NCBI RefSeq assembly: GCF_000429025.1
Contig: NZ_KE386834.1
Coordinates: forward strand, 460,891-524,890
From: Actinospineispora spinosispora DSM 44797
Lineage (GTDB): Bacteria; Actinomycetota; Actinomycetes; Mycobacteriales; Pseudonocardiaceae
Direction of reading: 5' to 3'
DNA: 64,000 bases
A program made the translations under genes and the position numbers. The notes beneath the pieces are model-generated. The model was not told where the DNA came from and did no database searches. It worked only from the letters and a program-made list of their open reading frames with translations. Numbering within the stretch: the stretch's first letter is position 1; each line of letters opens with the position of its first letter. Shown here piece after piece: positions 1 through 64,000 of the stretch.

Positions 1-861
1 CGGCACGTCGTGGGCCTCGGCGCGGGCCAGCAGGTCGCCGATGATGTGGTCGGCCTCGATGGGGTAGCCCTGGCTCAGGTCCCGGAACATCGACGCGGCG
101 AACGTCGAGCCGGGAGTGGTGACCGTGGTGAGGGTGCGGTCGAGCTCGTCGGCGGGCATCGGGTGGCCGTTCGCCGTGGCGATCGCCGCGCACTCCGCGA
201 CGACCGACTCGGCGAACTGGGTGCCGCCGGGTGCCGCGACCACCTGGCCGATCGGGCCACGCATGAGGCAGGTGATCGTCGCCATGCTGGACAGGAACAC
301 CCACTTCTGCCACATCGACTGGATGATGTCCGGCGGCAGCGTCGTCGGGAACCCGGCGTCGCTGAACTGCTCGTGCACGGCCTGTAGCCGCGCGGAGCGT
401 GGGTCCTTGCGGTCGCCGTAGGCGACGTGCTGCGGTTGCTGCGCGAGCTGGCGGATCGTGCCGTCGGCGTCGAGCGTGCCGGAGATCGCGCACAGGCCGC
501 CGAGCACCCGGTGCTCGCCGAACCGCTCGACCAGCACGTCGAGGTGCCGCATGCCGTTGAGCACCGGCAGGATCATGGTCTCCGGGCCGACGGCCGGCGC
601 GATGTCGGCGATCGCCTGGTCGAGACCGTAGGACTTGACCGTGAAGAACACCAGGTCGTAGTCGGCGCCCAGCTCGTCGCCGGTGACGAGCTTCGGAGTC
701 AGCGTGACGTCGCCGTTCGGGCTGACGATCACCAGACCGTCGCGGCGCAGCTGCTGTGCACGGCGCTCCCGGACGAGGAACGTGACGTCCCGGCCGGCCT
801 GCGCCAGCCGTCCGCCGAAGAATCCACCGGTCGCACCGGCGCCCACCACGAGGATTCGCAT
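1..861 (-). CDS. 2-dehydropantoate 2-reductase family protein (partial, 3' end outside window)
   Basis: Predicted NADPH-dependent ketopantoate reductase (ApbA/PanE family), which reduces 2-dehydropantoate to pantoate on the way to coenzyme A; many paralogues act on other 2-keto acids. The 287 visible residues begin MRILVVGAGATGGFFGGRL, a Rossmann nucleotide-binding motif at residues 5-17, and include the family segment PVLNGM near residue 120 and a C-terminal helical domain. The gene runs off the left edge, so about 20-30 residues are missing. It follows the HxlR gene by 11 nt and is probably co-transcribed with it. Being driven by a redox-type HxlR regulator makes a detoxifying paralogue as likely as true PanE. 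Confidence 0.85.
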   Translation of the reverse strand, partial: MRILVVGAGATGGFFGGRLAQAGRDVTFLVRERRAQQLRRDGLVIVSPNGDVTLTPKLVTGDELGADYDLVFFTVKSYGLDQAIADIAPAVGPETMILPVLNGMRHLDVLVERFGEHRVLGGLCAISGTLDADGTIRQLAQQPQHVAYGDRKDPRSARLQAVHEQFSDAGFPTTLPPDIIQSMWQKWVFLSSMATITCLMRGPIGQVVAAPGGTQFAESVVAECAAIATANGHPMPADELDRTLTTVTTPGSTFAASMFRDLSQGYPIEADHIIGDLLARAEAHDVP

Positions 862-872
862 AATCGGGATCC

Positions 873-1232
873 TTACCCTCCGAGGGGGATGCGGTCGATG
901 TTGGCTTCGACCCATTGACGCAGCGCGGTCAGCGGTACACAGGCGTCGCGCCCGAGCGGGGTCAGCGAGTACTCCACGTGCAGTGGCACGGCCGGGTAGA
1001 CGACCCGGTTCACCAGGCCCAGCTCCTCGAGCCGGCGCAGCGTCTGGGTCAGCATCTTGGGGCTGATGCCCTCCAGCTTCGTGCGCAGCGCGCCGAACCG
1101 TTGAGGGCCGTCGTCCTCCAGCGCACCGAGCGCGAGCGCGCTCCACTTGTTGGCGAGAAGGTCGAGCACCTCACGGCACGGGCACGACGCGCTGTAGACG
1201 TCTCGCGGACTGAGCGCATCGGTGGCCGACAT
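873..1232 (-). CDS. HxlR-family winged-helix regulator
   Basis: A 119-residue MarR-like DNA-binding protein of the HxlR/YodB type, usually a thiol- or quinone-sensing repressor. The N-terminal CPC motif (SASCPCREVLDLL, about residues 15-27) is the family's redox cysteine, followed by the winged helix (FGALRTKLEGISPKMLTQTL). I chose the ATG at 1232 because a GGAGG lies about 9 nt upstream; an ATG at 1241 lies directly on that Shine-Dalgarno sequence. It is divergent from the zinc-type dehydrogenase gene and probably controls it, together with the downstream ketopantoate-reductase homologue, through the palindrome at 1260-1280. Confidence 0.88.
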   Translation of the reverse strand: MSATDALSPRDVYSASCPCREVLDLLANKWSALALGALEDDGPQRFGALRTKLEGISPKMLTQTLRRLEELGLVNRVVYPAVPLHVEYSLTPLGRDACVPLTALRQWVEANIDRIPLGG

Positions 1233-1259
1233 GTCCCGCATCCTCCAGTATCTTTTGGG

Positions 1260-1280
1260 TACTAGCAAGCCTTGCAGGTA
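1260..1280. promoter_or_regulatory. Palindromic operator candidate in the HxlR/dehydrogenase divergent promoter
   Basis: An imperfect 21-bp dyad with arms TACTAGCAAG and CTTGCAGGTA (8 of 10 pairs) around a central C, between the two divergent start codons. Spaced TAC...GTA dyads are typical HxlR/YodB targets. It is the obvious operator for the adjacent HxlR protein. Confidence 0.6.
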
Positions 1281-1308
1281 ACTAGGGCTGTGGGGATACC
1301 GTCGTCTC

Positions 1309-2325
1309 ATGAGCAACACGATGCGCGCGGTCGGATACCGCAAGAGCCTGCCGATCGACGACCAGGAGAGCCTCGTCGACCTCGAACTGCCCGTCCCTGC
1401 GCCGGGGCCGCACGACCTGCTGGTGCGGGTCGAGGCGGTCTCGGTGAACCCGGTGGACACGAAGGTCCGTAGTGGTGTCGATCCGGACGGCGAGCTGAAG
1501 GTGCTCGGGTACGACGCGGCCGGCGTCGTCGAGGCGGTGGGGGACGAGGTGACCCTGTTCGCCGTCGGTGACGAGGTGTACTACGCGGGCAACATCGCCC
1601 GCGCCGGCACGAACTCCGAGTACCACCTGGTGGACGAGCGGATCACCGGGCACAAGCCGACGAGCCTGGACTTCACCGACGCGGCCGCGTTGCCGCTCAC
1701 CACGATCACCGCGTGGGAGACCCTGTTCGACCGTTTCAAGCTCGGTGCGGACAGCACGGGGACGCTGCTGGTCACCGGGGCCGCCGGTGGGGTCGGCTCG
1801 ATGGTGGTCCAGCTGGCCCGCGCGCTGACCGGGCTGACCGTGATCGGGACGGCGTCGCGGCCGGAGTCCCGGCAGTGGGTGACCGAGCTGGGTGCGCACC
1901 ACGTGGTGAACCACCACGGCGATCTGGTGAAGAACACCCGGGAGGTGGCGCCGGACGGCGTCGACTACATCTTCTCGCCGTTCTCAGCCGGCAAGGTCGA
2001 GCAGTTCGCCCAGCTGATCCGGGTCGGCGGGCAGGTCACCGCGATCGACGAACCGGAGGGGCTGGACACCCTGCCGCTCAAGGAGCGCAGCGGTGCCTGG
2101 CACTGGGAGCTGATGTTCAGCAAGCCGCTGTTCGCCCCGGAGGACACCAGCCAGCACGAGCTGCTCGACCAGGTCGCCCGGCTCGTCGACGCCGGCACGC
2201 TGCTGGGAACCGCGACGCAACGCTTGCGCCCGATCTCGGCCGACACCCTGCGCGCCGCGCACCGGATGGTCGAGGAAAGCGGAATGATCGGCAAGGTCGT
2301 ACTCGGCGGCGGATTCGGCTCTTGA
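1309..2325 (+). CDS. Zinc-type alcohol dehydrogenase-like quinone oxidoreductase
   Basis: A 338-residue medium-chain dehydrogenase/reductase of the ZADH/QOR2-like group, predicted to reduce quinones or enals with NADPH. The GroES-like N-terminal half holds SVNPVDTKVRSG (about residue 46) and the Rossmann half holds TGAAGGVGSMVVQLA (about residues 152-166). It lacks the cysteine ligands of true zinc enzymes, as usual in this subfamily. A divergent HxlR gene and a palindrome in the shared promoter suggest induction by electrophiles, as in the YodB/QorR systems. The exact substrate cannot be read from sequence. Confidence 0.88.
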   Translation: MSNTMRAVGYRKSLPIDDQESLVDLELPVPAPGPHDLLVRVEAVSVNPVDTKVRSGVDPDGELKVLGYDAAGVVEAVGDEVTLFAVGDEVYYAGNIARAGTNSEYHLVDERITGHKPTSLDFTDAAALPLTTITAWETLFDRFKLGADSTGTLLVTGAAGGVGSMVVQLARALTGLTVIGTASRPESRQWVTELGAHHVVNHHGDLVKNTREVAPDGVDYIFSPFSAGKVEQFAQLIRVGGQVTAIDEPEGLDTLPLKERSGAWHWELMFSKPLFAPEDTSQHELLDQVARLVDAGTLLGTATQRLRPISADTLRAAHRMVEESGMIGKVVLGGGFGS

Positions 2326-2353
2326 GTTCTGACCGGTTCCAGCCGATAGAACA

Positions 2354-2394
2354 ACCGGGTCGGCGTCGTGCACGGGGGACGGCGCCGACCCGGT
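2354..2394. terminator. Hairpin after the quinone oxidoreductase gene
   Basis: A perfect 12-bp inverted repeat (ACCGGGTCGGCG / CGCCGACCCGGT) with a 17-nt loop, 28 nt after the stop codon. There is no T tract, as is common in actinomycete terminators. The 142 nt from here to the next gene end show only a minor CACTCG/CGAGTG hairpin near 2414. Confidence 0.6.
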
Positions 2395-2536
2395 GACTGG
2401 AAGTAGTACCTTCACTCGTTCGAGTGGTCCGAAAGATCGCCAGGTTTGGCTACGCGCCTCCCCGGGCATCAATAGCGCAGCACAGTCTTCGCCATTGGTT
2501 CACTGGGGAGCGGACGGGTGGCTACGTGGGCCGGAG

Positions 2537-3715
2537 TTACCGCCTCGGGGCGGGCTCCGGCCCCTTTTCTGTGCGCGGGGGCTTGGGCTCCTTCGGTAGG
2601 CCGAGCAGCAGCTCGCCCACGATTCCCCGCTGCACCTGCGACGAGCCGGCGTAGATGGTCCCGGCACGCGCGTTCAGATAGACACTGGTCCACGACGCCG
2701 ACGAGTTCGGGGCGCCGGGATCGTCGGTCTGGTACCAGTTCGGGGACGGCCGCCCGGTCGGCGTGAGTGCATCCAGGCCGAGGACGTCCATGGCCAGCTC
2801 GGTGACCACCCGGTGGTACTCGCTCCACAGCAACTTGAACGCGGCGGCCTCCGCGCCGGGCTCCTGGCCCGCGATGAGCTTCGCGGCGGTCCGTTCACCG
2901 TGCGCGCGCAGCTGCTCCACCTGGACGTGACACCACGCGACCCGCCGCCTGATGTCCGGATCGGTGTGCAGGTCCCGTTCGCGGACCAGCTCGATCAGGC
3001 GCCGAAGCTCGCCGGCGAACCGGATCGGCGCGTGCAGCGCGGTCTCACCCCGTTCGAAACCGAGCAGCGTCATCGCGACCGACCAGCCCTGATCCACGCC
3101 GCCGACGACCAGCTCGCGCTCGGTGCGCGCGTCGTCGAAGAACACCTCGTTGAAGTCGGTGTCGCCGGTCAGGTTGCGGATCGGCCGGACCTCGACGCCG
3201 GGCTGGTCCAGCGGGACCAGCAGCATGCTGATGCCCCGGTGCGGCGCCGCGTCCCGGTTCGTCCTGGCGAGTACGAACATCCAGTTCGCCCGATGTGCAC
3301 CGGATGACCACAGTTTCTGGCCGTTGAGGACCCAATGGTCGCCGTCCAGCTCGGCGCGCAGCGCGAGGCCGGCAAGGTCCGAGCCGGCGCCGGGCTCGGA
3401 GAAACCCTGCGCGAACACGTACTCGCCGGAGACGATCTTCGGGAGGAACCGGGCGCACAGCTCGGGAGTGGCGCGGCGCAACATCGTGTTGCCCAGCATG
3501 CTGATCCCGAACGCGTCGTTGTCCGAGCCGAACGGGATGCCCGCCCCGGTCATCTCCTCGACCAGCACGACGACCTCGCGGGGGCTCAGGCCCGCGCCGC
3601 CGTACTCGGTCGGCCAGGCCGGTGCGAGCCAGCCCCGGTCGCCCAGTGCGGCCCTGGTGTCGCCAGGGCCCAGCTGCTGGATGAAGTTGCGGACCTCGGC
3701 GCGGAACTCGTCCAC
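2537..3715 (-). CDS. Acyl-CoA dehydrogenase (FadE family)
   Basis: A 392-residue FAD-dependent acyl-CoA dehydrogenase homologue with the N-terminal helical, central beta (FAQGFSEPGAGSDLAGL, about 118-134) and C-terminal helical domains in order. The usual C-terminal catalytic glutamate of the xYEGT motif is replaced: the sequence reads IYAGSSQVQR with Ala near residue 356. Either the base lies elsewhere, as in IVD-like enzymes, or the protein is one half of an alpha2beta2 FadE pair with the divergent 3786-4808 product. The GTG start at 3715 has AGGAGG 6-7 nt upstream. The promoter region carries the 28-bp element at 3737-3764. Confidence 0.88.
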   Translation of the reverse strand: MDEFRAEVRNFIQQLGPGDTRAALGDRGWLAPAWPTEYGGAGLSPREVVVLVEEMTGAGIPFGSDNDAFGISMLGNTMLRRATPELCARFLPKIVSGEYVFAQGFSEPGAGSDLAGLALRAELDGDHWVLNGQKLWSSGAHRANWMFVLARTNRDAAPHRGISMLLVPLDQPGVEVRPIRNLTGDTDFNEVFFDDARTERELVVGGVDQGWSVAMTLLGFERGETALHAPIRFAGELRRLIELVRERDLHTDPDIRRRVAWCHVQVEQLRAHGERTAAKLIAGQEPGAEAAAFKLLWSEYHRVVTELAMDVLGLDALTPTGRPSPNWYQTDDPGAPNSSASWTSVYLNARAGTIYAGSSQVQRGIVGELLLGLPKEPKPPRTEKGPEPAPRR

Positions 3716-3736
3716 CGGCTACCTCCTCGTATGCCT

Positions 3737-3764
3737 CTGAGCACCAGGGTTGCGTAGATAGACC
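3737..3764. promoter_or_regulatory. 28-bp promoter element, copy 1
   Basis: This stretch is identical at 27 of 28 positions to 8495-8522. Both copies sit just upstream of a minus-strand gene and both have a TTGAC -35-like box 5-6 nt upstream on that strand. It is therefore a likely shared regulator-binding or core promoter element. It contains GTTGCGTAGATAGACC on the plus strand. Confidence 0.65.
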
Positions 3765-3785
3765 CACTTGGTCAATGCTTCTCGC

Positions 3786-4808
3786 ATGGACGGGTTGACT
3801 GCGGAGCAGCGTGAGCTCGACGGTATGGCCGCGAAGCTGCTGGCCGATGCCGAGGCGAAGAACCCGCTGCCGCCGGCCTGGGAGGCGCTGCCGCTCCGGC
3901 TGGACCGAGCGCTGTGGGCGTCGTTCGCGGACGTCGGGTTGCTGGGGCTCACCGCTCCGGACTCGGGGGCCGGGCTGCTCGAACTGCTGCTGGTGGCCGA
4001 ACGGATGGGCGCCTCGGTGCCGCCCGTGCCGTTCGTGGGCGCGTCGGCGGTCGCGGTGGTGCTCGCCCGTGCCGAGCACGCAGCGCTCGACCCAATGGTG
4101 TCCGGCGAGCAGGTGATCGTGCCAGCCTGGGAGACCTGGCCCGTCTCGGTCGTGCCGGGCAGACGGGCCGATGCGCTCGTGTCATCGGGACCGTCGCAGG
4201 TCACCGGGGTGCTGCGGGCCGTTCCGTTCGGGCTCGACGCGGATCAGGTGCTGGTGTTCCTTCAGGACGGCTCCGCGGCGTTGGTCCCGCTGGCGGGGGC
4301 CGAGCGGACCTCGGTCGACTCGCTCGACGTGATGGAGCCCCTCGCCGAGGTGTCGCTGCGGGACGCACCGAGCGTGCCCGTGTCCCTCCCGGTGTTTCCG
4401 CTGGCCGAGGTGTTGCTCCTGGTCGCGGCCGAGCTGGTCGGTGTCGGTCGGCGGGCGCTGGACGGGGCCGTCGAGTACGCGGGGCAACGGCGTCAGTTCG
4501 GTCGTCCCATCGGCTCGTTCCAGTCGATCAAACACATGCTCGCGGACCGGTTCGTGCAGCTGGACGCCGCGCGGATGCTCGTTCGCGCGGCCGATGCCTC
4601 GGAGATCGCGGCTCGCACCGCACTGGTCGCGGCGTCCGACGCCGCCGACGCCGCGACCGCCGACGCCTTGCAGGTGCACGGCGGGATCGGGTTCACCTGG
4701 GAGCACGTGTCGCACGTGCTGCTCAAACGCTCCCGCGCCCGCCGCGTCCTGCTCGGCTCCCAGGCTCGCCAGCTCGACGCACTGGCGGATCACCTGCTCA
4801 CCCCGTGA
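3786..4808 (+). CDS. Acyl-CoA dehydrogenase, short FadE-type subunit
   Basis: A 340-residue acyl-CoA dehydrogenase homologue, shorter than the usual 380-400 because the first domain is condensed and the C-terminus stops after LLGSQARQLDALADHL. It keeps the FAD-domain helix YAGQRRQFGRPIGSFQSIKH and the QVHGGIGFTWEH motif, but has no C-terminal catalytic glutamate. Such short members often pair with a full-length FadE in actinobacterial steroid or fatty-acid pathways; the divergent 2537-3715 gene is the natural partner (inference). ATG 3786 is preferred over an in-frame TTG at 3768. Its stop codon lies inside the left arm of the hairpin at 4804-4845. Confidence 0.85.
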   Translation: MDGLTAEQRELDGMAAKLLADAEAKNPLPPAWEALPLRLDRALWASFADVGLLGLTAPDSGAGLLELLLVAERMGASVPPVPFVGASAVAVVLARAEHAALDPMVSGEQVIVPAWETWPVSVVPGRRADALVSSGPSQVTGVLRAVPFGLDADQVLVFLQDGSAALVPLAGAERTSVDSLDVMEPLAEVSLRDAPSVPVSLPVFPLAEVLLLVAAELVGVGRRALDGAVEYAGQRRQFGRPIGSFQSIKHMLADRFVQLDAARMLVRAADASEIAARTALVAASDAADAATADALQVHGGIGFTWEHVSHVLLKRSRARRVLLGSQARQLDALADHLLTP

Positions 4809-4845
4809 GTGCCGCGGCCGCCTATAGGAGGCCGCGGCGCTCACG
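4804..4845. terminator. Bidirectional hairpin, CGTGAGTG-family copy A1
   Basis: Inverted repeat CGTGAGTGCCGCGGCC / GGCCGCGGCGCTCACG (15 of 16 pairs) with a 10-nt loop containing CCTATAGG. It fills the gap between two convergent genes, so it can end transcription from both sides. It contains the TGA of the upstream acyl-CoA dehydrogenase gene. Confidence 0.8.
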
Positions 4846-4846
4846 G

Positions 4847-5905
4847 TCATGACCTGCTGATGGAGACGCCGCCGAAGATGACGTCCCTGGTCATCGGCTT
4901 GGTCAGGAAATCGTGCGGGAAGCCCAGCTCGACCGCGCTCGCGGCGTCCAGGACCGCCAGCTGGTCGTCGGTGAACTCGACGTCCAGCGCGCCCAGGTTG
5001 TCGTTCAGCTGGGCGAGCGTGCGGGCGCCCACGATCGGCGCGGCCACCGCGGAGTTGCGCAGCGTCCAGGCCAGCGCGACCTGCGAGGGTGTGGCGCCCA
5101 GCTCGGCCGCGACCTTCTTCACGACGTCGGCGATACCCAGGGTCCGCTCGGTGAGCGAGCCGTTCGCGGCGGCCACGTTCTTGCGGGTGCCCTGAGCCTG
5201 GGCGACGCCGCCGCCGTGATCGAGATCGGCGTGGCTGTACTTGCCGGTGAGCACCCCGCTGCCCAGCGCGGACCACGGCATGACGCCAAGGCCCATCTCC
5301 TTGGCCATCGGGATCAGTTCGCGCTCCACGGTCCGCTCGATCAGGCTGTACTCGATCTGCAGCGCGATCAGCGGCGACCAGCCGCGCAGGTCGGCGATCG
5401 CCTGCATACGGGACACCTGCCACGCCGGCGTGTCGGAGATGCCCACGTAGAGCACCTTGCCGGAGCGCACCAGGTCGTCCATCGACCGCAGCACCTCCTC
5501 GGCGGGGGTGGTGTAGTCCCAGGCGTGCAGGTACAGCAGGTCGATGTAGTCGGTGTTCAGCCTGCGCAGGCTCGCCTCGACCGAGCGGGTCATGTTCTTG
5601 CGGTGGTTGCCGCCCGAGTTCGGGTCCGGAGCGCCGGTCGTCAGCGTGTACTTCGTCGCCAGCACCACACGGTCGCGGCGATCGGCCATGAACTCGCCGA
5701 GGAACTTCTCGGATGTACCGTTGGTGTAGAAGTCGGCGGTGTCCACGAGGTTGCCGCCTCGGTCGAGGTAGGTGTCGAAGATCGCGCGAGCCTCGTCCTT
5801 GTCGGTGCCCCAGCCCCAGTCCGTGCCGAACGTCATCGTGCCCAGTGCGAGCGGCGAGATGCGCAGTCCGGAACGTCCGAGCAAACGGTAGTGATCCATC
5901 TTCAT
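4847..5905 (-). CDS. Aldo/keto reductase
   Basis: A 352-residue NADPH-dependent aldo/keto reductase of the YajO/Tas-like (AKR11-13) type. The catalytic tetrad is visible: Asp55 and Tyr60 in DTADFY, Lys85 in ATKYTL, and His127 in LYLHAWD. GVMPWSALGSGVLTGKY and the C-terminal GARTLAQLNDNL are the cofactor-binding segments. It is divergent from an XRE/MmyB-type regulator with a 13-bp palindrome between them, which suggests that regulator controls it. The physiological carbonyl substrate is unknown. ATG 5905 is followed by a second ATG two codons later, and either could be used. Confidence 0.9.
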   Translation of the reverse strand: MKMDHYRLLGRSGLRISPLALGTMTFGTDWGWGTDKDEARAIFDTYLDRGGNLVDTADFYTNGTSEKFLGEFMADRRDRVVLATKYTLTTGAPDPNSGGNHRKNMTRSVEASLRRLNTDYIDLLYLHAWDYTTPAEEVLRSMDDLVRSGKVLYVGISDTPAWQVSRMQAIADLRGWSPLIALQIEYSLIERTVERELIPMAKEMGLGVMPWSALGSGVLTGKYSHADLDHGGGVAQAQGTRKNVAAANGSLTERTLGIADVVKKVAAELGATPSQVALAWTLRNSAVAAPIVGARTLAQLNDNLGALDVEFTDDQLAVLDAASAVELGFPHDFLTKPMTRDVIFGGVSISRS

Positions 5906-5941
5906 ACCGACAGCCTGCGCCGGGGCGGTCGGTGCGGTAAG

Positions 5942-5954
5942 GGAAAGCCTTTCC
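5942..5954. promoter_or_regulatory. GGAAAG-C-CTTTCC palindrome in the aldo/keto reductase/XRE promoter
   Basis: A perfect 13-bp dyad midway in the 80-nt divergent promoter, a probable operator for the adjacent XRE regulator. A second small palindrome, CCTAGG, lies 15 nt further on. Confidence 0.5.
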
Positions 5955-5985
5955 TGGGACCGGCTGTCCTAGGCAGGATCGAGAG

Positions 5986-6840
5986 GTGACGGTGGATACG
6001 ACCCAGGAGCTGGCGGCATTCCTGCGGACCCGACGTGAACGCCTCGCTCCGGAGGGACGGGTGCCCGAGCGCCGCGCGAGACGCACACCGGGGCTGCGGC
6101 GCGAAGAGGTCGCGGAGCTGGCCGGGGTGAGCGTCGACTATGTGGTGCGCCTGGAGCAGGGCCGGGGCCTGCGGCCCTCGCCGGAGGTGCTGGAGGCGCT
6201 GGCGACCGCTCTGCGGCTCAGCGAGGACGAGCGCGCCTACCTGTTCGACCTCGCTCGGCAACGGTCGGTGAACGCGCCCCGGGTCAGCGAGCACGCGGCG
6301 CCGCCGGTCGCGCGACTGGTCAACGACCTGTCGCCGCTGCCGTCGATGCTGCTCAACCACCGGTTCGACATCCTGGCCTGGAACCCGGAGATGGCCGCGC
6401 TCATGATCGACTTCGGTGCCATGCCCGAGCTGAATCGCAACACCCTGCGGCTGTGCCTGCTGCATCCGGGGCTGCGCGACTTCTACCTGGACCGGGAGCG
6501 GACGGTACGGGAGAGCATCGCCGACCTGCGCGCCGCGTGGGCGGCCCGCCCGCACGACACCGCGCTCGCGGCTCTCGTCGACGAGCTCCGCTCGTCCAGC
6601 GCGGAGTTCGAGCGGCTGTGGGCACTGCGCGACGTGCAGATCAACGGGCGCGGCCAGAAACGCCTGTGCCACCCCGAACATGGTCCGCTCACGATCGAGT
6701 ACGAGGCACTGGTCCCGCTGCAGGACCCGGACCAGCGCCTCGTCGTCTACCGAGGCGCCGACCCCTCATCGCAACAAATCCTGGACACGCTAGCGACCGA
6801 CTGCCGCAACAACACACAGCCCATGATCACCACCGCCTGA
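5986..6840 (+). CDS. XRE-family regulator with MmyB-like ligand-binding domain
   Basis: A 284-residue regulator. Residues 10-75 form an N-terminal helix-turn-helix (LRREEVAELAGVSVDYVVRLEQGRG). Residues 105-275 match the MmyB-like PAS-fold domain (LLNHRFDILAWNPEMAALM...), thought to bind a fatty acid or other small ligand. This architecture is common in actinomycetes beside a divergent oxidoreductase, here the aldo/keto reductase. The GTG at 5986 follows GAGAG. The last residues (MITTA and stop) are encoded by the left arm of the repeat at 6821-6888, so the C-terminus was apparently remodelled by the repeat. Confidence 0.88.
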   Translation: MTVDTTQELAAFLRTRRERLAPEGRVPERRARRTPGLRREEVAELAGVSVDYVVRLEQGRGLRPSPEVLEALATALRLSEDERAYLFDLARQRSVNAPRVSEHAAPPVARLVNDLSPLPSMLLNHRFDILAWNPEMAALMIDFGAMPELNRNTLRLCLLHPGLRDFYLDRERTVRESIADLRAAWAARPHDTALAALVDELRSSSAEFERLWALRDVQINGRGQKRLCHPEHGPLTIEYEALVPLQDPDQRLVVYRGADPSSQQILDTLATDCRNNTQPMITTA

Positions 6841-6888
6841 GGGCTGTTGTGAGGCCCGCGAACAGCCCTCAGGCGGTGATGATCATGG
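6821..6888. terminator. Long hairpin, repeat family B copy 1
   Basis: Arms of 28 bp with 27 pairs (6821-6848 and 6861-6888) and a 12-nt loop. The unit contains ATGATCACCACCGCCTGAGG, which recurs at 30285-30304. It lies between convergent genes and carries the stop codon of the XRE regulator, so it is a probable bidirectional terminator. Confidence 0.8.
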
Positions 6889-6889
6889 T

Positions 6890-7942
6890 TCAGGTGTCGT
6901 TGAGGGTGCGGACCATGTCCAGGGCGCGGCCGAGTGTTGTCAGCTTCGCGTCGAGTGAGTCGCCGGCGGGGTAGAGGCGCACCGTGTCCACGCCGGCGTC
7001 GCTCCAGACCTTCAGACGGTCGCGGACCATCGGCTCGGTGCCGATCAGGGTCGTGCCCAGCACCATGTCGTCGGTGACCAGGCCCGCCGCGCCGTCGCGG
7101 TCGCCGGACTGCCAGCGCTCGCGCACCGCCGCGGCGACGTCGGCCCAGCCCTGGCGGCTGTAGGCACCGTTGTAGAAGTTGGTCTGCGCCGAACCCATGC
7201 CGCCGAGGCTGAACGCGAGCTCCTTCTTGCGGCTCGCCACCATGTCCCGGAGCGCGTCCTCGTCCTCGGCGAACGCCACCTCGGCGCCCTGGCAGACGTC
7301 CAGGTCGGCGCGGGTGCGGCCGGCCTCGGCCAGCCCGGCGTCCAGCGGCTCGAAGTAGGCGCTCGCACCCTCCGGCACGAAGCTCGTACCCAGCCAGCCG
7401 TCGGCGATCTCGCCGGTCAGCCGCAGCGTCCTCGGCGAGATGGTGGCCAGGTAGATCGGGATGTCGGGGTTCGCGTTCATGGACAGCCGCATGGGCTTGC
7501 CCTCGCCGTCCGGCAGCGGGATCCTCAGCTGGCTGCCCGAGTACGACACCTTCTCACCGGCGAACACCTGCCGGATGATGTCGACGGTCTCGCGCATCCT
7601 GGTGAGCGGCTTGGCGAACGGCACGCCGTGCAATCCCTCGATCACCTGCGGACCGGACGCCCCGAGCCCGAGCAGGAACCGGCCCTCGGACATCTCCGCC
7701 AGGGTCAGCGCGGTCTGGGCCAGCGCGACCGGGGTGCGGGTGCCGAGCTGCATGATGCCCGAGCCGAGCAGCATGCGGTCGGTGCGCGCGGCGTAGAAAC
7801 CCAGCGCGGACGGCCCGTCGGAGCCCCACGCCTCGGCGACGAAACACACGTCGAGGCCGAGTTTCTCGGCTTCGACGACGAAGCTCAGCGTGTCGCGCCA
7901 GCTGCCCCGGTTGGACGCCTCGACCGTAGTCGCGGTGCGCAT
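6890..7942 (-). CDS. LLM-class F420-dependent oxidoreductase
   Basis: A 350-residue luciferase-like monooxygenase-fold protein of the F420-dependent group found widely in mycobacteria and relatives. Features include EAEKLGLDVCFVAEAWG (residues 24-40), LGSGIMQLGTRTPVALAQTALTL, and the cofactor-binding GRFLLGLGASGPQV (about residues 87-100). It reduces or oxidises an unknown substrate, possibly a CoA thioester or lipid given its neighbour. Its start codon overlaps the stop of the upstream SRPBCC gene by 1 nt, so the two form one operon. Confidence 0.87.
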   Translation of the reverse strand: MRTATTVEASNRGSWRDTLSFVVEAEKLGLDVCFVAEAWGSDGPSALGFYAARTDRMLLGSGIMQLGTRTPVALAQTALTLAEMSEGRFLLGLGASGPQVIEGLHGVPFAKPLTRMRETVDIIRQVFAGEKVSYSGSQLRIPLPDGEGKPMRLSMNANPDIPIYLATISPRTLRLTGEIADGWLGTSFVPEGASAYFEPLDAGLAEAGRTRADLDVCQGAEVAFAEDEDALRDMVASRKKELAFSLGGMGSAQTNFYNGAYSRQGWADVAAAVRERWQSGDRDGAAGLVTDDMVLGTTLIGTEPMVRDRLKVWSDAGVDTVRLYPAGDSLDAKLTTLGRALDMVRTLNDT

Positions 7943-8475
7943 CAGAGTGCCGCCGCTGCCGACTCGACCCGTTCCTTGATGGCGGCCACTGTCGCGGTCA
8001 TGCTGGCCTCGAACTCACGCAGCCGCACGAAGACGATCTTCTGTTCCTTCTCCGGCATCCGGTCGATCGCGAAGCTCAGCCCGGAGCGACCCGGCCCCAT
8101 CCGCATCCACTGGCGCAGCGTGGTGCCGCCGTCACCGGGTTCGAGGGTGAACCGCCAGGTCGCGGACGGCACGTCGTCCGCCATGACCGCCCAGGTGAAC
8201 ACCTTGGGTTCGTCGTACTCCAGCACGGTCGACGTCGAGTTCCACTCACCCAGCGCGGGGTGCTTGCTGTATCCGACGAAGGTGGCGCCGACCGACGGAC
8301 CCGTCGCGCCGTCCTGCCACTCGATGCGCTGCAGCTCGGAGCTCATGGACGGCATCTGCTCGACGTCGGCGACCAGCGCCCAGATCTGCTCGGGCGAGGC
8401 CTCGATGAACGTCTCGACCTCGACGATCGGCTTGTCGGCGTACCGGGCTCCAGTCCATTCCATCGCGCTGCGCAT
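7942..8475 (-). CDS. SRPBCC (polyketide cyclase/START-like) protein
   Basis: A protein of about 177 residues with the Bet v1-like helix-grip fold: VEVETFIEASPEQIWALVADVEQMPSM at the N-terminus is diagnostic. These proteins bind a hydrophobic ligand and may act as a cyclase, hydrolase or carrier. ATG 8475 lies directly after GAGGAG; an ATG at 8463 gives better spacing and is possible. Translational coupling to the LLM gene suggests both act on one substrate. The 28-bp element at 8495-8522 lies about 20 nt upstream. Confidence 0.82.
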   Translation of the reverse strand: MRSAMEWTGARYADKPIVEVETFIEASPEQIWALVADVEQMPSMSSELQRIEWQDGATGPSVGATFVGYSKHPALGEWNSTSTVLEYDEPKVFTWAVMADDVPSATWRFTLEPGDGGTTLRQWMRMGPGRSGLSFAIDRMPEKEQKIVFVRLREFEASMTATVAAIKERVESAAAAL

Positions 8476-8494
8476 CTCCTCGCCGTTGGGGGTC

Positions 8495-8522
8495 CTGAGC
8501 ACCAGAGTTGCGTAGATAGACC
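8495..8522. promoter_or_regulatory. 28-bp promoter element, copy 2
   Basis: Differs from 3737-3764 at one base. On the minus strand TTGACA (8527-8532) lies 5 nt upstream of the element and the SRPBCC start about 20 nt downstream. Position and orientation match copy 1, which argues for co-regulation of the acyl-CoA dehydrogenase and the SRPBCC/LLM operon. Confidence 0.65.
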
Positions 8523-8540
8523 TAGATGTCAACGAGCATG

Positions 8541-9038
8541 TCACCGAGCGAAGCGGCGCACCACGTCCGGTCGCTCGGCCAGCCGGGCCGGGTAGCCGGG
8601 CCCCATGCGGGCGACCGTGTCCTCGGCGCGCATCGGCTCACGACAGTGGGCACAGACGACCTCCGCGTGGGTGTCGTGGCCGCAGCTGGTGTGGTGGAAC
8701 GTGATCGGTGGACCGGCCTCGCCCGCGAGCCAGTCGTCACCCCAGCGGGTCATCGCCAGGATGACGCTGAAGAAGTCGCGCCCCTTCGCGGTGAGCACGT
8801 AGTCGTAGCGCGTGGGTTCCGTCTGGTACGGCTGTTTCTCCAGCAGGCCTTCGTCGACGAGCCGGTGCAGCCGGTCCGACAGTGTGTTGCGCGCGATGCC
8901 GAGTCCGCGCTGGAACTCGTCGAACCGGCGGATGCCGTAGAACGCCTCGCGCAGCACGAGGGGCGTCCACCAGTCGCCGAGCAGGTCCATGGTTCGAGCC
9001 ACGGAGCACGGCCAGTTGGCGAAGGAAGTCCGCTTCAT
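8541..9038 (-). CDS. HxlR-family regulator
   Basis: A 165-residue HxlR protein: NWPCSVARTMDLLGDWWTPLVLREAFYGIRRFDEFQRGL carries the winged helix with the conserved N-terminal cysteine. It has a longer C-terminal part with CGHDTHAEVVCAHC, a possible metal-binding Cys/His pair resembling a zinc knuckle. ATG 9038 starts the conserved MKRTSF block; upstream in-frame codons read into the divergent promoter. It is divergent from the ArsR/AHSA1 pair and adjacent to the SRPBCC promoter, so either could be its target. Confidence 0.87.
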   Translation of the reverse strand: MKRTSFANWPCSVARTMDLLGDWWTPLVLREAFYGIRRFDEFQRGLGIARNTLSDRLHRLVDEGLLEKQPYQTEPTRYDYVLTAKGRDFFSVILAMTRWGDDWLAGEAGPPITFHHTSCGHDTHAEVVCAHCREPMRAEDTVARMGPGYPARLAERPDVVRRFAR

Positions 9039-9040
9039 GT

Positions 9041-9094
9041 ACTCAGGATACGAGTGAATGTGCTTACCATTAACCTGGAAGCTAATTAACCAGG
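9041..9094. promoter_or_regulatory. HxlR/ArsR divergent promoter with two dyads
   Basis: ACTC-N7-GAGT at 9041-9055 lies next to the HxlR start. TTAACC repeats 16 bp apart (9070 and 9086) and CCTGG...CCAGG (9074-9094) lie next to the ArsR start. The A+T-rich 55 nt stand out in this G+C-rich window. One dyad per divergent regulator is the simplest reading. Confidence 0.45.
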
Positions 9095-9104
9095 TGGTGA
9101 ACCG

Positions 9105-9428
9105 GTGACGACCACGGACCAACTTAGCGCCACGTTCGCGGCGCTCGCCGACCCGACGCGGCGCGCGATCCTCGCCAGGCTCATCGGCGGTGAGGCCACG
9201 GTCACCGAGATCGCCGAGCCGTTCGAGATGAGCCTGCCCGCGGTCTCGAAGCACCTGGGCGTGCTGGAACGTGCCGGGTTGATCACCCGGGGGCGCAGCG
9301 CGCAGTGGCGTCCGTGCAGGTTGACCGCCGAACCGCTGGCCGAGGCCACCAGCTGGTTGTCCAGCTACCGGCGGTTCTGGGAAGGCGGCTTCGACCGTCT
9401 CGACGAACTGGTGCGTGAGGATGACTGA
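9105..9428 (+). CDS. ArsR-family regulator
   Basis: A 107-residue winged-helix repressor: AALADPTRRAILARLIGGEATVTEIAEPFEMSLPAVSKHLGVLERAGLI is the canonical ArsR core. It has no ELCVCDL metal-binding motif, so it belongs to the metal-independent group usually coupled with an AHSA1/START protein. GTG 9105 is the only usable start after the stop upstream. It overlaps the AHSA1 gene by 8 nt, the standard two-gene arrangement, and probably represses its own operon. Confidence 0.92.
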   Translation: MTTTDQLSATFAALADPTRRAILARLIGGEATVTEIAEPFEMSLPAVSKHLGVLERAGLITRGRSAQWRPCRLTAEPLAEATSWLSSYRRFWEGGFDRLDELVREDD

Positions 9429-9873
9429 GCCGGAGACGGGTCACGAGCTGGTGATCACCCGAGTGTTCGATGCGCCGAAGGACCGGGTGTACCGGGCCTG
9501 GACCGATCCGGAGCGTGCCGCCCGCTGGTGGGGTCCGAGGGGTTGCACCGCGCCGAGCGAGGGCATCACGATGGACGTGCGCCCCGGCGGACGCTGGCGG
9601 ATCGCGATGTACGAGCAGGACGGCACCGAACACCTCATGCGCGGGGTGTACCACCGGGTGGAGGAACCCGAGCTGCTGATCTTCAGCTTCGCCTGGGAGG
9701 ACACCGACGGCACGGTCGGCGAGCTGACCATGGTGACGATCCAGTTGCTGGAGCGGGACGGCAAGACCGAGATGGTCTTCCGGCAGACCGGGCTCACGTC
9801 GCGGCGCGAGCGCGACAGCCACCACGACGGTTGGAGCAGCGCATTCGAATGTCTCGACGAGTTCGCGGGCTGA
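9421..9873 (+). CDS. SRPBCC / AHSA1-domain protein
   Basis: A 150-residue Activator-of-Hsp90-like START-fold protein: VITRVFDAPKDRVYRAWTDPERAARWWGPRG near the N-terminus and DGWSSAFECLDEF at the C-terminus are typical. It is partnered with the preceding ArsR regulator. The ligand is unknown. A GTG two codons upstream (9415) is an alternative start; the ATG at 9421 gives the usual ATGACTGA overlap. Confidence 0.9.
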   Translation: MTEPETGHELVITRVFDAPKDRVYRAWTDPERAARWWGPRGCTAPSEGITMDVRPGGRWRIAMYEQDGTEHLMRGVYHRVEEPELLIFSFAWEDTDGTVGELTMVTIQLLERDGKTEMVFRQTGLTSRRERDSHHDGWSSAFECLDEFAG

Positions 9874-9877
9874 CGGC

Positions 9878-12172
9878 GTGAGGGACCTCGTCTCGGTGGA
9901 GCCCGGTCCGCGCCGGCTGCTCGTGGTGAGCGCCACGCTGGGCGAGCGGTACGACGCCGCCGCCTCGGCGCTCGAGGAGCGGGCACGGCGGCTGTGGCCG
10001 GACTGCGAGATCCGCCGGGTGGACATGCTGGCGGCACTCGGTGGTGTGGTGGGCCGGCTGGTCGAGCGCCGGCCGTGGCTCGCGGAGCTGCCCGGCGGCG
10101 TCGTGTCGGCCGTCGCGGGACTGGCGTTGGCGCCGACCGTCGCCGGCTTCCGGCCCGATCTGGTGGTGTCGACCTATCCGCTGGGTGCCCGGGGCACGGG
10201 ATGGCTGCGTCGACGCGGACGGTTGAGTGCGCCGACCACCGCGCTGCTGCCCGGGTTCGCGCCGCACCCGTCCCAGGCCCATCCGCAGATCGACCAGCAC
10301 TACGTGGCAGGCGAACCGAGCCTGCGCGCGTTGTGGGACGCCAGGCCCGAGGTGCGGGGCGCGGTCGGGGCGCCACCGGTGATGGCCGCGTTCCAGCCGT
10401 CCGACCGGACAGCGGCCCGCCGCGCGCTCGACCTCCCGGCGGACGGTCCGGTGGTGGTGATCGCGGCGGGGGCACGGTCGCCCGAGTCGCTGGACAGGGC
10501 GGTGAACGCGACGCTGGTCGCGCACCGGAGCGTGTGGGTGGTGGTCGCGTGCGGTCGCGACGAGACGCTGCGGTCTCGGTGGGCGGCCAGGGACCGCGTC
10601 GTGGCGCTGGGGTGGACCGACCGGATGCCTCGCCTGCTGGCCGCCGCCGACATGGTCATCACCGACGCGGGGTCGGCGACCGCGCGGGAAGCGCAGGCCA
10701 GCGGCCGTGCGGTCCTGTGTTTCGAGCCGGCACCGGGCCAGGGCGTCGCCGATGCGCTGATGCTGCAGCGCGCCGGGCTGGGCCGGGTCTGTCCCGACGC
10801 GCTCACCCTCACCGCGACGCTGCACGAGCTGCTGTCCGACGAGCTGCGCCTGGCGGGACTGGAACGTGCGATCGCCGGGCGCGCCTCGGCAGCGGACTTC
10901 GACGCCGAGGTGGCCGGGATGCCGTTGCTGCCCCGACCGTTGACCAGCCGTCCGCTGGACGGAGCCGAGGCGGTGTTCCTCGACGCCGAGGCTGCGGGGC
11001 AGTGGGGCGCCGTGGTCATGCTCGGCGAGAGCGGTGGCGCCTCGGACCCGGAGCACGTCGCCGCCGTACTACGGGATCGGCTCGCCGCCCGGTCCGACAG
11101 CCTGGCGCTGCTGCGCCGCACACTCGTGACCAGACCGGGGCGACGCGCCCGCTGGGTCGACAACCAGCTGCCCGACCCCTCCACGCAGGTGAGCGCGCGA
11201 GCCGTCGACCAGGCTTCGTTCGCGGCGATCCGGGACTTCTTCGCCGAGCGCCCGCCGCTCGACCGTCCGCCGTGGCGGGTACAGGTTCTGCGCGGGCGGG
11301 TCGGGGGAACGGGGCGCACCGCGATCCTGATCTCGCTGCACCACGCGCTCGGTGACGAACGCGCGCTCACCGCGACGGTGTCGGCGCTGCTCGCCGACGA
11401 CCCCGCGCCGAACCTGCGTCCGGTGCGTGACCTGCCCGGCAGGCTGGTCCCGGCGACCCGTCGGATCGCCGGGCTGGTGACGGGGTGGCGTGAGCTGGCG
11501 ACCGCCGCCCGGACGGGTCCGTCGGCGACGGCCGTCGGGGTGCGACGGTATGCGCTGGCGACGCTGCCCGCGCACGAGGTGCGGGCGGTGGCGCGGAAAC
11601 TGCGGACGAACAGCGGCGCGGTACTGCTCGGGGTTCTCGCCGAGGCCCTGTGCGGCCACAAGGTGCCTGCCGCCGCACCTCACGGCTGGCTGCGCACCTC
11701 GGTCGCCTCGGCGACGCTGGACCTGCCGGTGGCCTCGATGGACCCGATCGAACGGATCGCGCTGGTGACCGAGGCGCTGGCCGAGAGCAGTGGCTGGGGC
11801 CGCTCCTCGGCGTCGCGGCTCGTGGTCCGCGCGATCGGCAGGCTCCCGGCGGGCCTTCGAGCCGAGGCGGCGCGACGGCTCCACGACGCGCGGTCCGTCG
11901 GGCTGATCGCCTCGGTGCCACCGAGCAGACGGCGTGCACTGCGCGTCCTGGGCGTGCCGGTGAGCACGATCGTGCCGGTCCTACCGCTCACCGGCGGTGC
12001 CGGTCTCGCGGTCGGGTTTCTCAGCTGGGGTGACACGGTCGGCGTCGGGGTGACCTCGGATGCGGCCGTGTACCCGGACGCCGAGGGACTCGCGGACGCG
12101 ATCGGTCGGGTGTTCGACGAGGTCGCGGCACGGGCCGACGCGCTGGGCGCGGTGCTGTCGCTCTCCGGCTGA
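9878..12172 (+). CDS. Glycosyltransferase - WS/DGAT acyltransferase fusion
   Basis: A 764-residue protein with two unrelated enzyme domains. Residues about 13-340 resemble the MGDG-synthase/GT28 type glycosyltransferases: an N-terminal LLVVSATLGERYDAAA acceptor domain, then DMVITDAGSATAREAQASG and APGQGVADA, where the nucleotide-sugar site lies. Residues about 360-760 match the wax-ester synthase/diacylglycerol acyltransferase family: LISLHHALGDERA holds the catalytic HHxxxD (His488, His489, Asp493), although the usual following Gly is Glu. The C-terminal VLGVPVSTIVPVLPLTGGAGLAV corresponds to the DUF1298 block. The protein could glycosylate and acylate one lipid. It follows AHSA1 by 4 nt. 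A GTG at 9896 is an alternative start. Confidence 0.8.
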   Translation: MRDLVSVEPGPRRLLVVSATLGERYDAAASALEERARRLWPDCEIRRVDMLAALGGVVGRLVERRPWLAELPGGVVSAVAGLALAPTVAGFRPDLVVSTYPLGARGTGWLRRRGRLSAPTTALLPGFAPHPSQAHPQIDQHYVAGEPSLRALWDARPEVRGAVGAPPVMAAFQPSDRTAARRALDLPADGPVVVIAAGARSPESLDRAVNATLVAHRSVWVVVACGRDETLRSRWAARDRVVALGWTDRMPRLLAAADMVITDAGSATAREAQASGRAVLCFEPAPGQGVADALMLQRAGLGRVCPDALTLTATLHELLSDELRLAGLERAIAGRASAADFDAEVAGMPLLPRPLTSRPLDGAEAVFLDAEAAGQWGAVVMLGESGGASDPEHVAAVLRDRLAARSDSLALLRRTLVTRPGRRARWVDNQLPDPSTQVSARAVDQASFAAIRDFFAERPPLDRPPWRVQVLRGRVGGTGRTAILISLHHALGDERALTATVSALLADDPAPNLRPVRDLPGRLVPATRRIAGLVTGWRELATAARTGPSATAVGVRRYALATLPAHEVRAVARKLRTNSGAVLLGVLAEALCGHKVPAAAPHGWLRTSVASATLDLPVASMDPIERIALVTEALAESSGWGRSSASRLVVRAIGRLPAGLRAEAARRLHDARSVGLIASVPPSRRRALRVLGVPVSTIVPVLPLTGGAGLAVGFLSWGDTVGVGVTSDAAVYPDAEGLADAIGRVFDEVAARADALGAVLSLSG

Positions 12173-12173
12173 G

Positions 12174-12956
12174 CTACGCGCCCTGGAACGGGATCTTGCC
12201 GATCACCTTCGTGCCGTTCTCCAGGAAGGTCGTGACACCGTGCTGCATGTCGGCCGTCTCGAACAGCGGGGTGGCGACGTCGAGTATCAGGCGGTCCGCC
12301 GCGCGCATCCCGCCGTCCAGGTAACCGCGCACGAGCGCTTTCCCAGCACCGAGCGCCCGCGTCGGCCCGGCCGCGTAGTTGCGGGCGAGCTTCTCGGTGA
12401 ACGTGGTGAGCTCGTCGTCCGGGACGACATGGTTGACGATGTTCCACTCGGCGAACTGCGCGGCGCTGTACTGGGCGCCGTCGAACACGATCTGGCGGGC
12501 ACGCGCGGCGCCCGCCCGCTCGGCGAGGCGCTGGGCGCCGCCGAGAAGTGTCGTCGTGCCGATGTGCCGTTCGACCTGGGCGAACCGGGCCGACTCGGCG
12601 GCGACGATGATGTCGGCGAACAGCACCGTCTCGAGGCCGGCCGCGAGGCACAGTCCCTGCGCGGCGGCCACGACCGGGATCGGCAGGTCCTCGATCCGCT
12701 GGAACGCCGGGAGCGCACGGGCGAACATCGCGCGCGCCCCCGCGTTGCTCACGCCCTTGAAGATCGAGACGTCCGCCCCGCCCATGAAGTGCGGGCCCTC
12801 GGCGCGGATGAGCAGCGCCCGGATCGGCGCGCTGCTCGCCTCGTTCACCGCGGCCTCGAGGTCGGTGATCATCTCGACGGACATGAGGTTGAGCGGCGGG
12901 TTGGAGAGCGTGATCGTGCCCAGGGCCGCATCGGTCTCGAACCGCACTGTCGTCAT
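12174..12956 (-). CDS. Enoyl-CoA hydratase/isomerase family protein
   Basis: A 260-residue crotonase-fold protein. The oxyanion-hole segments are ALLIRAEGPHFMGGADVSIF and VAAAQGLCLAAGLETVLFADIIVAAE. The first catalytic Glu is kept in QVERHIGTTTLLGGAQRL, but the position of the second catalytic Glu of hydratases is Gln (ARQIVFDG). It may therefore be an isomerase or hydrolase rather than a hydratase. GAGGAG lies 7 nt before the ATG. It converges on the fusion gene with a 1-nt gap. Confidence 0.87.
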   Translation of the reverse strand: MTTVRFETDAALGTITLSNPPLNLMSVEMITDLEAAVNEASSAPIRALLIRAEGPHFMGGADVSIFKGVSNAGARAMFARALPAFQRIEDLPIPVVAAAQGLCLAAGLETVLFADIIVAAESARFAQVERHIGTTTLLGGAQRLAERAGAARARQIVFDGAQYSAAQFAEWNIVNHVVPDDELTTFTEKLARNYAAGPTRALGAGKALVRGYLDGGMRAADRLILDVATPLFETADMQHGVTTFLENGTKVIGKIPFQGA

Positions 12957-12978
12957 GGGGGTCTCCTCGGGTCGCCTC

Positions 12979-13019
12979 GTTGCGAAATGACCGTATCCAG
13001 CAGAGTCTCATTGTGCAAC
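12979..13019. promoter_or_regulatory. Spaced 12-bp inverted repeat in the divergent promoter
   Basis: GTTGCGAAATGA (12979-12990) and TCATTGTGCAAC (13008-13019) pair at 10 of 12 positions across a 17-nt spacer. It lies between the divergent enoyl-CoA hydratase and PPOX-class genes and is a good candidate for a dimeric regulator site. The cognate regulator is not obvious nearby. Confidence 0.5.
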
Positions 13020-13047
13020 TCAACTGAACGAGTGGAAGGATGAGCCC

Positions 13048-13500
13048 ATGCCGAACCTCGATGACGTCGTCGAACTGGCTCGACCGGAGAAGTTCCTCGC
13101 GGTGGTCTCGACCGTGCGTGCCGACGGCACCGTGCAGTCCTCGGTGGTCAACGCCGGGGTGCTCGCGGACCCTCGCGGAGGTGACGAACCGGTTGTCGGT
13201 TTCGTGACCTACGGACGCACCAAGCTGGCCAACCTGCGGGACCGTCCTTCGGTGGCGGTGACCTTCCGGGCCGGTTGGCAGTGGATCACCGTCGAGGGCA
13301 CCGCCTGGATCGTCGGCCCCGACGACCCCCGCCCGGACTTCGACGCCGAACGGCTGCGGCTGCTGCTGCGCGAGGTGTTCGTCGCGGCCGGCGGCGAGCA
13401 CGACAACTGGGAGGTCTACGACCGGACGATGGTCGAGGACGGCAGGGCGGCCGTGCTGGTGCGTCCCGTGCGGATCTACAGCAACAGACCACGCGACTAA
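13048..13500 (+). CDS. PPOX-class F420/FMN-dependent enzyme
   Basis: A 150-residue split-barrel flavin- or F420-binding protein of the pyridoxamine-phosphate-oxidase superfamily (TIGR03618-like). FLAVVSTVRADGTVQSSVVNAG at the N-terminus, FVTYGRTKLANLRDRPSVAVTFR in the middle and the terminal AAVLVRPVRIYSNRPRD follow the family pattern. Many actinobacterial members use F420H2 to reduce quinones or biliverdin-like compounds; the substrate is not predictable. It shares the promoter at 12957-13047 with the enoyl-CoA hydratase. Confidence 0.88.
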   Translation: MPNLDDVVELARPEKFLAVVSTVRADGTVQSSVVNAGVLADPRGGDEPVVGFVTYGRTKLANLRDRPSVAVTFRAGWQWITVEGTAWIVGPDDPRPDFDAERLRLLLREVFVAAGGEHDNWEVYDRTMVEDGRAAVLVRPVRIYSNRPRD

Positions 13501-13509
13501 GCTGATCAG

Positions 13510-13986
13510 GTGCTGCGTGATCGTGTGAAGTCCGGCCTGGTCATGGGTGTCTCGGCGCTGCTGCTGGCCGGTTGCGGCTCGTCGGAGCTGACCGCGGAGT
13601 CCGCGCCGAGCCAGTCGGCGGCCCGGCCCACGGCGACCCGGTCCGCGACCGCGGGCGTGGCGGGCGCGGTGACCAAGCTGCAGCTGATCAGCCAGGACAG
13701 CTGTCAGACCAAACCCGCCGAGCAGGTCTACCCGCTGTGCGACCGGTACATGGCGGAGCTGCGGTCGGCGGTCGCCACCGTCCAGAGCGGGGCCGATGGC
13801 CTGGCCAACTCGCAGGCCATCCGTACGACGTCGGCGCAGACCCTGGACAACCTCGCCGCGTTCGACCGGGACGGCTGCGGCGTCGGCCCGTACTCGGCGG
13901 GCCCGCAGGCCGCGCCGACCTGCGCGGCGGACCTGACCCGGATCCGCGAGGGCGTCAGCACGCTGCTGCAGCTCACCGCGACCTGA
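13510..13986 (+). CDS. Predicted lipoprotein, function unknown
   Basis: A 158-residue secreted lipoprotein: signal peptide with lipobox LLAGC (Cys22), then a Ser/Thr/Ala-rich linker (residues 23-55) and a small domain with four cysteines (about SQDSCQTK, PLCDRY, DGCGVG, PTCAAD), enough for two disulfides. I do not recognise the family. It starts at GTG 13510, 9 nt after the PPOX gene, and precedes a membrane protein by 4 nt, so the three may be one transcript. Confidence 0.7.
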   Translation: MLRDRVKSGLVMGVSALLLAGCGSSELTAESAPSQSAARPTATRSATAGVAGAVTKLQLISQDSCQTKPAEQVYPLCDRYMAELRSAVATVQSGADGLANSQAIRTTSAQTLDNLAAFDRDGCGVGPYSAGPQAAPTCAADLTRIREGVSTLLQLTAT

Positions 13987-13990
13987 TCAG

Positions 13991-14650
13991 ATGACCACAC
14001 CGGCGTGGCGGCGGAAGACCAGCGGCGAGCATCGCTGGCCGGTCACGATCGCCGTGGTGGTGACGATCGGGCTGCAGATCGCGCTGCCGGACAAGATGGT
14101 TCCGCAGTCCCGGTACCTGCTCCCGGCGCTGGAGCTGGTGCTGCTGCTCGGCCTGGTCGTGGCCAACCCGTACCGGCTCGACCGCGAGTCGGCCGTGCTG
14201 CGCGCGTGCGGGCTGGCGATGACCGGGCTGATCGCGCTGTCCAACGCCTGGTCGGCGGTGCTGCTGGTGATCGCGCTGGTCACCGGCAAGCCGAGCGGTC
14301 CGAGCGAGCTGCTGACCGCGGGCGCCACGATCTGGCTGACGAACGTGCTCAGCTTCTCGCTCATCTACTGGGAGCTGGACCGAGGTGGTCCCGCCGCGCG
14401 CGCCGCCGCGGTGCGGGATGCGCCGGACTTCCTGTTCGTGCAGATGCAGAGTCCCGAGCTGGCGGCGAAGGACTGGGAACCGGCCTACGTCGACTACCTG
14501 TACCTGTCGTTCACCAACTCGACGGCGTTCAGCCCGACCGACGTGATGCCGCTGTCGCGGTGGGCGAAGCTCGCGATGATGGTGCAGTCGGCCGTCTCAC
14601 TCGTCGTCGTGGCACTCGTGGTGGCCCGCGCGGTCAACGTTCTGGGCTGA
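13991..14650 (+). CDS. Integral membrane protein, DUF1345-like
   Basis: A 219-residue membrane protein with about five hydrophobic segments (for example WPVTIAVVVTIGLQIAL, LLPALELVLLLGLVVA, WSAVLLVIALVTG). The conserved YVDYLYLSFTNSTAFSPTDVMPLSRWAK loop before the last helix resembles the DUF1345/ion-channel-like family. Function is unknown. Its end overlaps the convergent DUF2127 gene by 17 nt. Confidence 0.7.
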   Translation: MTTPAWRRKTSGEHRWPVTIAVVVTIGLQIALPDKMVPQSRYLLPALELVLLLGLVVANPYRLDRESAVLRACGLAMTGLIALSNAWSAVLLVIALVTGKPSGPSELLTAGATIWLTNVLSFSLIYWELDRGGPAARAAAVRDAPDFLFVQMQSPELAAKDWEPAYVDYLYLSFTNSTAFSPTDVMPLSRWAKLAMMVQSAVSLVVVALVVARAVNVLG

Positions 14651-15125
14651 CCGTCTCGCTACGCAACAGCCGATATTCACGAATCACCAGGACGATGATC
14701 GCCAGGTCCAGTGCCGCGAGGAACGGCAGGAGGATTGAGTGCGTGTGCGCGGCCCGGTACACCTCGTAGATCACGAATAGCCCGAGCACCACGATCGCGG
14801 CCGGGTACGCGGGCAGCCATTTACGCAGCAGCGCGGCGACCAGCGCGAGCTTGAGCACGCCGTGCAACGCCAGGTAGACGATCGCGAACGTGCGATGCCC
14901 GGACGCGAACTCCGCGGTGCCGAGCACGAAGTGCCGCGACAGAGACCCGTCCGGAGGCCCGAGCAGGTCGTGGCTCACCACGTGGGCGATCACGCGCTGC
15001 ACCAGGTCTCCGGACGCACATGCGAGCAGCGCGGCACCGATCAGCTCGGCTGCCCCGTCGATGCCCTTGATGACAAGGGCCACCTTGAACAGCCGCTCAG
15101 TGGTGCGCGCGGCGGACTCTCTCAC
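14634..15125 (-). CDS. DUF2127 family membrane protein
   Basis: A 163-residue protein with four predicted membrane helices. LFKVALVIKGIDGAAELIGAALL near the start, then FAIVYLALHGVLKLALVAALL, YPAAIVVLGLFVIYEVYR and LLPFLAALDLAIIVLVIREYRLLR, match the DUF2127 pattern. Function is unknown. It is a single gene with no evident operon partner. Confidence 0.78.
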   Translation of the reverse strand: MRESAARTTERLFKVALVIKGIDGAAELIGAALLACASGDLVQRVIAHVVSHDLLGPPDGSLSRHFVLGTAEFASGHRTFAIVYLALHGVLKLALVAALLRKWLPAYPAAIVVLGLFVIYEVYRAAHTHSILLPFLAALDLAIIVLVIREYRLLRSETVSPER

Positions 15126-15243
15126 ATGGTCAGGCTACTGACGAGTGGCTGAGAGCCCGCCGTTCGCTCCGGACGGTCTCTGCCGGGTTGTGTGTCCTGC
15201 TGTACTGCTGACTGGGTCGGGGTTAGTCATACGTTTAACTAGA

Positions 15244-15498
15244 TCAGACGTGAAATTGGTCGCCGTTGATACGGCTGCCCAGGATGCTGCGCACTGCGTC
15301 CGCGGGGATACGGAACGACCGGCCCACGCGGACGTGGGTCAGCTCACCGGAGTGCACCATGCGGTAGATCGTCATCTTGGAGACACGAAGCATGTTGGAC
15401 ACCTCGGCGACCGTCAGTAGTTCCGACCCCATAGGAAGTCGGTGGTCGCCCGCGCCGTACTCGATCTCTCCGGCCACCCTCTGCTCACCGAGACTCAT
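15244..15498 (-). CDS. BldC/excisionase-like helix-turn-helix protein (copy 1)
   Basis: A small MerR-type winged-HTH protein, 84 residues from ATG 15498: ELLTVAEVSNMLRVSKMTIYRMVHSGELTHVRVGRSFRIP is the excisionase-family DNA-binding motif. This class is common in actinomycetes outside phages. A close paralogue is encoded at 36455-36685; both proteins begin MSL and share RVSKMT and RVGRSFR. An upstream in-frame ATG (15588) would give 114 residues of unusual composition and is less likely. A gap of 118 nt on the 3' side shows nothing. Confidence 0.82.
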   Translation of the reverse strand: MSLGEQRVAGEIEYGAGDHRLPMGSELLTVAEVSNMLRVSKMTIYRMVHSGELTHVRVGRSFRIPADAVRSILGSRINGDQFHV

Positions 15499-15722
15499 GT
15501 CATCGCTGTCGCGTTCGTTCTGGCAGGTGTTACTCCTGAGCCGCGAAGTGACCCTGTAGTTCACCGCTACGGGTGGGACGACTTTCACGATTGGGTGAGT
15601 AGTTACTGTGCGTTATAGCAAGTGTTCCTGACCTGAACGGGCTGTTCAGCCACGGAAAAACCTGCGACATACCAGTGACGTTCGGCACCGTTGCTGACCC
15701 AGGTGTCCGAATATCCCGGACG

Positions 15723-15744
15723 GACTGTCACAGTCGTAGACTAC
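15723..15744. promoter_or_regulatory. Two adjacent palindromes before the HxlR gene
   Basis: GACTGT-C-ACAGTC (15723-15735) is followed directly by GTAG-A-CTAC (15736-15744); both are perfect. They end 4 nt before the start codon of the HxlR gene and fit an autoregulatory site. The 225 nt further upstream are A+T-richer but show no coding potential. Confidence 0.55.
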
Positions 15745-15748
15745 GGGC

Positions 15749-16201
15749 ATGGATGCGCAGGTGAGGGAGTGCTCCATCGCCAATGCGCTGGCGGTGGTGG
15801 GCGAGCGGTGGAGCCTGCTGGCGCTGCGCGAGATCCTGTTCGGGGTGCGGCGGTTCGACCAGATCCAGCGCAACACCGGCGCGAGCCGGGACATCCTGGC
15901 CACCCGGTTGCGCGCGCTGGTCGCCGCCGGCGTGCTGGACAAGGTCGAGTACGAGCGGCACCCGCCACGCTACGAGTACGTGCCCACTCAGGCGGGCGAG
16001 GACCTCCGTTATGTGCTGGCGGCCCTGATGGAATGGGGCGACCGGTACGTCACCGAGGGTGAACCGCCCACGGTGTTCCGTCACGTGTGCGGTGAGGAGC
16101 TTCAGGTCCGGCGGGTCTGCGAGCACTGCGACACAGAGCTTCGGCCGGGCGACATGACGCTGGAGCGCACCCGGTGGCGGGAGCCTGCCGGGCGCGCCTG
16201 A
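15749..16201 (+). CDS. HxlR-family regulator
   Basis: A 150-residue winged-helix regulator: ECSIANALAVVGERWSLLALREILFGVRRFDQIQRNTGASRDILATRLRAL. The HxlR cysteine is in ECSIAN. Like the 8541-9038 protein it has a C-terminal Cys/His cluster (HVCGEELQVRRVCEHC), suggesting a zinc-knuckle subgroup of HxlR. It converges on the cupin-like gene with a 5-nt gap. Its target is probably itself and possibly the flanking genes. Confidence 0.88.
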   Translation: MDAQVRECSIANALAVVGERWSLLALREILFGVRRFDQIQRNTGASRDILATRLRALVAAGVLDKVEYERHPPRYEYVPTQAGEDLRYVLAALMEWGDRYVTEGEPPTVFRHVCGEELQVRRVCEHCDTELRPGDMTLERTRWREPAGRA

Positions 16202-16206
16202 GTGGG

Positions 16207-17145
16207 TCAGATGGTGACCGCGGTGCGGTCCTTCTCGTCGATGAGCGCGCGGCCCAGCTCGGCGTCCGGGTCGATGCGGTAGCTCAGCACTCGTTTGTAG
16301 CTCTGCTTGCGCTGCATACCGGTGGCCCGCCACGCGGCGGTCAGCCCGGCCTTCGCCCAGAACGCGGGCCCGCTCATGGCGCGGGTCCGAGGCCGCCAGT
16401 GCAGCTCGCGGCGCAGGATTCCGTTGCCGTAGTTCATCGCGTACGAGCGGCGGATCTCGCTGGTCCAGTGTTCCGTGGTGAGCGAGACGTTGAGGACGTC
16501 ATGGTTCTCCACCCGGTGCGGGCCGTTCAGCGCCCAGTGCAGCATGTCGCCCGGCTCCAGGTCGTAGGCCTGTGAGTGGTCGTCGAACCACGGCTCGTAG
16601 GGCACGTCCTCCTTGTCGAGACTGCGTGCGACGTTCTCGACGTTGGTCGGGCTGAGGAACGGCTCGCTCGGCGGGTAGATCCAGATCTTCTTGCGGCCGC
16701 GGATCTGCCACAGCGCCTGGCCCGGAACGTCGAAATGGTAGAAGACCTTCGCGCCGGGTGAGGAGATCAGCAATCCGAGCTTGCGCTTGAACGTGCGGAA
16801 ATCGGGCAGCGCCCCTTCGAGCTCGGAGTACATCTGTTCCAGCAGCTCACTGAATCGCGGGTCGACCTTTTCGATCGCCATCATGTTCAGCCAGATTCGA
16901 CCGTCTCGGATCGCCTCGAGCACGGTGGCGCCGCTGTGTCCGGCTCGATCGACATGACCCCAGGTAGTGACGTCGTCGCCCATTGTGCTGATGTCCATGT
17001 GTCGGGGATCGATGTTCTCGATCAGCGCGGCGAGGGACTCGTCGGAGAACATTTCCCGATTCGCCAGTGTGTGCCGCAGGGCGACCGTGTGACCACCCCA
17101 GAGTTTGATCTGGCGTTGGTCGATGTCCTCGAATACCTGCTGCAC
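16207..17145 (-). CDS. Cupin-like (JmjC-type) oxygenase candidate
   Basis: A 312-residue protein with a double-stranded beta-helix core resembling JmjC/cupin_8 2-oxoglutarate Fe(II) oxygenases. His137-x-Asp139 (YHFDVPGQALWQIRGRKKIW) and a later His in ALNGPHRVEN (His210) give the HxD...H iron triad. Arg149/Lys152 in the same strand could hold 2-oxoglutarate. Members hydroxylate amino acids, peptides or small molecules; nothing nearby identifies the substrate. The GTG at 17145 has AGGAGG upstream. The 211-nt gap on its 5' side is A+T-rich and holds promoters for this and the divergent YczE gene. Confidence 0.72.
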   Translation of the reverse strand: MQQVFEDIDQRQIKLWGGHTVALRHTLANREMFSDESLAALIENIDPRHMDISTMGDDVTTWGHVDRAGHSGATVLEAIRDGRIWLNMMAIEKVDPRFSELLEQMYSELEGALPDFRTFKRKLGLLISSPGAKVFYHFDVPGQALWQIRGRKKIWIYPPSEPFLSPTNVENVARSLDKEDVPYEPWFDDHSQAYDLEPGDMLHWALNGPHRVENHDVLNVSLTTEHWTSEIRRSYAMNYGNGILRRELHWRPRTRAMSGPAFWAKAGLTAAWRATGMQRKQSYKRVLSYRIDPDAELGRALIDEKDRTAVTI

Positions 17146-17356
17146 GGACCCTCCTGGTTCGGCTCATCCGATCGGGGGCGATCGGGCTCTCACAGGTTCA
17201 ATGGATTCGGGAGAGCGGTAGTTCCTGAGATTGCCCTCAGTTTTCGTCACACTTACATAACGAGACACTCTTCCGAGGTCACCCGCTCGGGCGTCCAGTC
17301 CAATTGCTTCGGATTGGCTCTCGACAGCCAGGCCAATCGCGGCTGAAGCTGGAGCG

Positions 17357-18019
17357 GTGGCTGACCTGAAGGCAACAGTGGACCTCTCGCCCGTGTCGGT
17401 GAGGCATCGCCCCGCGACCCGGCTACCACAGCTGCTCGGCGGCCTGGTGCTCTACGGCGTGAGCATGGCGCTCATGGTGCGTTCCGACCTCGGGCTCGAT
17501 CCCTGGGACGTGCTGCACCAGGGCCTGGCCCAGCGGGTCCACCTGAGCTTCGGCACGATCACCGCGATCACCGGGATCACGGTCCTGCTCGCCTGGATTC
17601 CGCTGCGCCAGCGTCCCGGTGTCGGCACGGTGGCCAACGTGGTGGTCATCGCGGTCGCGGTCGATACGGCACTGGCGTGGCTCCCGCACCTGTCGGCGCT
17701 GGCGCCGAGGATCGGCCTGATGGTCGCGGGCGTCGTGCTGAACGGACTGGCCACCGCCTGTTACGTCGGCGCGCGGCTGGGTCCCGGGCCGAGGGACGGC
17801 CTGATGACCGGCCTGCACGCGCGCACCGGCTGGTCCGTCCGCCTGGTACGCACCGGCATCGAGGTGACCGTCCTGGCCACCGGCTGGCTGCTGGGTGGGA
17901 CCGTGGGGATCGGCACGGTCCTCTACGCGATCGCGATCGGCCCGCTGGCCCAGCTGTTCCTGCCCTGGGTGGCCTACCGCGACGAGCGCGAGGTCATGAT
18001 CTCGGACCCAGCCAGGTGA
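17357..18019 (+). CDS. YczE/YyaS/YitT-family membrane protein
   Basis: A 220-residue membrane protein with five to six helices and the family motif LGLDPWDVLHQGLAQRVHLSFGTITAITGI (residues 45-74). The later GARLGPGPRDGLMTGLHARTGWSVRLVRTGIEV repeats the same pattern, showing an internal two-fold duplication. Homologues are often beside regulators or antibiotic loci; transport function is presumed but unproven. Its last 26 nt overlap the 3' end of the convergent FAD monooxygenase gene. Confidence 0.8.
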   Translation: MADLKATVDLSPVSVRHRPATRLPQLLGGLVLYGVSMALMVRSDLGLDPWDVLHQGLAQRVHLSFGTITAITGITVLLAWIPLRQRPGVGTVANVVVIAVAVDTALAWLPHLSALAPRIGLMVAGVVLNGLATACYVGARLGPGPRDGLMTGLHARTGWSVRLVRTGIEVTVLATGWLLGGTVGIGTVLYAIAIGPLAQLFLPWVAYRDEREVMISDPAR

Positions 18020-19520
18020 GCAGAGCCGCCACCAGACCGTCCGGGTCGTCGGCGTCGGTGGCCCAGGCCACGTAGCCGTCCGGGCGGATCAGGAGCGCAG
18101 CCGCGGGCGGGTCCGGAGTACTGGCGGTGACCACATCCAGGCGGTCCCGCCAACCGTCCGGGTGGTCGTGCCGGCCGGGGGACAGGACGAGCAGGACCGG
18201 GCGGGCGGCCCGGAACAGCTCCGCGACCCGTGTGGTGCCGTTGTCCGTCGTCAGGGGCAGGTCGGGGACCCAGGTCCCGGTCAGCGGGTGGTCGCCGCCG
18301 GGCATCGGATAGCGGGTGTCCGCGCCGGTCAGCATGCGGGTGATGCGGCGTACGGCGGGCCCGTCGGCGAGCAGCTCGTCGACGACCTGGCGCAGTGCCG
18401 TGACGTTCGGGCCGGGCGCCAGCAGCGCGAGCTGAGCCCTGCTCTGCATCAGCACCCGGGCGCCCACGGGGTGGCGCTCGGAGTGATAGGTGTCCAGCAG
18501 CGTGTCGCCGCCGTGGCCGTTGCCCACCGCGGCGAGCTTCCAGCCGAGGTTGAACACGTCGAGCATGCCCAGGTTGAGGCCGGGCCCGCCGATTCCGGAC
18601 TGCACGTGCGCCGCATCGCCGACCAGCAGGACCCGGCCGACGCGGTACTGCTCGGCCTGGCGCGAGTTGGTCCCGACCGTGCGACGGTGGACGACCGCGT
18701 CGGTCTCGCCGGCGGGGTAGCGCATCGGCAGCTCGGTGCCGAGCACCCGGCGGCAGGCCGACCGCAGCTCCTCGATGGGGAGCCGGTCCGTGGCGGTCGT
18801 CGGCGGCCTGCCCCACTCGTACAGCACGAACCGGTGGTCGCCGCCGGGCAGCGGAAGATGCGCGAACACACCGGTCTCGGTGCGGGTGAAACCGGGTGGA
18901 ACCGGCCCGAGCCCGGGAATGTCGAGGCCGCCGGTGCTGGGGACCAGGACCGGCGGATCGAACACGACCTGTGCCGAGCGCGCGACGAACGAGTCGTCGG
19001 TGACGCCCTCGAACCGGACCCCCAGCGCCTTGCGGACGCTGCTGTGCGCGCCGTCGGCGGCGACGACGTACCGGGCGGCCAGCTCGTACTCCCCGCCCCC
19101 GCCCGCGACCTCGAGCTGTACCGCCGCCTCGTCCTGGGTGAGCGCGATGACCCGGTGGCCCCGGAGTACCCGTGCGCCGAGAGCGAGCGCGTGCTCCCGA
19201 AGGTGCTCTTCCAGGTGGGCCTGGGGGATGGCGATGCCGAGGAGCGCGGTGTCCGGCGCGAGCGACAGGTCCAGTGCGAGACCGCCGAACTGGAACAGCG
19301 GCGCGGGCGTGGGTGGCAGGTCGGAGCCGCTGAGCCGGGCGTACAGGCCTCGATGGTCGAGCGCGGCGACGACCTGGCCGATCAGCCCGTTGGCCTTGGG
19401 CAGCCGGGACGGTTCGGGCGCCTGCTCCAGAACGAGCGGACGTACCCCGTGCAGTGCCAGCTCGGCCGCCATCAGCAGCCCGTTGGGGCCGCCGCCGACG
19501 ATGACCACGTCCTCAGGCAT
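17994..19520 (-). CDS. FAD-dependent aromatic monooxygenase
   Basis: A 508-residue group A flavoprotein monooxygenase of the PheA/TfdB/MhpA-like class. It has all three signatures: GxGxxG dinucleotide motif (VVIVGGGPNGLLMAAELAL, residues 5-23), DG motif (RYVVAADGAHSSVRKALGV) and GD motif (VLLVGDAAHVQSGIGGPGLNLGMLDVFNLGWKLA, about 293-326). A thioredoxin-like C-terminal domain is present. It probably hydroxylates a phenolic or polyketide-like compound, and related enzymes inactivate rifampicin. A TetR regulator is divergently encoded 47 nt away and likely represses it. Confidence 0.88.
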   Translation of the reverse strand: MPEDVVIVGGGPNGLLMAAELALHGVRPLVLEQAPEPSRLPKANGLIGQVVAALDHRGLYARLSGSDLPPTPAPLFQFGGLALDLSLAPDTALLGIAIPQAHLEEHLREHALALGARVLRGHRVIALTQDEAAVQLEVAGGGGEYELAARYVVAADGAHSSVRKALGVRFEGVTDDSFVARSAQVVFDPPVLVPSTGGLDIPGLGPVPPGFTRTETGVFAHLPLPGGDHRFVLYEWGRPPTTATDRLPIEELRSACRRVLGTELPMRYPAGETDAVVHRRTVGTNSRQAEQYRVGRVLLVGDAAHVQSGIGGPGLNLGMLDVFNLGWKLAAVGNGHGGDTLLDTYHSERHPVGARVLMQSRAQLALLAPGPNVTALRQVVDELLADGPAVRRITRMLTGADTRYPMPGGDHPLTGTWVPDLPLTTDNGTTRVAELFRAARPVLLVLSPGRHDHPDGWRDRLDVVTASTPDPPAAALLIRPDGYVAWATDADDPDGLVAALLTWLGPRS

Positions 19521-19567
19521 GGCGCCACGGTACCGGTTGGTGCCGAAACGGACGTAGACTGACGACC

Positions 19568-20107
19568 GTGCCGACCCAAGCCCGTGAACGTCTGGTGCGT
19601 GCCGCTCAGCAGCTCTTCCACGCCGAGGGGGTGCGCGCGGTCGGAGTCGAGCGGCTGCTCGCCGAGTCGGGGGTCGGCAGGGCCTCGTTCTATCGGCATT
19701 TCGCCAGCAAGGACGACCTGATCGTCACGGTGCTCCGCGGTTACGACGAGTCGTTCCGGGGCTGGTTGGGGCGATGGGTGGACGAGCACGGCGGCGGTCC
19801 GCTCGCCGTGTTCGACGCGCTCGCGGAGCGGTTCACCTCGGACAACTTCCGGGGCTGCACCTCGATCAACGCGATGGTCGAGATCGCCGACACCCAGGCC
19901 GTCGCCCATCAGGTCGCGGCGGCGCACAAGCTGGCCGTGATCGACTACTTCGACCAGCTGCTCGTCGCGGACGGCCGGGAGGACCACGCCGAGCTGGCCG
20001 AACAGCTCATGCTGCTGATGGACGGCGCGCTGGTGACGGCGCTGCGCGAACGCACCGCCGCCCCCGCGCTACGAGCCAGGGCGATGGCCGAGAAGCTCCT
20101 CGCCTGA
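19568..20107 (+). CDS. TetR-family regulator
   Basis: A 179-residue TetR repressor: RERLVRAAQQLFHAEGVRAVGVERLLAESGVGRASFYRHFASKDDLIVTVL is the DNA-binding domain, followed by the TetR_C-type ligand domain with FRGCTSINAMVEIAD. It is divergent from the FAD monooxygenase gene with a CGGTACCG palindrome (19528-19535) between them, the likely operator. The regulator would release on binding the aromatic substrate (inference). Confidence 0.9.
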   Translation: MPTQARERLVRAAQQLFHAEGVRAVGVERLLAESGVGRASFYRHFASKDDLIVTVLRGYDESFRGWLGRWVDEHGGGPLAVFDALAERFTSDNFRGCTSINAMVEIADTQAVAHQVAAAHKLAVIDYFDQLLVADGREDHAELAEQLMLLMDGALVTALRERTAAPALRARAMAEKLLA

Positions 20108-20111
20108 GCTG

Positions 20112-20275
20112 GGTGCTCAGGCGCCCGACTCGGTGTGCTTACACGCCCGACTCGCCGGGGTGAGGGGCACCGTGCCCGCGCGAGTCGGGGACGAGGGCCC
20201 ACCGAGTTGGGAATCTGAGCACACCGGCGGGTGTGCTGAGGCGCCCGACTCACTGTGCTGAGCGTCCCGACTCGC
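20112..20275. repeat. Repeat family D: four GTGCTnAGnCGCCCGACTC units
   Basis: Direct copies begin near 20114, 20136, 20233 and 20255, with units such as GTGCTGAGGCGCCCGACTC. Inverted fragments (GCGAGTCGGGGAC near 20180; GAGTTGGGA near 20204) lie between them, so the block can fold into several hairpins. It separates the TetR gene from the convergent MFS gene and encodes the last 50 or so residues and stop codon of the latter. Confidence 0.75.
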
Positions 20276-21430
20276 GGAGCGGGTCTGGAGGGTGGTCCAG
20301 GCCAGGGTGAGGAGGGACAGGACGGCCAGACCCAGCAGGAGGACCGGCGGGGTGGCCACGTCGTGCAGCGCGGCCAGTGGGTAGGGCAGGACCAGGCCCA
20401 GGTAGCAGTACGACTGGAAGATCGCCGTCATGCGCGCCAGCCGGTGAGGTGGGACGAGCCTGCGCACCTCACGCAGGCCGTACACCAGACAGCAGCCGTA
20501 CCCGGAACCGAGCACGATCGCCGCCGGTACCACGAGAATCGGGAGCAGGGTGGCTGCGGTCAGCGCCGCGATCAGGGCGCCGAGGGTGACCAGGCCGAGC
20601 CCGGCGCTGAGCAGCCGCGTCGTGCCGGGGGCGTCGAGGCGGCGGGCCAGTGGCTGGATCACGATCCCGGAGCCCGCGGTGAGCACCGTGGCGACGGCAC
20701 CGAGCATGACCGACAGCTCGGGTACCCGGGGCGCGAGCAGGCTGGGCAGATAGGCGAGTCCCAGGGACGCGGCGCCGAACACCCAGGGCGCCATCGGCAG
20801 CACCACCCTGACCAGCTCCGGCGCCCACGGCGTCCTCACCTCGCCCCGCGCGGGACGGTCGAGCGCCACCGGGTGCTCCCGAACGCCGAGGAGCAGCACG
20901 ATCGACGCTGTGGCGAGCAGCAGGTGCGGCAGGTAGGCGAGCGTTCCGGGCCACGGCGCCCACTGCGCGATCGCGCCCGCGACGAGCGGCCCCAGCCCGA
21001 AACCGAGGGTCATCGCCACGGTCGCCCTGCGAGCACCGAGCCCGACCGGCTCGGCGGCGGACAGCTCGGCCAGCCAGGCCGCGCCCGAGCTGAAGGCCAG
21101 CCCACCCGCCGCGCCGGCGAGCAGGCGCCCGATGAACAGCCAACCGACACCGGACTGGCCGGCCACCAGCACCAGGCCGGACAGCATGGACAGCGCGCTC
21201 GCCGGCAGCAGGACCGCGCGACGGCCGAAACGGTCGGCGACCGGACCGCCGAACAACAGCCCGGGGACCAGGGCGAGGACGTAGCAGGCGAAGGTGGCCT
21301 GGGTGATCGAGGCGCTCAGTCCCAGCTCGACGCGGTACATCGGGAGCAGCGGGACGAACTGGTTGCCACCCCAACCGACCGCGCACACCGCGAGCGCCAC
21401 GCGCAACCAGGACTTCGGTTCGAACCTCAT
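20117..21430 (-). CDS. MFS transporter with repeat-derived tail
   Basis: A 437-residue major facilitator superfamily protein with 12 predicted helices and the motif FGGPVADRFGRRAVLLPASALS between helices 2 and 3; probably a drug or metabolite exporter. After the last helix (LLLGLAVLSLLTLAWTTLQT) comes a hydrophilic tail encoded entirely by repeat family D, with SESGASAH and TESGA as repeated translations. The ancestral stop was probably near residue 390. ATG 21430 was chosen over GTG 21439. It is divergent from the GlxA-type regulator. Confidence 0.85.
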   Translation of the reverse strand: MRFEPKSWLRVALAVCAVGWGGNQFVPLLPMYRVELGLSASITQATFACYVLALVPGLLFGGPVADRFGRRAVLLPASALSMLSGLVLVAGQSGVGWLFIGRLLAGAAGGLAFSSGAAWLAELSAAEPVGLGARRATVAMTLGFGLGPLVAGAIAQWAPWPGTLAYLPHLLLATASIVLLLGVREHPVALDRPARGEVRTPWAPELVRVVLPMAPWVFGAASLGLAYLPSLLAPRVPELSVMLGAVATVLTAGSGIVIQPLARRLDAPGTTRLLSAGLGLVTLGALIAALTAATLLPILVVPAAIVLGSGYGCCLVYGLREVRRLVPPHRLARMTAIFQSYCYLGLVLPYPLAALHDVATPPVLLLGLAVLSLLTLAWTTLQTRSASRDAQHSESGASAHPPVCSDSQLGGPSSPTRAGTVPLTPASRACKHTESGA

Positions 21431-21501
21431 GGCCTCCACTGTGCGGCGCGAACTCGACGAACCCCAGTGGCAGGATAGCCATAATTCGATAGAATCCTGA
21501 C

Positions 21502-22455
21502 ATGTCTCGGCACCTGGTCGCGCTCGCGGTAACCGCCAAGATGTCCATCTTCGAGCTGGCCGTGCCGTGCGAGGTGTTCGGCTACGACCGGCCGAACCTG
21601 ACCGAGACCTGGTACGACTTCCGGCTGTGCGCGGCGCAGGGTGAGCCGGTGGTGGTCCAGGGCGGTTTCCGGCCGGACACCGCGTTCGGGCTGGGGACCT
21701 TGACCGAGGCGGACACCGTGATCGTCGCCGCGGGCCACCAGCCCGACCTCGAACCGGACGACGAGCTGGTCGCCTCGGTGCGCGCCGCCTACGACAACGG
21801 CGCCCGCATCGTCTCGCTGTGCACCGGCGCGTTCGTCCTGGCCGAGGCGGGCATCCTCGACGGGCGTCCCGCCGCCACCCACTGGATGCACGCCGACGAC
21901 CTGGCCGCGCGCTACCCCAAGGTGCGGGTCGACTCCTCGGTCCTCTACATCGACGACGGTAACGTCCTGACCAGTGCGGGCACCGCCGCCGCGCTCGACC
22001 TGTGCCTGTACATCGTCCGGTCCGACCACGGCGCCGCGGTGGCCAACGCGTTGGCGAAGCGCATGGTCACACCCGCGCACCGGCTCGGCGGCCAGGCCCA
22101 GTACATCGACGCGGCGGTCGGCGTCAGCGACACCGACGCGCTCGGCCCGGTGCTGCACTGGGCACTCGAACGGCTGGACACGCCGCTGACCGTCGCCGCG
22201 CTGGCCCGGCGGGCGCAGCTGACCGAGCGCACGCTGGTCCGCCGGTTCCACGCCGCCACCGGTACCACACCGATGAAATGGCTGCAGGCCCAGCGGCTCA
22301 ACCGGGCGCGCGAGCTGTTGGAGACCGACGACCGGTCGATCGAATGGGTCGCCGACGTCTCGGGGATGGGCAGCTCGGCGAACTTCCGGCAGGTGTTCCG
22401 GACGTCGACCGGGTTGTCACCGAGTGCCTATCGCAGGGCCTTCCGCCAACGCTGA
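21502..22455 (+). CDS. GlxA-family AraC transcriptional regulator
   Basis: A 317-residue activator. An N-terminal DJ-1/PfpI-like domain (residues 5-185, with VSLCTGAFVLAEAGILDGR carrying the nucleophile-position cysteine) is fused to a C-terminal AraC double helix-turn-helix (TPLTVAALARRAQLTERTLVRRF and SIEWVADVSGMGSSANFRQVFR). GlxA proteins respond to metabolites such as carnitine or arginine, or to stress. It probably controls the divergent MFS transporter. Its last 39 nt overlap the LysR gene tail-to-tail. Confidence 0.9.
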   Translation: MSRHLVALAVTAKMSIFELAVPCEVFGYDRPNLTETWYDFRLCAAQGEPVVVQGGFRPDTAFGLGTLTEADTVIVAAGHQPDLEPDDELVASVRAAYDNGARIVSLCTGAFVLAEAGILDGRPAATHWMHADDLAARYPKVRVDSSVLYIDDGNVLTSAGTAAALDLCLYIVRSDHGAAVANALAKRMVTPAHRLGGQAQYIDAAVGVSDTDALGPVLHWALERLDTPLTVAALARRAQLTERTLVRRFHAATGTTPMKWLQAQRLNRARELLETDDRSIEWVADVSGMGSSANFRQVFRTSTGLSPSAYRRAFRQR

Positions 22456-23340
22456 GGCGACCCGCTCCAGCTCGGTGCGGAACGCCCGGACCACGGGTGT
22501 GTCCGCGGCGCCGGTGGTGGCGACGGCGAGTGTCCGGGTGAGGGTCGGCTCGCAGCGGACGAACACCACTCCCGGTGCGGACCGGGGCCGTCCGATGCGT
22601 GGCACCATCGCCACGGCCAGATTGGCGGCCACGAGCGCCAGCTGGGTTCCGTAGTCGACGACCTGGTAGCGGGACTCGGCGTCGATGCCGTGCTGGCGCA
22701 GCGTCTGCGCGACGGCGTCGTGCGCCTCGGTGCCGCGTCCACAGGTGGACCAGGTCTGTTCGTGCAGCGCGCTGATCGGGACGGACTCCCTGGTGGCCAG
22801 CGGGTTGCGCTCGCTGACCGCCAGCATGATGTCCTCGGTGAGCAGGTGGGTGATCCGCAGGCCGGGAGGGAGCTCGGTCGGCCTGCTGGTCCAGCTCTCC
22901 ATGATCACCGCGTCCAGGCGCCCGGCGCGCAGTGCGGGCAGCAGCTCGACGACCTCGCCGTCGGACAGCCAGGTATGCAGTCGAGGATGGGCGGTGGCCA
23001 GTGCATGCAGCACGTCCGGCAGCAGTGTGCGGACGGCACTGGCGACCGAACCGATCCGCAGCGGACCGGCCACCAGCTCGTCGATCGTGGCGAGGTCCCG
23101 CTCGGCGGTCGCCGCGGTGGCCGCCATTTCCCGCGCGGAGGCGGCGAGCACCCGGCCCGCCGCGGTCAGCCGGATGCCCCGCCCGTCCGGTTCGACCAGT
23201 GGGCAGCGTGCCTCGCGTTCCAGTTTCCGCAGGTGCTGGGACACGGCGGACCCGGTGATGTGCAACGCCTCGGCCGCCGAGGTGATCGATCCGTACTCGG
23301 CGATCGCGGCGAAGACCCGCAGTCTGTCCCAGGTGAACAT
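22417..23340 (-). CDS. LysR-family regulator
   Basis: A 307-residue LysR protein: RLRVFAAIAEYGSITSAAEALHITGSAVSQHLRKLERE (residues 6-43) is the winged helix, followed by a periplasmic-binding-like effector domain (GPLRIGSVASAVRTLLPDVLHAL...). It is divergent from the EamA transporter with a TTCG-N11-CGAA box between them, the standard arrangement for a LysR activator of an exporter. Confidence 0.92.
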   Translation of the reverse strand: MFTWDRLRVFAAIAEYGSITSAAEALHITGSAVSQHLRKLEREARCPLVEPDGRGIRLTAAGRVLAASAREMAATAATAERDLATIDELVAGPLRIGSVASAVRTLLPDVLHALATAHPRLHTWLSDGEVVELLPALRAGRLDAVIMESWTSRPTELPPGLRITHLLTEDIMLAVSERNPLATRESVPISALHEQTWSTCGRGTEAHDAVAQTLRQHGIDAESRYQVVDYGTQLALVAANLAVAMVPRIGRPRSAPGVVFVRCEPTLTRTLAVATTGAADTPVVRAFRTELERVASALAEGPAIGTR

Positions 23341-23358
23341 GCAAGCAAGGCTAAGTGG

Positions 23359-23377
23359 TTCGAGATAGAAATGCGAA
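23359..23377. promoter_or_regulatory. LysR-type T-N11-A box
   Basis: TTCG-N11-CGAA, a perfect interrupted dyad with the 11-nt spacer typical of LysR sites, 18 nt upstream of the LysR start and 37 nt upstream of the EamA start. Likely recognition site of the 22417-23340 product. Confidence 0.65.
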
Positions 23378-23414
23378 GTTGTTCTGCACAGTGGCCGGTG
23401 GCAGTGTCGAGGAC

Positions 23415-24356
23415 ATGACCAGTGGTGAGAGCAGGAGCGTCGTCCCCGGACTGCTCGTGGCGGCCGGGGCCGGGTGTCTGTCCGTGTCGGCGATGTTCGT
23501 CAAGCTCGCCGGTGTGGACGCCGCGACGACGGCGTTCCTGCGCTGTGCACTCGCGCTCGTCGCGCTGGTACCGGTGGCGCTGGTCGAGCTGCGTCGCCAC
23601 GGCCGTCTCGACCTGCGTCTGGTGCTCTGCGCGGTCGGCGCGGGGCTGCTGCTCGGGACCGACTACGTGATGTGGTCCGCGAGCATCTTCGCGGTCGGCG
23701 CCGGGATCGCCACGGTGCTGGTCAACGTTCAGGTCCTGGCCTTCCCGGTGCTTGCGCTGCTCTTCAGTGGCGTCCCGATCTCACGGCGGTTCGTGCTGGT
23801 CAGCCCCGTGATGCTGGGTGGTGTGGCGCTCGCCGGTGGAGTGGTCGGTGGTCACCCGGCCTCGGGCGACCCACTGGTCGGGACGCTGCTGGGGGTCGCG
23901 GCGGGCGTCGCCTACGCCGGGTACCTCTACCTGAACACGCTGTCCGGCAGGCGCAGCCCTCGGCACCTGATCACCCCGGTCGCCATCGCCACCGCGGCGG
24001 CCTGCCTCGCCTCCGGCCTGATCGGGGTGCTCGGGCTCGGCGGTACCCACATCGACCTGGTGCTCCCGATGCGGGCGTGGCTGTGGCTGGTCGTGCTCGC
24101 GCTGCTCGGCCAGGTGATCGCCTGGGTGCTGGTGGCGGCCGGGTCCGGGAGGCTGGCGCCCAACGTCACGGCGGCGCTCCTGCTGCTGCAGCCGGTCCTG
24201 GCGATCATCATCGGCATGCTGTTCCTGCGCGAGGCACCCACGACCGTCCAGCTGCTCGGCTGCGCGGTGGTGATCGCCTCGGTCTGGTACACCAGCCGTC
24301 GCGCCAGGTCATTCAGGCTCGGCGATCATCCACAGGTGACCGAACGGGTCGCGTAG
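23415..24356 (+). CDS. EamA/DMT-family transporter
   Basis: A 313-residue inner-membrane protein with ten predicted helices in two EamA repeats (for example VVPGLLVAAGAGCLSVSAMFVKL and later LIGVLGLGG...). The C-terminal helix pair LAPNVTAALLLLQPVLAIIIGMLFLREAPTTVQLLGCAVVIASV is highly typical. Members export amino acids or other metabolites. ATG 23415 follows CGAGGAC. Its last 48 nt overlap the VOC gene antisense. Confidence 0.88.
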   Translation: MTSGESRSVVPGLLVAAGAGCLSVSAMFVKLAGVDAATTAFLRCALALVALVPVALVELRRHGRLDLRLVLCAVGAGLLLGTDYVMWSASIFAVGAGIATVLVNVQVLAFPVLALLFSGVPISRRFVLVSPVMLGGVALAGGVVGGHPASGDPLVGTLLGVAAGVAYAGYLYLNTLSGRRSPRHLITPVAIATAAACLASGLIGVLGLGGTHIDLVLPMRAWLWLVVLALLGQVIAWVLVAAGSGRLAPNVTAALLLLQPVLAIIIGMLFLREAPTTVQLLGCAVVIASVWYTSRRARSFRLGDHPQVTERVA

Positions 24357-24689
24357 CCGGCCGCCGCGCTGACCGTAGTCGTGGTCGGCGACCGGGAAGA
24401 CCACGGTCGCGCCCGCCTCGGCCATTCGGTCGGCGACCGCATCCGCGTCGGTCACGTACAGCGCGATGATCACCGGTGAGCCGCCGTCCGCGGGGCTCGA
24501 GTCCACCTCGTCCGCGTCCTTCACCGCGAACCGCACCGGCCCGGCGGCGACCATCGCGTGCGCCACCTGACCGTGCTCGTCCGCGTAGCGATCCAGAACC
24601 GTGGCGCCGAACGCGGCGCCGTAGAACTCCAGCGCCGCGTCGGCGTCCGTCACGACCAGCCTCGGGTACATCCGCACGATTTCGCTCAT
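24309..24689 (-). CDS. VOC-family (glyoxalase/PhnB-like) protein
   Basis: A 126-residue vicinal oxygen chelate protein with paired beta-alpha-beta-beta-beta modules: MYPRLVVTDADAALEFYGAAFGA and IIALYVTDADAVADRMAEAGATVV, ending in the typical RLRDPFGHLWMIAEP. PhnB-like members have no assured enzymatic role. It is monocistronic and overlaps the EamA gene by 48 nt at the 3' ends. Confidence 0.85.
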   Translation of the reverse strand: MSEIVRMYPRLVVTDADAALEFYGAAFGATVLDRYADEHGQVAHAMVAAGPVRFAVKDADEVDSSPADGGSPVIIALYVTDADAVADRMAEAGATVVFPVADHDYGQRGGRLRDPFGHLWMIAEPE

Positions 24690-24782
24690 GCGCTCATCGT
24701 CCCCGGTTCATGGGGCCCGGTCTTGGATGTTTGGGAACCCCTCCGGTCTTGCGAAGACCTCGCGAACATGTTTGCGAAGTTC

Positions 24783-24815
24783 TAGGAAGGTCGGACTTCC
24801 TATTGTATGGTACCA
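24783..24815. promoter_or_regulatory. Valine operon upstream region with two dyads
   Basis: TAGGAAG-N6-CTTCCTA (24783-24802) and the 8-bp palindrome TGGTACCA (24808-24815) lie 60-95 nt upstream of mmsA in an A+T-rich stretch. No regulator gene is adjacent, so the cognate factor would act from elsewhere. Confidence 0.45.
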
Positions 24816-24877
24816 AATAGTCGGATATGTCATTTCAGCTCGCTGAGCTGCACGAATACCCATCTAAGGACTGTGCG

Positions 24878-26377
24878 ATGACCCCTGCGCTGACTCATTT
24901 CGTCTCCGGCAAACCTGCTTCCGGTACCTCCGACCGCTGGGCCGACGTGTTCGATCCGAACAACGGGACCGTCCAGGCGCGCGTACCGCTCGCCTCGACC
25001 GCCGAGGTCGGCGCCGCGGTGGCCGACGCGGTGAGCGCGCAGCGCGAGTGGGCGCGGTGGAACCCGCAGCGCAGGGCACGGGTGCTGCTGCGCTTCCTGC
25101 GCCTGGTCGAGAACGAGATGGAGCCGCTGTCCCGGCTGCTGGCGTCCGAACACGGCAAGACGGTGTCCGACGCGCGCGGCGACATCCAGCGCGGCCTGGA
25201 CGTCGTGGAGTTCGCCGCAGGCGCGCCGCACCTGCTCAAAGGTGAGTACTCCACCGACGCCGGCCCCGGTATCGACGTGTACTCGCTGCGGCAGCCGCTC
25301 GGCGTGGTCGCGGCGATCACCCCGTTCAACTTCCCCGCGATGATCCCGCTGTGGAAGCTCGCACCGGCGCTGGCCTGCGGGAACGCGGTGATCCTCAAGC
25401 CGTCCGAGCGAGACCCGTCGGTTCCGTTGCGGCTCGCCGAGCTGTTCGTCGAGGCGGGCTTGCCGCCGGGCGTGCTGAACGTCGTCAACGGTGACAAGGA
25501 AGCGGTCGACGCACTGCTGACCCACCCGGACATCGCGGCCGTCGGGTTCGTCGGTTCCACCCCGATCGCCCAGTACATCTACTCGACGGCGAGTGCGCAC
25601 GGCAAACGCGCCCAGTGCTTCGGTGGCGCGAAGAACCACCTGGTCGTCCTGCCCGACGCCGACCTCGACCAGGCGGTCGACGCGCTGGTCGGGGCGGCGT
25701 ACGGCTCGGCGGGAGAGCGCTGCATGGCGATCTCGGTCGCGGTCCCGGTCGGTGAGGCCGTCGCCGACGAGCTCGTCGCGCGTCTGGCGATGCGGACCAG
25801 GGCGCTGCGGGTCGGCACCTCGGACGACGAGTCGGCCGACCTCGGGCCGCTGGTCACCGCCGAGGCGCGCACGCGGGTACTCGGCTACATCGACGCCGGT
25901 GTCGCGGAGGGCGCGGAGCTGGTGGTCGACGGCAGGGACTTCACCCTGCCCGGTCACGAGGACGGCTTCTTCGTCGGCGGTTCGCTGTTCGACCGGGTCC
26001 GCCCGGAGATGTCGATCTACCGCGAGGAGATCTTCGGTCCGGTGCTGTCGGTGGTCAGGGCGGCGGACTACGAGGAGGCCCTCGCGCTGCCGAGCGAGCA
26101 CGAGTACGGCAACGGCGTCGCGGTCTTCACCAGGGACGGTGACGCGGCCCGCGAGTTCGTCGCCAGGGTGGACACCGGCATGGTCGGGGTGAACGTGCCG
26201 ATCCCGGTTCCCGTCGGCTACCACACGTTCGGCGGCTGGAAGGCGTCCGGTTTCGGCGACCTCAACCAGCACGGACCGGACGCGTTCCGCTTCTACACCA
26301 AGACCAAGACGGTGACCTCGCGCTGGCCGTCCGGTGTCCGGGACGGCGCGAGCTTCGTCATCCCGACGATGAGCTGA
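24878..26377 (+). CDS. mmsA: Methylmalonate-semialdehyde dehydrogenase (CoA-acylating)
   Basis: A 499-residue aldehyde dehydrogenase converting (S)-methylmalonate semialdehyde to propionyl-CoA with NAD and CoA, the last step specific to valine breakdown. TPFNFPAMIPLWKLAPALACGNAVILKPSE (about 151-180), FVGSTPIAQYIYSTAS and the catalytic Cys282 in AGERCMAISVAV match MMSDH rather than generic ALDHs, as does the full length. ATG 24878 has AAGGA upstream; an ATG at 24827 would add 17 poorly conserved residues. First gene of a five-gene operon. Confidence 0.93.
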   Translation: MTPALTHFVSGKPASGTSDRWADVFDPNNGTVQARVPLASTAEVGAAVADAVSAQREWARWNPQRRARVLLRFLRLVENEMEPLSRLLASEHGKTVSDARGDIQRGLDVVEFAAGAPHLLKGEYSTDAGPGIDVYSLRQPLGVVAAITPFNFPAMIPLWKLAPALACGNAVILKPSERDPSVPLRLAELFVEAGLPPGVLNVVNGDKEAVDALLTHPDIAAVGFVGSTPIAQYIYSTASAHGKRAQCFGGAKNHLVVLPDADLDQAVDALVGAAYGSAGERCMAISVAVPVGEAVADELVARLAMRTRALRVGTSDDESADLGPLVTAEARTRVLGYIDAGVAEGAELVVDGRDFTLPGHEDGFFVGGSLFDRVRPEMSIYREEIFGPVLSVVRAADYEEALALPSEHEYGNGVAVFTRDGDAAREFVARVDTGMVGVNVPIPVPVGYHTFGGWKASGFGDLNQHGPDAFRFYTKTKTVTSRWPSGVRDGASFVIPTMS

Positions 26378-26383
26378 GCTGAA

Positions 26384-27535
26384 ATGGGACAGAGCAGCGA
26401 ATTGAGCACGGAACAACGAGCGCTCCAGGACACCGCGCGGGATTTCGCCGCCGAGTACCTGGCACCGCACGCGGTCGACTGGGACCAGCGCAAGCACTTC
26501 CCGGTCGACGTGCTGCGCAAGGCCGCCGAGCTGGGCATGGGCGGAATCTACGTGGCGGAGGACGGTGGCGGTTCGGCACTCGACCGGGCCGACGCGGTGC
26601 TGATCTTCGAGGCGCTGGCCACCGGATGTCCGTCGATCGCCGGCTACCTGTCGATCCACAACATGGTGACCTGGATGGTCGACCACTACGGCGACGCCGC
26701 GCAGCGCGCGAACCTGCTGCCCGGGCTGTGCCGGATGGACCAGCTGGGCAGCTACTGCCTGACCGAGCCGGACGCTGGTTCCGATGCCGCCGCGCTACGC
26801 ACCACCGCCGTGCGCGACGGCGACGACTACGTCCTGACCGGAGTCAAGCAGTTCATCTCGGGGGCGGGCGCAACGGATGTGTATCTCGTGTTCGCCCGGT
26901 CCGGGGGCCCGGGCGCGCACGGAATCTCCGCGTTCCTGGTCCGCAAGGGCGCCGACGGGCTGAGCTTCGGCCCGAACGAGGCGAAGATGGGCTGGAACGC
27001 GCAGCCGACCAGGCAGGTCGTGCTCGACGGTGTGCGGGTGCCGGTGTCGCACCGGCTCGGCGACGAGGGCGAGGGCTTCCGGATCGCCATGTCCGGGCTC
27101 GACGGCGGCCGGCTCAACATCGCGGCCTGCTCGGTGGGCGGTGCTCAGTCGGCGCTGGACAAGGCCGTGGCGCACCTGCTGGACCGGGAGGCGTTCGGTG
27201 CGCCGCTGGCGAGCCGGCAGGCGCTGCGGTTCCGGATCGCGGACATGCACACCGAACTGGAGGCGGCGCGCCAGCTGCTGCGCAGGGCGGCGCGGGCGCG
27301 CGACGACGGTGAGGAGAACTCCTCGAGGCTGTGCGCGATGGCGAAACGGCTCGCCACCGACACCGGGTTCGAGGTGGCCAACCAGGCGCTTCAGCTGCAC
27401 GGCGGCTACGGCTACCTGGCCGAGTACGGCATCGAGAAGATCGTTCGGGACCTGCGCGTGCACCAGATCCTCGAGGGAACCAACGAGGTCATGCGCGTGA
27501 TCGTCTCCCGAGGTCTGGTGGGGGCGGAGTCATGA
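26384..27535 (+). CDS. Isobutyryl-CoA dehydrogenase (ACAD8-type)
   Basis: A 383-residue acyl-CoA dehydrogenase. Position between mmsA and the hydroxyisobutyryl-CoA hydrolase indicates isobutyryl-CoA to methacrylyl-CoA as the reaction. The FAD-binding YCLTEPDAGSDAAALRT and the C-terminal QILEGTNEVMRVIVSRGL with catalytic Glu364 are intact, unlike the two acyl-CoA dehydrogenases near the left edge. It starts 6 nt after mmsA and overlaps the next gene by 4 nt. Confidence 0.9.
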   Translation: MGQSSELSTEQRALQDTARDFAAEYLAPHAVDWDQRKHFPVDVLRKAAELGMGGIYVAEDGGGSALDRADAVLIFEALATGCPSIAGYLSIHNMVTWMVDHYGDAAQRANLLPGLCRMDQLGSYCLTEPDAGSDAAALRTTAVRDGDDYVLTGVKQFISGAGATDVYLVFARSGGPGAHGISAFLVRKGADGLSFGPNEAKMGWNAQPTRQVVLDGVRVPVSHRLGDEGEGFRIAMSGLDGGRLNIAACSVGGAQSALDKAVAHLLDREAFGAPLASRQALRFRIADMHTELEAARQLLRRAARARDDGEENSSRLCAMAKRLATDTGFEVANQALQLHGGYGYLAEYGIEKIVRDLRVHQILEGTNEVMRVIVSRGLVGAES

Positions 27536-28593
27536 GCGACGTCATCGTGGCGCGGACAGGCATCCTCGGGCGGATCACGCTGAACCGGCCCAAGGCGATC
27601 AACGCGCTCACCCATGCCATGGCGGTCGAGATCGACGGGGTGCTGCGTGGCTGGGCCGACGACCCTTCGGTGGGTGCGGTGCTGATCACCGGCGCGGGCG
27701 AGCGCGGGCTGTGCGCGGGTGGCGACATCAGGGCGATCTACGACGACCTCGGCGCCGGCGGGACCGCGACGCTGGACTTCTGGCACGACGAGTACCACCT
27801 CAACGCGCGCATCGCCCGCTATCCCAAGCCGGTCGTGGCGATCATGCACGGGCTGGTCATGGGCGGCGGGATCGGCGTCTCGGCGCACGCGAGCCAGCGG
27901 ATCGTCACCGACGGCTCGGTCCTGGGCATGCCGGAGGTCGGCATCGGCCTGGTGCCGGACGTCGGTGGGACCTGGCTGTTGGCGAGGGCTCCCGGTGAGC
28001 TGGGCACGCACGTCGCGCTGAGCACCGCCACGCTCGGGCCCGGCGACGCGATCGAGCTGGGCTTCGCCGACTGGTACGTGCCGGCCGACCGGCTGTCCGC
28101 GCTGGTCGCGGCGCTGGGCGACATCCCGGCGGGGGAGAGCGACGTGCCCGGAGCGGTGGGTGCAGCGGTCCAGTATCTCGCCGAACCCGCGCCGTGGTCG
28201 GAGCTGGCACAGCAGCGGTCGTGGATCGACCAGTGCTACCGCGCCGACTCGGTCGAGGAGATCCTGGCGCGGCTGGAGCAGGCCGGGCAGGACGCCGCGA
28301 AGCAGATCAGCGGAAAGTCACCGACCGCGCTCAAGGTGGCGCTCGAAGCGCTGCGCCGGGCCCGGGGCCTCGACAGCCTGGAGGAGGAGCTGAACCAGGA
28401 GCTGCGGGTGTCGACCCGCTGTTTCGCGGCCCCCGACCTCAGGGAGGGCATCCGGGCGCAGGTGATCGACAAGGACCGCGAGCCGTGCTGGACGCCCTCG
28501 ACGCTGGAACAGGTGGGGCCGGACGACGTGGTGCGGTACTTCGAGCCGTTGGGTGAGCGAGAACTGGGACTGTCGAGAGGGGACACGGCATGA
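27532..28593 (+). CDS. 3-hydroxyisobutyryl-CoA hydrolase
   Basis: A 353-residue crotonase-superfamily thioesterase releasing 3-hydroxyisobutyrate from its CoA ester. GAGERGLCAGGDIRAIYDD forms the oxyanion hole, and GMPEVGIGLVPDVGGTWLLARAPG carries the Glu and Asp used by HIBCH enzymes. The longer C-terminal half (about 150 residues beyond a crotonase) is typical of the family. It overlaps its neighbours by ATGA at both ends. A divergent paralogue lies at 50936-51958. Confidence 0.92.
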   Translation: MSDVIVARTGILGRITLNRPKAINALTHAMAVEIDGVLRGWADDPSVGAVLITGAGERGLCAGGDIRAIYDDLGAGGTATLDFWHDEYHLNARIARYPKPVVAIMHGLVMGGGIGVSAHASQRIVTDGSVLGMPEVGIGLVPDVGGTWLLARAPGELGTHVALSTATLGPGDAIELGFADWYVPADRLSALVAALGDIPAGESDVPGAVGAAVQYLAEPAPWSELAQQRSWIDQCYRADSVEEILARLEQAGQDAAKQISGKSPTALKVALEALRRARGLDSLEEELNQELRVSTRCFAAPDLREGIRAQVIDKDREPCWTPSTLEQVGPDDVVRYFEPLGERELGLSRGDTA

Positions 28594-29489
28594 CACGCGT
28601 CGCGGTGATCGGGCTCGGCAACATGGGCGGGCCGATGGCGGTGAACCTGGCCTCGGCCGGGCACCAGGTCCAGGGATTCGACCTGTCCGCGCCGGCCAGG
28701 GACGGCGTCGCGGGCCACGGTGTCACGATCGCGGCGGACGGCCGGGCCGCGGTCGCCGAGGCGGACGTGGTGATCACGATGCTGCCGGCCGGGGCGCACG
28801 TGCTGGCCTGCTACCAGGAGATCCTCTCGGCGGCGGCCCCGGACACGCTGTTCGTCGACTGCTCGACGATCGACGTCAGCTCGTCCCGGGAGGCGCACGC
28901 GCTGGTCGGCAAGGCCGGGCACCGGAGTGTCGACGCGCCGGTGTCCGGCGGTGTGGTCGGCGCGACGCAGGCGACGCTGACGTTCATGGCGGGCGGTGAC
29001 GCCGGGGCGGTCGCGGCGGCCGAACCGCTGCTGACCGTGATGGGTAAACGCACCGTGCACTGCGGCGGGCCCGGCGCCGGGCAGGCGGCGAAGATCTGCA
29101 ACAACCTGATCCTCGGCATCTCGATGATCGCCGTCGGTGAGGCGTTCGTGCTGGGGGAACGTCTCGGGCTCGACCACCAGGCGCTGTTCGACGTGGCGTC
29201 CACCGCGTCCGGCCAGTGCTGGGCGTTGACCACGAACTGCCCGGTACCCGGCCCGGTGCCGACCAGCCCGGCCAACCGGGACTACGCGGGAGGTTTCGCC
29301 AGCGCGCTCATGCTGAAGGACCTCGGGCTGGCACTCACGGCGGCGGGCGAGAACGGAGTGGATACGGTGCTGGGTAGGACAGCGGCCCAGCTGTACACCG
29401 AGTTCGTCGAGAAGGACGGTCCGTCGCGGGACTTCTCGGCGATCATCACCGACATCCGATCCGAGGAGCGTACGCATGGCCAGCACTGA
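28590..29489 (+). CDS. mmsB: 3-hydroxyisobutyrate dehydrogenase
   Basis: A 299-residue beta-hydroxyacid dehydrogenase oxidising 3-hydroxyisobutyrate to methylmalonate semialdehyde with NAD. Features are the Rossmann motif [17 protein letters not shown] (4-20), substrate motif [11 protein letters not shown] and catalytic Lys in [15 protein letters not shown]. Operon position confirms the assignment. Confidence 0.94.
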
Positions 29490-30276
29490 CGCCGGTACCA
29501 GCACGGAGTACGAGACGATCATCGTCGAGAAGCCCGCCGACCGGGTCGCGCTGATCCGGCTGAACCGGCCGAAGGCGCTCAACGCGCTGAACCTCACGGT
29601 CATGCACGAGCTGACCGCCGCGGCCAGGGAGCTGGACGAGGACGCGGGCATCGGCGCGATCGTGATCACCGGTTCGGAGCGGGCCTTCGCGGCGGGCGCG
29701 GACATCTCGCAGATGGCGCCGCTGAGCTACGCCGAGGTCGTCGAGGCGGACCTGTTCGCCGGCTGGGACGCGCTCACCCGTCTGCGCACCCCGCTGATCG
29801 CGGCGGTGTCCGGCTACGCACTCGGTGGCGGTTGCGAGCTGGCGATGCTGTGCGACCTGCTGATCGCGTCCGACACCGCGGTGTTCGGCCAGCCGGAGAT
29901 CAAGCTCGGCGTCATCCCCGGTATCGGCGGTTCGCAGCGGCTGACCAGGGCGGTCGGCAAGGCCAAGGCGATGGACCTGTGCCTCACCGGCCGCAACATG
30001 AAAGCCGACGAGGCGGAGCGCGCGGGCCTGATCAGCAGGCTCGTGCCTGCCGACCAGCTGCTGACCGAGGCGCTGGAGGTCGCCTCGACGATCGCGGCCA
30101 TGTCCGGCGCGACGGTCGCCGTGGCGAAGGAGGCGGTGAACCGCTCCTTCGAGTCGAGCTTGGCGGAGGGCATCCTCTTCGAGCGCAGGGCCTTCCACGC
30201 AACCTTCGCGACGGCCGACCAGAAGGAAGGAATGGCCGCCTTCCTGGAGAAGCGCCCCGCCAGTTTCAACAGCTGA
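29476..30276 (+). CDS. Enoyl-CoA hydratase
   Basis: A 266-residue crotonase, probably hydrating methacrylyl-CoA to 3-hydroxyisobutyryl-CoA in this operon. [13 protein letters not shown] and [20 protein letters not shown] form the oxyanion hole. The catalytic acids are Glu in [20 protein letters not shown] and Asp in [10 protein letters not shown], as in actinobacterial EchA proteins. It overlaps mmsB by 14 nt and ends the operon, 9 nt before hairpin B2. Confidence 0.92.
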
Positions 30277-30285
30277 CCCCAGCCA

Positions 30286-30347
30286 TGATCACCACCGCCT
30301 GAGGGCTGATTTTCGAGCGCGAAACAGCCCTCAGACGGTGGTGATCA
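30286..30347. terminator. Long hairpin, repeat family B copy 2
   Basis: A 23-bp stem (22 pairs; 30286-30308 and 30325-30347) beginning TGATCACCACCGCCTGAGGG, matching the element at 6821-6888. Here it follows the valine operon and precedes cobF on the same strand. Confidence 0.8.
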
Positions 30348-30394
30348 AGCAGCTGCCGGGGGTGTGGTGGGGTGTGCTCTGTACGGTCTGGGAC

Positions 30395-31168
30395 GTGCGT
30401 ACCGTGTTGGCCATCGGCGTGGGAGCCGGGGATCCTGAGCTGCTGACTGTGCAGGCCGTCGAGGCGTTGAACAGGGTCGATGTGTTCTTCGTGTTCGACA
30501 AGGGCGAGTCGGGGGCCGACCTCGACGAAGCGCGGCGCGCGATTCTGCTGCGGCACGCCCCGGGTGAGAAGTACCGGGTGGTCGAGGTACCCGACCCCCG
30601 GCGGGACCGGCAGGCGAGCGCGTACACCGCCGCCGTGACGGACTGGCGCGACGAGCGGGCCGCGCGGCTGGAACGGGCGATCGAGACCGAGCTGACCGAC
30701 GGCGGTGTCGGCGCGATCCTGGTGTGGGGCGACCCGGCGCTCTACGACGGCACCATCCGGATCCTGGACACGATCATCGAGCGCGGCGTCGTCGAGCTGG
30801 ACCATCGGGTCATCCCGGGGATCAGCAGCATCCAGCTGTTGGCCGCGCACCATCGCGTCCCGCTCAACCAGGTCGCCGGGTCCGTCGTGGTCACACCGGG
30901 GCGGCTGCTGGCCCGGCAGCTCGCACGCGGCCTCGACGACACGGTGACCGACATCGTCGTGATGCTCGACGCCGAGCTCGTCTGCACCCGGCTGCGCGGG
31001 CAGGGTTTCACCATCTACTGGGGCGCCTACCTGGGCAGCGACGACGAGGTGCTGATCGCGGGAGAGCTCGACCAGGTCGTCGACGACATCGTCCGTACCC
31101 GGCGGGAGCTGCGTGAACGCAAGGGGTGGATCATGGACTCCTACCTGTTACGTCGTGCGCGGACCTAG
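30395..31168 (+). CDS. cobF: Precorrin-6A synthase (deacetylating)
   Basis: A 257-residue SAM-dependent methyltransferase of the aerobic cobalamin pathway, methylating C1 of precorrin-5 with loss of acetate. The N-terminal IGVGAGDPELLTVQAVEALNRVDVFFVFDK and VWGDPALYDGTIRIL are CobF hallmarks, followed by VIPGISSIQLLAAHHRVPLN. I chose GTG 30395, which begins the conserved MRTVLAIGVGAG; the open frame extends upstream through the repeat hairpin but without conserved sequence. No other cob gene is present. It overlaps the importer lipoprotein gene by 14 nt. Confidence 0.93.
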   Translation: MRTVLAIGVGAGDPELLTVQAVEALNRVDVFFVFDKGESGADLDEARRAILLRHAPGEKYRVVEVPDPRRDRQASAYTAAVTDWRDERAARLERAIETELTDGGVGAILVWGDPALYDGTIRILDTIIERGVVELDHRVIPGISSIQLLAAHHRVPLNQVAGSVVVTPGRLLARQLARGLDDTVTDIVVMLDAELVCTRLRGQGFTIYWGAYLGSDDEVLIAGELDQVVDDIVRTRRELRERKGWIMDSYLLRRART

Positions 31169-32342
31169 GCTCGCCGCGTTCGTCTCCGCGCTGCTGCTGG
31201 TACTGGCCGGCTGCGGCGGCGCCGTCACGACCGCTCCGGGCGTCCCGGCGAACTGCATCGACCGGTTCGATCCGGCGCGGGACTACTTCCCGGTGCACTC
31301 GAGGATCGAGTACTCGCGCAACTTCAGCCTCCACTACGAACGCAGCTACCAGGTACTGACGGTCAACCAGCCGTACCCGGGTGGGCCGCCGCGGTCCTAC
31401 GTCCTGCTGCGCTGCGGCGCGCCGACCCCTCAGCTGCCGCCCGCGCTCGCCGATGCGCCGGTCATCCCGGTACCGGTGCGCAGCATGTACTCGGCGTCCA
31501 CGACGCAGCTGCCCTCCGACGTCGAGCTGGGTGTGCTCGACTCACTGACCGGGGTGTGGTCGCCTCCGGATGTGTCCGACCCGGCGATCGTCGCGCGGAT
31601 CCGGTCCGGCGCGATAGTCGGGTTCGGCGGCCAGGGCCGCCTCGACGTCGAAGCCGTCGTGGCCGCCGCGCCGACCGTCGTGCTCAGCGAGGGCTACGAG
31701 ACGGCGGGCTACGAGCCGGTGCGCGCGGCGGGCATCCCGGTGCTGCACTGGGCCGACTACCTGGACGGCAGCCCACTCGGCCAAGCCGAGTGGATCAAGG
31801 TCACGGCCGCGCTGACCGGCAAGGAGGCCGAGGCCGCCTCGGCGTTCGACCGGGTAGCGACCCGTTACCGGGAGGTCGCGGCGCTCGCCGACGGCGTCGC
31901 GCCGACGCCGGTGATCGTCGGCCAGCCCTACCAGGGCAGCTGGGCGGTGCCCTCGGGTGGCAGCACGGTGGGCACCGCGCTGCGCGACGCGCGCGCGACC
32001 TGGTCGGGCGCCGGCTCCTCCGCCACCGGCAGCCAGCCGAGGGACCTCGAGTTCGTGCTGGCCACCGACGGCCGCGCCCGGATCTGGCTGGCCAACGGAC
32101 CGTGGCGGACGCGCGCCGACGTGCTGGCAGCGGACCCCCGGTTCGCCGGGCTCGGTGCCCTGCAGCCGGGTGGCCAGGTGTGGACCGGCGACAAACGGCT
32201 CGGGCCGGGCGGTGGCAACGACATCTACGAGCGTGGCGTCGCGCATCCCGACGAGGTCCTCGACGACCTCGTGGCGATCCTGCACCCCGAGCTGAGGCCC
32301 GGCCATCGGTTCACCTACTACCAGCGGGTGGCCGGTCAGTGA
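31155..32342 (+). CDS. ABC importer substrate-binding lipoprotein (FecB/BtuF-like)
   Basis: A 395-residue lipoprotein: GTG 31155 gives a signal peptide ending in LVLAGC (Cys20). The mature part has two alpha/beta lobes (DPAIVARIRSGAIVGFGGQGRLDVEAVVAAAPTVVLSEGYE...) as in class III binding proteins for metal chelates and corrinoids. Coupling to cobF suggests corrinoid or cobalt-chelate uptake, though siderophore or haem cannot be excluded. Stop and next start overlap as GTGA. Confidence 0.82.
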   Translation: MRGPRLAAFVSALLLVLAGCGGAVTTAPGVPANCIDRFDPARDYFPVHSRIEYSRNFSLHYERSYQVLTVNQPYPGGPPRSYVLLRCGAPTPQLPPALADAPVIPVPVRSMYSASTTQLPSDVELGVLDSLTGVWSPPDVSDPAIVARIRSGAIVGFGGQGRLDVEAVVAAAPTVVLSEGYETAGYEPVRAAGIPVLHWADYLDGSPLGQAEWIKVTAALTGKEAEAASAFDRVATRYREVAALADGVAPTPVIVGQPYQGSWAVPSGGSTVGTALRDARATWSGAGSSATGSQPRDLEFVLATDGRARIWLANGPWRTRADVLAADPRFAGLGALQPGGQVWTGDKRLGPGGGNDIYERGVAHPDEVLDDLVAILHPELRPGHRFTYYQRVAGQ

Positions 32343-33394
32343 TCCGGTCCACCGGCGTGCTCCTCGGACTCGCCGCGCTGACCGTGCTGCTGTTCGTCCT
32401 CGCCGTCGCGTCCGGCACGGTGGCGATCGCGCCCGGCGAGACCGTCCGCGCCCTGCTCGGCACCGGGGCCGGACCGCTCGACGCACTGATCCGGACCATC
32501 CGGGTGCCCAGGGCGATCACCGCGTTGCTCGTCGGCGCAGCGCTCGCCGCGGCGGGGCTGCTCATGCAGACCCTGTTCCGTAACCCCCTCGCGGACCCGT
32601 ACGTGCTCGGCGTGAGCGCGGGCGCGAGCCTCGGCGTCGCGCTGTACATCGTGGCGTCCAGCTCCGCGATGGTCGGTGCCGCCGGCCTGGCCGCCGGCTT
32701 CGGCGCGGGACTCGTCGGGATCGGCAGGCTCGGTTCGGTCGTGGCGGCCGGGCTGGGCGCGGGAGGTGTCCTCGCGCTGGTGCTGCTGCTCTCACGGTGG
32801 GTCCGCTCGTCGGTGACGTTGCTGGTCATGGGCGTCATGCTCGGCTCGGCGACGACCGCGGTGGTGAGCCTGATCGTCGTGTGGAACGACCCGCGCACGG
32901 CGCAGCAGTTCCTGATCTGGGGGCTGGGCAGCGTCGACGGCGTGGCCTGGCCGGACCTGACGATCTTCGCGCCGATCACCGGATGTGCGCTGCTGGCGAC
33001 CCTGTTGCTGGTCAAGCCGCTCGACGCGCTGCTGCTCGGCGACGACTACGCGCGCAGCATGGGCGCCCACGTCCGGCGGATCCGAGGCACGGTCATGGGC
33101 GTCGCGGCGGTTCTCGCCGGAGTGGTCACCGCGTTCTGCGGACCGGTCGGGTTCCTCGGGATCGCGGTTCCGCACCTGGCCAGGGTGCTGATCGGATCGT
33201 CGAGCCACCGGCTGCTCGTCCCGACGACGCTGCTGTCCGGCGCGGTCGCCGGGCTGGGCTGCGCGATCGCCGGCCACCCGCCGGGCCTCGGCACGGTCAT
33301 CCCGCTCAACGTCGTGACCTCGCTCATCGGTGCGCCGGTGGTGATCGCGGTGCTGCTGCGCAGCAGACGGCTCGCGGCCGGGGCCGGGCTGTGA
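32339..33394 (+). CDS. FecCD-family ABC permease (BtuC-like)
   Basis: A 351-residue permease with about ten helices. RVPRAITALLVGAALAAAGLLMQTLFRNPLADPYVLGVSAGASLG (about 60-104) is the strongly conserved FecCD block, and GFLGIAVPHLARVLIGSSSHRLLVPTTLLSGA is the cytoplasmic coupling region. GTG 32339 overlaps the previous stop by 4 nt. It forms a homodimeric channel with the ATPase encoded next. Confidence 0.9.
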   Translation: MIRSTGVLLGLAALTVLLFVLAVASGTVAIAPGETVRALLGTGAGPLDALIRTIRVPRAITALLVGAALAAAGLLMQTLFRNPLADPYVLGVSAGASLGVALYIVASSSAMVGAAGLAAGFGAGLVGIGRLGSVVAAGLGAGGVLALVLLLSRWVRSSVTLLVMGVMLGSATTAVVSLIVVWNDPRTAQQFLIWGLGSVDGVAWPDLTIFAPITGCALLATLLLVKPLDALLLGDDYARSMGAHVRRIRGTVMGVAAVLAGVVTAFCGPVGFLGIAVPHLARVLIGSSSHRLLVPTTLLSGAVAGLGCAIAGHPPGLGTVIPLNVVTSLIGAPVVIAVLLRSRRLAAGAGL

Positions 33395-34170
33395 ACGGGG
33401 TCGAGGTGCGGCACCTGGACGTCGGCTACCGGAAGACCGGGGCGGTGCTGACCGGCCTCGACGCGCGGGCGCGCCGAGGTGAGCTGACGATCCTGATCGG
33501 GTCGAACGGCGCGGGTAAGTCGACGCTGCTGCGCACGCTCGCGGGACTGCAGCCCGCGCTCGGCGGCACGATCACCCTCGACGGCGCCGACCTGCTCGCC
33601 GGGCCGGTGTCGGCGCGGGCCCGGCGACTCGCGGTCGTGCTCACCGACCGGGTGGAAGTGGGCCTGCTCGCCGGCCGCGAGCTCGTCGCACTGGGTCGTT
33701 ACCCGTACACCGGCGCGGCGGGGACACTGCGCGAGGCCGACCATGCCGCGGTCGACGAGGCGCTGAGATCGGTCAAGGCGGAGCACCTCGCCGGCAGACG
33801 GATGCACGAGCTGTCCGACGGTGAACGTCAGCGGCTCCTGATCGCACGCGCGCTGGCACAGGAGCCGTCGGTGCTGCTGCTCGACGAACCGAGCGCGTGG
33901 CTGGACGTCTCGGCCAGAGTCGCGCTGCTCGGCCTGCTCCGCCGACTGGCGCGGACGCAGAACCGGGCGGTGGTGCTGTCCACCCACGACCTGGAGCTGG
34001 CGTTACGCCTGGCCGACCACGTGTGGCTCATCGGCGCCGGTAGGCGATTCGTCACCGGCAGCCCGCCGGACCTGATCGGTTCCGGCGCGATAGGCGAGGC
34101 CTTCGACACCGACGACCTGGCCTTCGACCCAGCCACCGCCACCTTCGCCCTAAACCCCCCTCGTGAGTGA
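33391..34170 (+). CDS. ABC transporter ATPase (BtuD/FecE-like)
   Basis: A 259-residue ATPase with Walker A GSNGAGKST (37-45), signature LSDGERQRL, Walker B LLLDEPSAWLD and switch His in VVLSTHDLELAL. It energises the preceding importer. GTG 33391 overlaps the permease stop. The final codons CGT GAG TGA lie inside the first arm of the palindrome at 34159, so the repeat supplies the stop codon. Confidence 0.92.
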   Translation: MNGVEVRHLDVGYRKTGAVLTGLDARARRGELTILIGSNGAGKSTLLRTLAGLQPALGGTITLDGADLLAGPVSARARRLAVVLTDRVEVGLLAGRELVALGRYPYTGAAGTLREADHAAVDEALRSVKAEHLAGRRMHELSDGERQRLLIARALAQEPSVLLLDEPSAWLDVSARVALLGLLRRLARTQNRAVVLSTHDLELALRLADHVWLIGAGRRFVTGSPPDLIGSGAIGEAFDTDDLAFDPATATFALNPPRE

Positions 34171-34283
34171 TGAGGCCGCCTACCCCGAAGGGGCGCCGCA
34201 GGCGTAGCCGGAGTGGGCACTCACGACAGCTTCATCGTCGTGAGGGTCCAGTCCGGCTATAGGCGGCCTCAGCACTCACGAGG
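34159..34283. terminator. Nested palindrome, CGTGAGTG-family copy A2
   Basis: Outer 24-bp arms (34159-34182 / 34260-34283; 23 pairs, each with CGTGAGTG or its complement) enclose a second 23-bp hairpin (34205-34227 / 34237-34259; 20 pairs). It follows the importer operon and begins a 340-nt non-coding block. Confidence 0.75.
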
Positions 34284-34380
34284 ACCCCGAGGCCGTGCAC
34301 TCTGTGCACGCGGTCGGGACCACGGCCGTACCCGGCTTAGCCCGTGCCCGGCTTCAAGGCATCTCGGCTTCGCCGTCGAC

Positions 34381-34424
34381 TCGTGAGTGGCAAGGGCGCC
34401 TATAGGCGCCCGGATCACTCACGA
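34381..34424. repeat. CGTGAGTG-family copy A3
   Basis: TCGTGAGTG / CACTCACGA arms enclose the perfect 18-bp palindrome GGGCGCCTATAGGCGCCC (34394-34411). The CTATAGG core recurs in loops of copies A1 and A2. Confidence 0.75.
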
Positions 34425-34435
34425 CGGAAAAGCTG

Positions 34436-34501
34436 TCGTGAGTGCTCCGAGCGCCTACGCCTTCGGCGCCCCTCCGGGGTAGACGTCCTTGCCACTCACG
34501 A
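34436..34501. repeat. CGTGAGTG-family copy A4
   Basis: TCGTGAGTG (34436-34444) and CACTCACGA (34493-34501) flank a G+C-rich interior with GCGCC/GGCGC pairs. It ends 11 nt before the stop codon of the convergent sugar transferase gene. The stretch 34284-34380 between A2 and A3 holds nothing else I can identify. Confidence 0.7.
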
Positions 34502-34512
34502 TGGGAGGAGGG

Positions 34513-35139
34513 TCAGCGGGTTCCGGATGTGTGGAGCATCGAGGGGATTGTTCTGGCCAGGATGGACAGGTCGCCGAGGAGGTGGCGGCTTCGGACGTAG
34601 GTCAGGTCCATGTGCAGCATCTCCAGGGTGCTGACCGTGGAGCGGCCGCTGACCTGCCACAGGCCGGTGATGCCGGGGCGCACCGTGAACCGGGGGCGGA
34701 ACTCGGCCGGGAACATCCGGGCCTCCCACTCCAGGCACGGGCGCGGCCCGACCAGCGCCATGTCGCCGAGCAGCACGTTGATCAGCTGCGGCAGCTCGTC
34801 GAGGCTGGTCTTACGCAGGAATGCCCCGATCGTGGTCACCCGGGGATCACTATCGAGCTTGTAGCTTCCGCCGACCGAGGTGTCCTCGCCGCGCAGCTCG
34901 GCCGCGATCAGCTCACGCAGAAGTCTGTCGTCGACACCGGGGCGCATCGTGCGGAACTTGTACATCGTGAACGTCTGTCCGCCGTAGCCGACGCGGAGCT
35001 GGTGGAACAGCGCCGGCCCCTTGCTGGTCACCCGGATGATCAGCGCGATGACCAGCATCGGAACGGCCAAGATCACCAACGCCAGCCCGGCCACCGATAT
35101 GTCGATGGCTCGGCGGGCGAATGACTCCCAGGACGTCAT
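34513..35139 (-). CDS. Polyprenyl-phosphate sugar-phosphate transferase (short PHPT type)
   Basis: A 208-residue monotopic phosphoglycosyltransferase adding the first sugar phosphate to undecaprenyl phosphate. It has one N-terminal hydrophobic segment ([27 protein letters not shown]), [10 protein letters not shown], and the signature [21 protein letters not shown]. Length matches the minimal catalytic unit (PglC/WecP-like). It stands alone, with no glycosyltransferases or flippase nearby. ATG 35139 has GGAAG upstream; its promoter probably lies near 35285-35313. Confidence 0.88.
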
Positions 35140-35284
35140 GTTCTTCCTTCGGTGCCCGGTTCGGATTGGACTGGTCACCTCGGACGACTCCGCGGTCGGC
35201 ACGAAGGTTGGGGCGTTATCCCATAGTGATGTCACTCTGCGCTCACGCCCTGTAGGTACCGCACCGCCACATGTCACACGAACA

Positions 35285-35313
35285 GGTATACATAGAGAAC
35301 GAAGAGTTCTCAA
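35285..35313 (-). promoter_or_regulatory. Promoter with overlapping operator for the sugar transferase
   Basis: On the minus strand TTGAGA (35308-35313), 17 nt, then TATACC (35285-35290) resembles a housekeeping promoter. The dyad GAGAAC-N5-GTTCTC (35295-35311) overlaps the -35 box and spacer, a repressor-like position. The predicted leader to ATG 35139 would be about 140 nt. Confidence 0.45.
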
Positions 35314-35377
35314 GGTCGATACAAGCGAAACTCAACACAGCACCTCGACGTACGCTAAGAACTCTCAGAAAATGAGC

Positions 35378-36361
35378 TCAGCTGGTCGATCGTGCTACCA
35401 GTTCCGGTGGTAGGCGAACCTTTTCCGGGTGTGCCGGGACACTCGGGCCGAGCATCAGCTCCAGGGCCCGCTCCGCGATCGCGTCGAGCGGATGACGCAG
35501 CGCGGTGATCGGTGGGTTCATCAGCTCCAGCAGATCGGTGCCGTCGAAACCGGTGACCGCGATGTCGTCGGGCACCTTGACGCCTTCCTTCTGCAATGTG
35601 CTGAGCAGCCCGACGGCCAGGACGTCCGCGGTGCACAGTGCCGCGTCGGGCAGTGGGCCGTCGGCGAGTAGCCGCTGCGCCGCGTGATGGCCGGCCGAGG
35701 TCGAGAAGTGCGGCAGCAGGATCTCGCGGTCCCCGGGATGTGCGTGGGCGCGGAACGCGGCCAGTCGCTCGACGCCCGCCGAGGTGTCCTGGTCCGCGCC
35801 GATGTAGGCGATGCGTCGCCGTCCGTTCGACCTGAGGTGTTCGACCATGAGCCTGATGCCGGCCTCGTTGTCGACGCCGACGAACCCGCAGTCCACTCCG
35901 GCGGTCCATCTGTCGACCTGGACGACCCGGGTGCGTTCCAGCGCGCGGCGGATCGACGGACCGCTCGCGGTCACTGACGTGGGCACGACGGCCAACGCGT
36001 CGACCAGTGACTCCCCGAACGCGTCGATGCGGCGGGACTCCAGCTCGGGGTCGTCGCCGGAGTCGGCGAGCACCACGCCGAAGTGCGATCGGTTGGCGAC
36101 CCGGGTGAACGCGTCGACCAGGTGGACGAAGTACGAGTTGCGGATCGACGGGACCAGAATCCCGACGTTGCCGGTCGACTGCCGGCGTAGCGCCCTGGCC
36201 ACCGGGTTCGCGCGGTAGCCGAGCCGCTGGCTGGCTTCGAGAACGCGCTCGGCGAGCTGGGGGTCGACGTTGCGCAGCGTGCCGGTGAGTACCCGTGATG
36301 CGGTCGACCGCGAGACCCCGGCCTCGGTGGCCACGTCGAGCAGGGTCGCTCGCTGCTGCAT
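35378..36361 (-). CDS. LacI-family regulator
   Basis: A 327-residue LacI repressor: TLLDVATEAGVSRSTASRVLTGTLRNVDPQLAERVLEASQRLGY is the HTH plus hinge (6-49), followed by a periplasmic-binding-like core with NVGILVPSIRNSYFVHLVDAF and DIAVTGFDGTDLLELMNPPITALRHPL. It lacks nearby sugar uptake genes, so its regulon lies elsewhere or includes the downstream sugar transferase (dyad at 35295-35311). Confidence 0.92.
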   Translation of the reverse strand: MQQRATLLDVATEAGVSRSTASRVLTGTLRNVDPQLAERVLEASQRLGYRANPVARALRRQSTGNVGILVPSIRNSYFVHLVDAFTRVANRSHFGVVLADSGDDPELESRRIDAFGESLVDALAVVPTSVTASGPSIRRALERTRVVQVDRWTAGVDCGFVGVDNEAGIRLMVEHLRSNGRRRIAYIGADQDTSAGVERLAAFRAHAHPGDREILLPHFSTSAGHHAAQRLLADGPLPDAALCTADVLAVGLLSTLQKEGVKVPDDIAVTGFDGTDLLELMNPPITALRHPLDAIAERALELMLGPSVPAHPEKVRLPPELVARSTS

Positions 36362-36454
36362 GCCCGGCCTCTCGGATGCTCCTGAACCCTGCCCGCGTCG
36401 GACAGGGTCTACCGAGAGTAACGGACGCCGGAACGGCTCTCCGGCGACGGGAAA

Positions 36455-36685
36455 CTAGGCGAGCCTGTCCGGGAAGGTGTGCAGGCGAACATGCTCACGG
36501 GCGTCACGCTGGAACACACGGAACGATCTTCCGACGCGCAGTGCGGGTAGCTTGCCGTCGCGGACCAGCCGATAGACCGTCATCTTCGACACCCGCCACT
36601 GCGCGGCCACCTCGGCCACCGTCAGTAGCTCGTCGTGGTCGATCGGGTCCTCGTGGTCGCTCGCTTCGACCCTGTCCAGTGACAT
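36455..36685 (-). CDS. BldC/excisionase-like helix-turn-helix protein (copy 2)
   Basis: A 76-residue DNA-binding protein from ATG 36685: DELLTVAEVAAQWRVSKMTVYRLVRDGKLPALRVGRSFRVF. It is a paralogue of the 15244-15498 product. No phage genes accompany it. It may be a developmental or housekeeping regulator like BldC, but sequence alone does not decide. Confidence 0.82.
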   Translation of the reverse strand: MSLDRVEASDHEDPIDHDELLTVAEVAAQWRVSKMTVYRLVRDGKLPALRVGRSFRVFQRDAREHVRLHTFPDRLA

Positions 36686-36971
36686 GGTGGCTCCAGGCTG
36701 GTGACGTGACGCCGGGACCGTGAACGCATGGGTCGTCCACGGACGTGAGTCGGCAGTGCGGGATATGGGCACCGTCAACGTTCGGGGCGGCACGTACCCC
36801 TCGGTCTTCTCAGTGTGCCGGAAGACACTTTCGATTACACCTGTATCGCCTGATCAGGTGGCCGCGGATGAAATTTCTTGACCGCCGGGGGAGATCGATG
36901 GGGCGTGAACGTCCGATTAAACCCAACTCGATTGGTTGAGATTCTGGGCCCGGGCGGTTAGCGTCGTCGGC
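36686..36971. other. Intergenic region before the sulfur operon leader
   Basis: 286 nt, A+T-richer than average, with the 10-bp palindrome CCTGATCAGG (36849-36858) nested in CACCTG...CAGGTG (about 36838-36859). It probably holds the operon promoter. No coding sequence is apparent. Confidence 0.5.
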
Positions 36972-37049
36972 ATGGCGGAACGAGGCATGCTGACGAAGCG
37001 GGGTCACATCGACCTGCTTCGCGTGTCCTCCGCGCTCTGTCCGCGCTGA
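36972..37049 (+). CDS. Leader peptide (uORF) of the sulfur operon
   Basis: A 25-codon open frame ending LTKRGHIDLLRVSSALCPR. This matches the recurring actinobacterial 'putative leader peptide' class (HIDLxRVxSALCR), found upstream of sulfate, sulfonate and cysteine genes. The single near-terminal Cys codon (TGT) suggests cysteine-dependent ribosome stalling, comparable to polycysteine uORFs of mycobacteria. A second ATG at 36987 could be the true start. The 107 nt to the ssuC start are G+C-rich and could form alternative hairpins; I could not resolve a single attenuator. Confidence 0.72.
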   Translation: MAERGMLTKRGHIDLLRVSSALCPR

Positions 37050-37156
37050 ATTCTCGGCACTCATCGCCCGTTTTCGCGGTGCCCGGGTCAGCGACGTCTC
37101 CGATCGGTCGTGCCCAGGGCCCGCGTGCCCAGCGCTCCCACCGTAGGAGAGACCCC

Positions 37157-38005
37157 ATGACCCTGACCGAGGCCGATCCGCGCGCCGATCCTCGGCCGAT
37201 CGAGGTCCAGACCGTGCGCACCAGCCGTGCACGGGGCGGCAACCGGATACCCCGCTGGCTGTTCAAGACGTTCTCGCCGATCGGCCTCGTGGTGCTGTGG
37301 CAGGTACTCAGCTCGACCGGGGTGCTCGCGCCCGACACACTCGCCGCACCGCTGACCGTGCTGCGCACCGCGGCCACGATGTGGGCCGACGGCCAGCTGC
37401 CGGACGCCGTGCTCACCTCGGTCGGCCGGGTGCTGTTCGGGCTGGTCATCGGTGCTGTCGCGGCCGTACTGCTGGCCACCGTCGCGGGGCTGTTCCGGCG
37501 CGGCGAGGACATCGTCGACGCACCCATGCAGGCACTGCGCACCATCCCGGTCATCGGCCTGATCCCGCTGCTGATCATCTGGTTCGGCATCGGTGAGCAG
37601 CCGAAGGTCGCGCTGATCTCGCTGGCCGTCATGTTCCCGCTGTACATGAACATCTACGGCGGCATCCGCAACGCCGACGCCGGTCTCGTGGAGGCCGCGC
37701 GCACCCTCGGGCTCGGCTGGTTCGGCCAGGTGAGGCACGTGATCCTGCCGTCGGCGCTGCCGAACGCGCTGGTCGGGCTGCGCTACGCACTCGGATCGGC
37801 CTGGCTGGCGCTGGTGTTCGGCGAGACCATCAACGCCACCTCCGGCATCGGCTACCTGATGAACAACGCCCGTGAGTTCTTCCAGACCGACGTCATCGTC
37901 GTCTGCCTGGTGCTCTACGCCGTCCTCGGACTGATCGGCGACCTCATCGTGCGGACCCTGGAGAGGGGGCTGTTGTCATGGCGACCGGCGTTCAGCGGCA
38001 GGTGA
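37157..38005 (+). CDS. ssuC: Sulfonate-type ABC permease
   Basis: A 282-residue BPD_transp_1 permease with six helices and the EAA-loop EAARTLGLGWFGQVRHVILPSALPNALVGLRYALGSAW. This best fits SsuC/TauC aliphatic-sulfonate transporters. ATG 37157 has TAGGAGAG upstream. It overlaps ssuB by 28 nt. The periplasmic partner is encoded later in the operon (41457-42440). Confidence 0.9.
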   Translation: MTLTEADPRADPRPIEVQTVRTSRARGGNRIPRWLFKTFSPIGLVVLWQVLSSTGVLAPDTLAAPLTVLRTAATMWADGQLPDAVLTSVGRVLFGLVIGAVAAVLLATVAGLFRRGEDIVDAPMQALRTIPVIGLIPLLIIWFGIGEQPKVALISLAVMFPLYMNIYGGIRNADAGLVEAARTLGLGWFGQVRHVILPSALPNALVGLRYALGSAWLALVFGETINATSGIGYLMNNAREFFQTDVIVVCLVLYAVLGLIGDLIVRTLERGLLSWRPAFSGR

Positions 38006-38691
38006 GTCCGGTCACGGTCTCCGGCCTCACCAGGCGGTTCGGTGACCGTGCCGTGCTCGACGGGCTCGACCTGGAGATCCCGGCCGGCCAGTTCGTCGCG
38101 CTGCTGGGTACCAGCGGGTGCGGCAAGAGCACGTTGCTCCGGGTGCTCGCGGACCTGGACCGGGACATCGAGGGTGAGGTACGGGTCGCGCGCCGCCGGG
38201 CCATCGCGTTCCAGGCGCCCCGGCTGATGCCCTGGAAACGCGTCTGGCGCAACGTGGCCCTGGGCCTGCCGGGCAAGCCGAACCGGAAGCGGGCTCAGGC
38301 GGCATTGGACGAGGTCGGGCTCTCCGCGCGCGGCGACGTGTGGCCGAAGACGCTGTCCGGTGGCGAGGCGCAGCGCGCCTCGCTGGCCAGGGCCCTGGTC
38401 CGGGAGCCGGACCTGCTGCTGCTGGACGAGCCGTTCTCGGCGCTGGACGCGCTGACCAGGCTGACCGCCCGGGAGCTCGTCGAACAGCTCTGGCAGCGCC
38501 ACGGCTGCGCGGTACTGCTGGTGACCCACGACGTGGACGAGGCACTCGTCCTCGCCGACCGGGTGCTGGTGATGGAGGCCGGGCGGATCGGCTACGACGC
38601 CGAGGTCCCGCTGGACCGGCCGAGGAACGTGAGTGATCCGAGGTTCGCCGCACTACGCACCGAGCTGCTCGCGCGGCTCGGCGTGCACTGA
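37978..38691 (+). CDS. ssuB: Sulfonate-type ABC ATPase
   Basis: A 237-residue ATPase with Walker A LLGTSGCGKST, Q-loop FQAPRLMPWKRVWRNV, signature LSGGEAQRAS and Walker B LLLLDEPFSALD. The RLMPW region is characteristic of SsuB/TauB/NrtD ATPases. It pairs with the ssuC product. Confidence 0.92.
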   Translation: MATGVQRQVSPVTVSGLTRRFGDRAVLDGLDLEIPAGQFVALLGTSGCGKSTLLRVLADLDRDIEGEVRVARRRAIAFQAPRLMPWKRVWRNVALGLPGKPNRKRAQAALDEVGLSARGDVWPKTLSGGEAQRASLARALVREPDLLLLDEPFSALDALTRLTARELVEQLWQRHGCAVLLVTHDVDEALVLADRVLVMEAGRIGYDAEVPLDRPRNVSDPRFAALRTELLARLGVH

Positions 38692-38704
38692 GGGAGGAAA
38701 CGGC

Positions 38705-39823
38705 GTGAGCGTCGAGTTCGTCGGCATGATCGGCACCCAGCACGTCTCGGAGATCCATCCGTCGGCGGGTCCGCCGGTGGATCGTGAGTTCGTCAGACGG
38801 TTCGCCCGTGCGCACGAGGACGCCGGGTTCGACAAGGTGCTGGTCGGCTACAGCTCAAGCACCCCGGACGGGTTGCAGGTCGCCGGGTACGCGGCCGCGC
38901 ACACCGAGCGGCTCGGTTACCTGGTGGCACACCGGCCGGGCTTCGTCGCGCCGACTCTCGCGGCACGCACCTACGCCACGCTGGACCAGCTGTCCGGCGG
39001 ACGGGTCGCGATGCACGTGATCAGCGGCGGCAGCGACCCCGAGCAGCGCCGCGACGGTGACTTCCTCACCAAGGACGAGCGCTACGACCGCACCGATGAG
39101 TACCTCGACGTCGTGGCGCGGACCTGGACCGCCGACGCCCCGTTCAGCCACCACGGCCGGTACTACCAGGTCGAACAGGTGCAGGCGGAGATCCGCCCCG
39201 TGCAACAACCACGCATCCCGATCTACTTCGGCGGTTCGTCCGCCGCCGCCTATCGGGTCGGTGGCCGCCACGCCGACGTGTTCGCGCTGTGGGGTGAGCC
39301 GCTGGCCGAGACGGCCGAGCAGATCGCGTCCGTGCACGCCGCCGCCCGCGCCGCCGGCCGTACCGAACTGCCGGGGATCAGCGTGTCGTTCCGGCCGATC
39401 CTGGCTGCGACCGAGGAGCTGGCCTGGGAGCGCGCGCACCGCATCCGGGACCGGATCGTCGCCGCGAAGGGCGGCCACGGCTCGTTCACCGGCAGCAAGC
39501 TGCACCGCGTCACGCCGAGTGGGAGCCCGCCGAACGTCGGTTCGCAGCGGCTACTGGCGGCGGCCGAGCGGGGTGAGCGTCACGACAGGGCGCTCTGGAC
39601 GGCCACCGCCGCCGCCTCGGGCGCGGCGGGCAACTCGACCGCGCTGGTCGGCACGCCGGACACGGTGGCCGCTGCGTTGCTTGACTACGTCGACATCGGC
39701 GTCACCACCCTGCTCATCCGCGGCTACGACCCGCTCGACGACGCGGTGGACTACGGCCGTGAGCTGATCCCGCTGGTGCGCCAGGAGCTGGCGCGCCGCG
39801 AGTCGGGGCTGGTCCGGGCATGA
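38705..39823 (+). CDS. ssuD: SsuD-like FMNH2-dependent alkanesulfonate monooxygenase
   Basis: A 372-residue luciferase-like monooxygenase predicted to desulfonate alkanesulfonates to aldehyde and sulfite with FMNH2 and O2. LVGYSSSTPDGLQVAGYAAAHTERLGYLVAHRPGFVAPTLAAR (about 48-90) and HVISGGSDPEQRRDGDFLTKDERYDRTDEYL match SsuD. GTG 38705 has GGGAGG 8 nt upstream. No dedicated flavin reductase is in the operon. Its stop overlaps the next ATG. Confidence 0.88.
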   Translation: MSVEFVGMIGTQHVSEIHPSAGPPVDREFVRRFARAHEDAGFDKVLVGYSSSTPDGLQVAGYAAAHTERLGYLVAHRPGFVAPTLAARTYATLDQLSGGRVAMHVISGGSDPEQRRDGDFLTKDERYDRTDEYLDVVARTWTADAPFSHHGRYYQVEQVQAEIRPVQQPRIPIYFGGSSAAAYRVGGRHADVFALWGEPLAETAEQIASVHAAARAAGRTELPGISVSFRPILAATEELAWERAHRIRDRIVAAKGGHGSFTGSKLHRVTPSGSPPNVGSQRLLAAAERGERHDRALWTATAAASGAAGNSTALVGTPDTVAAALLDYVDIGVTTLLIRGYDPLDDAVDYGRELIPLVRQELARRESGLVRA

Positions 39824-40938
39824 CGGTTACCCACGAGGGCAGAAAGCCCGGCCTGTGGCAGCCGGATTCGACATCGCGTGGTCTGGTCGTACTACTGACG
39901 GGGCGCGGTGAGCACCCCGGCGTCTACCAGCGGCTCGGGCACAGATTGACGATCGATGGCTACACGCTGGTGGCGGCTCGCCAGGACACGGAGGAAGACA
40001 CCGAGCTGGTTGCCTCGCTACTCGAAGACGGGCGGGGCTCTCGCGTGCTGATCGGGTCCGACTCGGGTGCAGTGGCGGCATGGCGGCTCGCATCGGCGGG
40101 AAGCCTGCCGATCGACGGGCTGGTGCTGGCCGGCCTGCCACTCGAACCGCCCCTCAGCGTCCCGTCGACCCGAGACGCCGAGCTGGCCGCCCGCACCTCC
40201 TGCCCCGTGCACAGCTCGCTGATCAGCGATGATCCGTCCTTCCAGTGGGGTGAGCTCGCCTCGCCGGCGGGGCCGACCCCGAGCGCGCTTCCCGACCTGC
40301 CGATCCTTCTGCTGCACGGCGAGGTCGACTCGATCGCTCCGCTCGAGCCGGTTCGGCGGTTGGTCGGTGCGCATCCGGCCGCGACCTTGTCGGTCGTGCG
40401 GGACGGCGTGCACGACGTGCTCAACGACCGGTTCCACCGCAGCGTGGCGGCCCGGCTGGTGCTGTTCCTGGAGGAGATCGGCAAAGGCGCGGTGCTGCGC
40501 GACGGTGTCCCGGAGCCGAGCAAGCCGGTGCGGGCGCGGCGTGCCGCACCGGTGCACGTGTCCGCGCGGGTCGACTACGCGCTGCGTGCGATCGCCGAGC
40601 TGGCCGGTTCGGGGCGGGTCCCGATGCGCTGCGAGTCGATCGCGCAGGCCCGGGGTCTGCCGCTGAACTCGCTGGTGAACCTCATGATCGAGCTGCGCCG
40701 TGCCGGATTGGCGCACAGCCAGCGCGGCTGCGAGGGTGGCTACTGGCTGGCCCGGCCCGCCTCGGAGATCACCGTCGCCGAGGTGGTGCGCGCGGTGGAA
40801 GGCGAGCTGGTCTCCCGCCACGCCGACGGACCGGACTCCTGGCTGTGGGACCGACTCGGCCAGACCGTCGCCGAGTTCCTCGACGGATGGACCGTCGAGG
40901 ACGTCGCGGCCGGCCCGGGCAGAAAGGCACGGCCGTGA
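39820..40938 (+). CDS. Alpha/beta-hydrolase - Rrf2 regulator fusion
   Basis: A 372-residue two-domain protein. Residues about 18-220 form an alpha/beta-hydrolase fold: LVVLLTGRGEHPGVYQRLG, a nucleophile elbow reading GSDSG (79-83, so Asp81 takes the nucleophile place), Asp170 in LLLHGEVDSIAP and His198 in DGVHDV. Residues about 245-358 are a complete Rrf2 winged-helix domain (HVSARVDYALRAIAELAG... GGYWLARPASEITVAEVVRAVEG). The Fe-S cysteine triad of IscR is absent, so it resembles CymR, which controls cysteine metabolism. A sensor-regulator for the sulfur operon is the best inference. Confidence 0.82.
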   Translation: MTVTHEGRKPGLWQPDSTSRGLVVLLTGRGEHPGVYQRLGHRLTIDGYTLVAARQDTEEDTELVASLLEDGRGSRVLIGSDSGAVAAWRLASAGSLPIDGLVLAGLPLEPPLSVPSTRDAELAARTSCPVHSSLISDDPSFQWGELASPAGPTPSALPDLPILLLHGEVDSIAPLEPVRRLVGAHPAATLSVVRDGVHDVLNDRFHRSVAARLVLFLEEIGKGAVLRDGVPEPSKPVRARRAAPVHVSARVDYALRAIAELAGSGRVPMRCESIAQARGLPLNSLVNLMIELRRAGLAHSQRGCEGGYWLARPASEITVAEVVRAVEGELVSRHADGPDSWLWDRLGQTVAEFLDGWTVEDVAAGPGRKARP

Positions 40939-41402
40939 GCACGCACGAGGGATTCCACCCCGACCTGACCTCGAACACCGCTCCGCTGCGCACCCGGCTG
41001 CACCACGTGCGGGCCGGGGAGCTGGACGGCAACACCGCGCAGTCCGGCGGCATGACGCGGCTCGCCGCGATCAGCGGGGCACGCGTCGGTTCCGAGGCGA
41101 TCTGGATGGGGGAGACGCACGTCGCGCCGTCGACCGCGTCGGACAACCACCATCACGGCGAGTCGGAGACCGCGATCTACGTGGTCAGCGGCCGCCCCGA
41201 GTTCGTCTTCCACGACGGCACCGACGAGGTGCGGATCAAGACCGGGCCCGGCGACTACATCTTCGTGCCGCCGTTCGTCCCGCACCGCGAGGAGAACCCC
41301 GACCCGGACGACCCGGCGGTCGTGGTGATCTCCCGCAGCACGCAGGAGGCGATCGTCGTCAACCTGCCAGAGCTGTATCCCCTGGAAGACACCCGTGAGT
41401 GA
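40935..41402 (+). CDS. Cupin-domain protein
   Basis: A 155-residue single-domain cupin. Metal ligands are visible: DNHHHGESETAIYVVSGRPEF gives two His and Glu of motif 1, and GDYIFVPPFVPHREENPDP gives the His of motif 2. Such proteins in organosulfur operons may act as thiol dioxygenase-like or isomerase enzymes; function is unassigned. GTG 40935 overlaps the upstream stop. Its last codons CGT GAG TGA are part of hairpin A5. Confidence 0.8.
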   Translation: MSTHEGFHPDLTSNTAPLRTRLHHVRAGELDGNTAQSGGMTRLAAISGARVGSEAIWMGETHVAPSTASDNHHHGESETAIYVVSGRPEFVFHDGTDEVRIKTGPGDYIFVPPFVPHREENPDPDDPAVVVISRSTQEAIVVNLPELYPLEDTRE

Positions 41403-41438
41403 GTTGGGCTGCCAGGGCAGCCCAACTCACTCACGGGT
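41391..41438. terminator. Intra-operon hairpin, CGTGAGTG-family copy A5
   Basis: A perfect 23-bp inverted repeat (41391-41413 / 41416-41438) starting ACCCGTGAGTGAGTTGGG, with only 2 nt between arms. It separates the cupin gene from ssuA within one co-directional operon, so it may attenuate expression or protect the upstream mRNA. Confidence 0.75.
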
Positions 41439-41456
41439 CCTGATCTCGGAGGTTCT

Positions 41457-42440
41457 ATGAAGTCCCGGCGATTGTTGGTTGCGCTGGCCGGCGCACTGGC
41501 GTTGTTGCTGCCGACCGCGTGCTCCAGCTCGTCGGACGGGCCCGCCGACCTCAGCTCGGTCACGCTGAAGGTCGGTGACCAGGCCGGCATCCAGCAGGCG
41601 CTGCTGCAGGCCTCCGGAGTGTTGAACGGGACGCCGTACAAGGTGCAGTGGGCGCAGTTCCCGGCCGCCGCGCCGCTGCTCGAAGCGCTGCGCGGCGGTG
41701 CGATCGACATCGGCATCGCGGGCGACGCGCCGACGCTGAACGCACTGGCCGCGACGAAGGACATCACCGTCGTCGCGGCGAACGAGTCACCGGCGCGCGG
41801 CGGGCTGGCGATCCTGGTCCCCAAGGACTCGCCGATCAAGACCGTCGCGGACCTGCGTGGACACACCGTGTCACCGACGACGCAGGGCAGCATCGGGCAC
41901 TACCTGCTGCTGCAGGCACTCACCGAGGCGGGGCTGACCGCGAAGGACGTCACGATCAGCTTCCTGCAGCCGGTGGACGCCGCGGCCGCGATGCAGTCCG
42001 GCTCGATCGACGCCTGGTCGACCTGGGACCCGTACACCGCGGTCGCCCAGCAGGAACAGGGTGCGCGGATCCTGCGGGACCCGATCGGGCTCGCGTCGGG
42101 GCTGAGCTTCCTCGACGCGAACAACGACTCGCTGGCCGACGCGTCCACCCGCGCCGCGATGACCGACTTCGTCCGCCGCTACAACACCGCACTGCAGTGG
42201 GCACGAACGAACCCGGGTGAGAACACCCGCATCTACGTGCAGCTCACCCGCCGCCCCGAGGCGGTGGCCGGGCTGGTCGCGCAACGCTCGCTGCGCACCG
42301 GGGTGCCGCTCGACGCGCGGGTCGTCGGGAAACTGCAGGAGGTCGCCGACAACTACCACCGCTACGGCGTCATGCGCCAACCCGTGGCGGTCGCGCAGCG
42401 GGTCCAGGATCTGGCGGCACCCGCCCAGGAGCAACGATGA
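41457..42440 (+). CDS. ssuA: Sulfonate ABC substrate-binding lipoprotein
   Basis: A 327-residue lipoprotein (lipobox LPTAC, Cys22) of the SsuA/NMT1-like class: LKVGDQAGIQQALLQASGVL, GAIDIGIAGDAPTLNALAA and the LQPVDAAAAMQSGSIDAWSTWDPYTA segment are typical. It delivers sulfonates or related anions to SsuBC. ATG 41457 follows CGGAGG. It overlaps the MFS gene as ATGA. Confidence 0.88.
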   Translation: MKSRRLLVALAGALALLLPTACSSSSDGPADLSSVTLKVGDQAGIQQALLQASGVLNGTPYKVQWAQFPAAAPLLEALRGGAIDIGIAGDAPTLNALAATKDITVVAANESPARGGLAILVPKDSPIKTVADLRGHTVSPTTQGSIGHYLLLQALTEAGLTAKDVTISFLQPVDAAAAMQSGSIDAWSTWDPYTAVAQQEQGARILRDPIGLASGLSFLDANNDSLADASTRAAMTDFVRRYNTALQWARTNPGENTRIYVQLTRRPEAVAGLVAQRSLRTGVPLDARVVGKLQEVADNYHRYGVMRQPVAVAQRVQDLAAPAQEQR

Positions 42441-43768
42441 CACTGAGCACCACAGCGCCCGCCCGCCCGCGCCGGGCGGCGGTCGCGGGCCTCGTCGGGA
42501 CCACCATCGAGTGGTACGACTTCTACCTCTACGCCACCGCGTCGGCGCTGGTCTTCGGCCCGCTGTTCTTCAGCAAGGCCGACCCGTCGGCGGGTGTGCT
42601 CGCCTCGTTCGCCGTGTACGCCGCCGGGTTCGGCGCCCGACCGGTCGGCGCGCTGGTCGCCGGTCACCTGGGCGACCGGATCGGCAGGCGCACCATGCTG
42701 GTCGCCTCGCTGCTGCTGATGGGCGTGGCCACGGCGGCGATCGGGGTGCTGCCGACCTACGCGAGCGTCGGGCTGCTCGCCCCAGCACTACTGGTCGTCA
42801 TGCGGCTGCTGCAGGGCCTCGCCGTCGGCGCCGAGTGGGGCGGCGCGGTGCTCATGTCGGTCGAGCACTCGGAAGGCTCGGGGCGGCGCAGGCGCGGGTT
42901 GTTCGGCAGCTTCCCCCAGATCGGCTCGCCCGCCGGCATGTTGCTGGCCACCGGCATCTTCGCCGCGGTGCGGGGTTCGATGGACAAAGCCACCTTCCTG
43001 GACTGGGGTTGGCGGCTGCCGTTCCTGCTCAGCATCGTGCTGGTCATCGTCGGGCTGGCGATCCGGCTCGGGCTCGCGGACGCTCCGCTCTACCAGCAGG
43101 TCAAGGACAGCGGCCGGGTCTCGACGGCGCCGCTCGCGCAGGTCACCCGGGGTCATCGACGCAACCTGTGGCTGACCATCGGCATGCGCATGTCGCAGAA
43201 CGCGCTCTACGTGCTGTGTACGACGTTCGCGCTGACCTACCTCACGCAGGGCTCCTCGGCGGACCCGAACGCGGGCCTGACGGCGGTGATCGTCTGCTCG
43301 GTGATCGGGCTGATCAGCACACCGGCGTGGGCGATCCTGTCCGACCGGGTCGGCAGACGCCCGGTGTACCTGTTCGGCGCGATCGGTGCCGCGGTCGCGA
43401 TGATCGGCTTCTTCCTGCTGCTGGATACCGGGTCGACCGTGCTGATCGTGGTGGCCATGGTGATCACGGTCAACGTGTTCCACGACGCGATGTACGGGCC
43501 CCAGGCGGCGTGGTTCACCGAGCTGTTCCCGACCGGCGTCCGCTACAGCGGTTCCTCGATCGGCTACCAGTTCGGCTCGGTCCTCTCCGGCGGCACGGCG
43601 CCGCTCATCGCGGCCGCGCTGCTGCTGGAGGGCGGTGGCAGGCCGTGGCTGATCTGGCTGTACTTCCTGGTGCTGTCCGCGCTGACGATCACCGCGACGG
43701 TGCTGGCGCCGGAGACGTTCAGGGCGCCGATCACCGACGCGGCGGCAGGGGAGAGGATCGACGAGTGA
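42437..43768 (+). CDS. MHS-family MFS transporter
   Basis: A 443-residue metabolite:H+ symporter, the MFS group that carries organic acids, betaines and shikimate. GTTIEWYDFYLYATASALVFGPLFF at the N-terminus and GARPVGALVAGHLGDRIGRRTMLVASLLLMG are diagnostic. Its place in the operon suggests uptake of an organosulfur compound such as a sulfone, sulfinate or DMSP-like molecule, or export of the desulfurised product. Confidence 0.88.
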   Translation: MTLSTTAPARPRRAAVAGLVGTTIEWYDFYLYATASALVFGPLFFSKADPSAGVLASFAVYAAGFGARPVGALVAGHLGDRIGRRTMLVASLLLMGVATAAIGVLPTYASVGLLAPALLVVMRLLQGLAVGAEWGGAVLMSVEHSEGSGRRRRGLFGSFPQIGSPAGMLLATGIFAAVRGSMDKATFLDWGWRLPFLLSIVLVIVGLAIRLGLADAPLYQQVKDSGRVSTAPLAQVTRGHRRNLWLTIGMRMSQNALYVLCTTFALTYLTQGSSADPNAGLTAVIVCSVIGLISTPAWAILSDRVGRRPVYLFGAIGAAVAMIGFFLLLDTGSTVLIVVAMVITVNVFHDAMYGPQAAWFTELFPTGVRYSGSSIGYQFGSVLSGGTAPLIAAALLLEGGGRPWLIWLYFLVLSALTITATVLAPETFRAPITDAAAGERIDE

Positions 43769-45126
43769 GCCGAATCCTGCTGAACGCCTTCGACATGGCC
43801 TGTGTCGGTCACCAGTCGGCCGGCCTGTGGACCCACCCGGACGACCAGGGACACCGCTACCGCGACCTGGACTACTGGACCGAGCTGGCGACGCTGCTGG
43901 AACGCGGCGGCTTCGACGCGCTGTTCCTCGCCGACGTCCTCGGCGTGTACGACGTGTACGGCGGCTCCCGGGACGCCGCGGTGCGCCAGGCCGCGCAGAT
44001 CCCGGTCAACGACCCGCTGCTGGCGGTGCCCGCGATGGCGGCGGTGACCGACCGGCTCGGGTTCGGGGTCACGGTGTCGCTCGCCTACGAGCAGCCGTAT
44101 GCGCTGGCCAGGCGGTTCACCACGCTGGACCACCTGACCAAGGGCCGGGTCGCGTGGAACATCGTGACGTCCTACCTGGACAGCGCGGCGCGCAACCTCG
44201 GCAGGGGCGAGCAGATCCCGCACGACGAGCGCTACGAGCTGGCCGACGAGTACCTGCAGGTCTGCTACAAGCTGTGGGAGGGCTCCTGGGAGTCCGACGC
44301 CGTGGTGCGCGACGCGACGCGCGGGGTGTTCACCGACCCGGCCAAGATGCACGACATCAACCACAAGGGCCGCTACTTCGAGGTGCCCGGCCCGTTCCTG
44401 TGCGAGCCGTCGCCGCAGCGCACCCCGGTGCTGTTCCAGGCCGGCGCCTCGCCCCGAGGCGCCCGGTTCGCCTCGACGCACGCCGAGGCGATCTTCGTCA
44501 GCGGACCGTCGCCCTCGGTGCTGCGCCGCACGGTCGACGCCGTCCGCTCCGGTGCCGAAGCAGCGGGACGGGATCCCCGGTCGATCAAGGTGTTCGCGAT
44601 GTTGACCGCGATCGCCGGTGCCACCGACGCCGAGGCACTCGCCAAGCGCGACTCCTACCTCGAGCACACCAGCCACGAGGGTGCGATGGCGCTGTTCGGC
44701 GGCTGGACCGGCGTCGACCTGGCCGAGGCGTCCCCCGAGCAGCTCCTGGAGTACGTCGAGACGGACGCGAACCGCTCCGCGCTGGCCTCGTTCACGACGT
44801 CGGATCCGGACCGGCGGTGGACGGTCGGCGAGCTGGCGAAGTTCATCGCGATCGGCGGCCGGGGACCGGTCGTGGTCGGCTCCGGCGCGACCGTGGCCGA
44901 CGAGCTGGAACGCTGGGTCGACGAGGCCGACATCGACGGCTTCAACCTCGCCTACGTCGTCACGCCAGGCACGTTCGTCGACTTCGTCGACCACGTCGTG
45001 CCGGAGCTGCGCGCGCGTGGTCGGGTGCAGTCGGAGTACGCGGCGCCGACACTGCGGGAGAACCTGGGCACCGCGCCAGGACCGCTGCTGCCCCCAGACC
45101 ATCCGGGCGCCGCCTACCGGCGCTGA
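43765..45126 (+). CDS. NtaA/SnaA/DszA-family flavin monooxygenase
   Basis: A 453-residue LLM-class FMNH2-dependent monooxygenase of the nitrilotriacetate / dibenzothiophene-sulfone (DszA) / dimethylsulfide (DmoA) family. Signatures: FDMACVGHQSAGLWTHPDDQ, DALFLADVLGVYDVYGGSRDAAVRQAAQIPVNDPLLAVPAMA and GRVAWNIVTSYLDSAARNLG. The sulfur-operon context favours a C-S-cleaving role on sulfones or alkyl sulfides. GTG 43765 overlaps the upstream stop. Last gene of the operon; hairpin C1 follows 21 nt later. Confidence 0.88.
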   Translation: MSRILLNAFDMACVGHQSAGLWTHPDDQGHRYRDLDYWTELATLLERGGFDALFLADVLGVYDVYGGSRDAAVRQAAQIPVNDPLLAVPAMAAVTDRLGFGVTVSLAYEQPYALARRFTTLDHLTKGRVAWNIVTSYLDSAARNLGRGEQIPHDERYELADEYLQVCYKLWEGSWESDAVVRDATRGVFTDPAKMHDINHKGRYFEVPGPFLCEPSPQRTPVLFQAGASPRGARFASTHAEAIFVSGPSPSVLRRTVDAVRSGAEAAGRDPRSIKVFAMLTAIAGATDAEALAKRDSYLEHTSHEGAMALFGGWTGVDLAEASPEQLLEYVETDANRSALASFTTSDPDRRWTVGELAKFIAIGGRGPVVVGSGATVADELERWVDEADIDGFNLAYVVTPGTFVDFVDHVVPELRARGRVQSEYAAPTLRENLGTAPGPLLPPDHPGAAYRR

Positions 45127-45147
45127 CGCACGTTAATGCGGGTCACC

Positions 45148-45211
45148 TCGCAGAGCCTCGTGTTGCGTCGCAGACGCTGCAGTGTCTGCGACGCGACGTG
45201 AAGCTCTGCGA
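45148..45211. terminator. Repeat family C copy 1, double-stem hairpin
   Basis: Outer arms TCGCAGAGC / GCTCTGCGA (9 bp) and inner arms GCGTCGCAGAC / GTCTGCGACGC (11 bp) are both perfect, separated by an 8x8 internal loop. It lies between the convergent monooxygenase and TetR genes. Copies 2 and 3 are at 48306-48369 and 48583-48650. Confidence 0.78.
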
Positions 45212-45219
45212 CGTCGCGC

Positions 45220-46101
45220 TCAGTGTGGGTTGCCGGCTACCGGAGCTGAGGCACCGTCCAGGATCAGCCGCCGGATCGCGTCGGTGAGCTCTCCGGTCGT
45301 GCGGTGCGCGCGCCAGGCCCACTGCGAGGCCGCCTCGATGGAGTTCACCACGAACAGTCGGATGAGGTAGCGGTGGATGTCGTCGCGCAGTGCACCGTCC
45401 TCGATGGCGGCACCGATCAGGTCGGACCACAGCGCCCCGTAGGCGAGCCGGTGGGTCCGGACGCGGCGGCGCATGGCGTCGGGCAGCTGGCCGTAGACCT
45501 GGGTGTGCGCCCGGACCAGCACGTCCAGCTCGATCATGGTCTGCAGGTGTGCGGCCATCGCGGCGGCCAGCCGGTCGATGGGCGCGGCGTCGTCCGGCAG
45601 GGCGGACAGACGCTGGTGGACGCGGCGGTGCGTGGTGGTCACCCCGAACCGCAGCACCTCCTCGATCAGCTCGTCCTTGGACGGGAAGTGGTGGTAGACG
45701 CTGCCGGCACGCAGCTGCGCCCGCGCCGCGATGTCGCTGATCCGGGTCGAGGCGTACCCGCGTTCGGCCAAGACCTGGGCGGCGGCGTCGAGGATGCGCA
45801 GCCGGGTGCCCTCGGAACGGGGACGCGGGTGCGGTTCGGCGGTGTCGAGCCCGGCCGTCGGTGCGGGACCGGCGGCGATGAGCGGCGACCCGGCGTCGTC
45901 CCCGACCCGTTCGGACAGCCGGCGGAACCGTTGCTCGGCGGCTTGGCGCGACCGCAGGCCGAGCGCGTCGGCGATGTCGGTCCAACTGCCGCCGTGCCCT
46001 CGGGCGGCGGCGATCAGCGTCAGCTCCGACCGCTCCAGCGCGGCGAGCCGGGGCGGAACCTGGCTGAGCTGATCGAGCGCGGCGCGCCTCGAACCGTCCA
46101 T
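45220..46101 (-). CDS. TetR-family regulator with extra N-terminal HTH domain
   Basis: A 293-residue protein. Residues about 15-70 (ELTLIAAARGHGGSWTDIADALGLRSRQAAEQRFRRL) form a helix-turn-helix module of a kind usually found alone in actinomycetes. Residues about 98-145 (RLRILDAAAQVLAERGYASTRISDIAARAQLRAGSVYHHFPSKDELIEEVL) are the normal TetR domain, followed by a TetR_C region. Two DNA-binding modules in one chain are unusual. ATG 46101 is preferred because upstream in-frame sequence is not conserved-looking. It is divergent from the NTF2-like gene. Confidence 0.85.
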   Translation of the reverse strand: MDGSRRAALDQLSQVPPRLAALERSELTLIAAARGHGGSWTDIADALGLRSRQAAEQRFRRLSERVGDDAGSPLIAAGPAPTAGLDTAEPHPRPRSEGTRLRILDAAAQVLAERGYASTRISDIAARAQLRAGSVYHHFPSKDELIEEVLRFGVTTTHRRVHQRLSALPDDAAPIDRLAAAMAAHLQTMIELDVLVRAHTQVYGQLPDAMRRRVRTHRLAYGALWSDLIGAAIEDGALRDDIHRYLIRLFVVNSIEAASQWAWRAHRTTGELTDAIRRLILDGASAPVAGNPH

Positions 46102-46121
46102 GGCGCCAGCGTGACACAGAT

Positions 46122-46140
46122 TGTCAATTTTTTGTTGACA
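46122..46140. promoter_or_regulatory. TGTCAA-N7-TTGACA operator
   Basis: A perfect 6-bp interrupted dyad in an A+T-rich patch, 21 nt from the TetR start, nested in longer partial symmetry (GGCGCC at 46102 and 46145). TTGACA may double as a -35 box for the divergent 46225 gene. Likely target of the 45220-46101 regulator. Confidence 0.6.
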
Positions 46141-46224
46141 CTGTGGCGCCGAAACAGGCACGAAGTCGACGTGGTGCTTCGAAATGGTGGACGAATCCGG
46201 TCGAGTGTTCGACCATCGTCGTTG

Positions 46225-46641
46225 ATGAACGTTACTGAGACGACTGTCCGGCCACTGGTCGAGCGACTGTACGCGGCGCTCGGCACCGGCGACCGAGCCG
46301 CGCTGACCGAGGTCCTGCACCCGAACTTCGAGGGCAACTACAGCCCGGGGCTGCCGGAACCGATCGGCGGCCGCCACGTCGGTGCGCAGGCGTGCATCAC
46401 CGAGGGGTGGTGGGCGATCGGTGCACTGTGGTCGATGCGGGCGAAGCCGGAGCGCTGGCTGGACTGCGGTCCCGGCGAGCTGCTGGTCACCGGTCAGTAC
46501 GAGGGCACGGCGCGGGCGACCGGCCGCCCGGTCAACGCCCCGTTCGCGCACCTGTGGTCGGCCTCGGAAGGCACGTTGCGCACCCTTCACCAGTACACCG
46601 ACACCGCTCTGTGGCGCGATTCCCTGGAGGCCAGGTCGTGA
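46225..46641 (+). CDS. SnoaL/NTF2-like protein
   Basis: A 138-residue cone-shaped alpha+beta protein: VRPLVERLYAALGTGDRAALTEVLHPNFEGNYSPGLPEPIGGRHVG is typical of SnoaL-like hydrolases and isomerases. Translationally coupled (GTGA overlap) to a crotonase, so both may act on one CoA-bound or polyketide-like compound. The function is unassigned. Confidence 0.8.
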   Translation: MNVTETTVRPLVERLYAALGTGDRAALTEVLHPNFEGNYSPGLPEPIGGRHVGAQACITEGWWAIGALWSMRAKPERWLDCGPGELLVTGQYEGTARATGRPVNAPFAHLWSASEGTLRTLHQYTDTALWRDSLEARS

Positions 46642-47432
46642 GCGATCCGGATGCACGCACGCGCCTGACCGTGGAGGGTGGGCTCGCGCACCTGCGGCTG
46701 GTCCGCGTCGCCGGGCGCAACGGCATCGACCTGGCGATGGTCCGGTCGCTGGGTGCGCACGTGGAGCAGATCGCGGCGGACCCGAGTGTCCGGGCCGTCC
46801 TGATCGGCGCGGACGGCCCGGCGTTCACCGTGGGCGGCGACCTGCGCTACCTCGACGGTCAGCTGGACCGGTTGCCGGACGAGCTGACCACGATGATCTC
46901 GGCCTACCACCGGACACTCGCCCTGCTGGCGCAGCTGCCCGTCCCGGTCGTGGTCGCGGCACGAGGCGCGGTCGCGGGCGGCGGCCTCGGTCTGCTGTGG
47001 TGTGCCGACCTGGCGATCGCCGCCGACGACCTGCGGATCGCCACCGGTTTCGCCCAGCTCGCCCTGTCCGGCGACGGCGGCAGCTCGTGGCACCTGCCCA
47101 GACTGGTCGGTCTGCGGCGGGCGCAGGAACTGATCCTGGGTGGCCGGGTGCTGGACGCCGCCGAGGCACTCGACTGGGGTCTGGTGACCAGGGTCGTGCC
47201 GGCCGCGGACCTCGAGGACACCGCCCTGGAGCGGGCGCGGGCGCTCGCGCAGGGGCCGACCTACGGGCTGGGCCGGATGAAGCGGCTACTGCTGGAGTCC
47301 TCGACGAACACCTATCCGGAACAGCTCGCCGCCGAGCAGCGGGCGATCGTGGCGTGCGCGGGTACCGACGACGCCCGGGAAGGAATCACCGCGTTCGGCG
47401 CCCGTCGACCACCCAAGTTCGTCGGTCACTAG
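46638..47432 (+). CDS. Enoyl-CoA hydratase/isomerase, PaaG-like
   Basis: A 264-residue crotonase. IGADGPAFTVGGDLRYLDGQ and VAARGAVAGGGLGLLWCADLAIA form the oxyanion hole. FAQLALSGDGGSSWHLPRLVGLRRAQELILGG has Asp rather than Glu at the usual hydratase base, as in PaaG-type isomerases. The end overlaps the convergent exonuclease gene by 4 nt. Confidence 0.86.
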   Translation: MSDPDARTRLTVEGGLAHLRLVRVAGRNGIDLAMVRSLGAHVEQIAADPSVRAVLIGADGPAFTVGGDLRYLDGQLDRLPDELTTMISAYHRTLALLAQLPVPVVVAARGAVAGGGLGLLWCADLAIAADDLRIATGFAQLALSGDGGSSWHLPRLVGLRRAQELILGGRVLDAAEALDWGLVTRVVPAADLEDTALERARALAQGPTYGLGRMKRLLLESSTNTYPEQLAAEQRAIVACAGTDDAREGITAFGARRPPKFVGH

Positions 47433-47971
47433 GTCCAGCTGCCGCGCTCGACCATCAGCAGGATCAGCGCGGCGATGTTCCACGCGTCGTCCTCGCCTCG
47501 GTGGTGCCTGCCCTCCAACGGGAGACCGGCTACCTCCAGCGCGCCATCCATACCGGTCGGTTTCGGCAGCCCGAACGCGGCCGCGAAGGCCTTCTTGGCG
47601 TTCGTGTGGTGCTCTCCGAACGGGTAGCTCGTGCCGGTTGCCTTGCACTGGCGCCGGAACTGGTTGCGGTCGTAGTCGCCCCAGCTCGCCCAGGGCCTGG
47701 TGCCCGAATCGTGTTCGTCGACCAGAGCCGCGCACGCCTCGGCGAAGTCGATCCCGGAGTCGACGTCGGGCTGGGTGAGGCTGGTCAGCTCGGTGCAGAA
47801 GTCGCTGACCGTCGAGGTGCGCGGGCGGACCATGATGCCGTGGCGGCTGACCCTGGTGCGGGCTTCCAGGTCGACGACGGTCAGGCCGATCTCGATGATC
47901 TCGCTGGACTGGCCTTCCGGGGGGCTTCCCCGCCAGCAGGTGGCTTCCAGGTCGACGACGTTCAGGAGCAT
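47429..47971 (-). CDS. DEDDh 3'-5' exonuclease (ERI-1/KapD-like)
   Basis: A 180-residue RNase T/DnaQ-fold exonuclease. Metal ligands appear in NVVDLEATCW (Asp7, Glu9), SWGDYDRNQFRRQC and GRHHRGEDDAWNIAALI (His and Asp near the C-terminus). Close relatives trim RNA 3' ends. The coding DNA contains an internal near-repeat (GCTTCCAGGTCGACGACG at about 47863 and 47943), encoding VVDLEA twice. ATG 47971 is the only good start. Confidence 0.85.
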   Translation of the reverse strand: MLLNVVDLEATCWRGSPPEGQSSEIIEIGLTVVDLEARTRVSRHGIMVRPRTSTVSDFCTELTSLTQPDVDSGIDFAEACAALVDEHDSGTRPWASWGDYDRNQFRRQCKATGTSYPFGEHHTNAKKAFAAAFGLPKPTGMDGALEVAGLPLEGRHHRGEDDAWNIAALILLMVERGSWT

Positions 47972-48000
47972 CCGTGCACGGTAGAGCGTCGTTTCCGGGT

Positions 48001-48048
48001 GATCCCCGCTGGCTCGTCAGTGTGCATCCCCGCTGGCTTTCAGTGTGC
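48001..48048. repeat. Tandem repeat of about 24 bp
   Basis: Two units of ATCCCCGCTGGCT(n)TCAGTGTGC, at 48002-48025 and 48026-48048, differing by a 2-bp deletion and one change. It lies directly beside the large palindrome at 48048. Confidence 0.75.
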
Positions 48049-48160
48049 TTGGCGTGGCCGCCCGCTCTCAACCCCCGGCTGGCGCCGGCCTCGCGCGGGT
48101 CCTGGTTGCACGTAGTTCGGGGGCGAGGTTTCAGGGTTGACAGCGGGCGGCCACGCCAAG
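48048..48160. repeat. Large inverted repeat with 27-bp arms
   Basis: A 19-bp perfect outer stem (48048-48066 / 48142-48160; CTTGGCGTGGCCGCCCGCT) extends past a short mismatch to AACCC / GGGTT (48070-48074 / 48134-48138). The 59-nt interior is G+C-rich and non-coding. Confidence 0.8.
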
Positions 48161-48305
48161 TGCTTAGCCAGGATCGCGGGGATGGGGCAGGTGTGCGTGC
48201 ATGCCGTGCGGGGTGGCGGGCCGATCGCGCTGTTGTTGCGCATCGGGCTGCGCCCTCGCGCGATCACGTAGTCCCAGGAGTCTCTGTGGTCACTCGTGTC
48301 CCGCC

Positions 48306-48369
48306 TCGCAGAGCTTCGTGTCGCGTCGCAGATGTTGCAGTGTCTGCGACGTGACGTGAGCTTCTGCGA
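48306..48369. repeat. Repeat family C copy 2
   Basis: Inner stem CGTCGCAGA / TCTGCGACG (48324-48332 / 48343-48351) inside outer TCGCAGA / TCTGCGA arms. Very similar to 48583-48650 and more distantly to 45148-45211. All three follow GGTCAC within about 20 nt. Confidence 0.8.
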
Positions 48370-48428
48370 AGTTCTCGGCGTGTGGCGTGTGGCGCGTGGC
48401 GCGTGTGGCAGGTGGGGTGCCGTCGCGG

Positions 48429-48498
48429 ACTGTGCACACCTACGTGCTGCGTCGCATATGTCCGGAGGTGTGCGACGCGGCACGTAGGTGTGCACAGT
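48429..48498. repeat. Large palindrome with 28-bp arms
   Basis: Arms 48429-48456 and 48471-48498 pair at 27 of 28 positions (ACTGTGCACACCTACGTG... at the left end) with a 14-nt loop. Lies exactly between the two repeated modules. The stem would be very stable as RNA or as a DNA cruciform. Confidence 0.82.
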
Positions 48499-48582
48499 GC
48501 CGCGATGTGGCTGGTGTGCGCATCGGGCTGCGCCCTCGCGCGTTGCGGGCGGTACCTCTGGTCCCGGTGGTCGCTGGTCACG

Positions 48583-48650
48583 CGTCGCAGAGCTTGGTGT
48601 TGCGTCGCAGGTGTTGCAGTGTCTGCGACGTGACGTGAGCCTCTGCGACG
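48583..48650. repeat. Repeat family C copy 3
   Basis: Outer stem CGTCGCAGAG / CTCTGCGACG (10 bp) and inner stem CGTCGCAG / CTGCGACG. It is followed by GTTCTCGGCG, as is copy 2, confirming that a larger unit was duplicated. Confidence 0.8.
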
Positions 48651-48694
48651 TTCTCGGCGCGTGGCGTGCGTGGTGGTGATCATGGGGGAGTCGA

Positions 48695-49630
48695 TCACCG
48701 GGGCGGTGTCCAGGTGGGGAGCCAGGTGTTCGGGTGGGGTGCTGCTGTTCGCCTCGCGTCCAGGTAGGTGCGCAGAGTGGTGAGGGCTGGGTGGGAGTTG
48801 TCCTCGCGCCAGATCAGGGACAGGGGGTAGATCGGGGCGGGGTCGCGGATCGGGATTCGGCGCAGGTCGTAGCTGTCCGGCCACATGTAGCGCGAGCGCA
48901 CGCCGATCAGGGTCGCCAGGTTCGAGGAGTCGGCGATCTCGTCCAGCAGTGCCTCGTTGCCGAAGACCGGGCCGGTCATGTCGATCGTGAGGTCGAAGGC
49001 GGCCGCGAGCTCGGTGTAGTAGTCGGCCACCTCGCCCCTGGCGTCCAGGCCTGGCATGCGGATCCGGTGACCGGCGAGCCCGCCGGGCGTGACGGAGTGC
49101 GCGTCGGCGAGGGGATGGCGCGGCCCGACCAGCAGCTCGTGCGCCTCGTGGACCATCGGGATGGTCCGGACCGTGCGCGGGACGTGGAGCCGAGGTGGGA
49201 CGCCGTGGAACGTGACGTCGATCGTCCCGTTCTCCACCGCGGCGATCGCGCCTGCGACGTCGGCATCGAAGGTCACGATGTCCAGCTCGATCTCGGGGTG
49301 CGCGCGGTAGAAGTCCTGGAGGAGTACCGCCGTCGCGACCCGGCGGTTGACCACGTCGACGCGGAACGCGCGCCTGCCGGGGCGGACGGACGCGTCGGCC
49401 CGCTCGGCCGCCCGGAGCAGGTCGCGGGCGTGCGGGAGGAACGCCTGGCCGTCGATCGTGAGCCGGACACCGCGCGGAGTGCGGGTGAACAGGCGCACCC
49501 CGAGGTCCTTCTCCAGCAGGGCGATACGTCGGGAGACGGCCTGCTGGGTGACCGCCAGCGTGGCGGCGGCCTCCTGGAACTGGCCGGCGTCCGCGGCGGT
49601 GACGAACGTGCGGACGGCGTCGAGATCCAC
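48695..49630 (-). CDS. LysR-family regulator
   Basis: A 311-residue LysR protein: DLDAVRTFVTAADAGQFQEAAATLAVTQQAVSRRIALLEKDLGVRLF is the winged helix. The effector domain (RAFRVDVVNRRVATAVLLQDFYRAHPEIELDIV...) follows. GTG 49630. It is divergent from the MFS exporter at 49749, which is probably its target, though no perfect T-N11-A box stands out in the 118-nt gap. Confidence 0.9.
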   Translation of the reverse strand: MDLDAVRTFVTAADAGQFQEAAATLAVTQQAVSRRIALLEKDLGVRLFTRTPRGVRLTIDGQAFLPHARDLLRAAERADASVRPGRRAFRVDVVNRRVATAVLLQDFYRAHPEIELDIVTFDADVAGAIAAVENGTIDVTFHGVPPRLHVPRTVRTIPMVHEAHELLVGPRHPLADAHSVTPGGLAGHRIRMPGLDARGEVADYYTELAAAFDLTIDMTGPVFGNEALLDEIADSSNLATLIGVRSRYMWPDSYDLRRIPIRDPAPIYPLSLIWREDNSHPALTTLRTYLDARRTAAPHPNTWLPTWTPPR

Positions 49631-49748
49631 GGCCCGAACCCTACGGACACAACGGTGCGTTGTGGCTCGCCGCCCGGCCGGTTGTTTGATCCGAGGGGAC
49701 CGGATGGCTTTGGATCGGTGCCGTGTCGGGTGAGCAGCAGGTGGACGT

Positions 49749-51032
49749 GTGAGGCGGTCTCTCGGGCGGCGGTTCGGCTGCCTGTGGGCGGCCTACGCGG
49801 TTAGTGCGTACGGGACGGGACTGGGGTTCGGTGCGTTACCGCTCATCGCCGTGCTGGCGCTGCACGCCGCTCCCTCGGAGGTGTCCGCGCTGGCCGCGGT
49901 GGGGCCGGCGGTGGGCGCGCTGATCGCGGTCAAGCTCGCGCCGTGGGTGGAGTTCCACCGCACACGGCCGGTCATGATCGGGATGGACCTGATCCGGTTC
50001 GCCGTGCTGGCGACGGTCCCGGTCGCCTACGCACTCGGCCTGCTCAGCCTCGTCCAGCTGCTCGTCGTCTCGGCCGTCGTCGCGGCCGCCAAGATCGCGT
50101 TCAACGCGGCGAGCGGCGCCTACCTCAAGGTCCTCGTCGCGCCGGAGGACCTGCTGGTCGCGAACGCACGGTTCGAGTCGACGAACTGGAGCTCCATCGC
50201 CGTCGGGCCACCGCTGGGCGGTGCCGCGATCGGGCTGCTCGGGCCGGTCATCACCGTCGTCGCCGACGCGCTGAGCTATCTGCTCTCCGCGCTCTGTCTC
50301 ACCGCGATCCGCGTCCGCGAAGAACCCGCGCGGCGGACCGACGCGAACCCGGTCCGGGCAGGCGAGCTGCTCGACGGGTGGCGGCACATCCTGGGCCACC
50401 CCGTCCTGCGCGCGCTCTACCTCAACAACCTGCTCGTCTCCGGCCTGATCATGGCGACCGAGCCGCTGCTGGCTGTGCTCCTGCTGCGTGAGCTCGGGTT
50501 CCCGCCCTGGCAGTACGGGCTGGCGTTCGCCCTGCCGTGCCTCGGCGGACTGGTCGGTTCCCGGCTGGCCCGCCGCGTCGTGGCCCGCCTCGGCGTGCGC
50601 CGGGTGTTCCGGACCGTCGGCACGCTGCGTGTCGTCTGGCTGATCGGTCTCGTCCTCGTCGGCCCGGGGGTCCTCGGCCTCGTCACCGTCATCGTGGTCG
50701 AGCTGGCGATCATCGTCTTCATGAGCCTGTACACCCCGGTGCTCGCCACCTACCGGCTCCAGCACACCCCTCGGCATCTCGTCGCCCGCACGCTGTCGGC
50801 ATGGTCGATCGGCCAGCTGGCATCCATCGCACTGTTCACCGCGCTGGCCGGCCTGCTCGCGGACCTCACCAGCCTCCGCACGGCGCTCCTCACGGCCGGA
50901 CTGCTGATCCTCGCCAGCCCCCTGTTGCTGCCCGGTCAGGACTCCAGTGACAGCTCGTCGCCGTCCAGCGGGTCGAAGAACGCGGCGACGGAGGACGGTT
51001 CGACCTCGGCGAGGCGCGACGGCGTCCACTGA
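49749..51032 (+). CDS. MFS exporter
   Basis: A 427-residue MFS protein of the MFS_3/enterobactin-exporter-like group with 12 helices; AKIAFNAASGAYLKVLVAPEDLLVANARFESTNWSSIAVGPPLGG is typical. The C-terminal 32 residues (GQDSSDSSSPSSGSKNAATE...) are hydrophilic and low-complexity, and are encoded antisense to the end of the 50936-51958 gene, a 97-bp overlap. The frame probably ran into the neighbour after losing an earlier stop. Controlled presumably by the divergent LysR protein. Confidence 0.85.
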   Translation: MRRSLGRRFGCLWAAYAVSAYGTGLGFGALPLIAVLALHAAPSEVSALAAVGPAVGALIAVKLAPWVEFHRTRPVMIGMDLIRFAVLATVPVAYALGLLSLVQLLVVSAVVAAAKIAFNAASGAYLKVLVAPEDLLVANARFESTNWSSIAVGPPLGGAAIGLLGPVITVVADALSYLLSALCLTAIRVREEPARRTDANPVRAGELLDGWRHILGHPVLRALYLNNLLVSGLIMATEPLLAVLLLRELGFPPWQYGLAFALPCLGGLVGSRLARRVVARLGVRRVFRTVGTLRVVWLIGLVLVGPGVLGLVTVIVVELAIIVFMSLYTPVLATYRLQHTPRHLVARTLSAWSIGQLASIALFTALAGLLADLTSLRTALLTAGLLILASPLLLPGQDSSDSSSPSSGSKNAATEDGSTSARRDGVH

Positions 51033-51958
51033 GGCACGTGGGTCCGGTCCACGACCCTGGCGGTGATTCCTTCCACCAGGTCGGGGTGGGCCAGGAACCG
51101 TCGGATCGCCCGGAAGTCACGGATCAGACAAGGTTCCAGGCCCGGTTCGTCGGCGGCCAGCCGCAGGGCGTGCAACGTCACCGCGACCGCCGTGGGTGAC
51201 CGCTGTCCCAGCAGCTCGCCGGCCGCCCGGGCATCGGGATGCGGATGGTCCAGCAGCCGCGCGACGATCTTCGCAGGGTCGTCGCCCGCGTAGCACTCGT
51301 CGATCCACGGGCGGGAGTCCGCCAGCGAACCGGGCGCGGGCGTGCCCAGCGAACGCAACGAGCCCGAGCGCAGCAGCTCCGGGACCCCGGCCAGCTCCTC
51401 CGACGGCAGGTACGTGTCCGCGAGACCGCACAGCATCGCGTCCGCCGCGCCCAGGTTCATCGAGGTCAGCGCCACGTGTGTGCCCAGCTCGCCGGGTGCG
51501 CCGGCGAGCAGGTCGGCGGTGCCGCAGTCGGGGGTGAACCCGATCAGCACCTCGGGCATCGCCACCCGGGACCGCTCGGTCACCACCCGGACGTCGGCCC
51601 GTCCGGCGATTCCGAGGCCGCCGCCCATCACCACGCCGTCCATCAGCGCGACCACCGGCTTGGGGAAGCGGGCGATCAGCTGGTCCATGACGTACTCCTC
51701 GCGCCACAGGGTGGCGGCGACCTCCTGGTCGCCCATCGCCGAGTCACGCACCACGGTGATGTCGCCACCCGCGCAGAGTCCTCGATCACCCGCGCCGTCC
51801 AGCAGCACGATCTCGACCGACGAGTCGTCCCACCAGGCCCGCAGTGCCTGGGTGATACCCCGGATCATGTCGACGGTCAGCGCGTTGATCGCCTTCGGGC
51901 GGTTCAGGGTGATCCGCCCGAGGCGGTCTTCCGTGCGGACGTGAAGCTGATCGGTCAC
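50936..51958 (-). CDS. 3-hydroxyisobutyryl-CoA hydrolase-like crotonase
   Basis: A 340-residue paralogue of the 27532-28593 protein: LGRITLNRPKAINALTVDMI, GAGDRGLCAGGDITVV and VAMPEVLIGFTPDCGTADLLAGAPGELG keep the Glu and Asp used by HIBCH enzymes. The following segment diverges (CGTADLL instead of VGGTWLL), so specificity may differ. Located divergently from the hcm operon, it could hydrolyse hydroxyacyl-CoA esters in 2-hydroxyisobutyrate metabolism (inference). GTG 51958 has GGAGC upstream. Confidence 0.84.
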   Translation of the reverse strand: MTDQLHVRTEDRLGRITLNRPKAINALTVDMIRGITQALRAWWDDSSVEIVLLDGAGDRGLCAGGDITVVRDSAMGDQEVAATLWREEYVMDQLIARFPKPVVALMDGVVMGGGLGIAGRADVRVVTERSRVAMPEVLIGFTPDCGTADLLAGAPGELGTHVALTSMNLGAADAMLCGLADTYLPSEELAGVPELLRSGSLRSLGTPAPGSLADSRPWIDECYAGDDPAKIVARLLDHPHPDARAAGELLGQRSPTAVAVTLHALRLAADEPGLEPCLIRDFRAIRRFLAHPDLVEGITARVVDRTHVPQWTPSRLAEVEPSSVAAFFDPLDGDELSLES

Positions 51959-51972
51959 TGCTGCTCCGTTCG

Positions 51973-51988
51973 TGCGGTTCTGACCGCA
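51973..51988. promoter_or_regulatory. TGCGGT-N4-ACCGCA dyad
   Basis: A perfect 6-bp interrupted palindrome 15 nt upstream of the hydrolase-like gene start. It differs from the GntR-type site at 52041 by its 4-nt centre. Confidence 0.45.
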
Positions 51989-51996
51989 GTGTTCCC

Positions 51997-52014
51997 GGTT
52001 ACTTCGCGGTAACC
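51997..52014. promoter_or_regulatory. GGTTAC-N6-GTAACC dyad
   Basis: A perfect interrupted palindrome in the middle of the divergent promoter between the hydrolase-like gene and hcmB. Candidate site for a second regulator. Confidence 0.45.
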
Positions 52015-52040
52015 CTTGTTGTCCCGGTCACACACTTCTA

Positions 52041-52051
52041 TGGTCTGACCA
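52041..52051. promoter_or_regulatory. FCD/GntR operator upstream of hcmB
   Basis: TGGTCTGACCA, a perfect TGGT-N3-ACCA palindrome matching the FadR-subfamily consensus, 33 nt upstream of the hcmB start. The identical site read from the other strand (TGGTCAGACCA) precedes the GntR gene at 58315-58325. Confidence 0.75.
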
Positions 52052-52084
52052 CACGAAGGATCTGCCACAGGATGAGGTGACCTT

Positions 52085-52507
52085 ATGGTGCGGGAGCAGC
52101 CGCCGATCCGGGTGATGCTGGCGAAACTCGGCCTGGACGGGCACGACCGAGGCGTCAAGGTCGTGGCACGGACACTGCGCGACGCGGGCATGGAGGTGAT
52201 CTACACCGGGCTGCACCGCACACCGGAACAGGTCGTCGAGGCCGCGGTGCAGGAGGACGTCGACGTGCTCGGCGTGAGCATCCTGTCCGGCGCCCACCTG
52301 CCGATCTTCCGCAAGCTCTACCAGGTGCTGGACGGCTTCGACGAGCCAGTCGGGTTCGCCGTCGTCGCCGGTGGCGTCATGCCGGAGGAGGACGAGGAGA
52401 CACTCAAGAAGATGGGCGTCGCCGAGGTACTCGGCCAGGACACCACGCCGGACACGATCGTCGAAGCGGTCCGGGCCGCGGCAGCCGACCGCCCGGTCGG
52501 CGTCTGA
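52085..52507 (+). CDS. hcmB: 2-hydroxyisobutyryl-CoA mutase small (B12-binding) subunit
   Basis: A 140-residue cobalamin-binding domain protein: DxHxxG at LDGHDRG (Asp18, His20, Gly23; His20 is the cobalt ligand), SxL at GVSILSG (Ser65) and GG at VVAGGVMP (96-97). It is the stand-alone C-terminal domain of methylmalonyl-CoA-mutase-type enzymes and pairs with the large subunit encoded at 54833. ATG 52085 follows GAGGTG. It is the first gene of the operon and overlaps the ligase gene by 1 nt. Confidence 0.9.
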   Translation: MVREQPPIRVMLAKLGLDGHDRGVKVVARTLRDAGMEVIYTGLHRTPEQVVEAAVQEDVDVLGVSILSGAHLPIFRKLYQVLDGFDEPVGFAVVAGGVMPEEDEETLKKMGVAEVLGQDTTPDTIVEAVRAAAADRPVGV

Positions 52508-53919
52508 TGGCAGGCCTGTCGAGGGAGCCCGAGATGGAGCAGTGGACCTGGCCGCCGCGCTACGACGAGAGCTACCGGCCGCCGACGAACCAGGAGCACT
52601 GGTTCCCGCGCCGCGAGATGATGCCGGCGGACGAGCGTGACGAGGCGATCCTGGGCCGGATCCGCGAGCTCATGTCCTACGCCTGGGACAACTCGCCGTT
52701 CTACCGGAGCAAGTGGTCCGAGGCGGGTATCGAGCCGAACGCCATCCGCACCCTGGAGGACTTCGAGCAGGTCCCGGTCGTGCGCAAGGAGGAACTGCGC
52801 GCCGACCAGGCCGCCAACGAGCCGTTCGGCAGCTACCTGTGCGTCCCGGAGAGCGAGGTCGCGCACGTCAACGGCACGTCCGGCACGACCGGTCGGCCCA
52901 CGGCCTTCGGCATCAGCGAACGGGACTGGCGCAGCGTCGCCAACGCGCACGCCAGGGTCATGTGGGCGATGGGCATCCGGCCGAGCGACACCGTTCTGGT
53001 CGGCTCTCCGCTGAGCCTCTACTGGGGTTCCTGGGGCGCCTACATCGGCGCCGAACGGCTCGGCGCCCGGGTGTTCCCGTTCGGCGCGGGTGTCGCCGGG
53101 CAGACCGCGCGCACCGTCATGTGGATGCGCCAGATGGGCGTCACGGTCTTCTACGGCACCCCCTCCTACGCGCTGCGCCTCGCCGAGGTGGCGAGCGAAC
53201 AGGGCGTCGACCCCGCCGACCTGGGGCTGCGCAAGCTGTTCTTCTCCGGCGAGCCGGGCGCGAGCATCCCGTCCATCCGGGGACGCATCGAGAAGGCGTT
53301 CGACGCCCAGGTCTACGACTCCGGCTCGATGGCCGAGGTCAGCCCCTGGATGCACCTGGGCGCGGGGGCCGACGAGCCGGGCGTGCTGTGCTGGCAGGAC
53401 CTCGTCTACACCGAGGTGTGCGACCCGGCCACGCTGCGCCGCGTCCCGTACGGCAGCGAGGGCACCCCGGTCTACACGACGTTGGAACGCACCAGCCAGC
53501 CGATGATCCGGCTGCTGTCCAACGACCTGACCCGCTGGGAGGCCCCGGACACCGCGCGCGGTCGCACCTACCCGTTCCTGCCGCGCGGCATCTACGGGCG
53601 CATCGACGACATGTTCATCGTGCGCGGCGAGAACATCTACCCGAGCGCGATCGACGAGGTCGTCATGTCCGACCCCGGATACGGCGGCGAGCACCGCATC
53701 GTGATCAGCCGGACCGACACCATGGACTCGCTCGTCGTGCAGGTCGAGCACCAGCCGAACCAGGCACTCGACGGGCTGTCCGACCGGCTGCGCACCGTGC
53801 TCGGGGTCGGCGCGACCGTCGTGCCGGTCGCCAGGGGCACGTTCGAACGCACCGAGTTCAAGGCGCGCCGGGTCATCGACGACCGTGACCTGCTGCAGTC
53901 GCTCAAGGCACACACGTGA
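52507..53919 (+). CDS. Acyl-CoA ligase, PaaK-type (probable 2-hydroxyisobutyrate-CoA ligase)
   Basis: A 470-residue AMP-forming ligase of the phenylacetate-CoA ligase family: P-loop GTSGTTGRPTAF (about 123-134), DSGSMAEVSPW and the hinge GRIDDMFIVRGENIYPSAIDE. In known 2-hydroxyisobutyryl-CoA mutase operons a ligase of this kind activates the free acid, and its place between hcmB and meaB supports that. ATG 52534 has a better Shine-Dalgarno (GAGGGAG) than ATG 52507, so the true start may be nine codons later. It overlaps the next gene by 4 nt. Confidence 0.85.
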   Translation: MAGLSREPEMEQWTWPPRYDESYRPPTNQEHWFPRREMMPADERDEAILGRIRELMSYAWDNSPFYRSKWSEAGIEPNAIRTLEDFEQVPVVRKEELRADQAANEPFGSYLCVPESEVAHVNGTSGTTGRPTAFGISERDWRSVANAHARVMWAMGIRPSDTVLVGSPLSLYWGSWGAYIGAERLGARVFPFGAGVAGQTARTVMWMRQMGVTVFYGTPSYALRLAEVASEQGVDPADLGLRKLFFSGEPGASIPSIRGRIEKAFDAQVYDSGSMAEVSPWMHLGAGADEPGVLCWQDLVYTEVCDPATLRRVPYGSEGTPVYTTLERTSQPMIRLLSNDLTRWEAPDTARGRTYPFLPRGIYGRIDDMFIVRGENIYPSAIDEVVMSDPGYGGEHRIVISRTDTMDSLVVQVEHQPNQALDGLSDRLRTVLGVGATVVPVARGTFERTEFKARRVIDDRDLLQSLKAHT

Positions 53920-54836
53920 ACCGGGTGGAGCGGGTCCGCGCCGGGGAGACGGCCTCGATCGCGCGCATGATCAGCCGGATCGAACGGCGCAGTGACGGTG
54001 TCGCCGACGAGCTGGCGCAGCTGCACCGGGCTGGCGGGCACGCGCACATCATCGGTGTCACCGGTGCCGCCGGCAGTGGCAAGAGCACGCTGGTCGGCGA
54101 GCTGACCGCGCACTACCGTCGCGCCGGGCGCACCGTCGGCGTCCTCGCGGTCGACCCGTCGAGTGTGTTCTCGGGCGGTGCGATCCTCGGTGACCGGATC
54201 CGGATGTCGGCGTTGTCCGGCGACGACGGGGTGTTCATCCGCTCCATCGCCACCCGAGGTGCGCTCGGCGGACTGTCCCGCGCGGCGCTCGACGCGATCA
54301 CCGTGCTCGACGCGGCCGGCAAGGACGTCATCGTGCTGGAGACCGTCGGCGTCGGGCAGGCCGAGGTCGACGTGATCAGCGCGGCGCAGACCGTCGCGGT
54401 GGTCAGCGTGCCCGGCATGGGTGACGACGTGCAGGCGATCAAAGCCGGACTGCTGGAGATCGCCGATGTCCACGTGCTCAACAAGGCCGACCGGGACGGC
54501 GCGCAGAAGGCCTACGCCGAGCTGCGCGACATGCTCCGGTTCGCCCCGCGTACCGACTGGGAGGTGCCGATCCAGCGCACCGTCGCCGCGACGGGCGAGG
54601 GCGTCGAGGAGCTGGCCACCCGGTTCGACGAACACCACGAGTGGATGAGCCGGACCGGCGAACTGAACCGCCGCGCCCGGCGCACCGCGGCGACCCGGAT
54701 TCGCTGGATGGCCGAGGAGATCGTGCTGGATCGCCTGCGCGACGGCGAACCCGAGTTCGACCGGGAGGTCGACCAGGTCGCCGACATGTCCACCGACCCA
54801 CTGCACGCCGCCCAACGCCTGATTGGAGCGTTATGA
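53916..54836 (+). CDS. meaB: MeaB/ArgK-family GTPase chaperone of the mutase
   Basis: A 306-residue G3E GTPase protecting and reactivating B12-dependent acyl-CoA mutases. Walker A GAAGSGKST (50-58), ILGDRIRM, switch region ETVGVGQAEVDV and NKAD are all present. In the homologous mutase operon of Aquincola the gene is called meaH. It overlaps the ligase and hcmA genes by 4 nt each. Confidence 0.92.
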   Translation: MNRVERVRAGETASIARMISRIERRSDGVADELAQLHRAGGHAHIIGVTGAAGSGKSTLVGELTAHYRRAGRTVGVLAVDPSSVFSGGAILGDRIRMSALSGDDGVFIRSIATRGALGGLSRAALDAITVLDAAGKDVIVLETVGVGQAEVDVISAAQTVAVVSVPGMGDDVQAIKAGLLEIADVHVLNKADRDGAQKAYAELRDMLRFAPRTDWEVPIQRTVAATGEGVEELATRFDEHHEWMSRTGELNRRARRTAATRIRWMAEEIVLDRLRDGEPEFDREVDQVADMSTDPLHAAQRLIGAL

Positions 54837-56524
54837 ATCACGAGTTGACAACGGAAGCCCTGGTCAAGGCGGTGACCGAAGAGCTCGCCGACTGGGAGGG
54901 TGACGAGCTCGCCGCGTTCACCCGCCGCGCCCCGGAAAGCCGCGAGCAGTACCTGACCGGCAGCGGCGCCCCCGTGCAACGCGTCTACACCCCGGCCGAC
55001 CTGCCGGCGGACTGGGACGAGATCGGGTTGCCCGGCCGCTACCCGTACACCCGGGGCCCGTACCCGACGATGTACCGGGGCCGGACCTGGACCATGCGCC
55101 AGATCGCCGGATTCGGGCAGGCGGAGGAGACCAACGGCCGGTTCCGCTACCTCATCGCGCAGGGCCAGACCGGGCTGTCCGTCGACTTCGACATGCCCAC
55201 CCTGATGGGACTGGACAGCGACGACGACATGAGCCTCGGCGAGGTCGGCCGCGAAGGCGTCGCGATCGACACGCTGCCGGACATGGACGCCCTGTTCGAC
55301 GGCATCGACCTGGAACAGATCAGCGTCTCGATGACGATCAACCCGTCCGCCTGGATCCTCCTCGCCATGTACGTGGCGGTCGCCGAGGAGCGCGGCCTTG
55401 ACCTGAACAAGCTGTCCGGGACGATCCAGAACGACATCCTCAAGGAGTACGTCGCGCAGAAGGAATGGATCTTCCCGATCCGGCCCAGCATGCGCATCGT
55501 GCGCGACACCGTCACCTACTGCGCCGGCCGCATGGCCCGGTACAACCCGGTGAACATCTCCGGCTACCACATCAGCGAAGCCGGGGCGAACGCTCTGCAG
55601 GAGATCGCGTTCACCATGGCGATCACCCGCGCCTACGTCGACGACGTGGTCGCCACCGGCGTCGACGTCGACGAGTTCGCACCCCGGCTGTCGTTCTTCT
55701 TCGTCAGCCAGGCCGACCTGTTCGAGGAGGTCGCCAAGTTCCGCGCGGTGCGCCGTTACTACGCGAAGATGATGAAGCAGCGCTACGGGGCGAAGAACCC
55801 GCAGTCGATGCGGCTGCGCTTCCACGCCCAGACCGCGGCGGCCACGCTGACCAAACCACAGCCGCTGAACAACATCGTGCGTACCGCGCTGCAGGCGCTG
55901 TCCGCCGTGCTCGGTGGTGCGCAGTCGCTGCACACCAACGGTCTCGACGAGGCGTACACGATCCCCAGCGAGCAGGCCATGAAGGTCGCGCTGCGCACCC
56001 AGCAGATCATCGCGGACGAGACGAACGTGCCGAACGTGATCGACCCGCTGGGCGGCTCGTACTACGTGGAGAGCCTGACCAGCGAGCTCGAGGCCGGCAT
56101 CGAGCGGTACTTCGAGAAGATCGACGAGCTCGGCGGCGTGGTCGCGGCGATCGAGCAGGGCTTCTTCCAGCGCGAGATCTCCGACACCGCGTACGACTTC
56201 GCCCGCCGCAAGGCCAGCGGGGACCGCCCGGTGATCGGGGTCAACAAGAACGTGGACACCGAGCCGGACGCCAAGATCGAGACCCACCAGCTCGACCCGG
56301 AGTCCGAGGAACGTCAGATCCGCCGGCTCAAGCAGGTCCGGGCCGACCGGGACGAGCAGCGGGCCCAGGCCGCGCTCGCCGCGCTCATCGAGGCGTCCCG
56401 CGACGACTCGGCGAACCTGATGCCCGCCACGATCGAGGCGGTCAAGGCCCACCTGTCGATGGGCGAGATCACCGGCGCGCTGCGCGACGTCTTCGGCACC
56501 TACACCGAAACTCCCGTGTTCTGA
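54833..56524 (+). CDS. hcmA: 2-hydroxyisobutyryl-CoA mutase large subunit
   Basis: A 563-residue B12-dependent mutase catalytic subunit, interconverting 2-hydroxyisobutyryl-CoA and 3-hydroxybutyryl-CoA. Three specificity residues separate it from methylmalonyl-CoA mutase: Ile91 (RTWTMRQIAGFG; Tyr89 in methylmalonyl-CoA mutase), Asp118 (GLSVDFDMPT; Ala) and Gln209 (KEYVAQKEW; Arg207). These correspond to Ile90, Asp117 and Gln208 of characterised HcmA. No C-terminal B12 domain is present, consistent with the separate hcmB. ATG 54833 overlaps the meaB stop. Length matches HcmA (about 560), not MutB (about 720). Confidence 0.93.
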   Translation: MNHELTTEALVKAVTEELADWEGDELAAFTRRAPESREQYLTGSGAPVQRVYTPADLPADWDEIGLPGRYPYTRGPYPTMYRGRTWTMRQIAGFGQAEETNGRFRYLIAQGQTGLSVDFDMPTLMGLDSDDDMSLGEVGREGVAIDTLPDMDALFDGIDLEQISVSMTINPSAWILLAMYVAVAEERGLDLNKLSGTIQNDILKEYVAQKEWIFPIRPSMRIVRDTVTYCAGRMARYNPVNISGYHISEAGANALQEIAFTMAITRAYVDDVVATGVDVDEFAPRLSFFFVSQADLFEEVAKFRAVRRYYAKMMKQRYGAKNPQSMRLRFHAQTAAATLTKPQPLNNIVRTALQALSAVLGGAQSLHTNGLDEAYTIPSEQAMKVALRTQQIIADETNVPNVIDPLGGSYYVESLTSELEAGIERYFEKIDELGGVVAAIEQGFFQREISDTAYDFARRKASGDRPVIGVNKNVDTEPDAKIETHQLDPESEERQIRRLKQVRADRDEQRAQAALAALIEASRDDSANLMPATIEAVKAHLSMGEITGALRDVFGTYTETPVF

Positions 56525-56544
56525 CCCCATAACCGCAGGTCACA

Positions 56545-56592
56545 AGCCGTGAGTGGCGAGTGGTCTCAGAAGACCACTCGCCACTCACGGCT
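56545..56592. terminator. Perfect hairpin, CGTGAGTG-family copy A6
   Basis: 22-bp perfect arms (AGCCGTGAGTGGCGAGTGG... at the left) with a CAGA tetraloop, 20 nt after hcmA and 26 nt before the permease start. It may lower permease expression relative to the mutase. Arms are shared with 59071-59118. Confidence 0.82.
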
Positions 56593-56618
56593 CCCACTCC
56601 TCAACGGCGAGGTGTTCC

Positions 56619-58262
56619 ATGTTCCAGCAGCCCATTGCCCCCGTAGGTGGCAGTCTCGGTTGGTCGGCACTGGTGGCGGCGTTGCCACTGCTGCTGTTGT
56701 TCGTGTTGCTCGGTGTGTTCCGCGTCCGGGCATGGCTGGCGTCGCTGATCGGTCTGGTGGCGTCACTCGTGGTCGCGCTTGCGGTCTACGGCATGCCCGG
56801 TGACCAGGCGTTCTCCTCGGCTGCCGAAGGGATCGCGTTCGGGCTGTTCCCGGCGATGTGGATCGTGGTCAACGCGATCTGGATCTACCGGATGACCGTG
56901 ACGTCCGGGCATTTCGACGTGCTGCGGCGCAGTTTCGCCTCGGTCAGCGACGACTTCCGGGTGCAGGCGATCATCATCGCGTTCGCCTTCGGTGCGCTGC
57001 TCGAAGCGCTCGCCGGGTTCGGTGCGCCGGTGGCGATCTGTGCGGTCATGCTGGTCGCACTGGGTCTGCCACCGTTGAAGGCGGCCGCCGTCGCGCTGGT
57101 CGCGAACACCGCGCCGGTCGCCTACGGCGCGGTCGCGCTGCCGGTGATCACGCTCTCCCGGATCACCGGGCTCCCGCTGGACGACGTCGCGGTCATGACC
57201 GGGCGGCAGGTGCCGTTGCTCGCGGTGATCGTGCCGTTCGTGCTGCTCGGTCTGGTGGACGGCAAGCGTGGGCTGCGTGAGGCATGGCCCGCCGCGCTGG
57301 TCGGCGGCGTCGGGTTCGGTGTCGCGCAGTGCCTGATGGCGCACTTCGGTCCGATCCAGCTCGCCGACATCGTCGCGTCGCTGGTGTCCGCGGGTGCCGT
57401 GCTCCTGCTGCTGCGCAGCTGGCGCCCGGCCGGCGGGTCGCGGTCGCTGGGTGACGACGAGCAGGTGCTGACCGTCGCACCGGGCGGCGGTCCGGGCACC
57501 GCGCACGTCGGCGCCGGTGACCGACGCAGCGAGGTCGTGCGGGCGTTCGGGCCGTACGGCGTGATCATCCTGCTGTTCGCGGTGGCCGCCCTGCCGCCGG
57601 TCGCGGCGGCACTGGGATCGGTGACGAAGTCGTTCGCCTGGCCCGGTGTGCACGTGCTGACCGCCGAGGGCAAGCCGCTGAGCCTGGCGACGTTCAAGTT
57701 CGACTGGCTCGCCAACAGCGGCACGATCCTGTTCATCGCCGGGCTGCTGACCATCGCCATCCTCGGTCTGACCGTCCCCGAGGCCGTCCGCACCTACGGC
57801 CGGACGCTGCGCCAGCTGGCCGGCGCGATCGTGACCGTCGTGTCCGTGCTCGGGCTGGCCTACGTGCTGAACCTGTCCGGCCAGACCGCGACGCTCGGGC
57901 AGTTCCTGGCCGGAGCGGGCGCCGCGTTCGCCCTGTTGTCACCGGTGCTCGGCTGGTTCGGTACGGCGGTCACCGGGTCCGACACCTCGTCCAACTCGCT
58001 GTTCGGGCTGCTGCAGGTCAGCGCCGCGCAGCACGCGGGGATGTCGCCGCTGCTCGCGGCGGCCGGCAACACCACCGGCGGCGTGCTGGGCAAGATGCTG
58101 AGCCCGCAGAACCTGGCGATCGGGGCCAGCGCCGTCGGTCTCGCCGGCCGCGAAGGTGACCTGCTGCGCAAGGTGCTGGTCGCCACACTGATCTTCCTGC
58201 CGCTCATGTGTCTGCTGGTCTACCTGCAGTCCACGCCGGTTCTCGGCTGGATGGTGCCGTGA
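56619..58262 (+). CDS. L-lactate permease-family transporter
   Basis: A 547-residue LctP/GlcA-family 2-hydroxyacid permease with 12-14 helices. AFAFGALLEALAGFGAPVAICAVMLVALG and the C-terminal SVLGWFGTAVTGSDTSSNSLFGLLQ-like block are diagnostic. Because the substrates of this family are 2-hydroxy acids and the gene sits between hcmA and its probable regulator, 2-hydroxyisobutyrate uptake is a good inference. ATG 56619 follows GGCGAGG. Confidence 0.88.
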   Translation: MFQQPIAPVGGSLGWSALVAALPLLLLFVLLGVFRVRAWLASLIGLVASLVVALAVYGMPGDQAFSSAAEGIAFGLFPAMWIVVNAIWIYRMTVTSGHFDVLRRSFASVSDDFRVQAIIIAFAFGALLEALAGFGAPVAICAVMLVALGLPPLKAAAVALVANTAPVAYGAVALPVITLSRITGLPLDDVAVMTGRQVPLLAVIVPFVLLGLVDGKRGLREAWPAALVGGVGFGVAQCLMAHFGPIQLADIVASLVSAGAVLLLLRSWRPAGGSRSLGDDEQVLTVAPGGGPGTAHVGAGDRRSEVVRAFGPYGVIILLFAVAALPPVAAALGSVTKSFAWPGVHVLTAEGKPLSLATFKFDWLANSGTILFIAGLLTIAILGLTVPEAVRTYGRTLRQLAGAIVTVVSVLGLAYVLNLSGQTATLGQFLAGAGAAFALLSPVLGWFGTAVTGSDTSSNSLFGLLQVSAAQHAGMSPLLAAAGNTTGGVLGKMLSPQNLAIGASAVGLAGREGDLLRKVLVATLIFLPLMCLLVYLQSTPVLGWMVP

Positions 58263-58314
58263 ACCGCCCCGCCTGGGTGACCTGGACGCAACCGGCGGCG
58301 GGTAGCGTCGAAGA

Positions 58315-58325
58315 TGGTCAGACCA
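58315..58325. promoter_or_regulatory. FCD/GntR operator upstream of the gntR gene
   Basis: TGGTCAGACCA, the same palindrome as at 52041-52051, 27 nt before the regulator start. It fits autoregulation. Confidence 0.75.
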
Positions 58326-58352
58326 CAAGACGGCCACACAGGGAGCCCGACG

Positions 58353-59072
58353 ATGTCCGAAACCGCCGAGAACGGGTGGCAACCCGTCCGTCGGTTGCGC
58401 ACCCATGAGCACGTGCTCGCGCAGATCGAGCAGCAGATCCTCGACGGGCGGCTGGCCGCGGGGGACCGGCTGCCGGGGGAGCGTGAGTTGGCCGACTACC
58501 TCGGAGTGAGCCGCGCCGGGGTGCGCGAGGCGATGCGGGTGCTGGAGGCCCTCGGCGTGGTGAGCGCGGGTGTCGGCTCCGGCCCGACCTCGGGTTCCGT
58601 GGTCCGGGGCGAGGGCAGCGAGGCGCTGGCGAACCTGCTGCGGCTGCACCTCGCGCTGTCCCGGTTCACCCAGCGCGAGGTGATGGAGGTCCGCATCCAG
58701 CTGGAGCGGTGGGCGGTGGCCGAGGCCGCCGTCCACGCCACGGCGTCGGACGTGACGAAGCTGCGGGCCGTGGTGCTGGCGATGCGCCAGCGCGACATCA
58801 GCTACGAGGAGTTCAACGAGCTGGACACCGGCTTCCACGTGTCGGTGGCGGAGATGAGCGGCAACGCACTGCTGGGCACGCTCATGCGGGCCCTGCGCGA
58901 CGCGGTGCGCCGCGAGATGCTCGCGGTCTTCGAGGATCTACAGGACTGGCGAGGCACGGCCGACTCACTGGCCGACCAGCACGCGGCGATAGTCGAGGCG
59001 ATAGCCGCCCACGACTCGACCGGCGCAACAGCCCTGGTGGAACGCCACATCACCAACTTCTACGCAGGCTAG
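58353..59072 (+). CDS. GntR-family (FCD) regulator
   Basis: A 239-residue FadR/LldR-type regulator. N-terminal winged helix: HVLAQIEQQILDGRLAAGDRLPGERELADYLGVSRAGVREAMRVLEALGVV. C-terminal all-helical FCD domain with metal-ligand candidates in NELDTGFHVSVAEMSGN, and DQHAAIVEAIAAHD. FCD proteins of this branch sense 2-hydroxy acids such as lactate or glycolate. With the palindromes at 52041 and 58315 it probably controls the 2-hydroxyisobutyrate locus. ATG 58353 is preferred over GTG 58314, which would overlap the operator. Confidence 0.9.
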   Translation: MSETAENGWQPVRRLRTHEHVLAQIEQQILDGRLAAGDRLPGERELADYLGVSRAGVREAMRVLEALGVVSAGVGSGPTSGSVVRGEGSEALANLLRLHLALSRFTQREVMEVRIQLERWAVAEAAVHATASDVTKLRAVVLAMRQRDISYEEFNELDTGFHVSVAEMSGNALLGTLMRALRDAVRREMLAVFEDLQDWRGTADSLADQHAAIVEAIAAHDSTGATALVERHITNFYAG

Positions 59073-59118
59073 CCGTGAGTGGCGAGTGTCCCCATAGGAC
59101 CACTCGCCACTCACGGCT
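59071..59118. terminator. Bidirectional hairpin, CGTGAGTG-family copy A7
   Basis: 18-bp perfect arms AGCCGTGAGTGGCGAGTG / CACTCGCCACTCACGGCT with a 12-nt loop containing CATAGG. It fills the whole gap between the convergent GntR and acyl-CoA synthetase genes. Confidence 0.82.
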
Positions 59119-60666
59119 TTAGTGCACGTTGCGGGCGCCTTCTCCCCAGTAGCGGGCGCGGAGGTCGCGCTTCAGGATCTTGCCTGCCCCGGAGAGGGGG
59201 AGGGAGTCGACGAACTCGACCGTTCTCGGGGCCTTGTAGCCGGCGATGTGTTCCTTCACGTGGGCGCGCAGGTCCTCGGCCGTCGGGGACGTGTCGCCGG
59301 TGAGGACGACCACCGCGTGCACCCGCTCGCCCCAGTCCTCGTCCGGCACGCCGATGACCGCACAGGACGCGACCGACGGGTGTTTGCCCAGCGCGTTCTC
59401 CACCTCGACGGAGTACACGTTCTCGCCGCCGGACACGATCATGTCCTTGATCCGGTCGACCACGAAGAGGTAGCCGTCGTCGTCCAGGTAGCCGCCGTCG
59501 CCGGTGTGCATCCATCCGCCGCGCAGCGCCGCCTCGGTCTCCTCGGGGCGGTTCCAGTAGCCGAGCATGACGTGCGATCCCCGGCAGACGATCTCCCCGA
59601 CGGTGCCGTTCGGGACCTCCCGGTCCTCGTCGTCGACGATGCGAACCTCGGCGTGCGGCGCCGCGCGACCGGCGCTGCGCCGCAGGCCGGCGACGCCGTG
59701 GTCGCCCGGGCTGAGCAGCGTGGCGACCGGGGACAGCTCGGTCATGCCGTAGGCCTGGGTGAACGCGGCCGTCGGCATGCGCTTCCCGGCGCGTTCCAGC
59801 AGCGCCTCGGAGATCGGTGACGCACCGTAGATGAGGTTGCACAGGCTGGACAGGTCGGAGTCGGCGGTGTCGGGGGAGTCGACCAGCATCTGCACCATGG
59901 TCGGCACCAGCAGGACGTCGGTGACTCGGTGCCGTTCGATCGCGTCGGCGACTCCGGCGGGGGTGAACCCGGGCACGATCACGTGCGTGCCGCCGACCGA
60001 CGTGCGCGCCACCCAGGCGGCGCCGTCGGCGAGGTGGAACATCGGCGCCGCGTGCAGCAGCCGTCCGCCGGGAACCATGAACGTGCCGGACGCGGTGGCG
60101 CCCAGTGCCGAGGTGAGCAGGTTCAGGTGGCTGAGCATCACACCCTTGGGTTTTCCGGTGGTGCCGCCGGTGTAGTAGACGCCGGCCAGTGAGTCACCGC
60201 CTCGGCGCGCGTCGGGGATCGGGTCGTGACCCGCGATCAGCTCCTCCAGGTCCAGTGCGCCGTCCGGGGCGGACCCGTCGCCGATGTAGATCACGGTCCG
60301 CAACACGGGTGCCTCGGCGTGCAGCCGGGGCAGCATCGGGACGAACGCGTCGTCCACCAGCAGGACCCGGGTGTCGGAGTCCTGCAACGAGAAGGCGATC
60401 TCGGCGGCGCTCCAGCGGGTGTTCGCCGGGGTCAGCACGGCATCGGCCCAGGGGACGGCCAGCATGTACTCGTGGTAGATGTCCGAGTTGTTGGCCAGGA
60501 TGCCCACGCGGTCCCCGGAGCCGACGCCGAGCGCGCGCAGTGCACCGGCGAACCGTGCGACCCGCCGCGCAGAGTCCGCCCAGGTGCGGGTCCGGTCACC
60601 GAAGATGGTCGCGGGCAGGTCGGGGGTCTGCTGCACGGTGCGGTGCAGCCCCTGCGTCAGGTACAT
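59119..60666 (-). CDS. Acyl-CoA synthetase (AMP-forming, FadD-like)
   Basis: A 515-residue ANL-superfamily ligase. YYTGGTTGKPKGVMLSH (about 169-185) is the P-loop, QAYGMTELSP the A5 motif, GWMHTGDGGYLDDDGYLFVVDRIKDMIVSGGENVY the A7-A8 hinge, and GAGKILKRDLR carries the catalytic Lys near residue 500. Substrate is probably a medium or long fatty acid or a steroid side chain, given the thiolase and MaoC genes beyond. It is divergent from the double-domain TetR gene. Confidence 0.9.
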   Translation of the reverse strand: MYLTQGLHRTVQQTPDLPATIFGDRTRTWADSARRVARFAGALRALGVGSGDRVGILANNSDIYHEYMLAVPWADAVLTPANTRWSAAEIAFSLQDSDTRVLLVDDAFVPMLPRLHAEAPVLRTVIYIGDGSAPDGALDLEELIAGHDPIPDARRGGDSLAGVYYTGGTTGKPKGVMLSHLNLLTSALGATASGTFMVPGGRLLHAAPMFHLADGAAWVARTSVGGTHVIVPGFTPAGVADAIERHRVTDVLLVPTMVQMLVDSPDTADSDLSSLCNLIYGASPISEALLERAGKRMPTAAFTQAYGMTELSPVATLLSPGDHGVAGLRRSAGRAAPHAEVRIVDDEDREVPNGTVGEIVCRGSHVMLGYWNRPEETEAALRGGWMHTGDGGYLDDDGYLFVVDRIKDMIVSGGENVYSVEVENALGKHPSVASCAVIGVPDEDWGERVHAVVVLTGDTSPTAEDLRAHVKEHIAGYKAPRTVEFVDSLPLSGAGKILKRDLRARYWGEGARNVH

Positions 60667-60690
60667 CGTTGACCTCTCGGCGGTAGCGGC

Positions 60691-60762
60691 GGTTCACATC
60701 ATCGAGAAACCGGCTGTTAGTACGGCCAGATGGGCGCTGAATTTGCCGGTGCGGGGTTCACA
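60691..60762. promoter_or_regulatory. GGTTCACA direct repeats in the divergent promoter
   Basis: GGTTCACA at 60691-60698 and 60755-60762, 64 bp apart, between the acyl-CoA synthetase and TetR genes. Possible half-sites for the adjacent regulator; weak evidence. Confidence 0.35.
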
Positions 60763-60798
60763 ATGGCAGCTTGGACCCGACTTGTGAAGGGAGTGGTG

Positions 60799-61968
60799 GT
60801 GGCGCAGCCCAAGGTGGACCCGGTCCGTAAGCGCCCTCGGGACCGCAAGGCGCAGATCGTGGCGGCCGCCGCGCGGCTGTTCTGGGAGCAGGGCTACCCC
60901 CAGGTGGCCATGGCCGACATCGCCTCGGCCGTGGGGATCGGGGCCAGTGCGCTCTACCGTCACTTCCGGGGCAAGGGTGACCTGCTCGGCGCGGTCCTGA
61001 CCGACGCGGTCGAGCAGCTGGAACAGGCGGTCGGGGAGTCCGCCGACCTCGACGAGATGGTCACCGCCATCGCCGAGGTGATGCTGCGCCACCGGGAGTA
61101 CTCGGCACTGTGGGACCGCGCGGGCGGTCAGCTGGCCGAACCGGAGTACGAGCGGCTGCGGGACCGGCGGCGCGCGCTGGCGGGTCGGATCAGCACCGCC
61201 GTGGACGTCGTCGTGGGTGGCTCGCCGGAGGCGCGGGATCCTCGCCGGGTTCGGGCGGTGAGCGCCGTGCTGGAGAGCCCGTCGCGGCATCGCGTCGAGC
61301 TGGACGAACGACGGTTCGTCACGCTGCTGCACGATGCGGCGATGTCGGCGCTGGCCGTGGAGCTGCCTGCCGGGACGTCGACTCCGCCTGTCGACGGCGG
61401 GACGCGACTGTTGCCCGCATCGCGAAGGGAGGCCTTGCTGGCGGCCGCCGGCAGGTTGATGGCGGAGCGCGGCTACGCGGCGGTGAGCCTCGACGACATC
61501 GGCGCCGAGATCGGCATCGCGGGCCCCAGCATCTACCACCACTTCACCAGCAAGAGCGATGTGCTGCTGAGCACGCTCAACCGGGGCAACGAGGCGTTGT
61601 GGTTCGGGTTGCACCAGGTGCTGGCCTCGGCGGACGGTCCTGCCGATGCGTTGGGGCGGCTGGTGGACAGCTACGTGGCGATCATGGCGGGCAACCCGGA
61701 GATCATCTCCGTGCTCGGCAGGGAGGTGAACAGTCTTCCGGAGCAGCACCGCGTCCACTTCTACCGTGTGCAACAGGACTACGTCGCCGAGTGGGTCGCG
61801 CTGCTCCGCGGTTCCCGTCCCGAGCTGTCCGAGGCCGAAGCGCGGGTCCTGGTGCACGCCGCGCTCGGCCTGGTGAACTCCCTGTCCCGCAGCCGGCTCC
61901 TCCGCACGCGCGCGACGATCACGTCGGACATCGGTGCGCTCGGTCGCTCCGTTCTCGGCCTTGCGTGA
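60799..61968 (+). CDS. Double TetR-domain regulator
   Basis: A protein of about 389 residues with two complete TetR modules: DRKAQIVAAAARLFWEQGYPQVAMADIASAVGIGASALYRHFRGKGDLL (about 15-63) and SRREALLAAAGRLMAERGYAAVSLDDIGAEIGIAGPSIYHHFTSKSDVLLSTL (about 209-261), each followed by a ligand-type helical region. It is a pseudo-dimer in one chain, a form seen in some actinobacterial fatty-acid regulators. Three GTG codons (60793, 60796, 60799) follow AAGGGAG; 60799 has the best spacing. It probably controls the divergent acyl-CoA synthetase and perhaps the thiolase operon. Confidence 0.86.
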   Translation: MAQPKVDPVRKRPRDRKAQIVAAAARLFWEQGYPQVAMADIASAVGIGASALYRHFRGKGDLLGAVLTDAVEQLEQAVGESADLDEMVTAIAEVMLRHREYSALWDRAGGQLAEPEYERLRDRRRALAGRISTAVDVVVGGSPEARDPRRVRAVSAVLESPSRHRVELDERRFVTLLHDAAMSALAVELPAGTSTPPVDGGTRLLPASRREALLAAAGRLMAERGYAAVSLDDIGAEIGIAGPSIYHHFTSKSDVLLSTLNRGNEALWFGLHQVLASADGPADALGRLVDSYVAIMAGNPEIISVLGREVNSLPEQHRVHFYRVQQDYVAEWVALLRGSRPELSEAEARVLVHAALGLVNSLSRSRLLRTRATITSDIGALGRSVLGLA

Positions 61969-62058
61969 ATAAGTGAATCGTGATTAGGTCCGATACCAAG
62001 AGCTGACGGTGCTGTGGGCTCGTCAGCGTCGGGGTGTATCGACGCAAAGGAACCTCTC

Positions 62059-63246
62059 ATGAGTCGGACCGTGCACGTTGTCGGAGTCGGCATGGTTCCC
62101 TTCACGAAGCCACGCGAGACGCAGGGCTACGAAGTGATGGGCGAACAGGCCGGGCGTGAAGCGCTGCAGGATGCGGGTATCGGGTACGACCAGGTTCAGC
62201 AGGCCTACGCCGGCTGGGTCTACGGCGACTCGACCTCGGGCCAGGCCGCGATCTACGGGCTCGGCCTGAGCGGCATCCCGATCGTGAACGTCAACAACAA
62301 CTGCTCCACCGGTTCGTCGGCGCTGTACCTGGCGCGGCAGGCCGTGGAGAGCGGCGCGGTCGAGTGCGCGCTCGCGCTCGGGTTCGAGCAGATGGCCAAC
62401 GGTGCGCTCCAGATGGGCTACAGCGACCGCACCTCGCCGTTCGCCCGGTTCGACGAGGCGGCGGAGGGCCTGTACACCGCCGAGGAGAACGCCCCGCTGG
62501 CCCCGCGCTACTTCGGCGGCGCCGGCCAGGAGCACATGGACCAGTACGGCACGAGCGTGGAGACGTTCGCCAAGATCTCGGTGAAGGCGCGCAAGCACGC
62601 CGCGAACAACCCGTACGCGGTGTTCCGCGACCAGGTCACCGAGGAGCAGGTGCTCAGCTCGCCGCGCATCTTCGGCCCGCTGACCAGGCTCATGTGCTGC
62701 CCGCCCACCTGTGGCGCGGCCGCCGCCGTGCTGTGCAGCGAGGACTTCGCCCGCCGCCACGGCCTCGACACCTCGGTCGCGATCCGCGGCCAGGCGATGA
62801 CCACCGACTTCCCGAGCACGTTCGAGGCGCGCGAGCTGCGCCGCATCGTCGGCTACGACATGACCGTCGAGGCCGCCCGCCAGGTGTACGAGCAGGCGGG
62901 CGTCGGCCCGGAGGACATCAAGGTCGTCGAGCTGCACGACTGCTTCGCCACCAACGAGCTGCTCAGCTACGAGGCGCTGGGGCTGACCCCGGAGGGTTCG
63001 GGCGAGAAGTTCGTCGCCGAGGGCGACAACACCTACGGCGGCAGGGTCGTCACGAACCCGTCCGGCGGGCTGCTGTCGAAGGGGCATCCGCTGGGCGCCA
63101 CCGGTCTCGCCCAGTGCACCGAGCTGGTCTGGCAGCTGCGCGGCACCGCCGGTCCGCGCCAGGTCGACGGCGTGCGGCACGCGCTGCAGCACAACCTCGG
63201 CCTCGGCGGCGCGTGCGTCGTCACGCTGTACGAGAAGGTCGCCTGA
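62059..63246 (+). CDS. SCP-x-type thiolase / lipid-transfer protein
   Basis: A 395-residue thiolase-like protein of the SCP-x/LTP group: NVNNNCSTGSSALYLARQAVESG with the nucleophilic Cys near residue 89, VELHDCFATNELLSYEALGL with the HDCF motif and KGHPLGATGLAQCTELVWQLRG. These enzymes cleave branched 3-ketoacyl-CoAs or act as retro-aldolases, in the latter case with a DUF35/MaoC partner. ATG 62059 follows AAAGGAACC. It overlaps the first MaoC gene by 1 nt. Confidence 0.9.
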   Translation: MSRTVHVVGVGMVPFTKPRETQGYEVMGEQAGREALQDAGIGYDQVQQAYAGWVYGDSTSGQAAIYGLGLSGIPIVNVNNNCSTGSSALYLARQAVESGAVECALALGFEQMANGALQMGYSDRTSPFARFDEAAEGLYTAEENAPLAPRYFGGAGQEHMDQYGTSVETFAKISVKARKHAANNPYAVFRDQVTEEQVLSSPRIFGPLTRLMCCPPTCGAAAAVLCSEDFARRHGLDTSVAIRGQAMTTDFPSTFEARELRRIVGYDMTVEAARQVYEQAGVGPEDIKVVELHDCFATNELLSYEALGLTPEGSGEKFVAEGDNTYGGRVVTNPSGGLLSKGHPLGATGLAQCTELVWQLRGTAGPRQVDGVRHALQHNLGLGGACVVTLYEKVA

Positions 63247-63710
63247 TGGCCGGCATCGACCCGTCGGTGATCGGCACCGAGATGCCCGAGCTGACGGTCG
63301 ACGTCGAGCGCGGCCGGCTGCGGTCCTTCGCCGGTGCGATCGGCGAGACCGACCCGGTGTACTCCGACCTGGACGCCGCGAAGGCGGCGGGGCACGACGA
63401 TCTGCCGGTGCCGCCGACGTTCCTGTTCGGTCTCGGGTTCGGCCGGGGCGCGGCGGACTTCGCCTGGCTGACCGACCTGGGTGTCGACCTGCGGCACGTC
63501 CTGCACGGCGAGCAGAGCTTCACCTACCACTCGGTCGCCCACGCGGGGGACACCCTGACGCTGGCGCCGAAGATCACCGATGTGTTCAGCAAGCGCGGCG
63601 GCGCACTGCAGTTCCTGGTCCGGGAGACCGCCGTGCGGGACGCGGGCGGCGATCCGGTCGCGGACCTGCGGGAAACCATCGTCGTACGGGATCCGGGGGC
63701 TGGACGATGA
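63246..63710 (+). CDS. MaoC/FAS1-type dehydratase N-terminal subunit
   Basis: A 154-residue hot-dog protein: GRLRSFAGAIGETDPVYSDLDAAKAAGHDDLPVPPTFLFGLGF matches the FAS1_DH/HadA-like N-terminal MaoC domain, which lacks catalytic residues and pairs with a catalytic subunit. The partner is the next gene (4-nt overlap). Together they hydrate 2-enoyl-CoA in beta-oxidation. Confidence 0.85.
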   Translation: MAGIDPSVIGTEMPELTVDVERGRLRSFAGAIGETDPVYSDLDAAKAAGHDDLPVPPTFLFGLGFGRGAADFAWLTDLGVDLRHVLHGEQSFTYHSVAHAGDTLTLAPKITDVFSKRGGALQFLVRETAVRDAGGDPVADLRETIVVRDPGAGR

Positions 63711-64000
63711 GTACCGCACTCACCGACGTCGAGGTCGGATCCGAGCTGCCGCCGCTGGAGCTCCCGCCGATCACCCGCACCACGCTCGCGCTGTTCGGGC
63801 CCGCCTCCGGCGACCTCAACCCGATCCACCTGGACATCGACGTGGCCCGTTCCGTCGGGCTGGACGACGTGTTCGCGCACGGCATGCTGTCCATGGCCTA
63901 CCTGGGGCGGCTGCTGACCAACTGGGTGCCGCAGGACCGCATCCGGACGTTCGCGGTGCGCTTCGCCGCGATCACCCCGGTACATGCGCAGCCGACCTGC
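63707..64000 (+). CDS. MaoC-type enoyl-CoA hydratase catalytic subunit (partial)
   Basis: 98 residues are visible before the right edge. FGPASGDLNPIHLDIDVARSVGLDDVFAHGMLSMAYLGRLLTNW carries the hydratase 2 motif with the catalytic Asp/His dyad (GDLNPIH). It is the HadB-like partner of the preceding subunit. The C-terminal part, about 40 residues, lies outside the window. Confidence 0.87.
   Translation, partial: MSTALTDVEVGSELPPLELPPITRTTLALFGPASGDLNPIHLDIDVARSVGLDDVFAHGMLSMAYLGRLLTNWVPQDRIRTFAVRFAAITPVHAQPTC

Follow-up and report, generated by a model that had tools for sequence, protein, structure and literature searches.

A reading frame that joins a lipid glycosyltransferase to an acyltransferase raises the question of which lipid the two halves would modify together, and whether the copy at hand is still equipped to do so. 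We examined such a gene in a DNA stretch of 64,000 nucleotides (the window), following up a sequence-only reading that had described one 764-residue frame in which one half resembles GT28/MGDG synthases and the other is of WS/DGAT type. ORF reading and Pfam analysis confirmed this composition, and the 764-codon frame contains no internal stop (Table 1).

Table 1. Coordinates in the window of the fusion gene, its parts and its neighbours
Feature	Position	Strand	Basis
ArsR-type regulator gene, upstream of fusion	9105..9428	+	HTH_20/HTH_5; overlaps AHSA1/SRPBCC gene
AHSA1/SRPBCC protein gene	9415..9873	+	AHSA1 match; 4 bases before fusion gene
GT28-like/WS-DGAT-like fusion gene, 764 aa, GTG start	9878..12172	+	ORF and Pfam; homologous to fused genes in relatives
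Glycosyltransferase half, residues 1-345	9878..10912	+	MGDG_synth and Glyco_tran_28_C above cut-off; PDB relatives 9wde, 4wyi
GERYD replacing GxGH loop	9941..9955	+	G.GH[NH] in 46/46 aligned relatives
Altered donor-site region TDAGSATAREA...PGQGVADA	10658..10756	+	GGATxxE in 46/46 aligned relatives; E271 retained
WS/DGAT acyltransferase half, residues 346-764	10913..12169	+	WS_DGAT_C 45.3 bits, WS_DGAT_cat 29.7 bits
HHALGD (HHxxxD), residues 488-493, then E where relatives have G	11339..11356	+	HHxxxDG in 46/46 aligned relatives
Junction of in-frame deletion removing GNxT segment of acyltransferase half	11702..11707	+	Alignment; GNxT in 44/46 aligned relatives
Enoyl-CoA hydratase gene, downstream of fusion	12174..12956	-	ECH_1 match

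A single frame with two enzyme halves

Pfam matches in the window protein comprised MGDG_synth at residues 83-145 (29 bits, cut-off 25), Glyco_tran_28_C at residues 193-321 (24.5 bits, cut-off 22) and WS_DGAT_C at residues 609-748 (45.3 bits, cut-off 20.7). The last agrees with the DUF1298-like C-terminus proposed earlier, as we take WS_DGAT_C to be the former DUF1298. WS_DGAT_cat scored 29.7 bits against a cut-off of 23.6 in a whole-genome scan and was unlisted in the Pfam run on the window protein. Across Pfam and NCBIfam, the glycosyltransferase (GT) half matched MGDG_synth, GT28- and GT1-type models only, with no GT2-type match.

A missed frameshift around codons 340-370, suggested previously as a possible source of the joint, is unlikely because third-position G+C varies little along the frame (0.82-0.93 across twelve blocks of 60 codons) and the fused relatives read through the joint in one frame. 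G+C at the three codon positions is 0.79/0.59/0.89 over the gene as a whole, and the third-position value falls inside the range of neighbour genes. That a sequencing error joined two genes is thus vanishingly improbable, given that dozens of genomes, named Actinopolyspora records among them, read through the same joint in frame.

Structure prediction was less informative, as the models built from five sequences were poor (mean pLDDT of 52.3 and 51.8). Foldseek placed WS/DGAT structures first for both models, one of the window protein and one of a relative, the best fold matches including PDB 6chj and 7nxg. MGD1 (4x1t) came in at rank 31 with the window model; with the model of the relative, the best 50 included neither MGD1 nor any GT28 chain. 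We take these modelled folds as agreement only.

The fusion family and the hopanoid cluster

Our searches covered 62 genomes of the same genus, 297 of the same family and 200 across the order. Single-frame fusions were many in the same-genus and same-family searches, and matches spanning both halves occurred in 17 of the 46 genera sampled in the host family. The order-wide search added fusions in three other families (f3, f5 and f15; genomes G371, G337 and G493), those of G450 and G475 appearing as a pair of neighbouring matches within open frames of equal length; a DNA-pattern search returned four loci, three of them from Actinopolyspora. The earlier suggestion that no standard family has this domain order holds for profile models, with no full-length model of GT28-WS/DGAT order among the Pfam or NCBIfam matches, but not for genomes, since the order is common in the host family. 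No paper on such a fusion was among the literature matches listed, which cover subscription journals only thinly and do not prove absence from print. The novelty is the fusion family, not the window copy, whose closest fused relative (G002, same-genus search of 62 genomes) is 52% identical.

Hopanoids are bacterial sterol-like lipids, and the genes around the fusion in relatives point to them. HpnC, HpnE and HpnH (NCBIfam, above cut-off) and the hopanoid cyclase SHC (N and C SQHop_cyclase models of Pfam) are accompanied by an IspH-like protein (TIGR00216, above cut-off), a polyprenyl synthase, a VC0807-family membrane protein, a DMT transporter and an SDR. An HpnG-like phosphorylase scored 78.4 bits, below the model cut-off of 187.1, and its frame was joined with that of IspH by the simple gene caller. 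We examined 62 loci, in 51 of which (window included) GT and acyltransferase (AT) stand in line. Among these 51, SHC was in view in 44, HpnH in 40, at least one of SHC, HpnH, HpnE and HpnG in 46, DMT in 47 and SDR in 47. The five in-line loci with no hopanoid gene in view are the window, L143 (a short contig) and L146, L152 and L153, where SHC lies 52, 21 and 27 kb away, respectively, on the same contig. In the loci of other families (L138-L142), SHC was present in 5/5 and HpnH in 4/5, the L139 stretch stopping short of the HpnH place. The sequences thus place the window gene in a GT28-WS/DGAT fusion family which, in Pseudonocardiaceae and some relatives, forms part of the hopanoid biosynthesis cluster. 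A predicted hopanoid cluster is mentioned for Kutzneria in PMC4210621.

Several frequent cluster neighbours deserve mention in their own right. SDR (e.g. L074:6713-7621) and VC0807 (e.g. L074:5285-6112) genes recur, neither with an assigned role in hopanoid synthesis, and in 21 of 51 loci the fusion is flanked by another, divergent GT28-type gene (L083, L085-L087, L091, L105-L119, L121); 20 of these loci belong to the window's genus and one to genus g42. In PMC12583986, conversion of ribosylhopane to bacteriohopanetetrol is a step with no assigned enzyme; as a guess, the cluster SDR might serve it.

Co-occurrence with SHC was counted across 334 genomes, which are phylogenetically linked, so that the counts are not independent. 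Both fusion and SHC were found in 103, the fusion only in three (the host genome G000, G145 and G194), SHC only in 37 and neither in 191. Hence SHC is present in 103/106 fusion genomes versus 37/228 genomes lacking the fusion. Here SHC presence means E of 1e-50 or better (G089, at 2.7e-40, and weaker matches count as lacking SHC), and eight fusions in fragments or broken matches are counted as fusions. On the same contig, 93 of 97 fusion-SHC pairs are no more than 10 kb apart. Within the window's genus (62 genomes), 25 carry both, one the fusion only (G000), one SHC only (G047, whose contig shows no fusion within the 15 kb read, L145) and 35 neither. In g15 (four genomes) and g42 (five genomes), the fusion carriers are the SHC carriers and the other sampled members have neither, which favours repeated joint gain or loss. 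The fusion-only status of G194 and G145 goes with a contig end in the cluster (L144) and a short contig (L143), respectively; G000 alone cannot be attributed to a contig end.

We consider it probable that the family glycosylates and acylates a hopanoid, and that the window copy is an orphan, most likely non-glycosylating, which is decaying or repurposed. In the proposed mechanism, the GT-B half would glycosylate a hopanoid, either bacteriohopanetetrol or a related product of SHC, HpnH and HpnG; the HHxxxDG half would draw on acyl-CoA to attach a fatty acyl group to that sugar or to the side chain; and the neighbouring DMT-type membrane protein may carry the product across the membrane. Sequential glycosylation and acylation of one lipid, as first proposed, is still the most natural reading for the family, but is unsupported for the window copy because its family motifs are altered and SHC was not found in its genome. 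Because of the gene context, a hopanoid is the probable lipid rather than the trehalose- or glycerol-based acceptor initially suggested, which we rejected as first choice when no supporting context was found. The cluster could fit another isoprenoid too.

The family might instead make an ordinary acyl glycolipid of the diacylglycerol or trehalose type, sharing the hopanoid cluster since both products serve the membrane. WS/DGAT enzymes take diacylglycerol and long alcohols as substrates, and the nearest solved glycosyltransferases are named for diacylglycerol. These sequence relatives of the GT half are the GT28 lipid enzymes diacylglycerol beta-glucosyltransferase (9wde) and MGD1 (4wyi, 4x1t), whose chains, in contrast to the fusion in its hopanoid cluster, are not joined to an acyltransferase. 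Bacterial WS/DGAT acyltransferases (6chj, 7nxg) likewise share HHxxxDG and the WS_DGAT_cat and WS_DGAT_C profiles with the fusion relatives, whereas the fusion AT is a C-terminal half and diverged (WS_DGAT_cat 77.8 bits in G002, 29.7 in the window copy). Against an ordinary acyl glycolipid, the fusion occurs in 103/140 SHC genomes versus 3/194 lacking SHC, and the two are jointly present or absent inside genera g1, g15 and g42; we regard this alternative as improbable relative to hopanoid glycosylation and acylation.

HpnI belongs to the GT2 family. According to the accessible portion of PMC12583986, HpnI puts GlcNAc on bacteriohopanetetrol, opening the HpnI-HpnK-HpnJ route to bacteriohopanetetrol cyclitol ether. 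That route resembles the one proposed for the fusion in being encoded by a hopanoid cluster and starting with a sugar on bacteriohopanetetrol; it differs in that no acyltransferase is named for it in that portion of PMC12583986, and the fusion GT matches GT28-type models. Acylated hopanoids are on record from other phyla: N-acylglucosaminyl-bacteriohopanetetrol from Alicyclobacillus (PMC8537080) and mono- and diacyl-BHT, bacteriohopanetetrol esterified once or twice, in Hypericibacter (PMC12583986). The sections of both sources open to us do not name the forming enzyme, and we infer a link to these compounds as what the fusion could make. Hopanoid derivatives are widely used bacterial biomarkers (PMC12583986). 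By tracking the hopanoid cyclase across 17 genera, the fusion becomes a concrete candidate enzyme for acylated hopanoids.

Variation of the front domain

Genomes with SHC and no counted fusion offered a further view of the family. Thirty of the 37 belong to two genera, g24 (11) and g26 (19). The remainder include G243, with an AT fragment near SHC (in the L181-L183 group of loci, which also covers G222 and G071), G222 and G071, where the contig ends inside the cluster, and G135 and G152, which have SHC and no other hpn genes.

In g24, the AT stands in the hopanoid cluster behind a short in-frame stretch resembling the GT start, at all seven loci where an AT was seen (L136, L148, L164-L168, with masked bases in L166); SHC was present in L169-L172 with no AT within the stretch read. 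The stub fell below the MGDG_synth cut-off (E 0.08), matched the GT weakly in tblastn (53 bits, L148) and is too short for the donor-binding part, and the acyltransferase behind it has HHxxxD. In g26, the AT follows a PAP2 domain in the hopanoid cluster in 10 of 11 loci read (PAP2_3-WS/DGAT at L134:4822-6879, L137, L151, L173-L177, L179 and L180; PF14378 at 162.5 bits in L134, the one locus run against Pfam), and G150 has a GT elsewhere, next to a DMT gene (L135). The g26 AT may be a replacement and not the same gene, because it is only 32-33% identical to the fusion AT (three g26 genomes, order-wide search).

That an AT stays at the cluster even where the front domain has shrunk or differs points to acylation being the core step. 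We give roughly even chances to a modular scheme of hopanoid decoration in Pseudonocardiaceae and some relatives, in which the WS/DGAT half would acylate, an interchangeable front (GT28, worn stub or PAP2) would set the head group, and DMT would move the product. If correct, this would amount to a route to acylated (glyco)hopanoids distinct from HpnI-HpnK-HpnJ.

The window copy outside the cluster

Alignment with 46 relatives revealed how far the window copy has departed from its family. The alignment omits L016 and L027 (both interrupted by a single in-frame stop), L060 (a near-copy of L058), L024 (short start), L022 (G016, score equal to L021) and the partial loci L030-L040; L046 was retained with its single stop written as X, and L061 equals L072 in sequence, leaving at most 45 distinct proteins. 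The window protein retains 63/93 near-invariant residues of the GT half (68%) and 53/77 of the AT half (69%), whereas every other row retains at least 87%, the minima being 81/92 for GT (L029) and 67/77 for AT (L064, L069).

These losses include the family motifs. The loop G.GH[NH], found in 46/46 aligned relatives, reads GERYD in the window copy. In an intact relative this GxGH loop, whose His is presumably catalytic, aligns with GGGH of MGD1 and also with GNGH of diacylglycerol glucosyltransferase, a match not significant by itself; MGD1 shares both loop and donor region with the intact fusion, while the window copy lacks GxGH. The donor motif GGATxxE, likewise in 46/46, is represented by GSAT, so that the degenerate donor site named beforehand as evidence against a working enzyme is largely what the GT half displays. 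The HHxxxD of residues 488-493, reported earlier as intact, is indeed present, but the Gly that follows it in 46/46 relatives is Glu, and the segment carrying GNxT before the LP motif (44/46 of the same aligned relatives on which this criterion was defined) is deleted. HHxxxD, E271 and PGQ are retained. The protein as a whole has lost family motifs, with HHxxxD intact; sugar transfer has probably been lost, and acyl transfer appears doubtful.

Window copy and G002 copy were sisters in a tree of 38 rows (support 100/99), in which long rows are hard to place; 12 further alignment rows had been dropped as redundant and three added from other families, with L141 and L142 absent. The end branch of the window copy (1.2) is the longest of the 38, compared with 0.3 for its sister. 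Unique replacements numbered 129-167 in the window lineage versus 47-58 in G002 over six outgroups (47-56 over five of them), or 2.4 to 3.4 times the sister, whereas unique fourfold silent changes were about equal (19-27 versus 19-24, four outgroups). With outgroup L070, silent changes were 35 versus 12, rising as much as replacements, and the ratio of first- and second- to third-position changes did not separate the two lineages. Among relatives, L016, L027 and L046 each have one in-frame stop within the matched stretch, from assembly error or decay.

SHC, the sole pathway marker searched in the host genome, gave 0 PF13249 matches (10 candidates scored; completeness 100, contamination estimate 7.41). 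The neighbours of the window copy are unrelated genes, and GT and AT were the only reference genes matched in the 64-kb window, with no hopanoid genes (tblastn, E up to 1e-8, above 45 bits). The window copy would matter chiefly as a natural case of an enzyme outside its own pathway and, if our reading is true, shows the fate of a fusion enzyme where that pathway is absent.

Lying outside the cluster and evolving fast, with changes in GT loop and donor motif and with damage to the acyltransferase around a preserved HHxxxD, the window copy would be either decaying without its pathway or kept for a changed role, perhaps in acyl transfer or binding. That it is a pseudogene in progress which has not yet met a stop has somewhat less than an even chance: the missing SHC, the orphan position, the motif loss and the replacement excess, with silent changes about equal for four of five outgroups, all suit decay. 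In neutral simulations, a stop-free frame remained in 12-45% of runs up to 120 changes (40-45% at 60, 12-24% at 120), fairly often, so that an open frame by itself says little about function. However, the base changes in excess of the sister, by subtraction of lineage counts, are about 145-235, and at 170-230 changes only 2-16% of runs stayed open (5-16% at 170, 2-7% at 230); the frame is also unbroken despite 17 gap runs relative to the sister (protein alignment, ends included). Being open with coding-like G+C, the gene is not a plain pseudogene, and the protein was likely under some constraint through much of its history.

It is possible, though rather unlikely, that the window copy still functions, as an enzyme put to a new use, with a GT half that is structural or uses another donor and an AT half acting on a non-hopanoid lipid under ArsR/AHSA1 regulation. 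The open frame, third-position G+C within the neighbours' range, tight spacing to the AHSA1 gene and retained HHxxxD, E271 and PGQ would fit such a role; the motifs missing from either half, GNxT and the Gly of HHxxxDG among them, and retention of near-invariant residues so far below that of each of the other 46 rows do not. Our preferred reading of the window copy, an orphan most likely without glycosylation, accommodates either outcome.

Queried with the G002 fusion, the host genome returned the window copy, one separate GT and WS/DGAT-type stretches elsewhere. The separate GT (L102) adjoins a DMT gene; this arrangement, with a DMT-type gene after a GT28-type one and hopanoid genes nowhere in view, was observed at L102:9678-11714, L120 and L135. 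In the window, the ArsR-type regulator gene probably shares a transcript with the fusion, and the ArsR-AHSA1-fusion segment (9090-12173) stands between an HxlR gene and the enoyl-CoA hydratase gene. In the one congener compared, G060 (L156), stretches 82% identical to HxlR and 64% identical to enoyl-CoA hydratase lie 99 bases apart in the same order, which fits an insertion of the segment in the window's lineage or its loss in G060.
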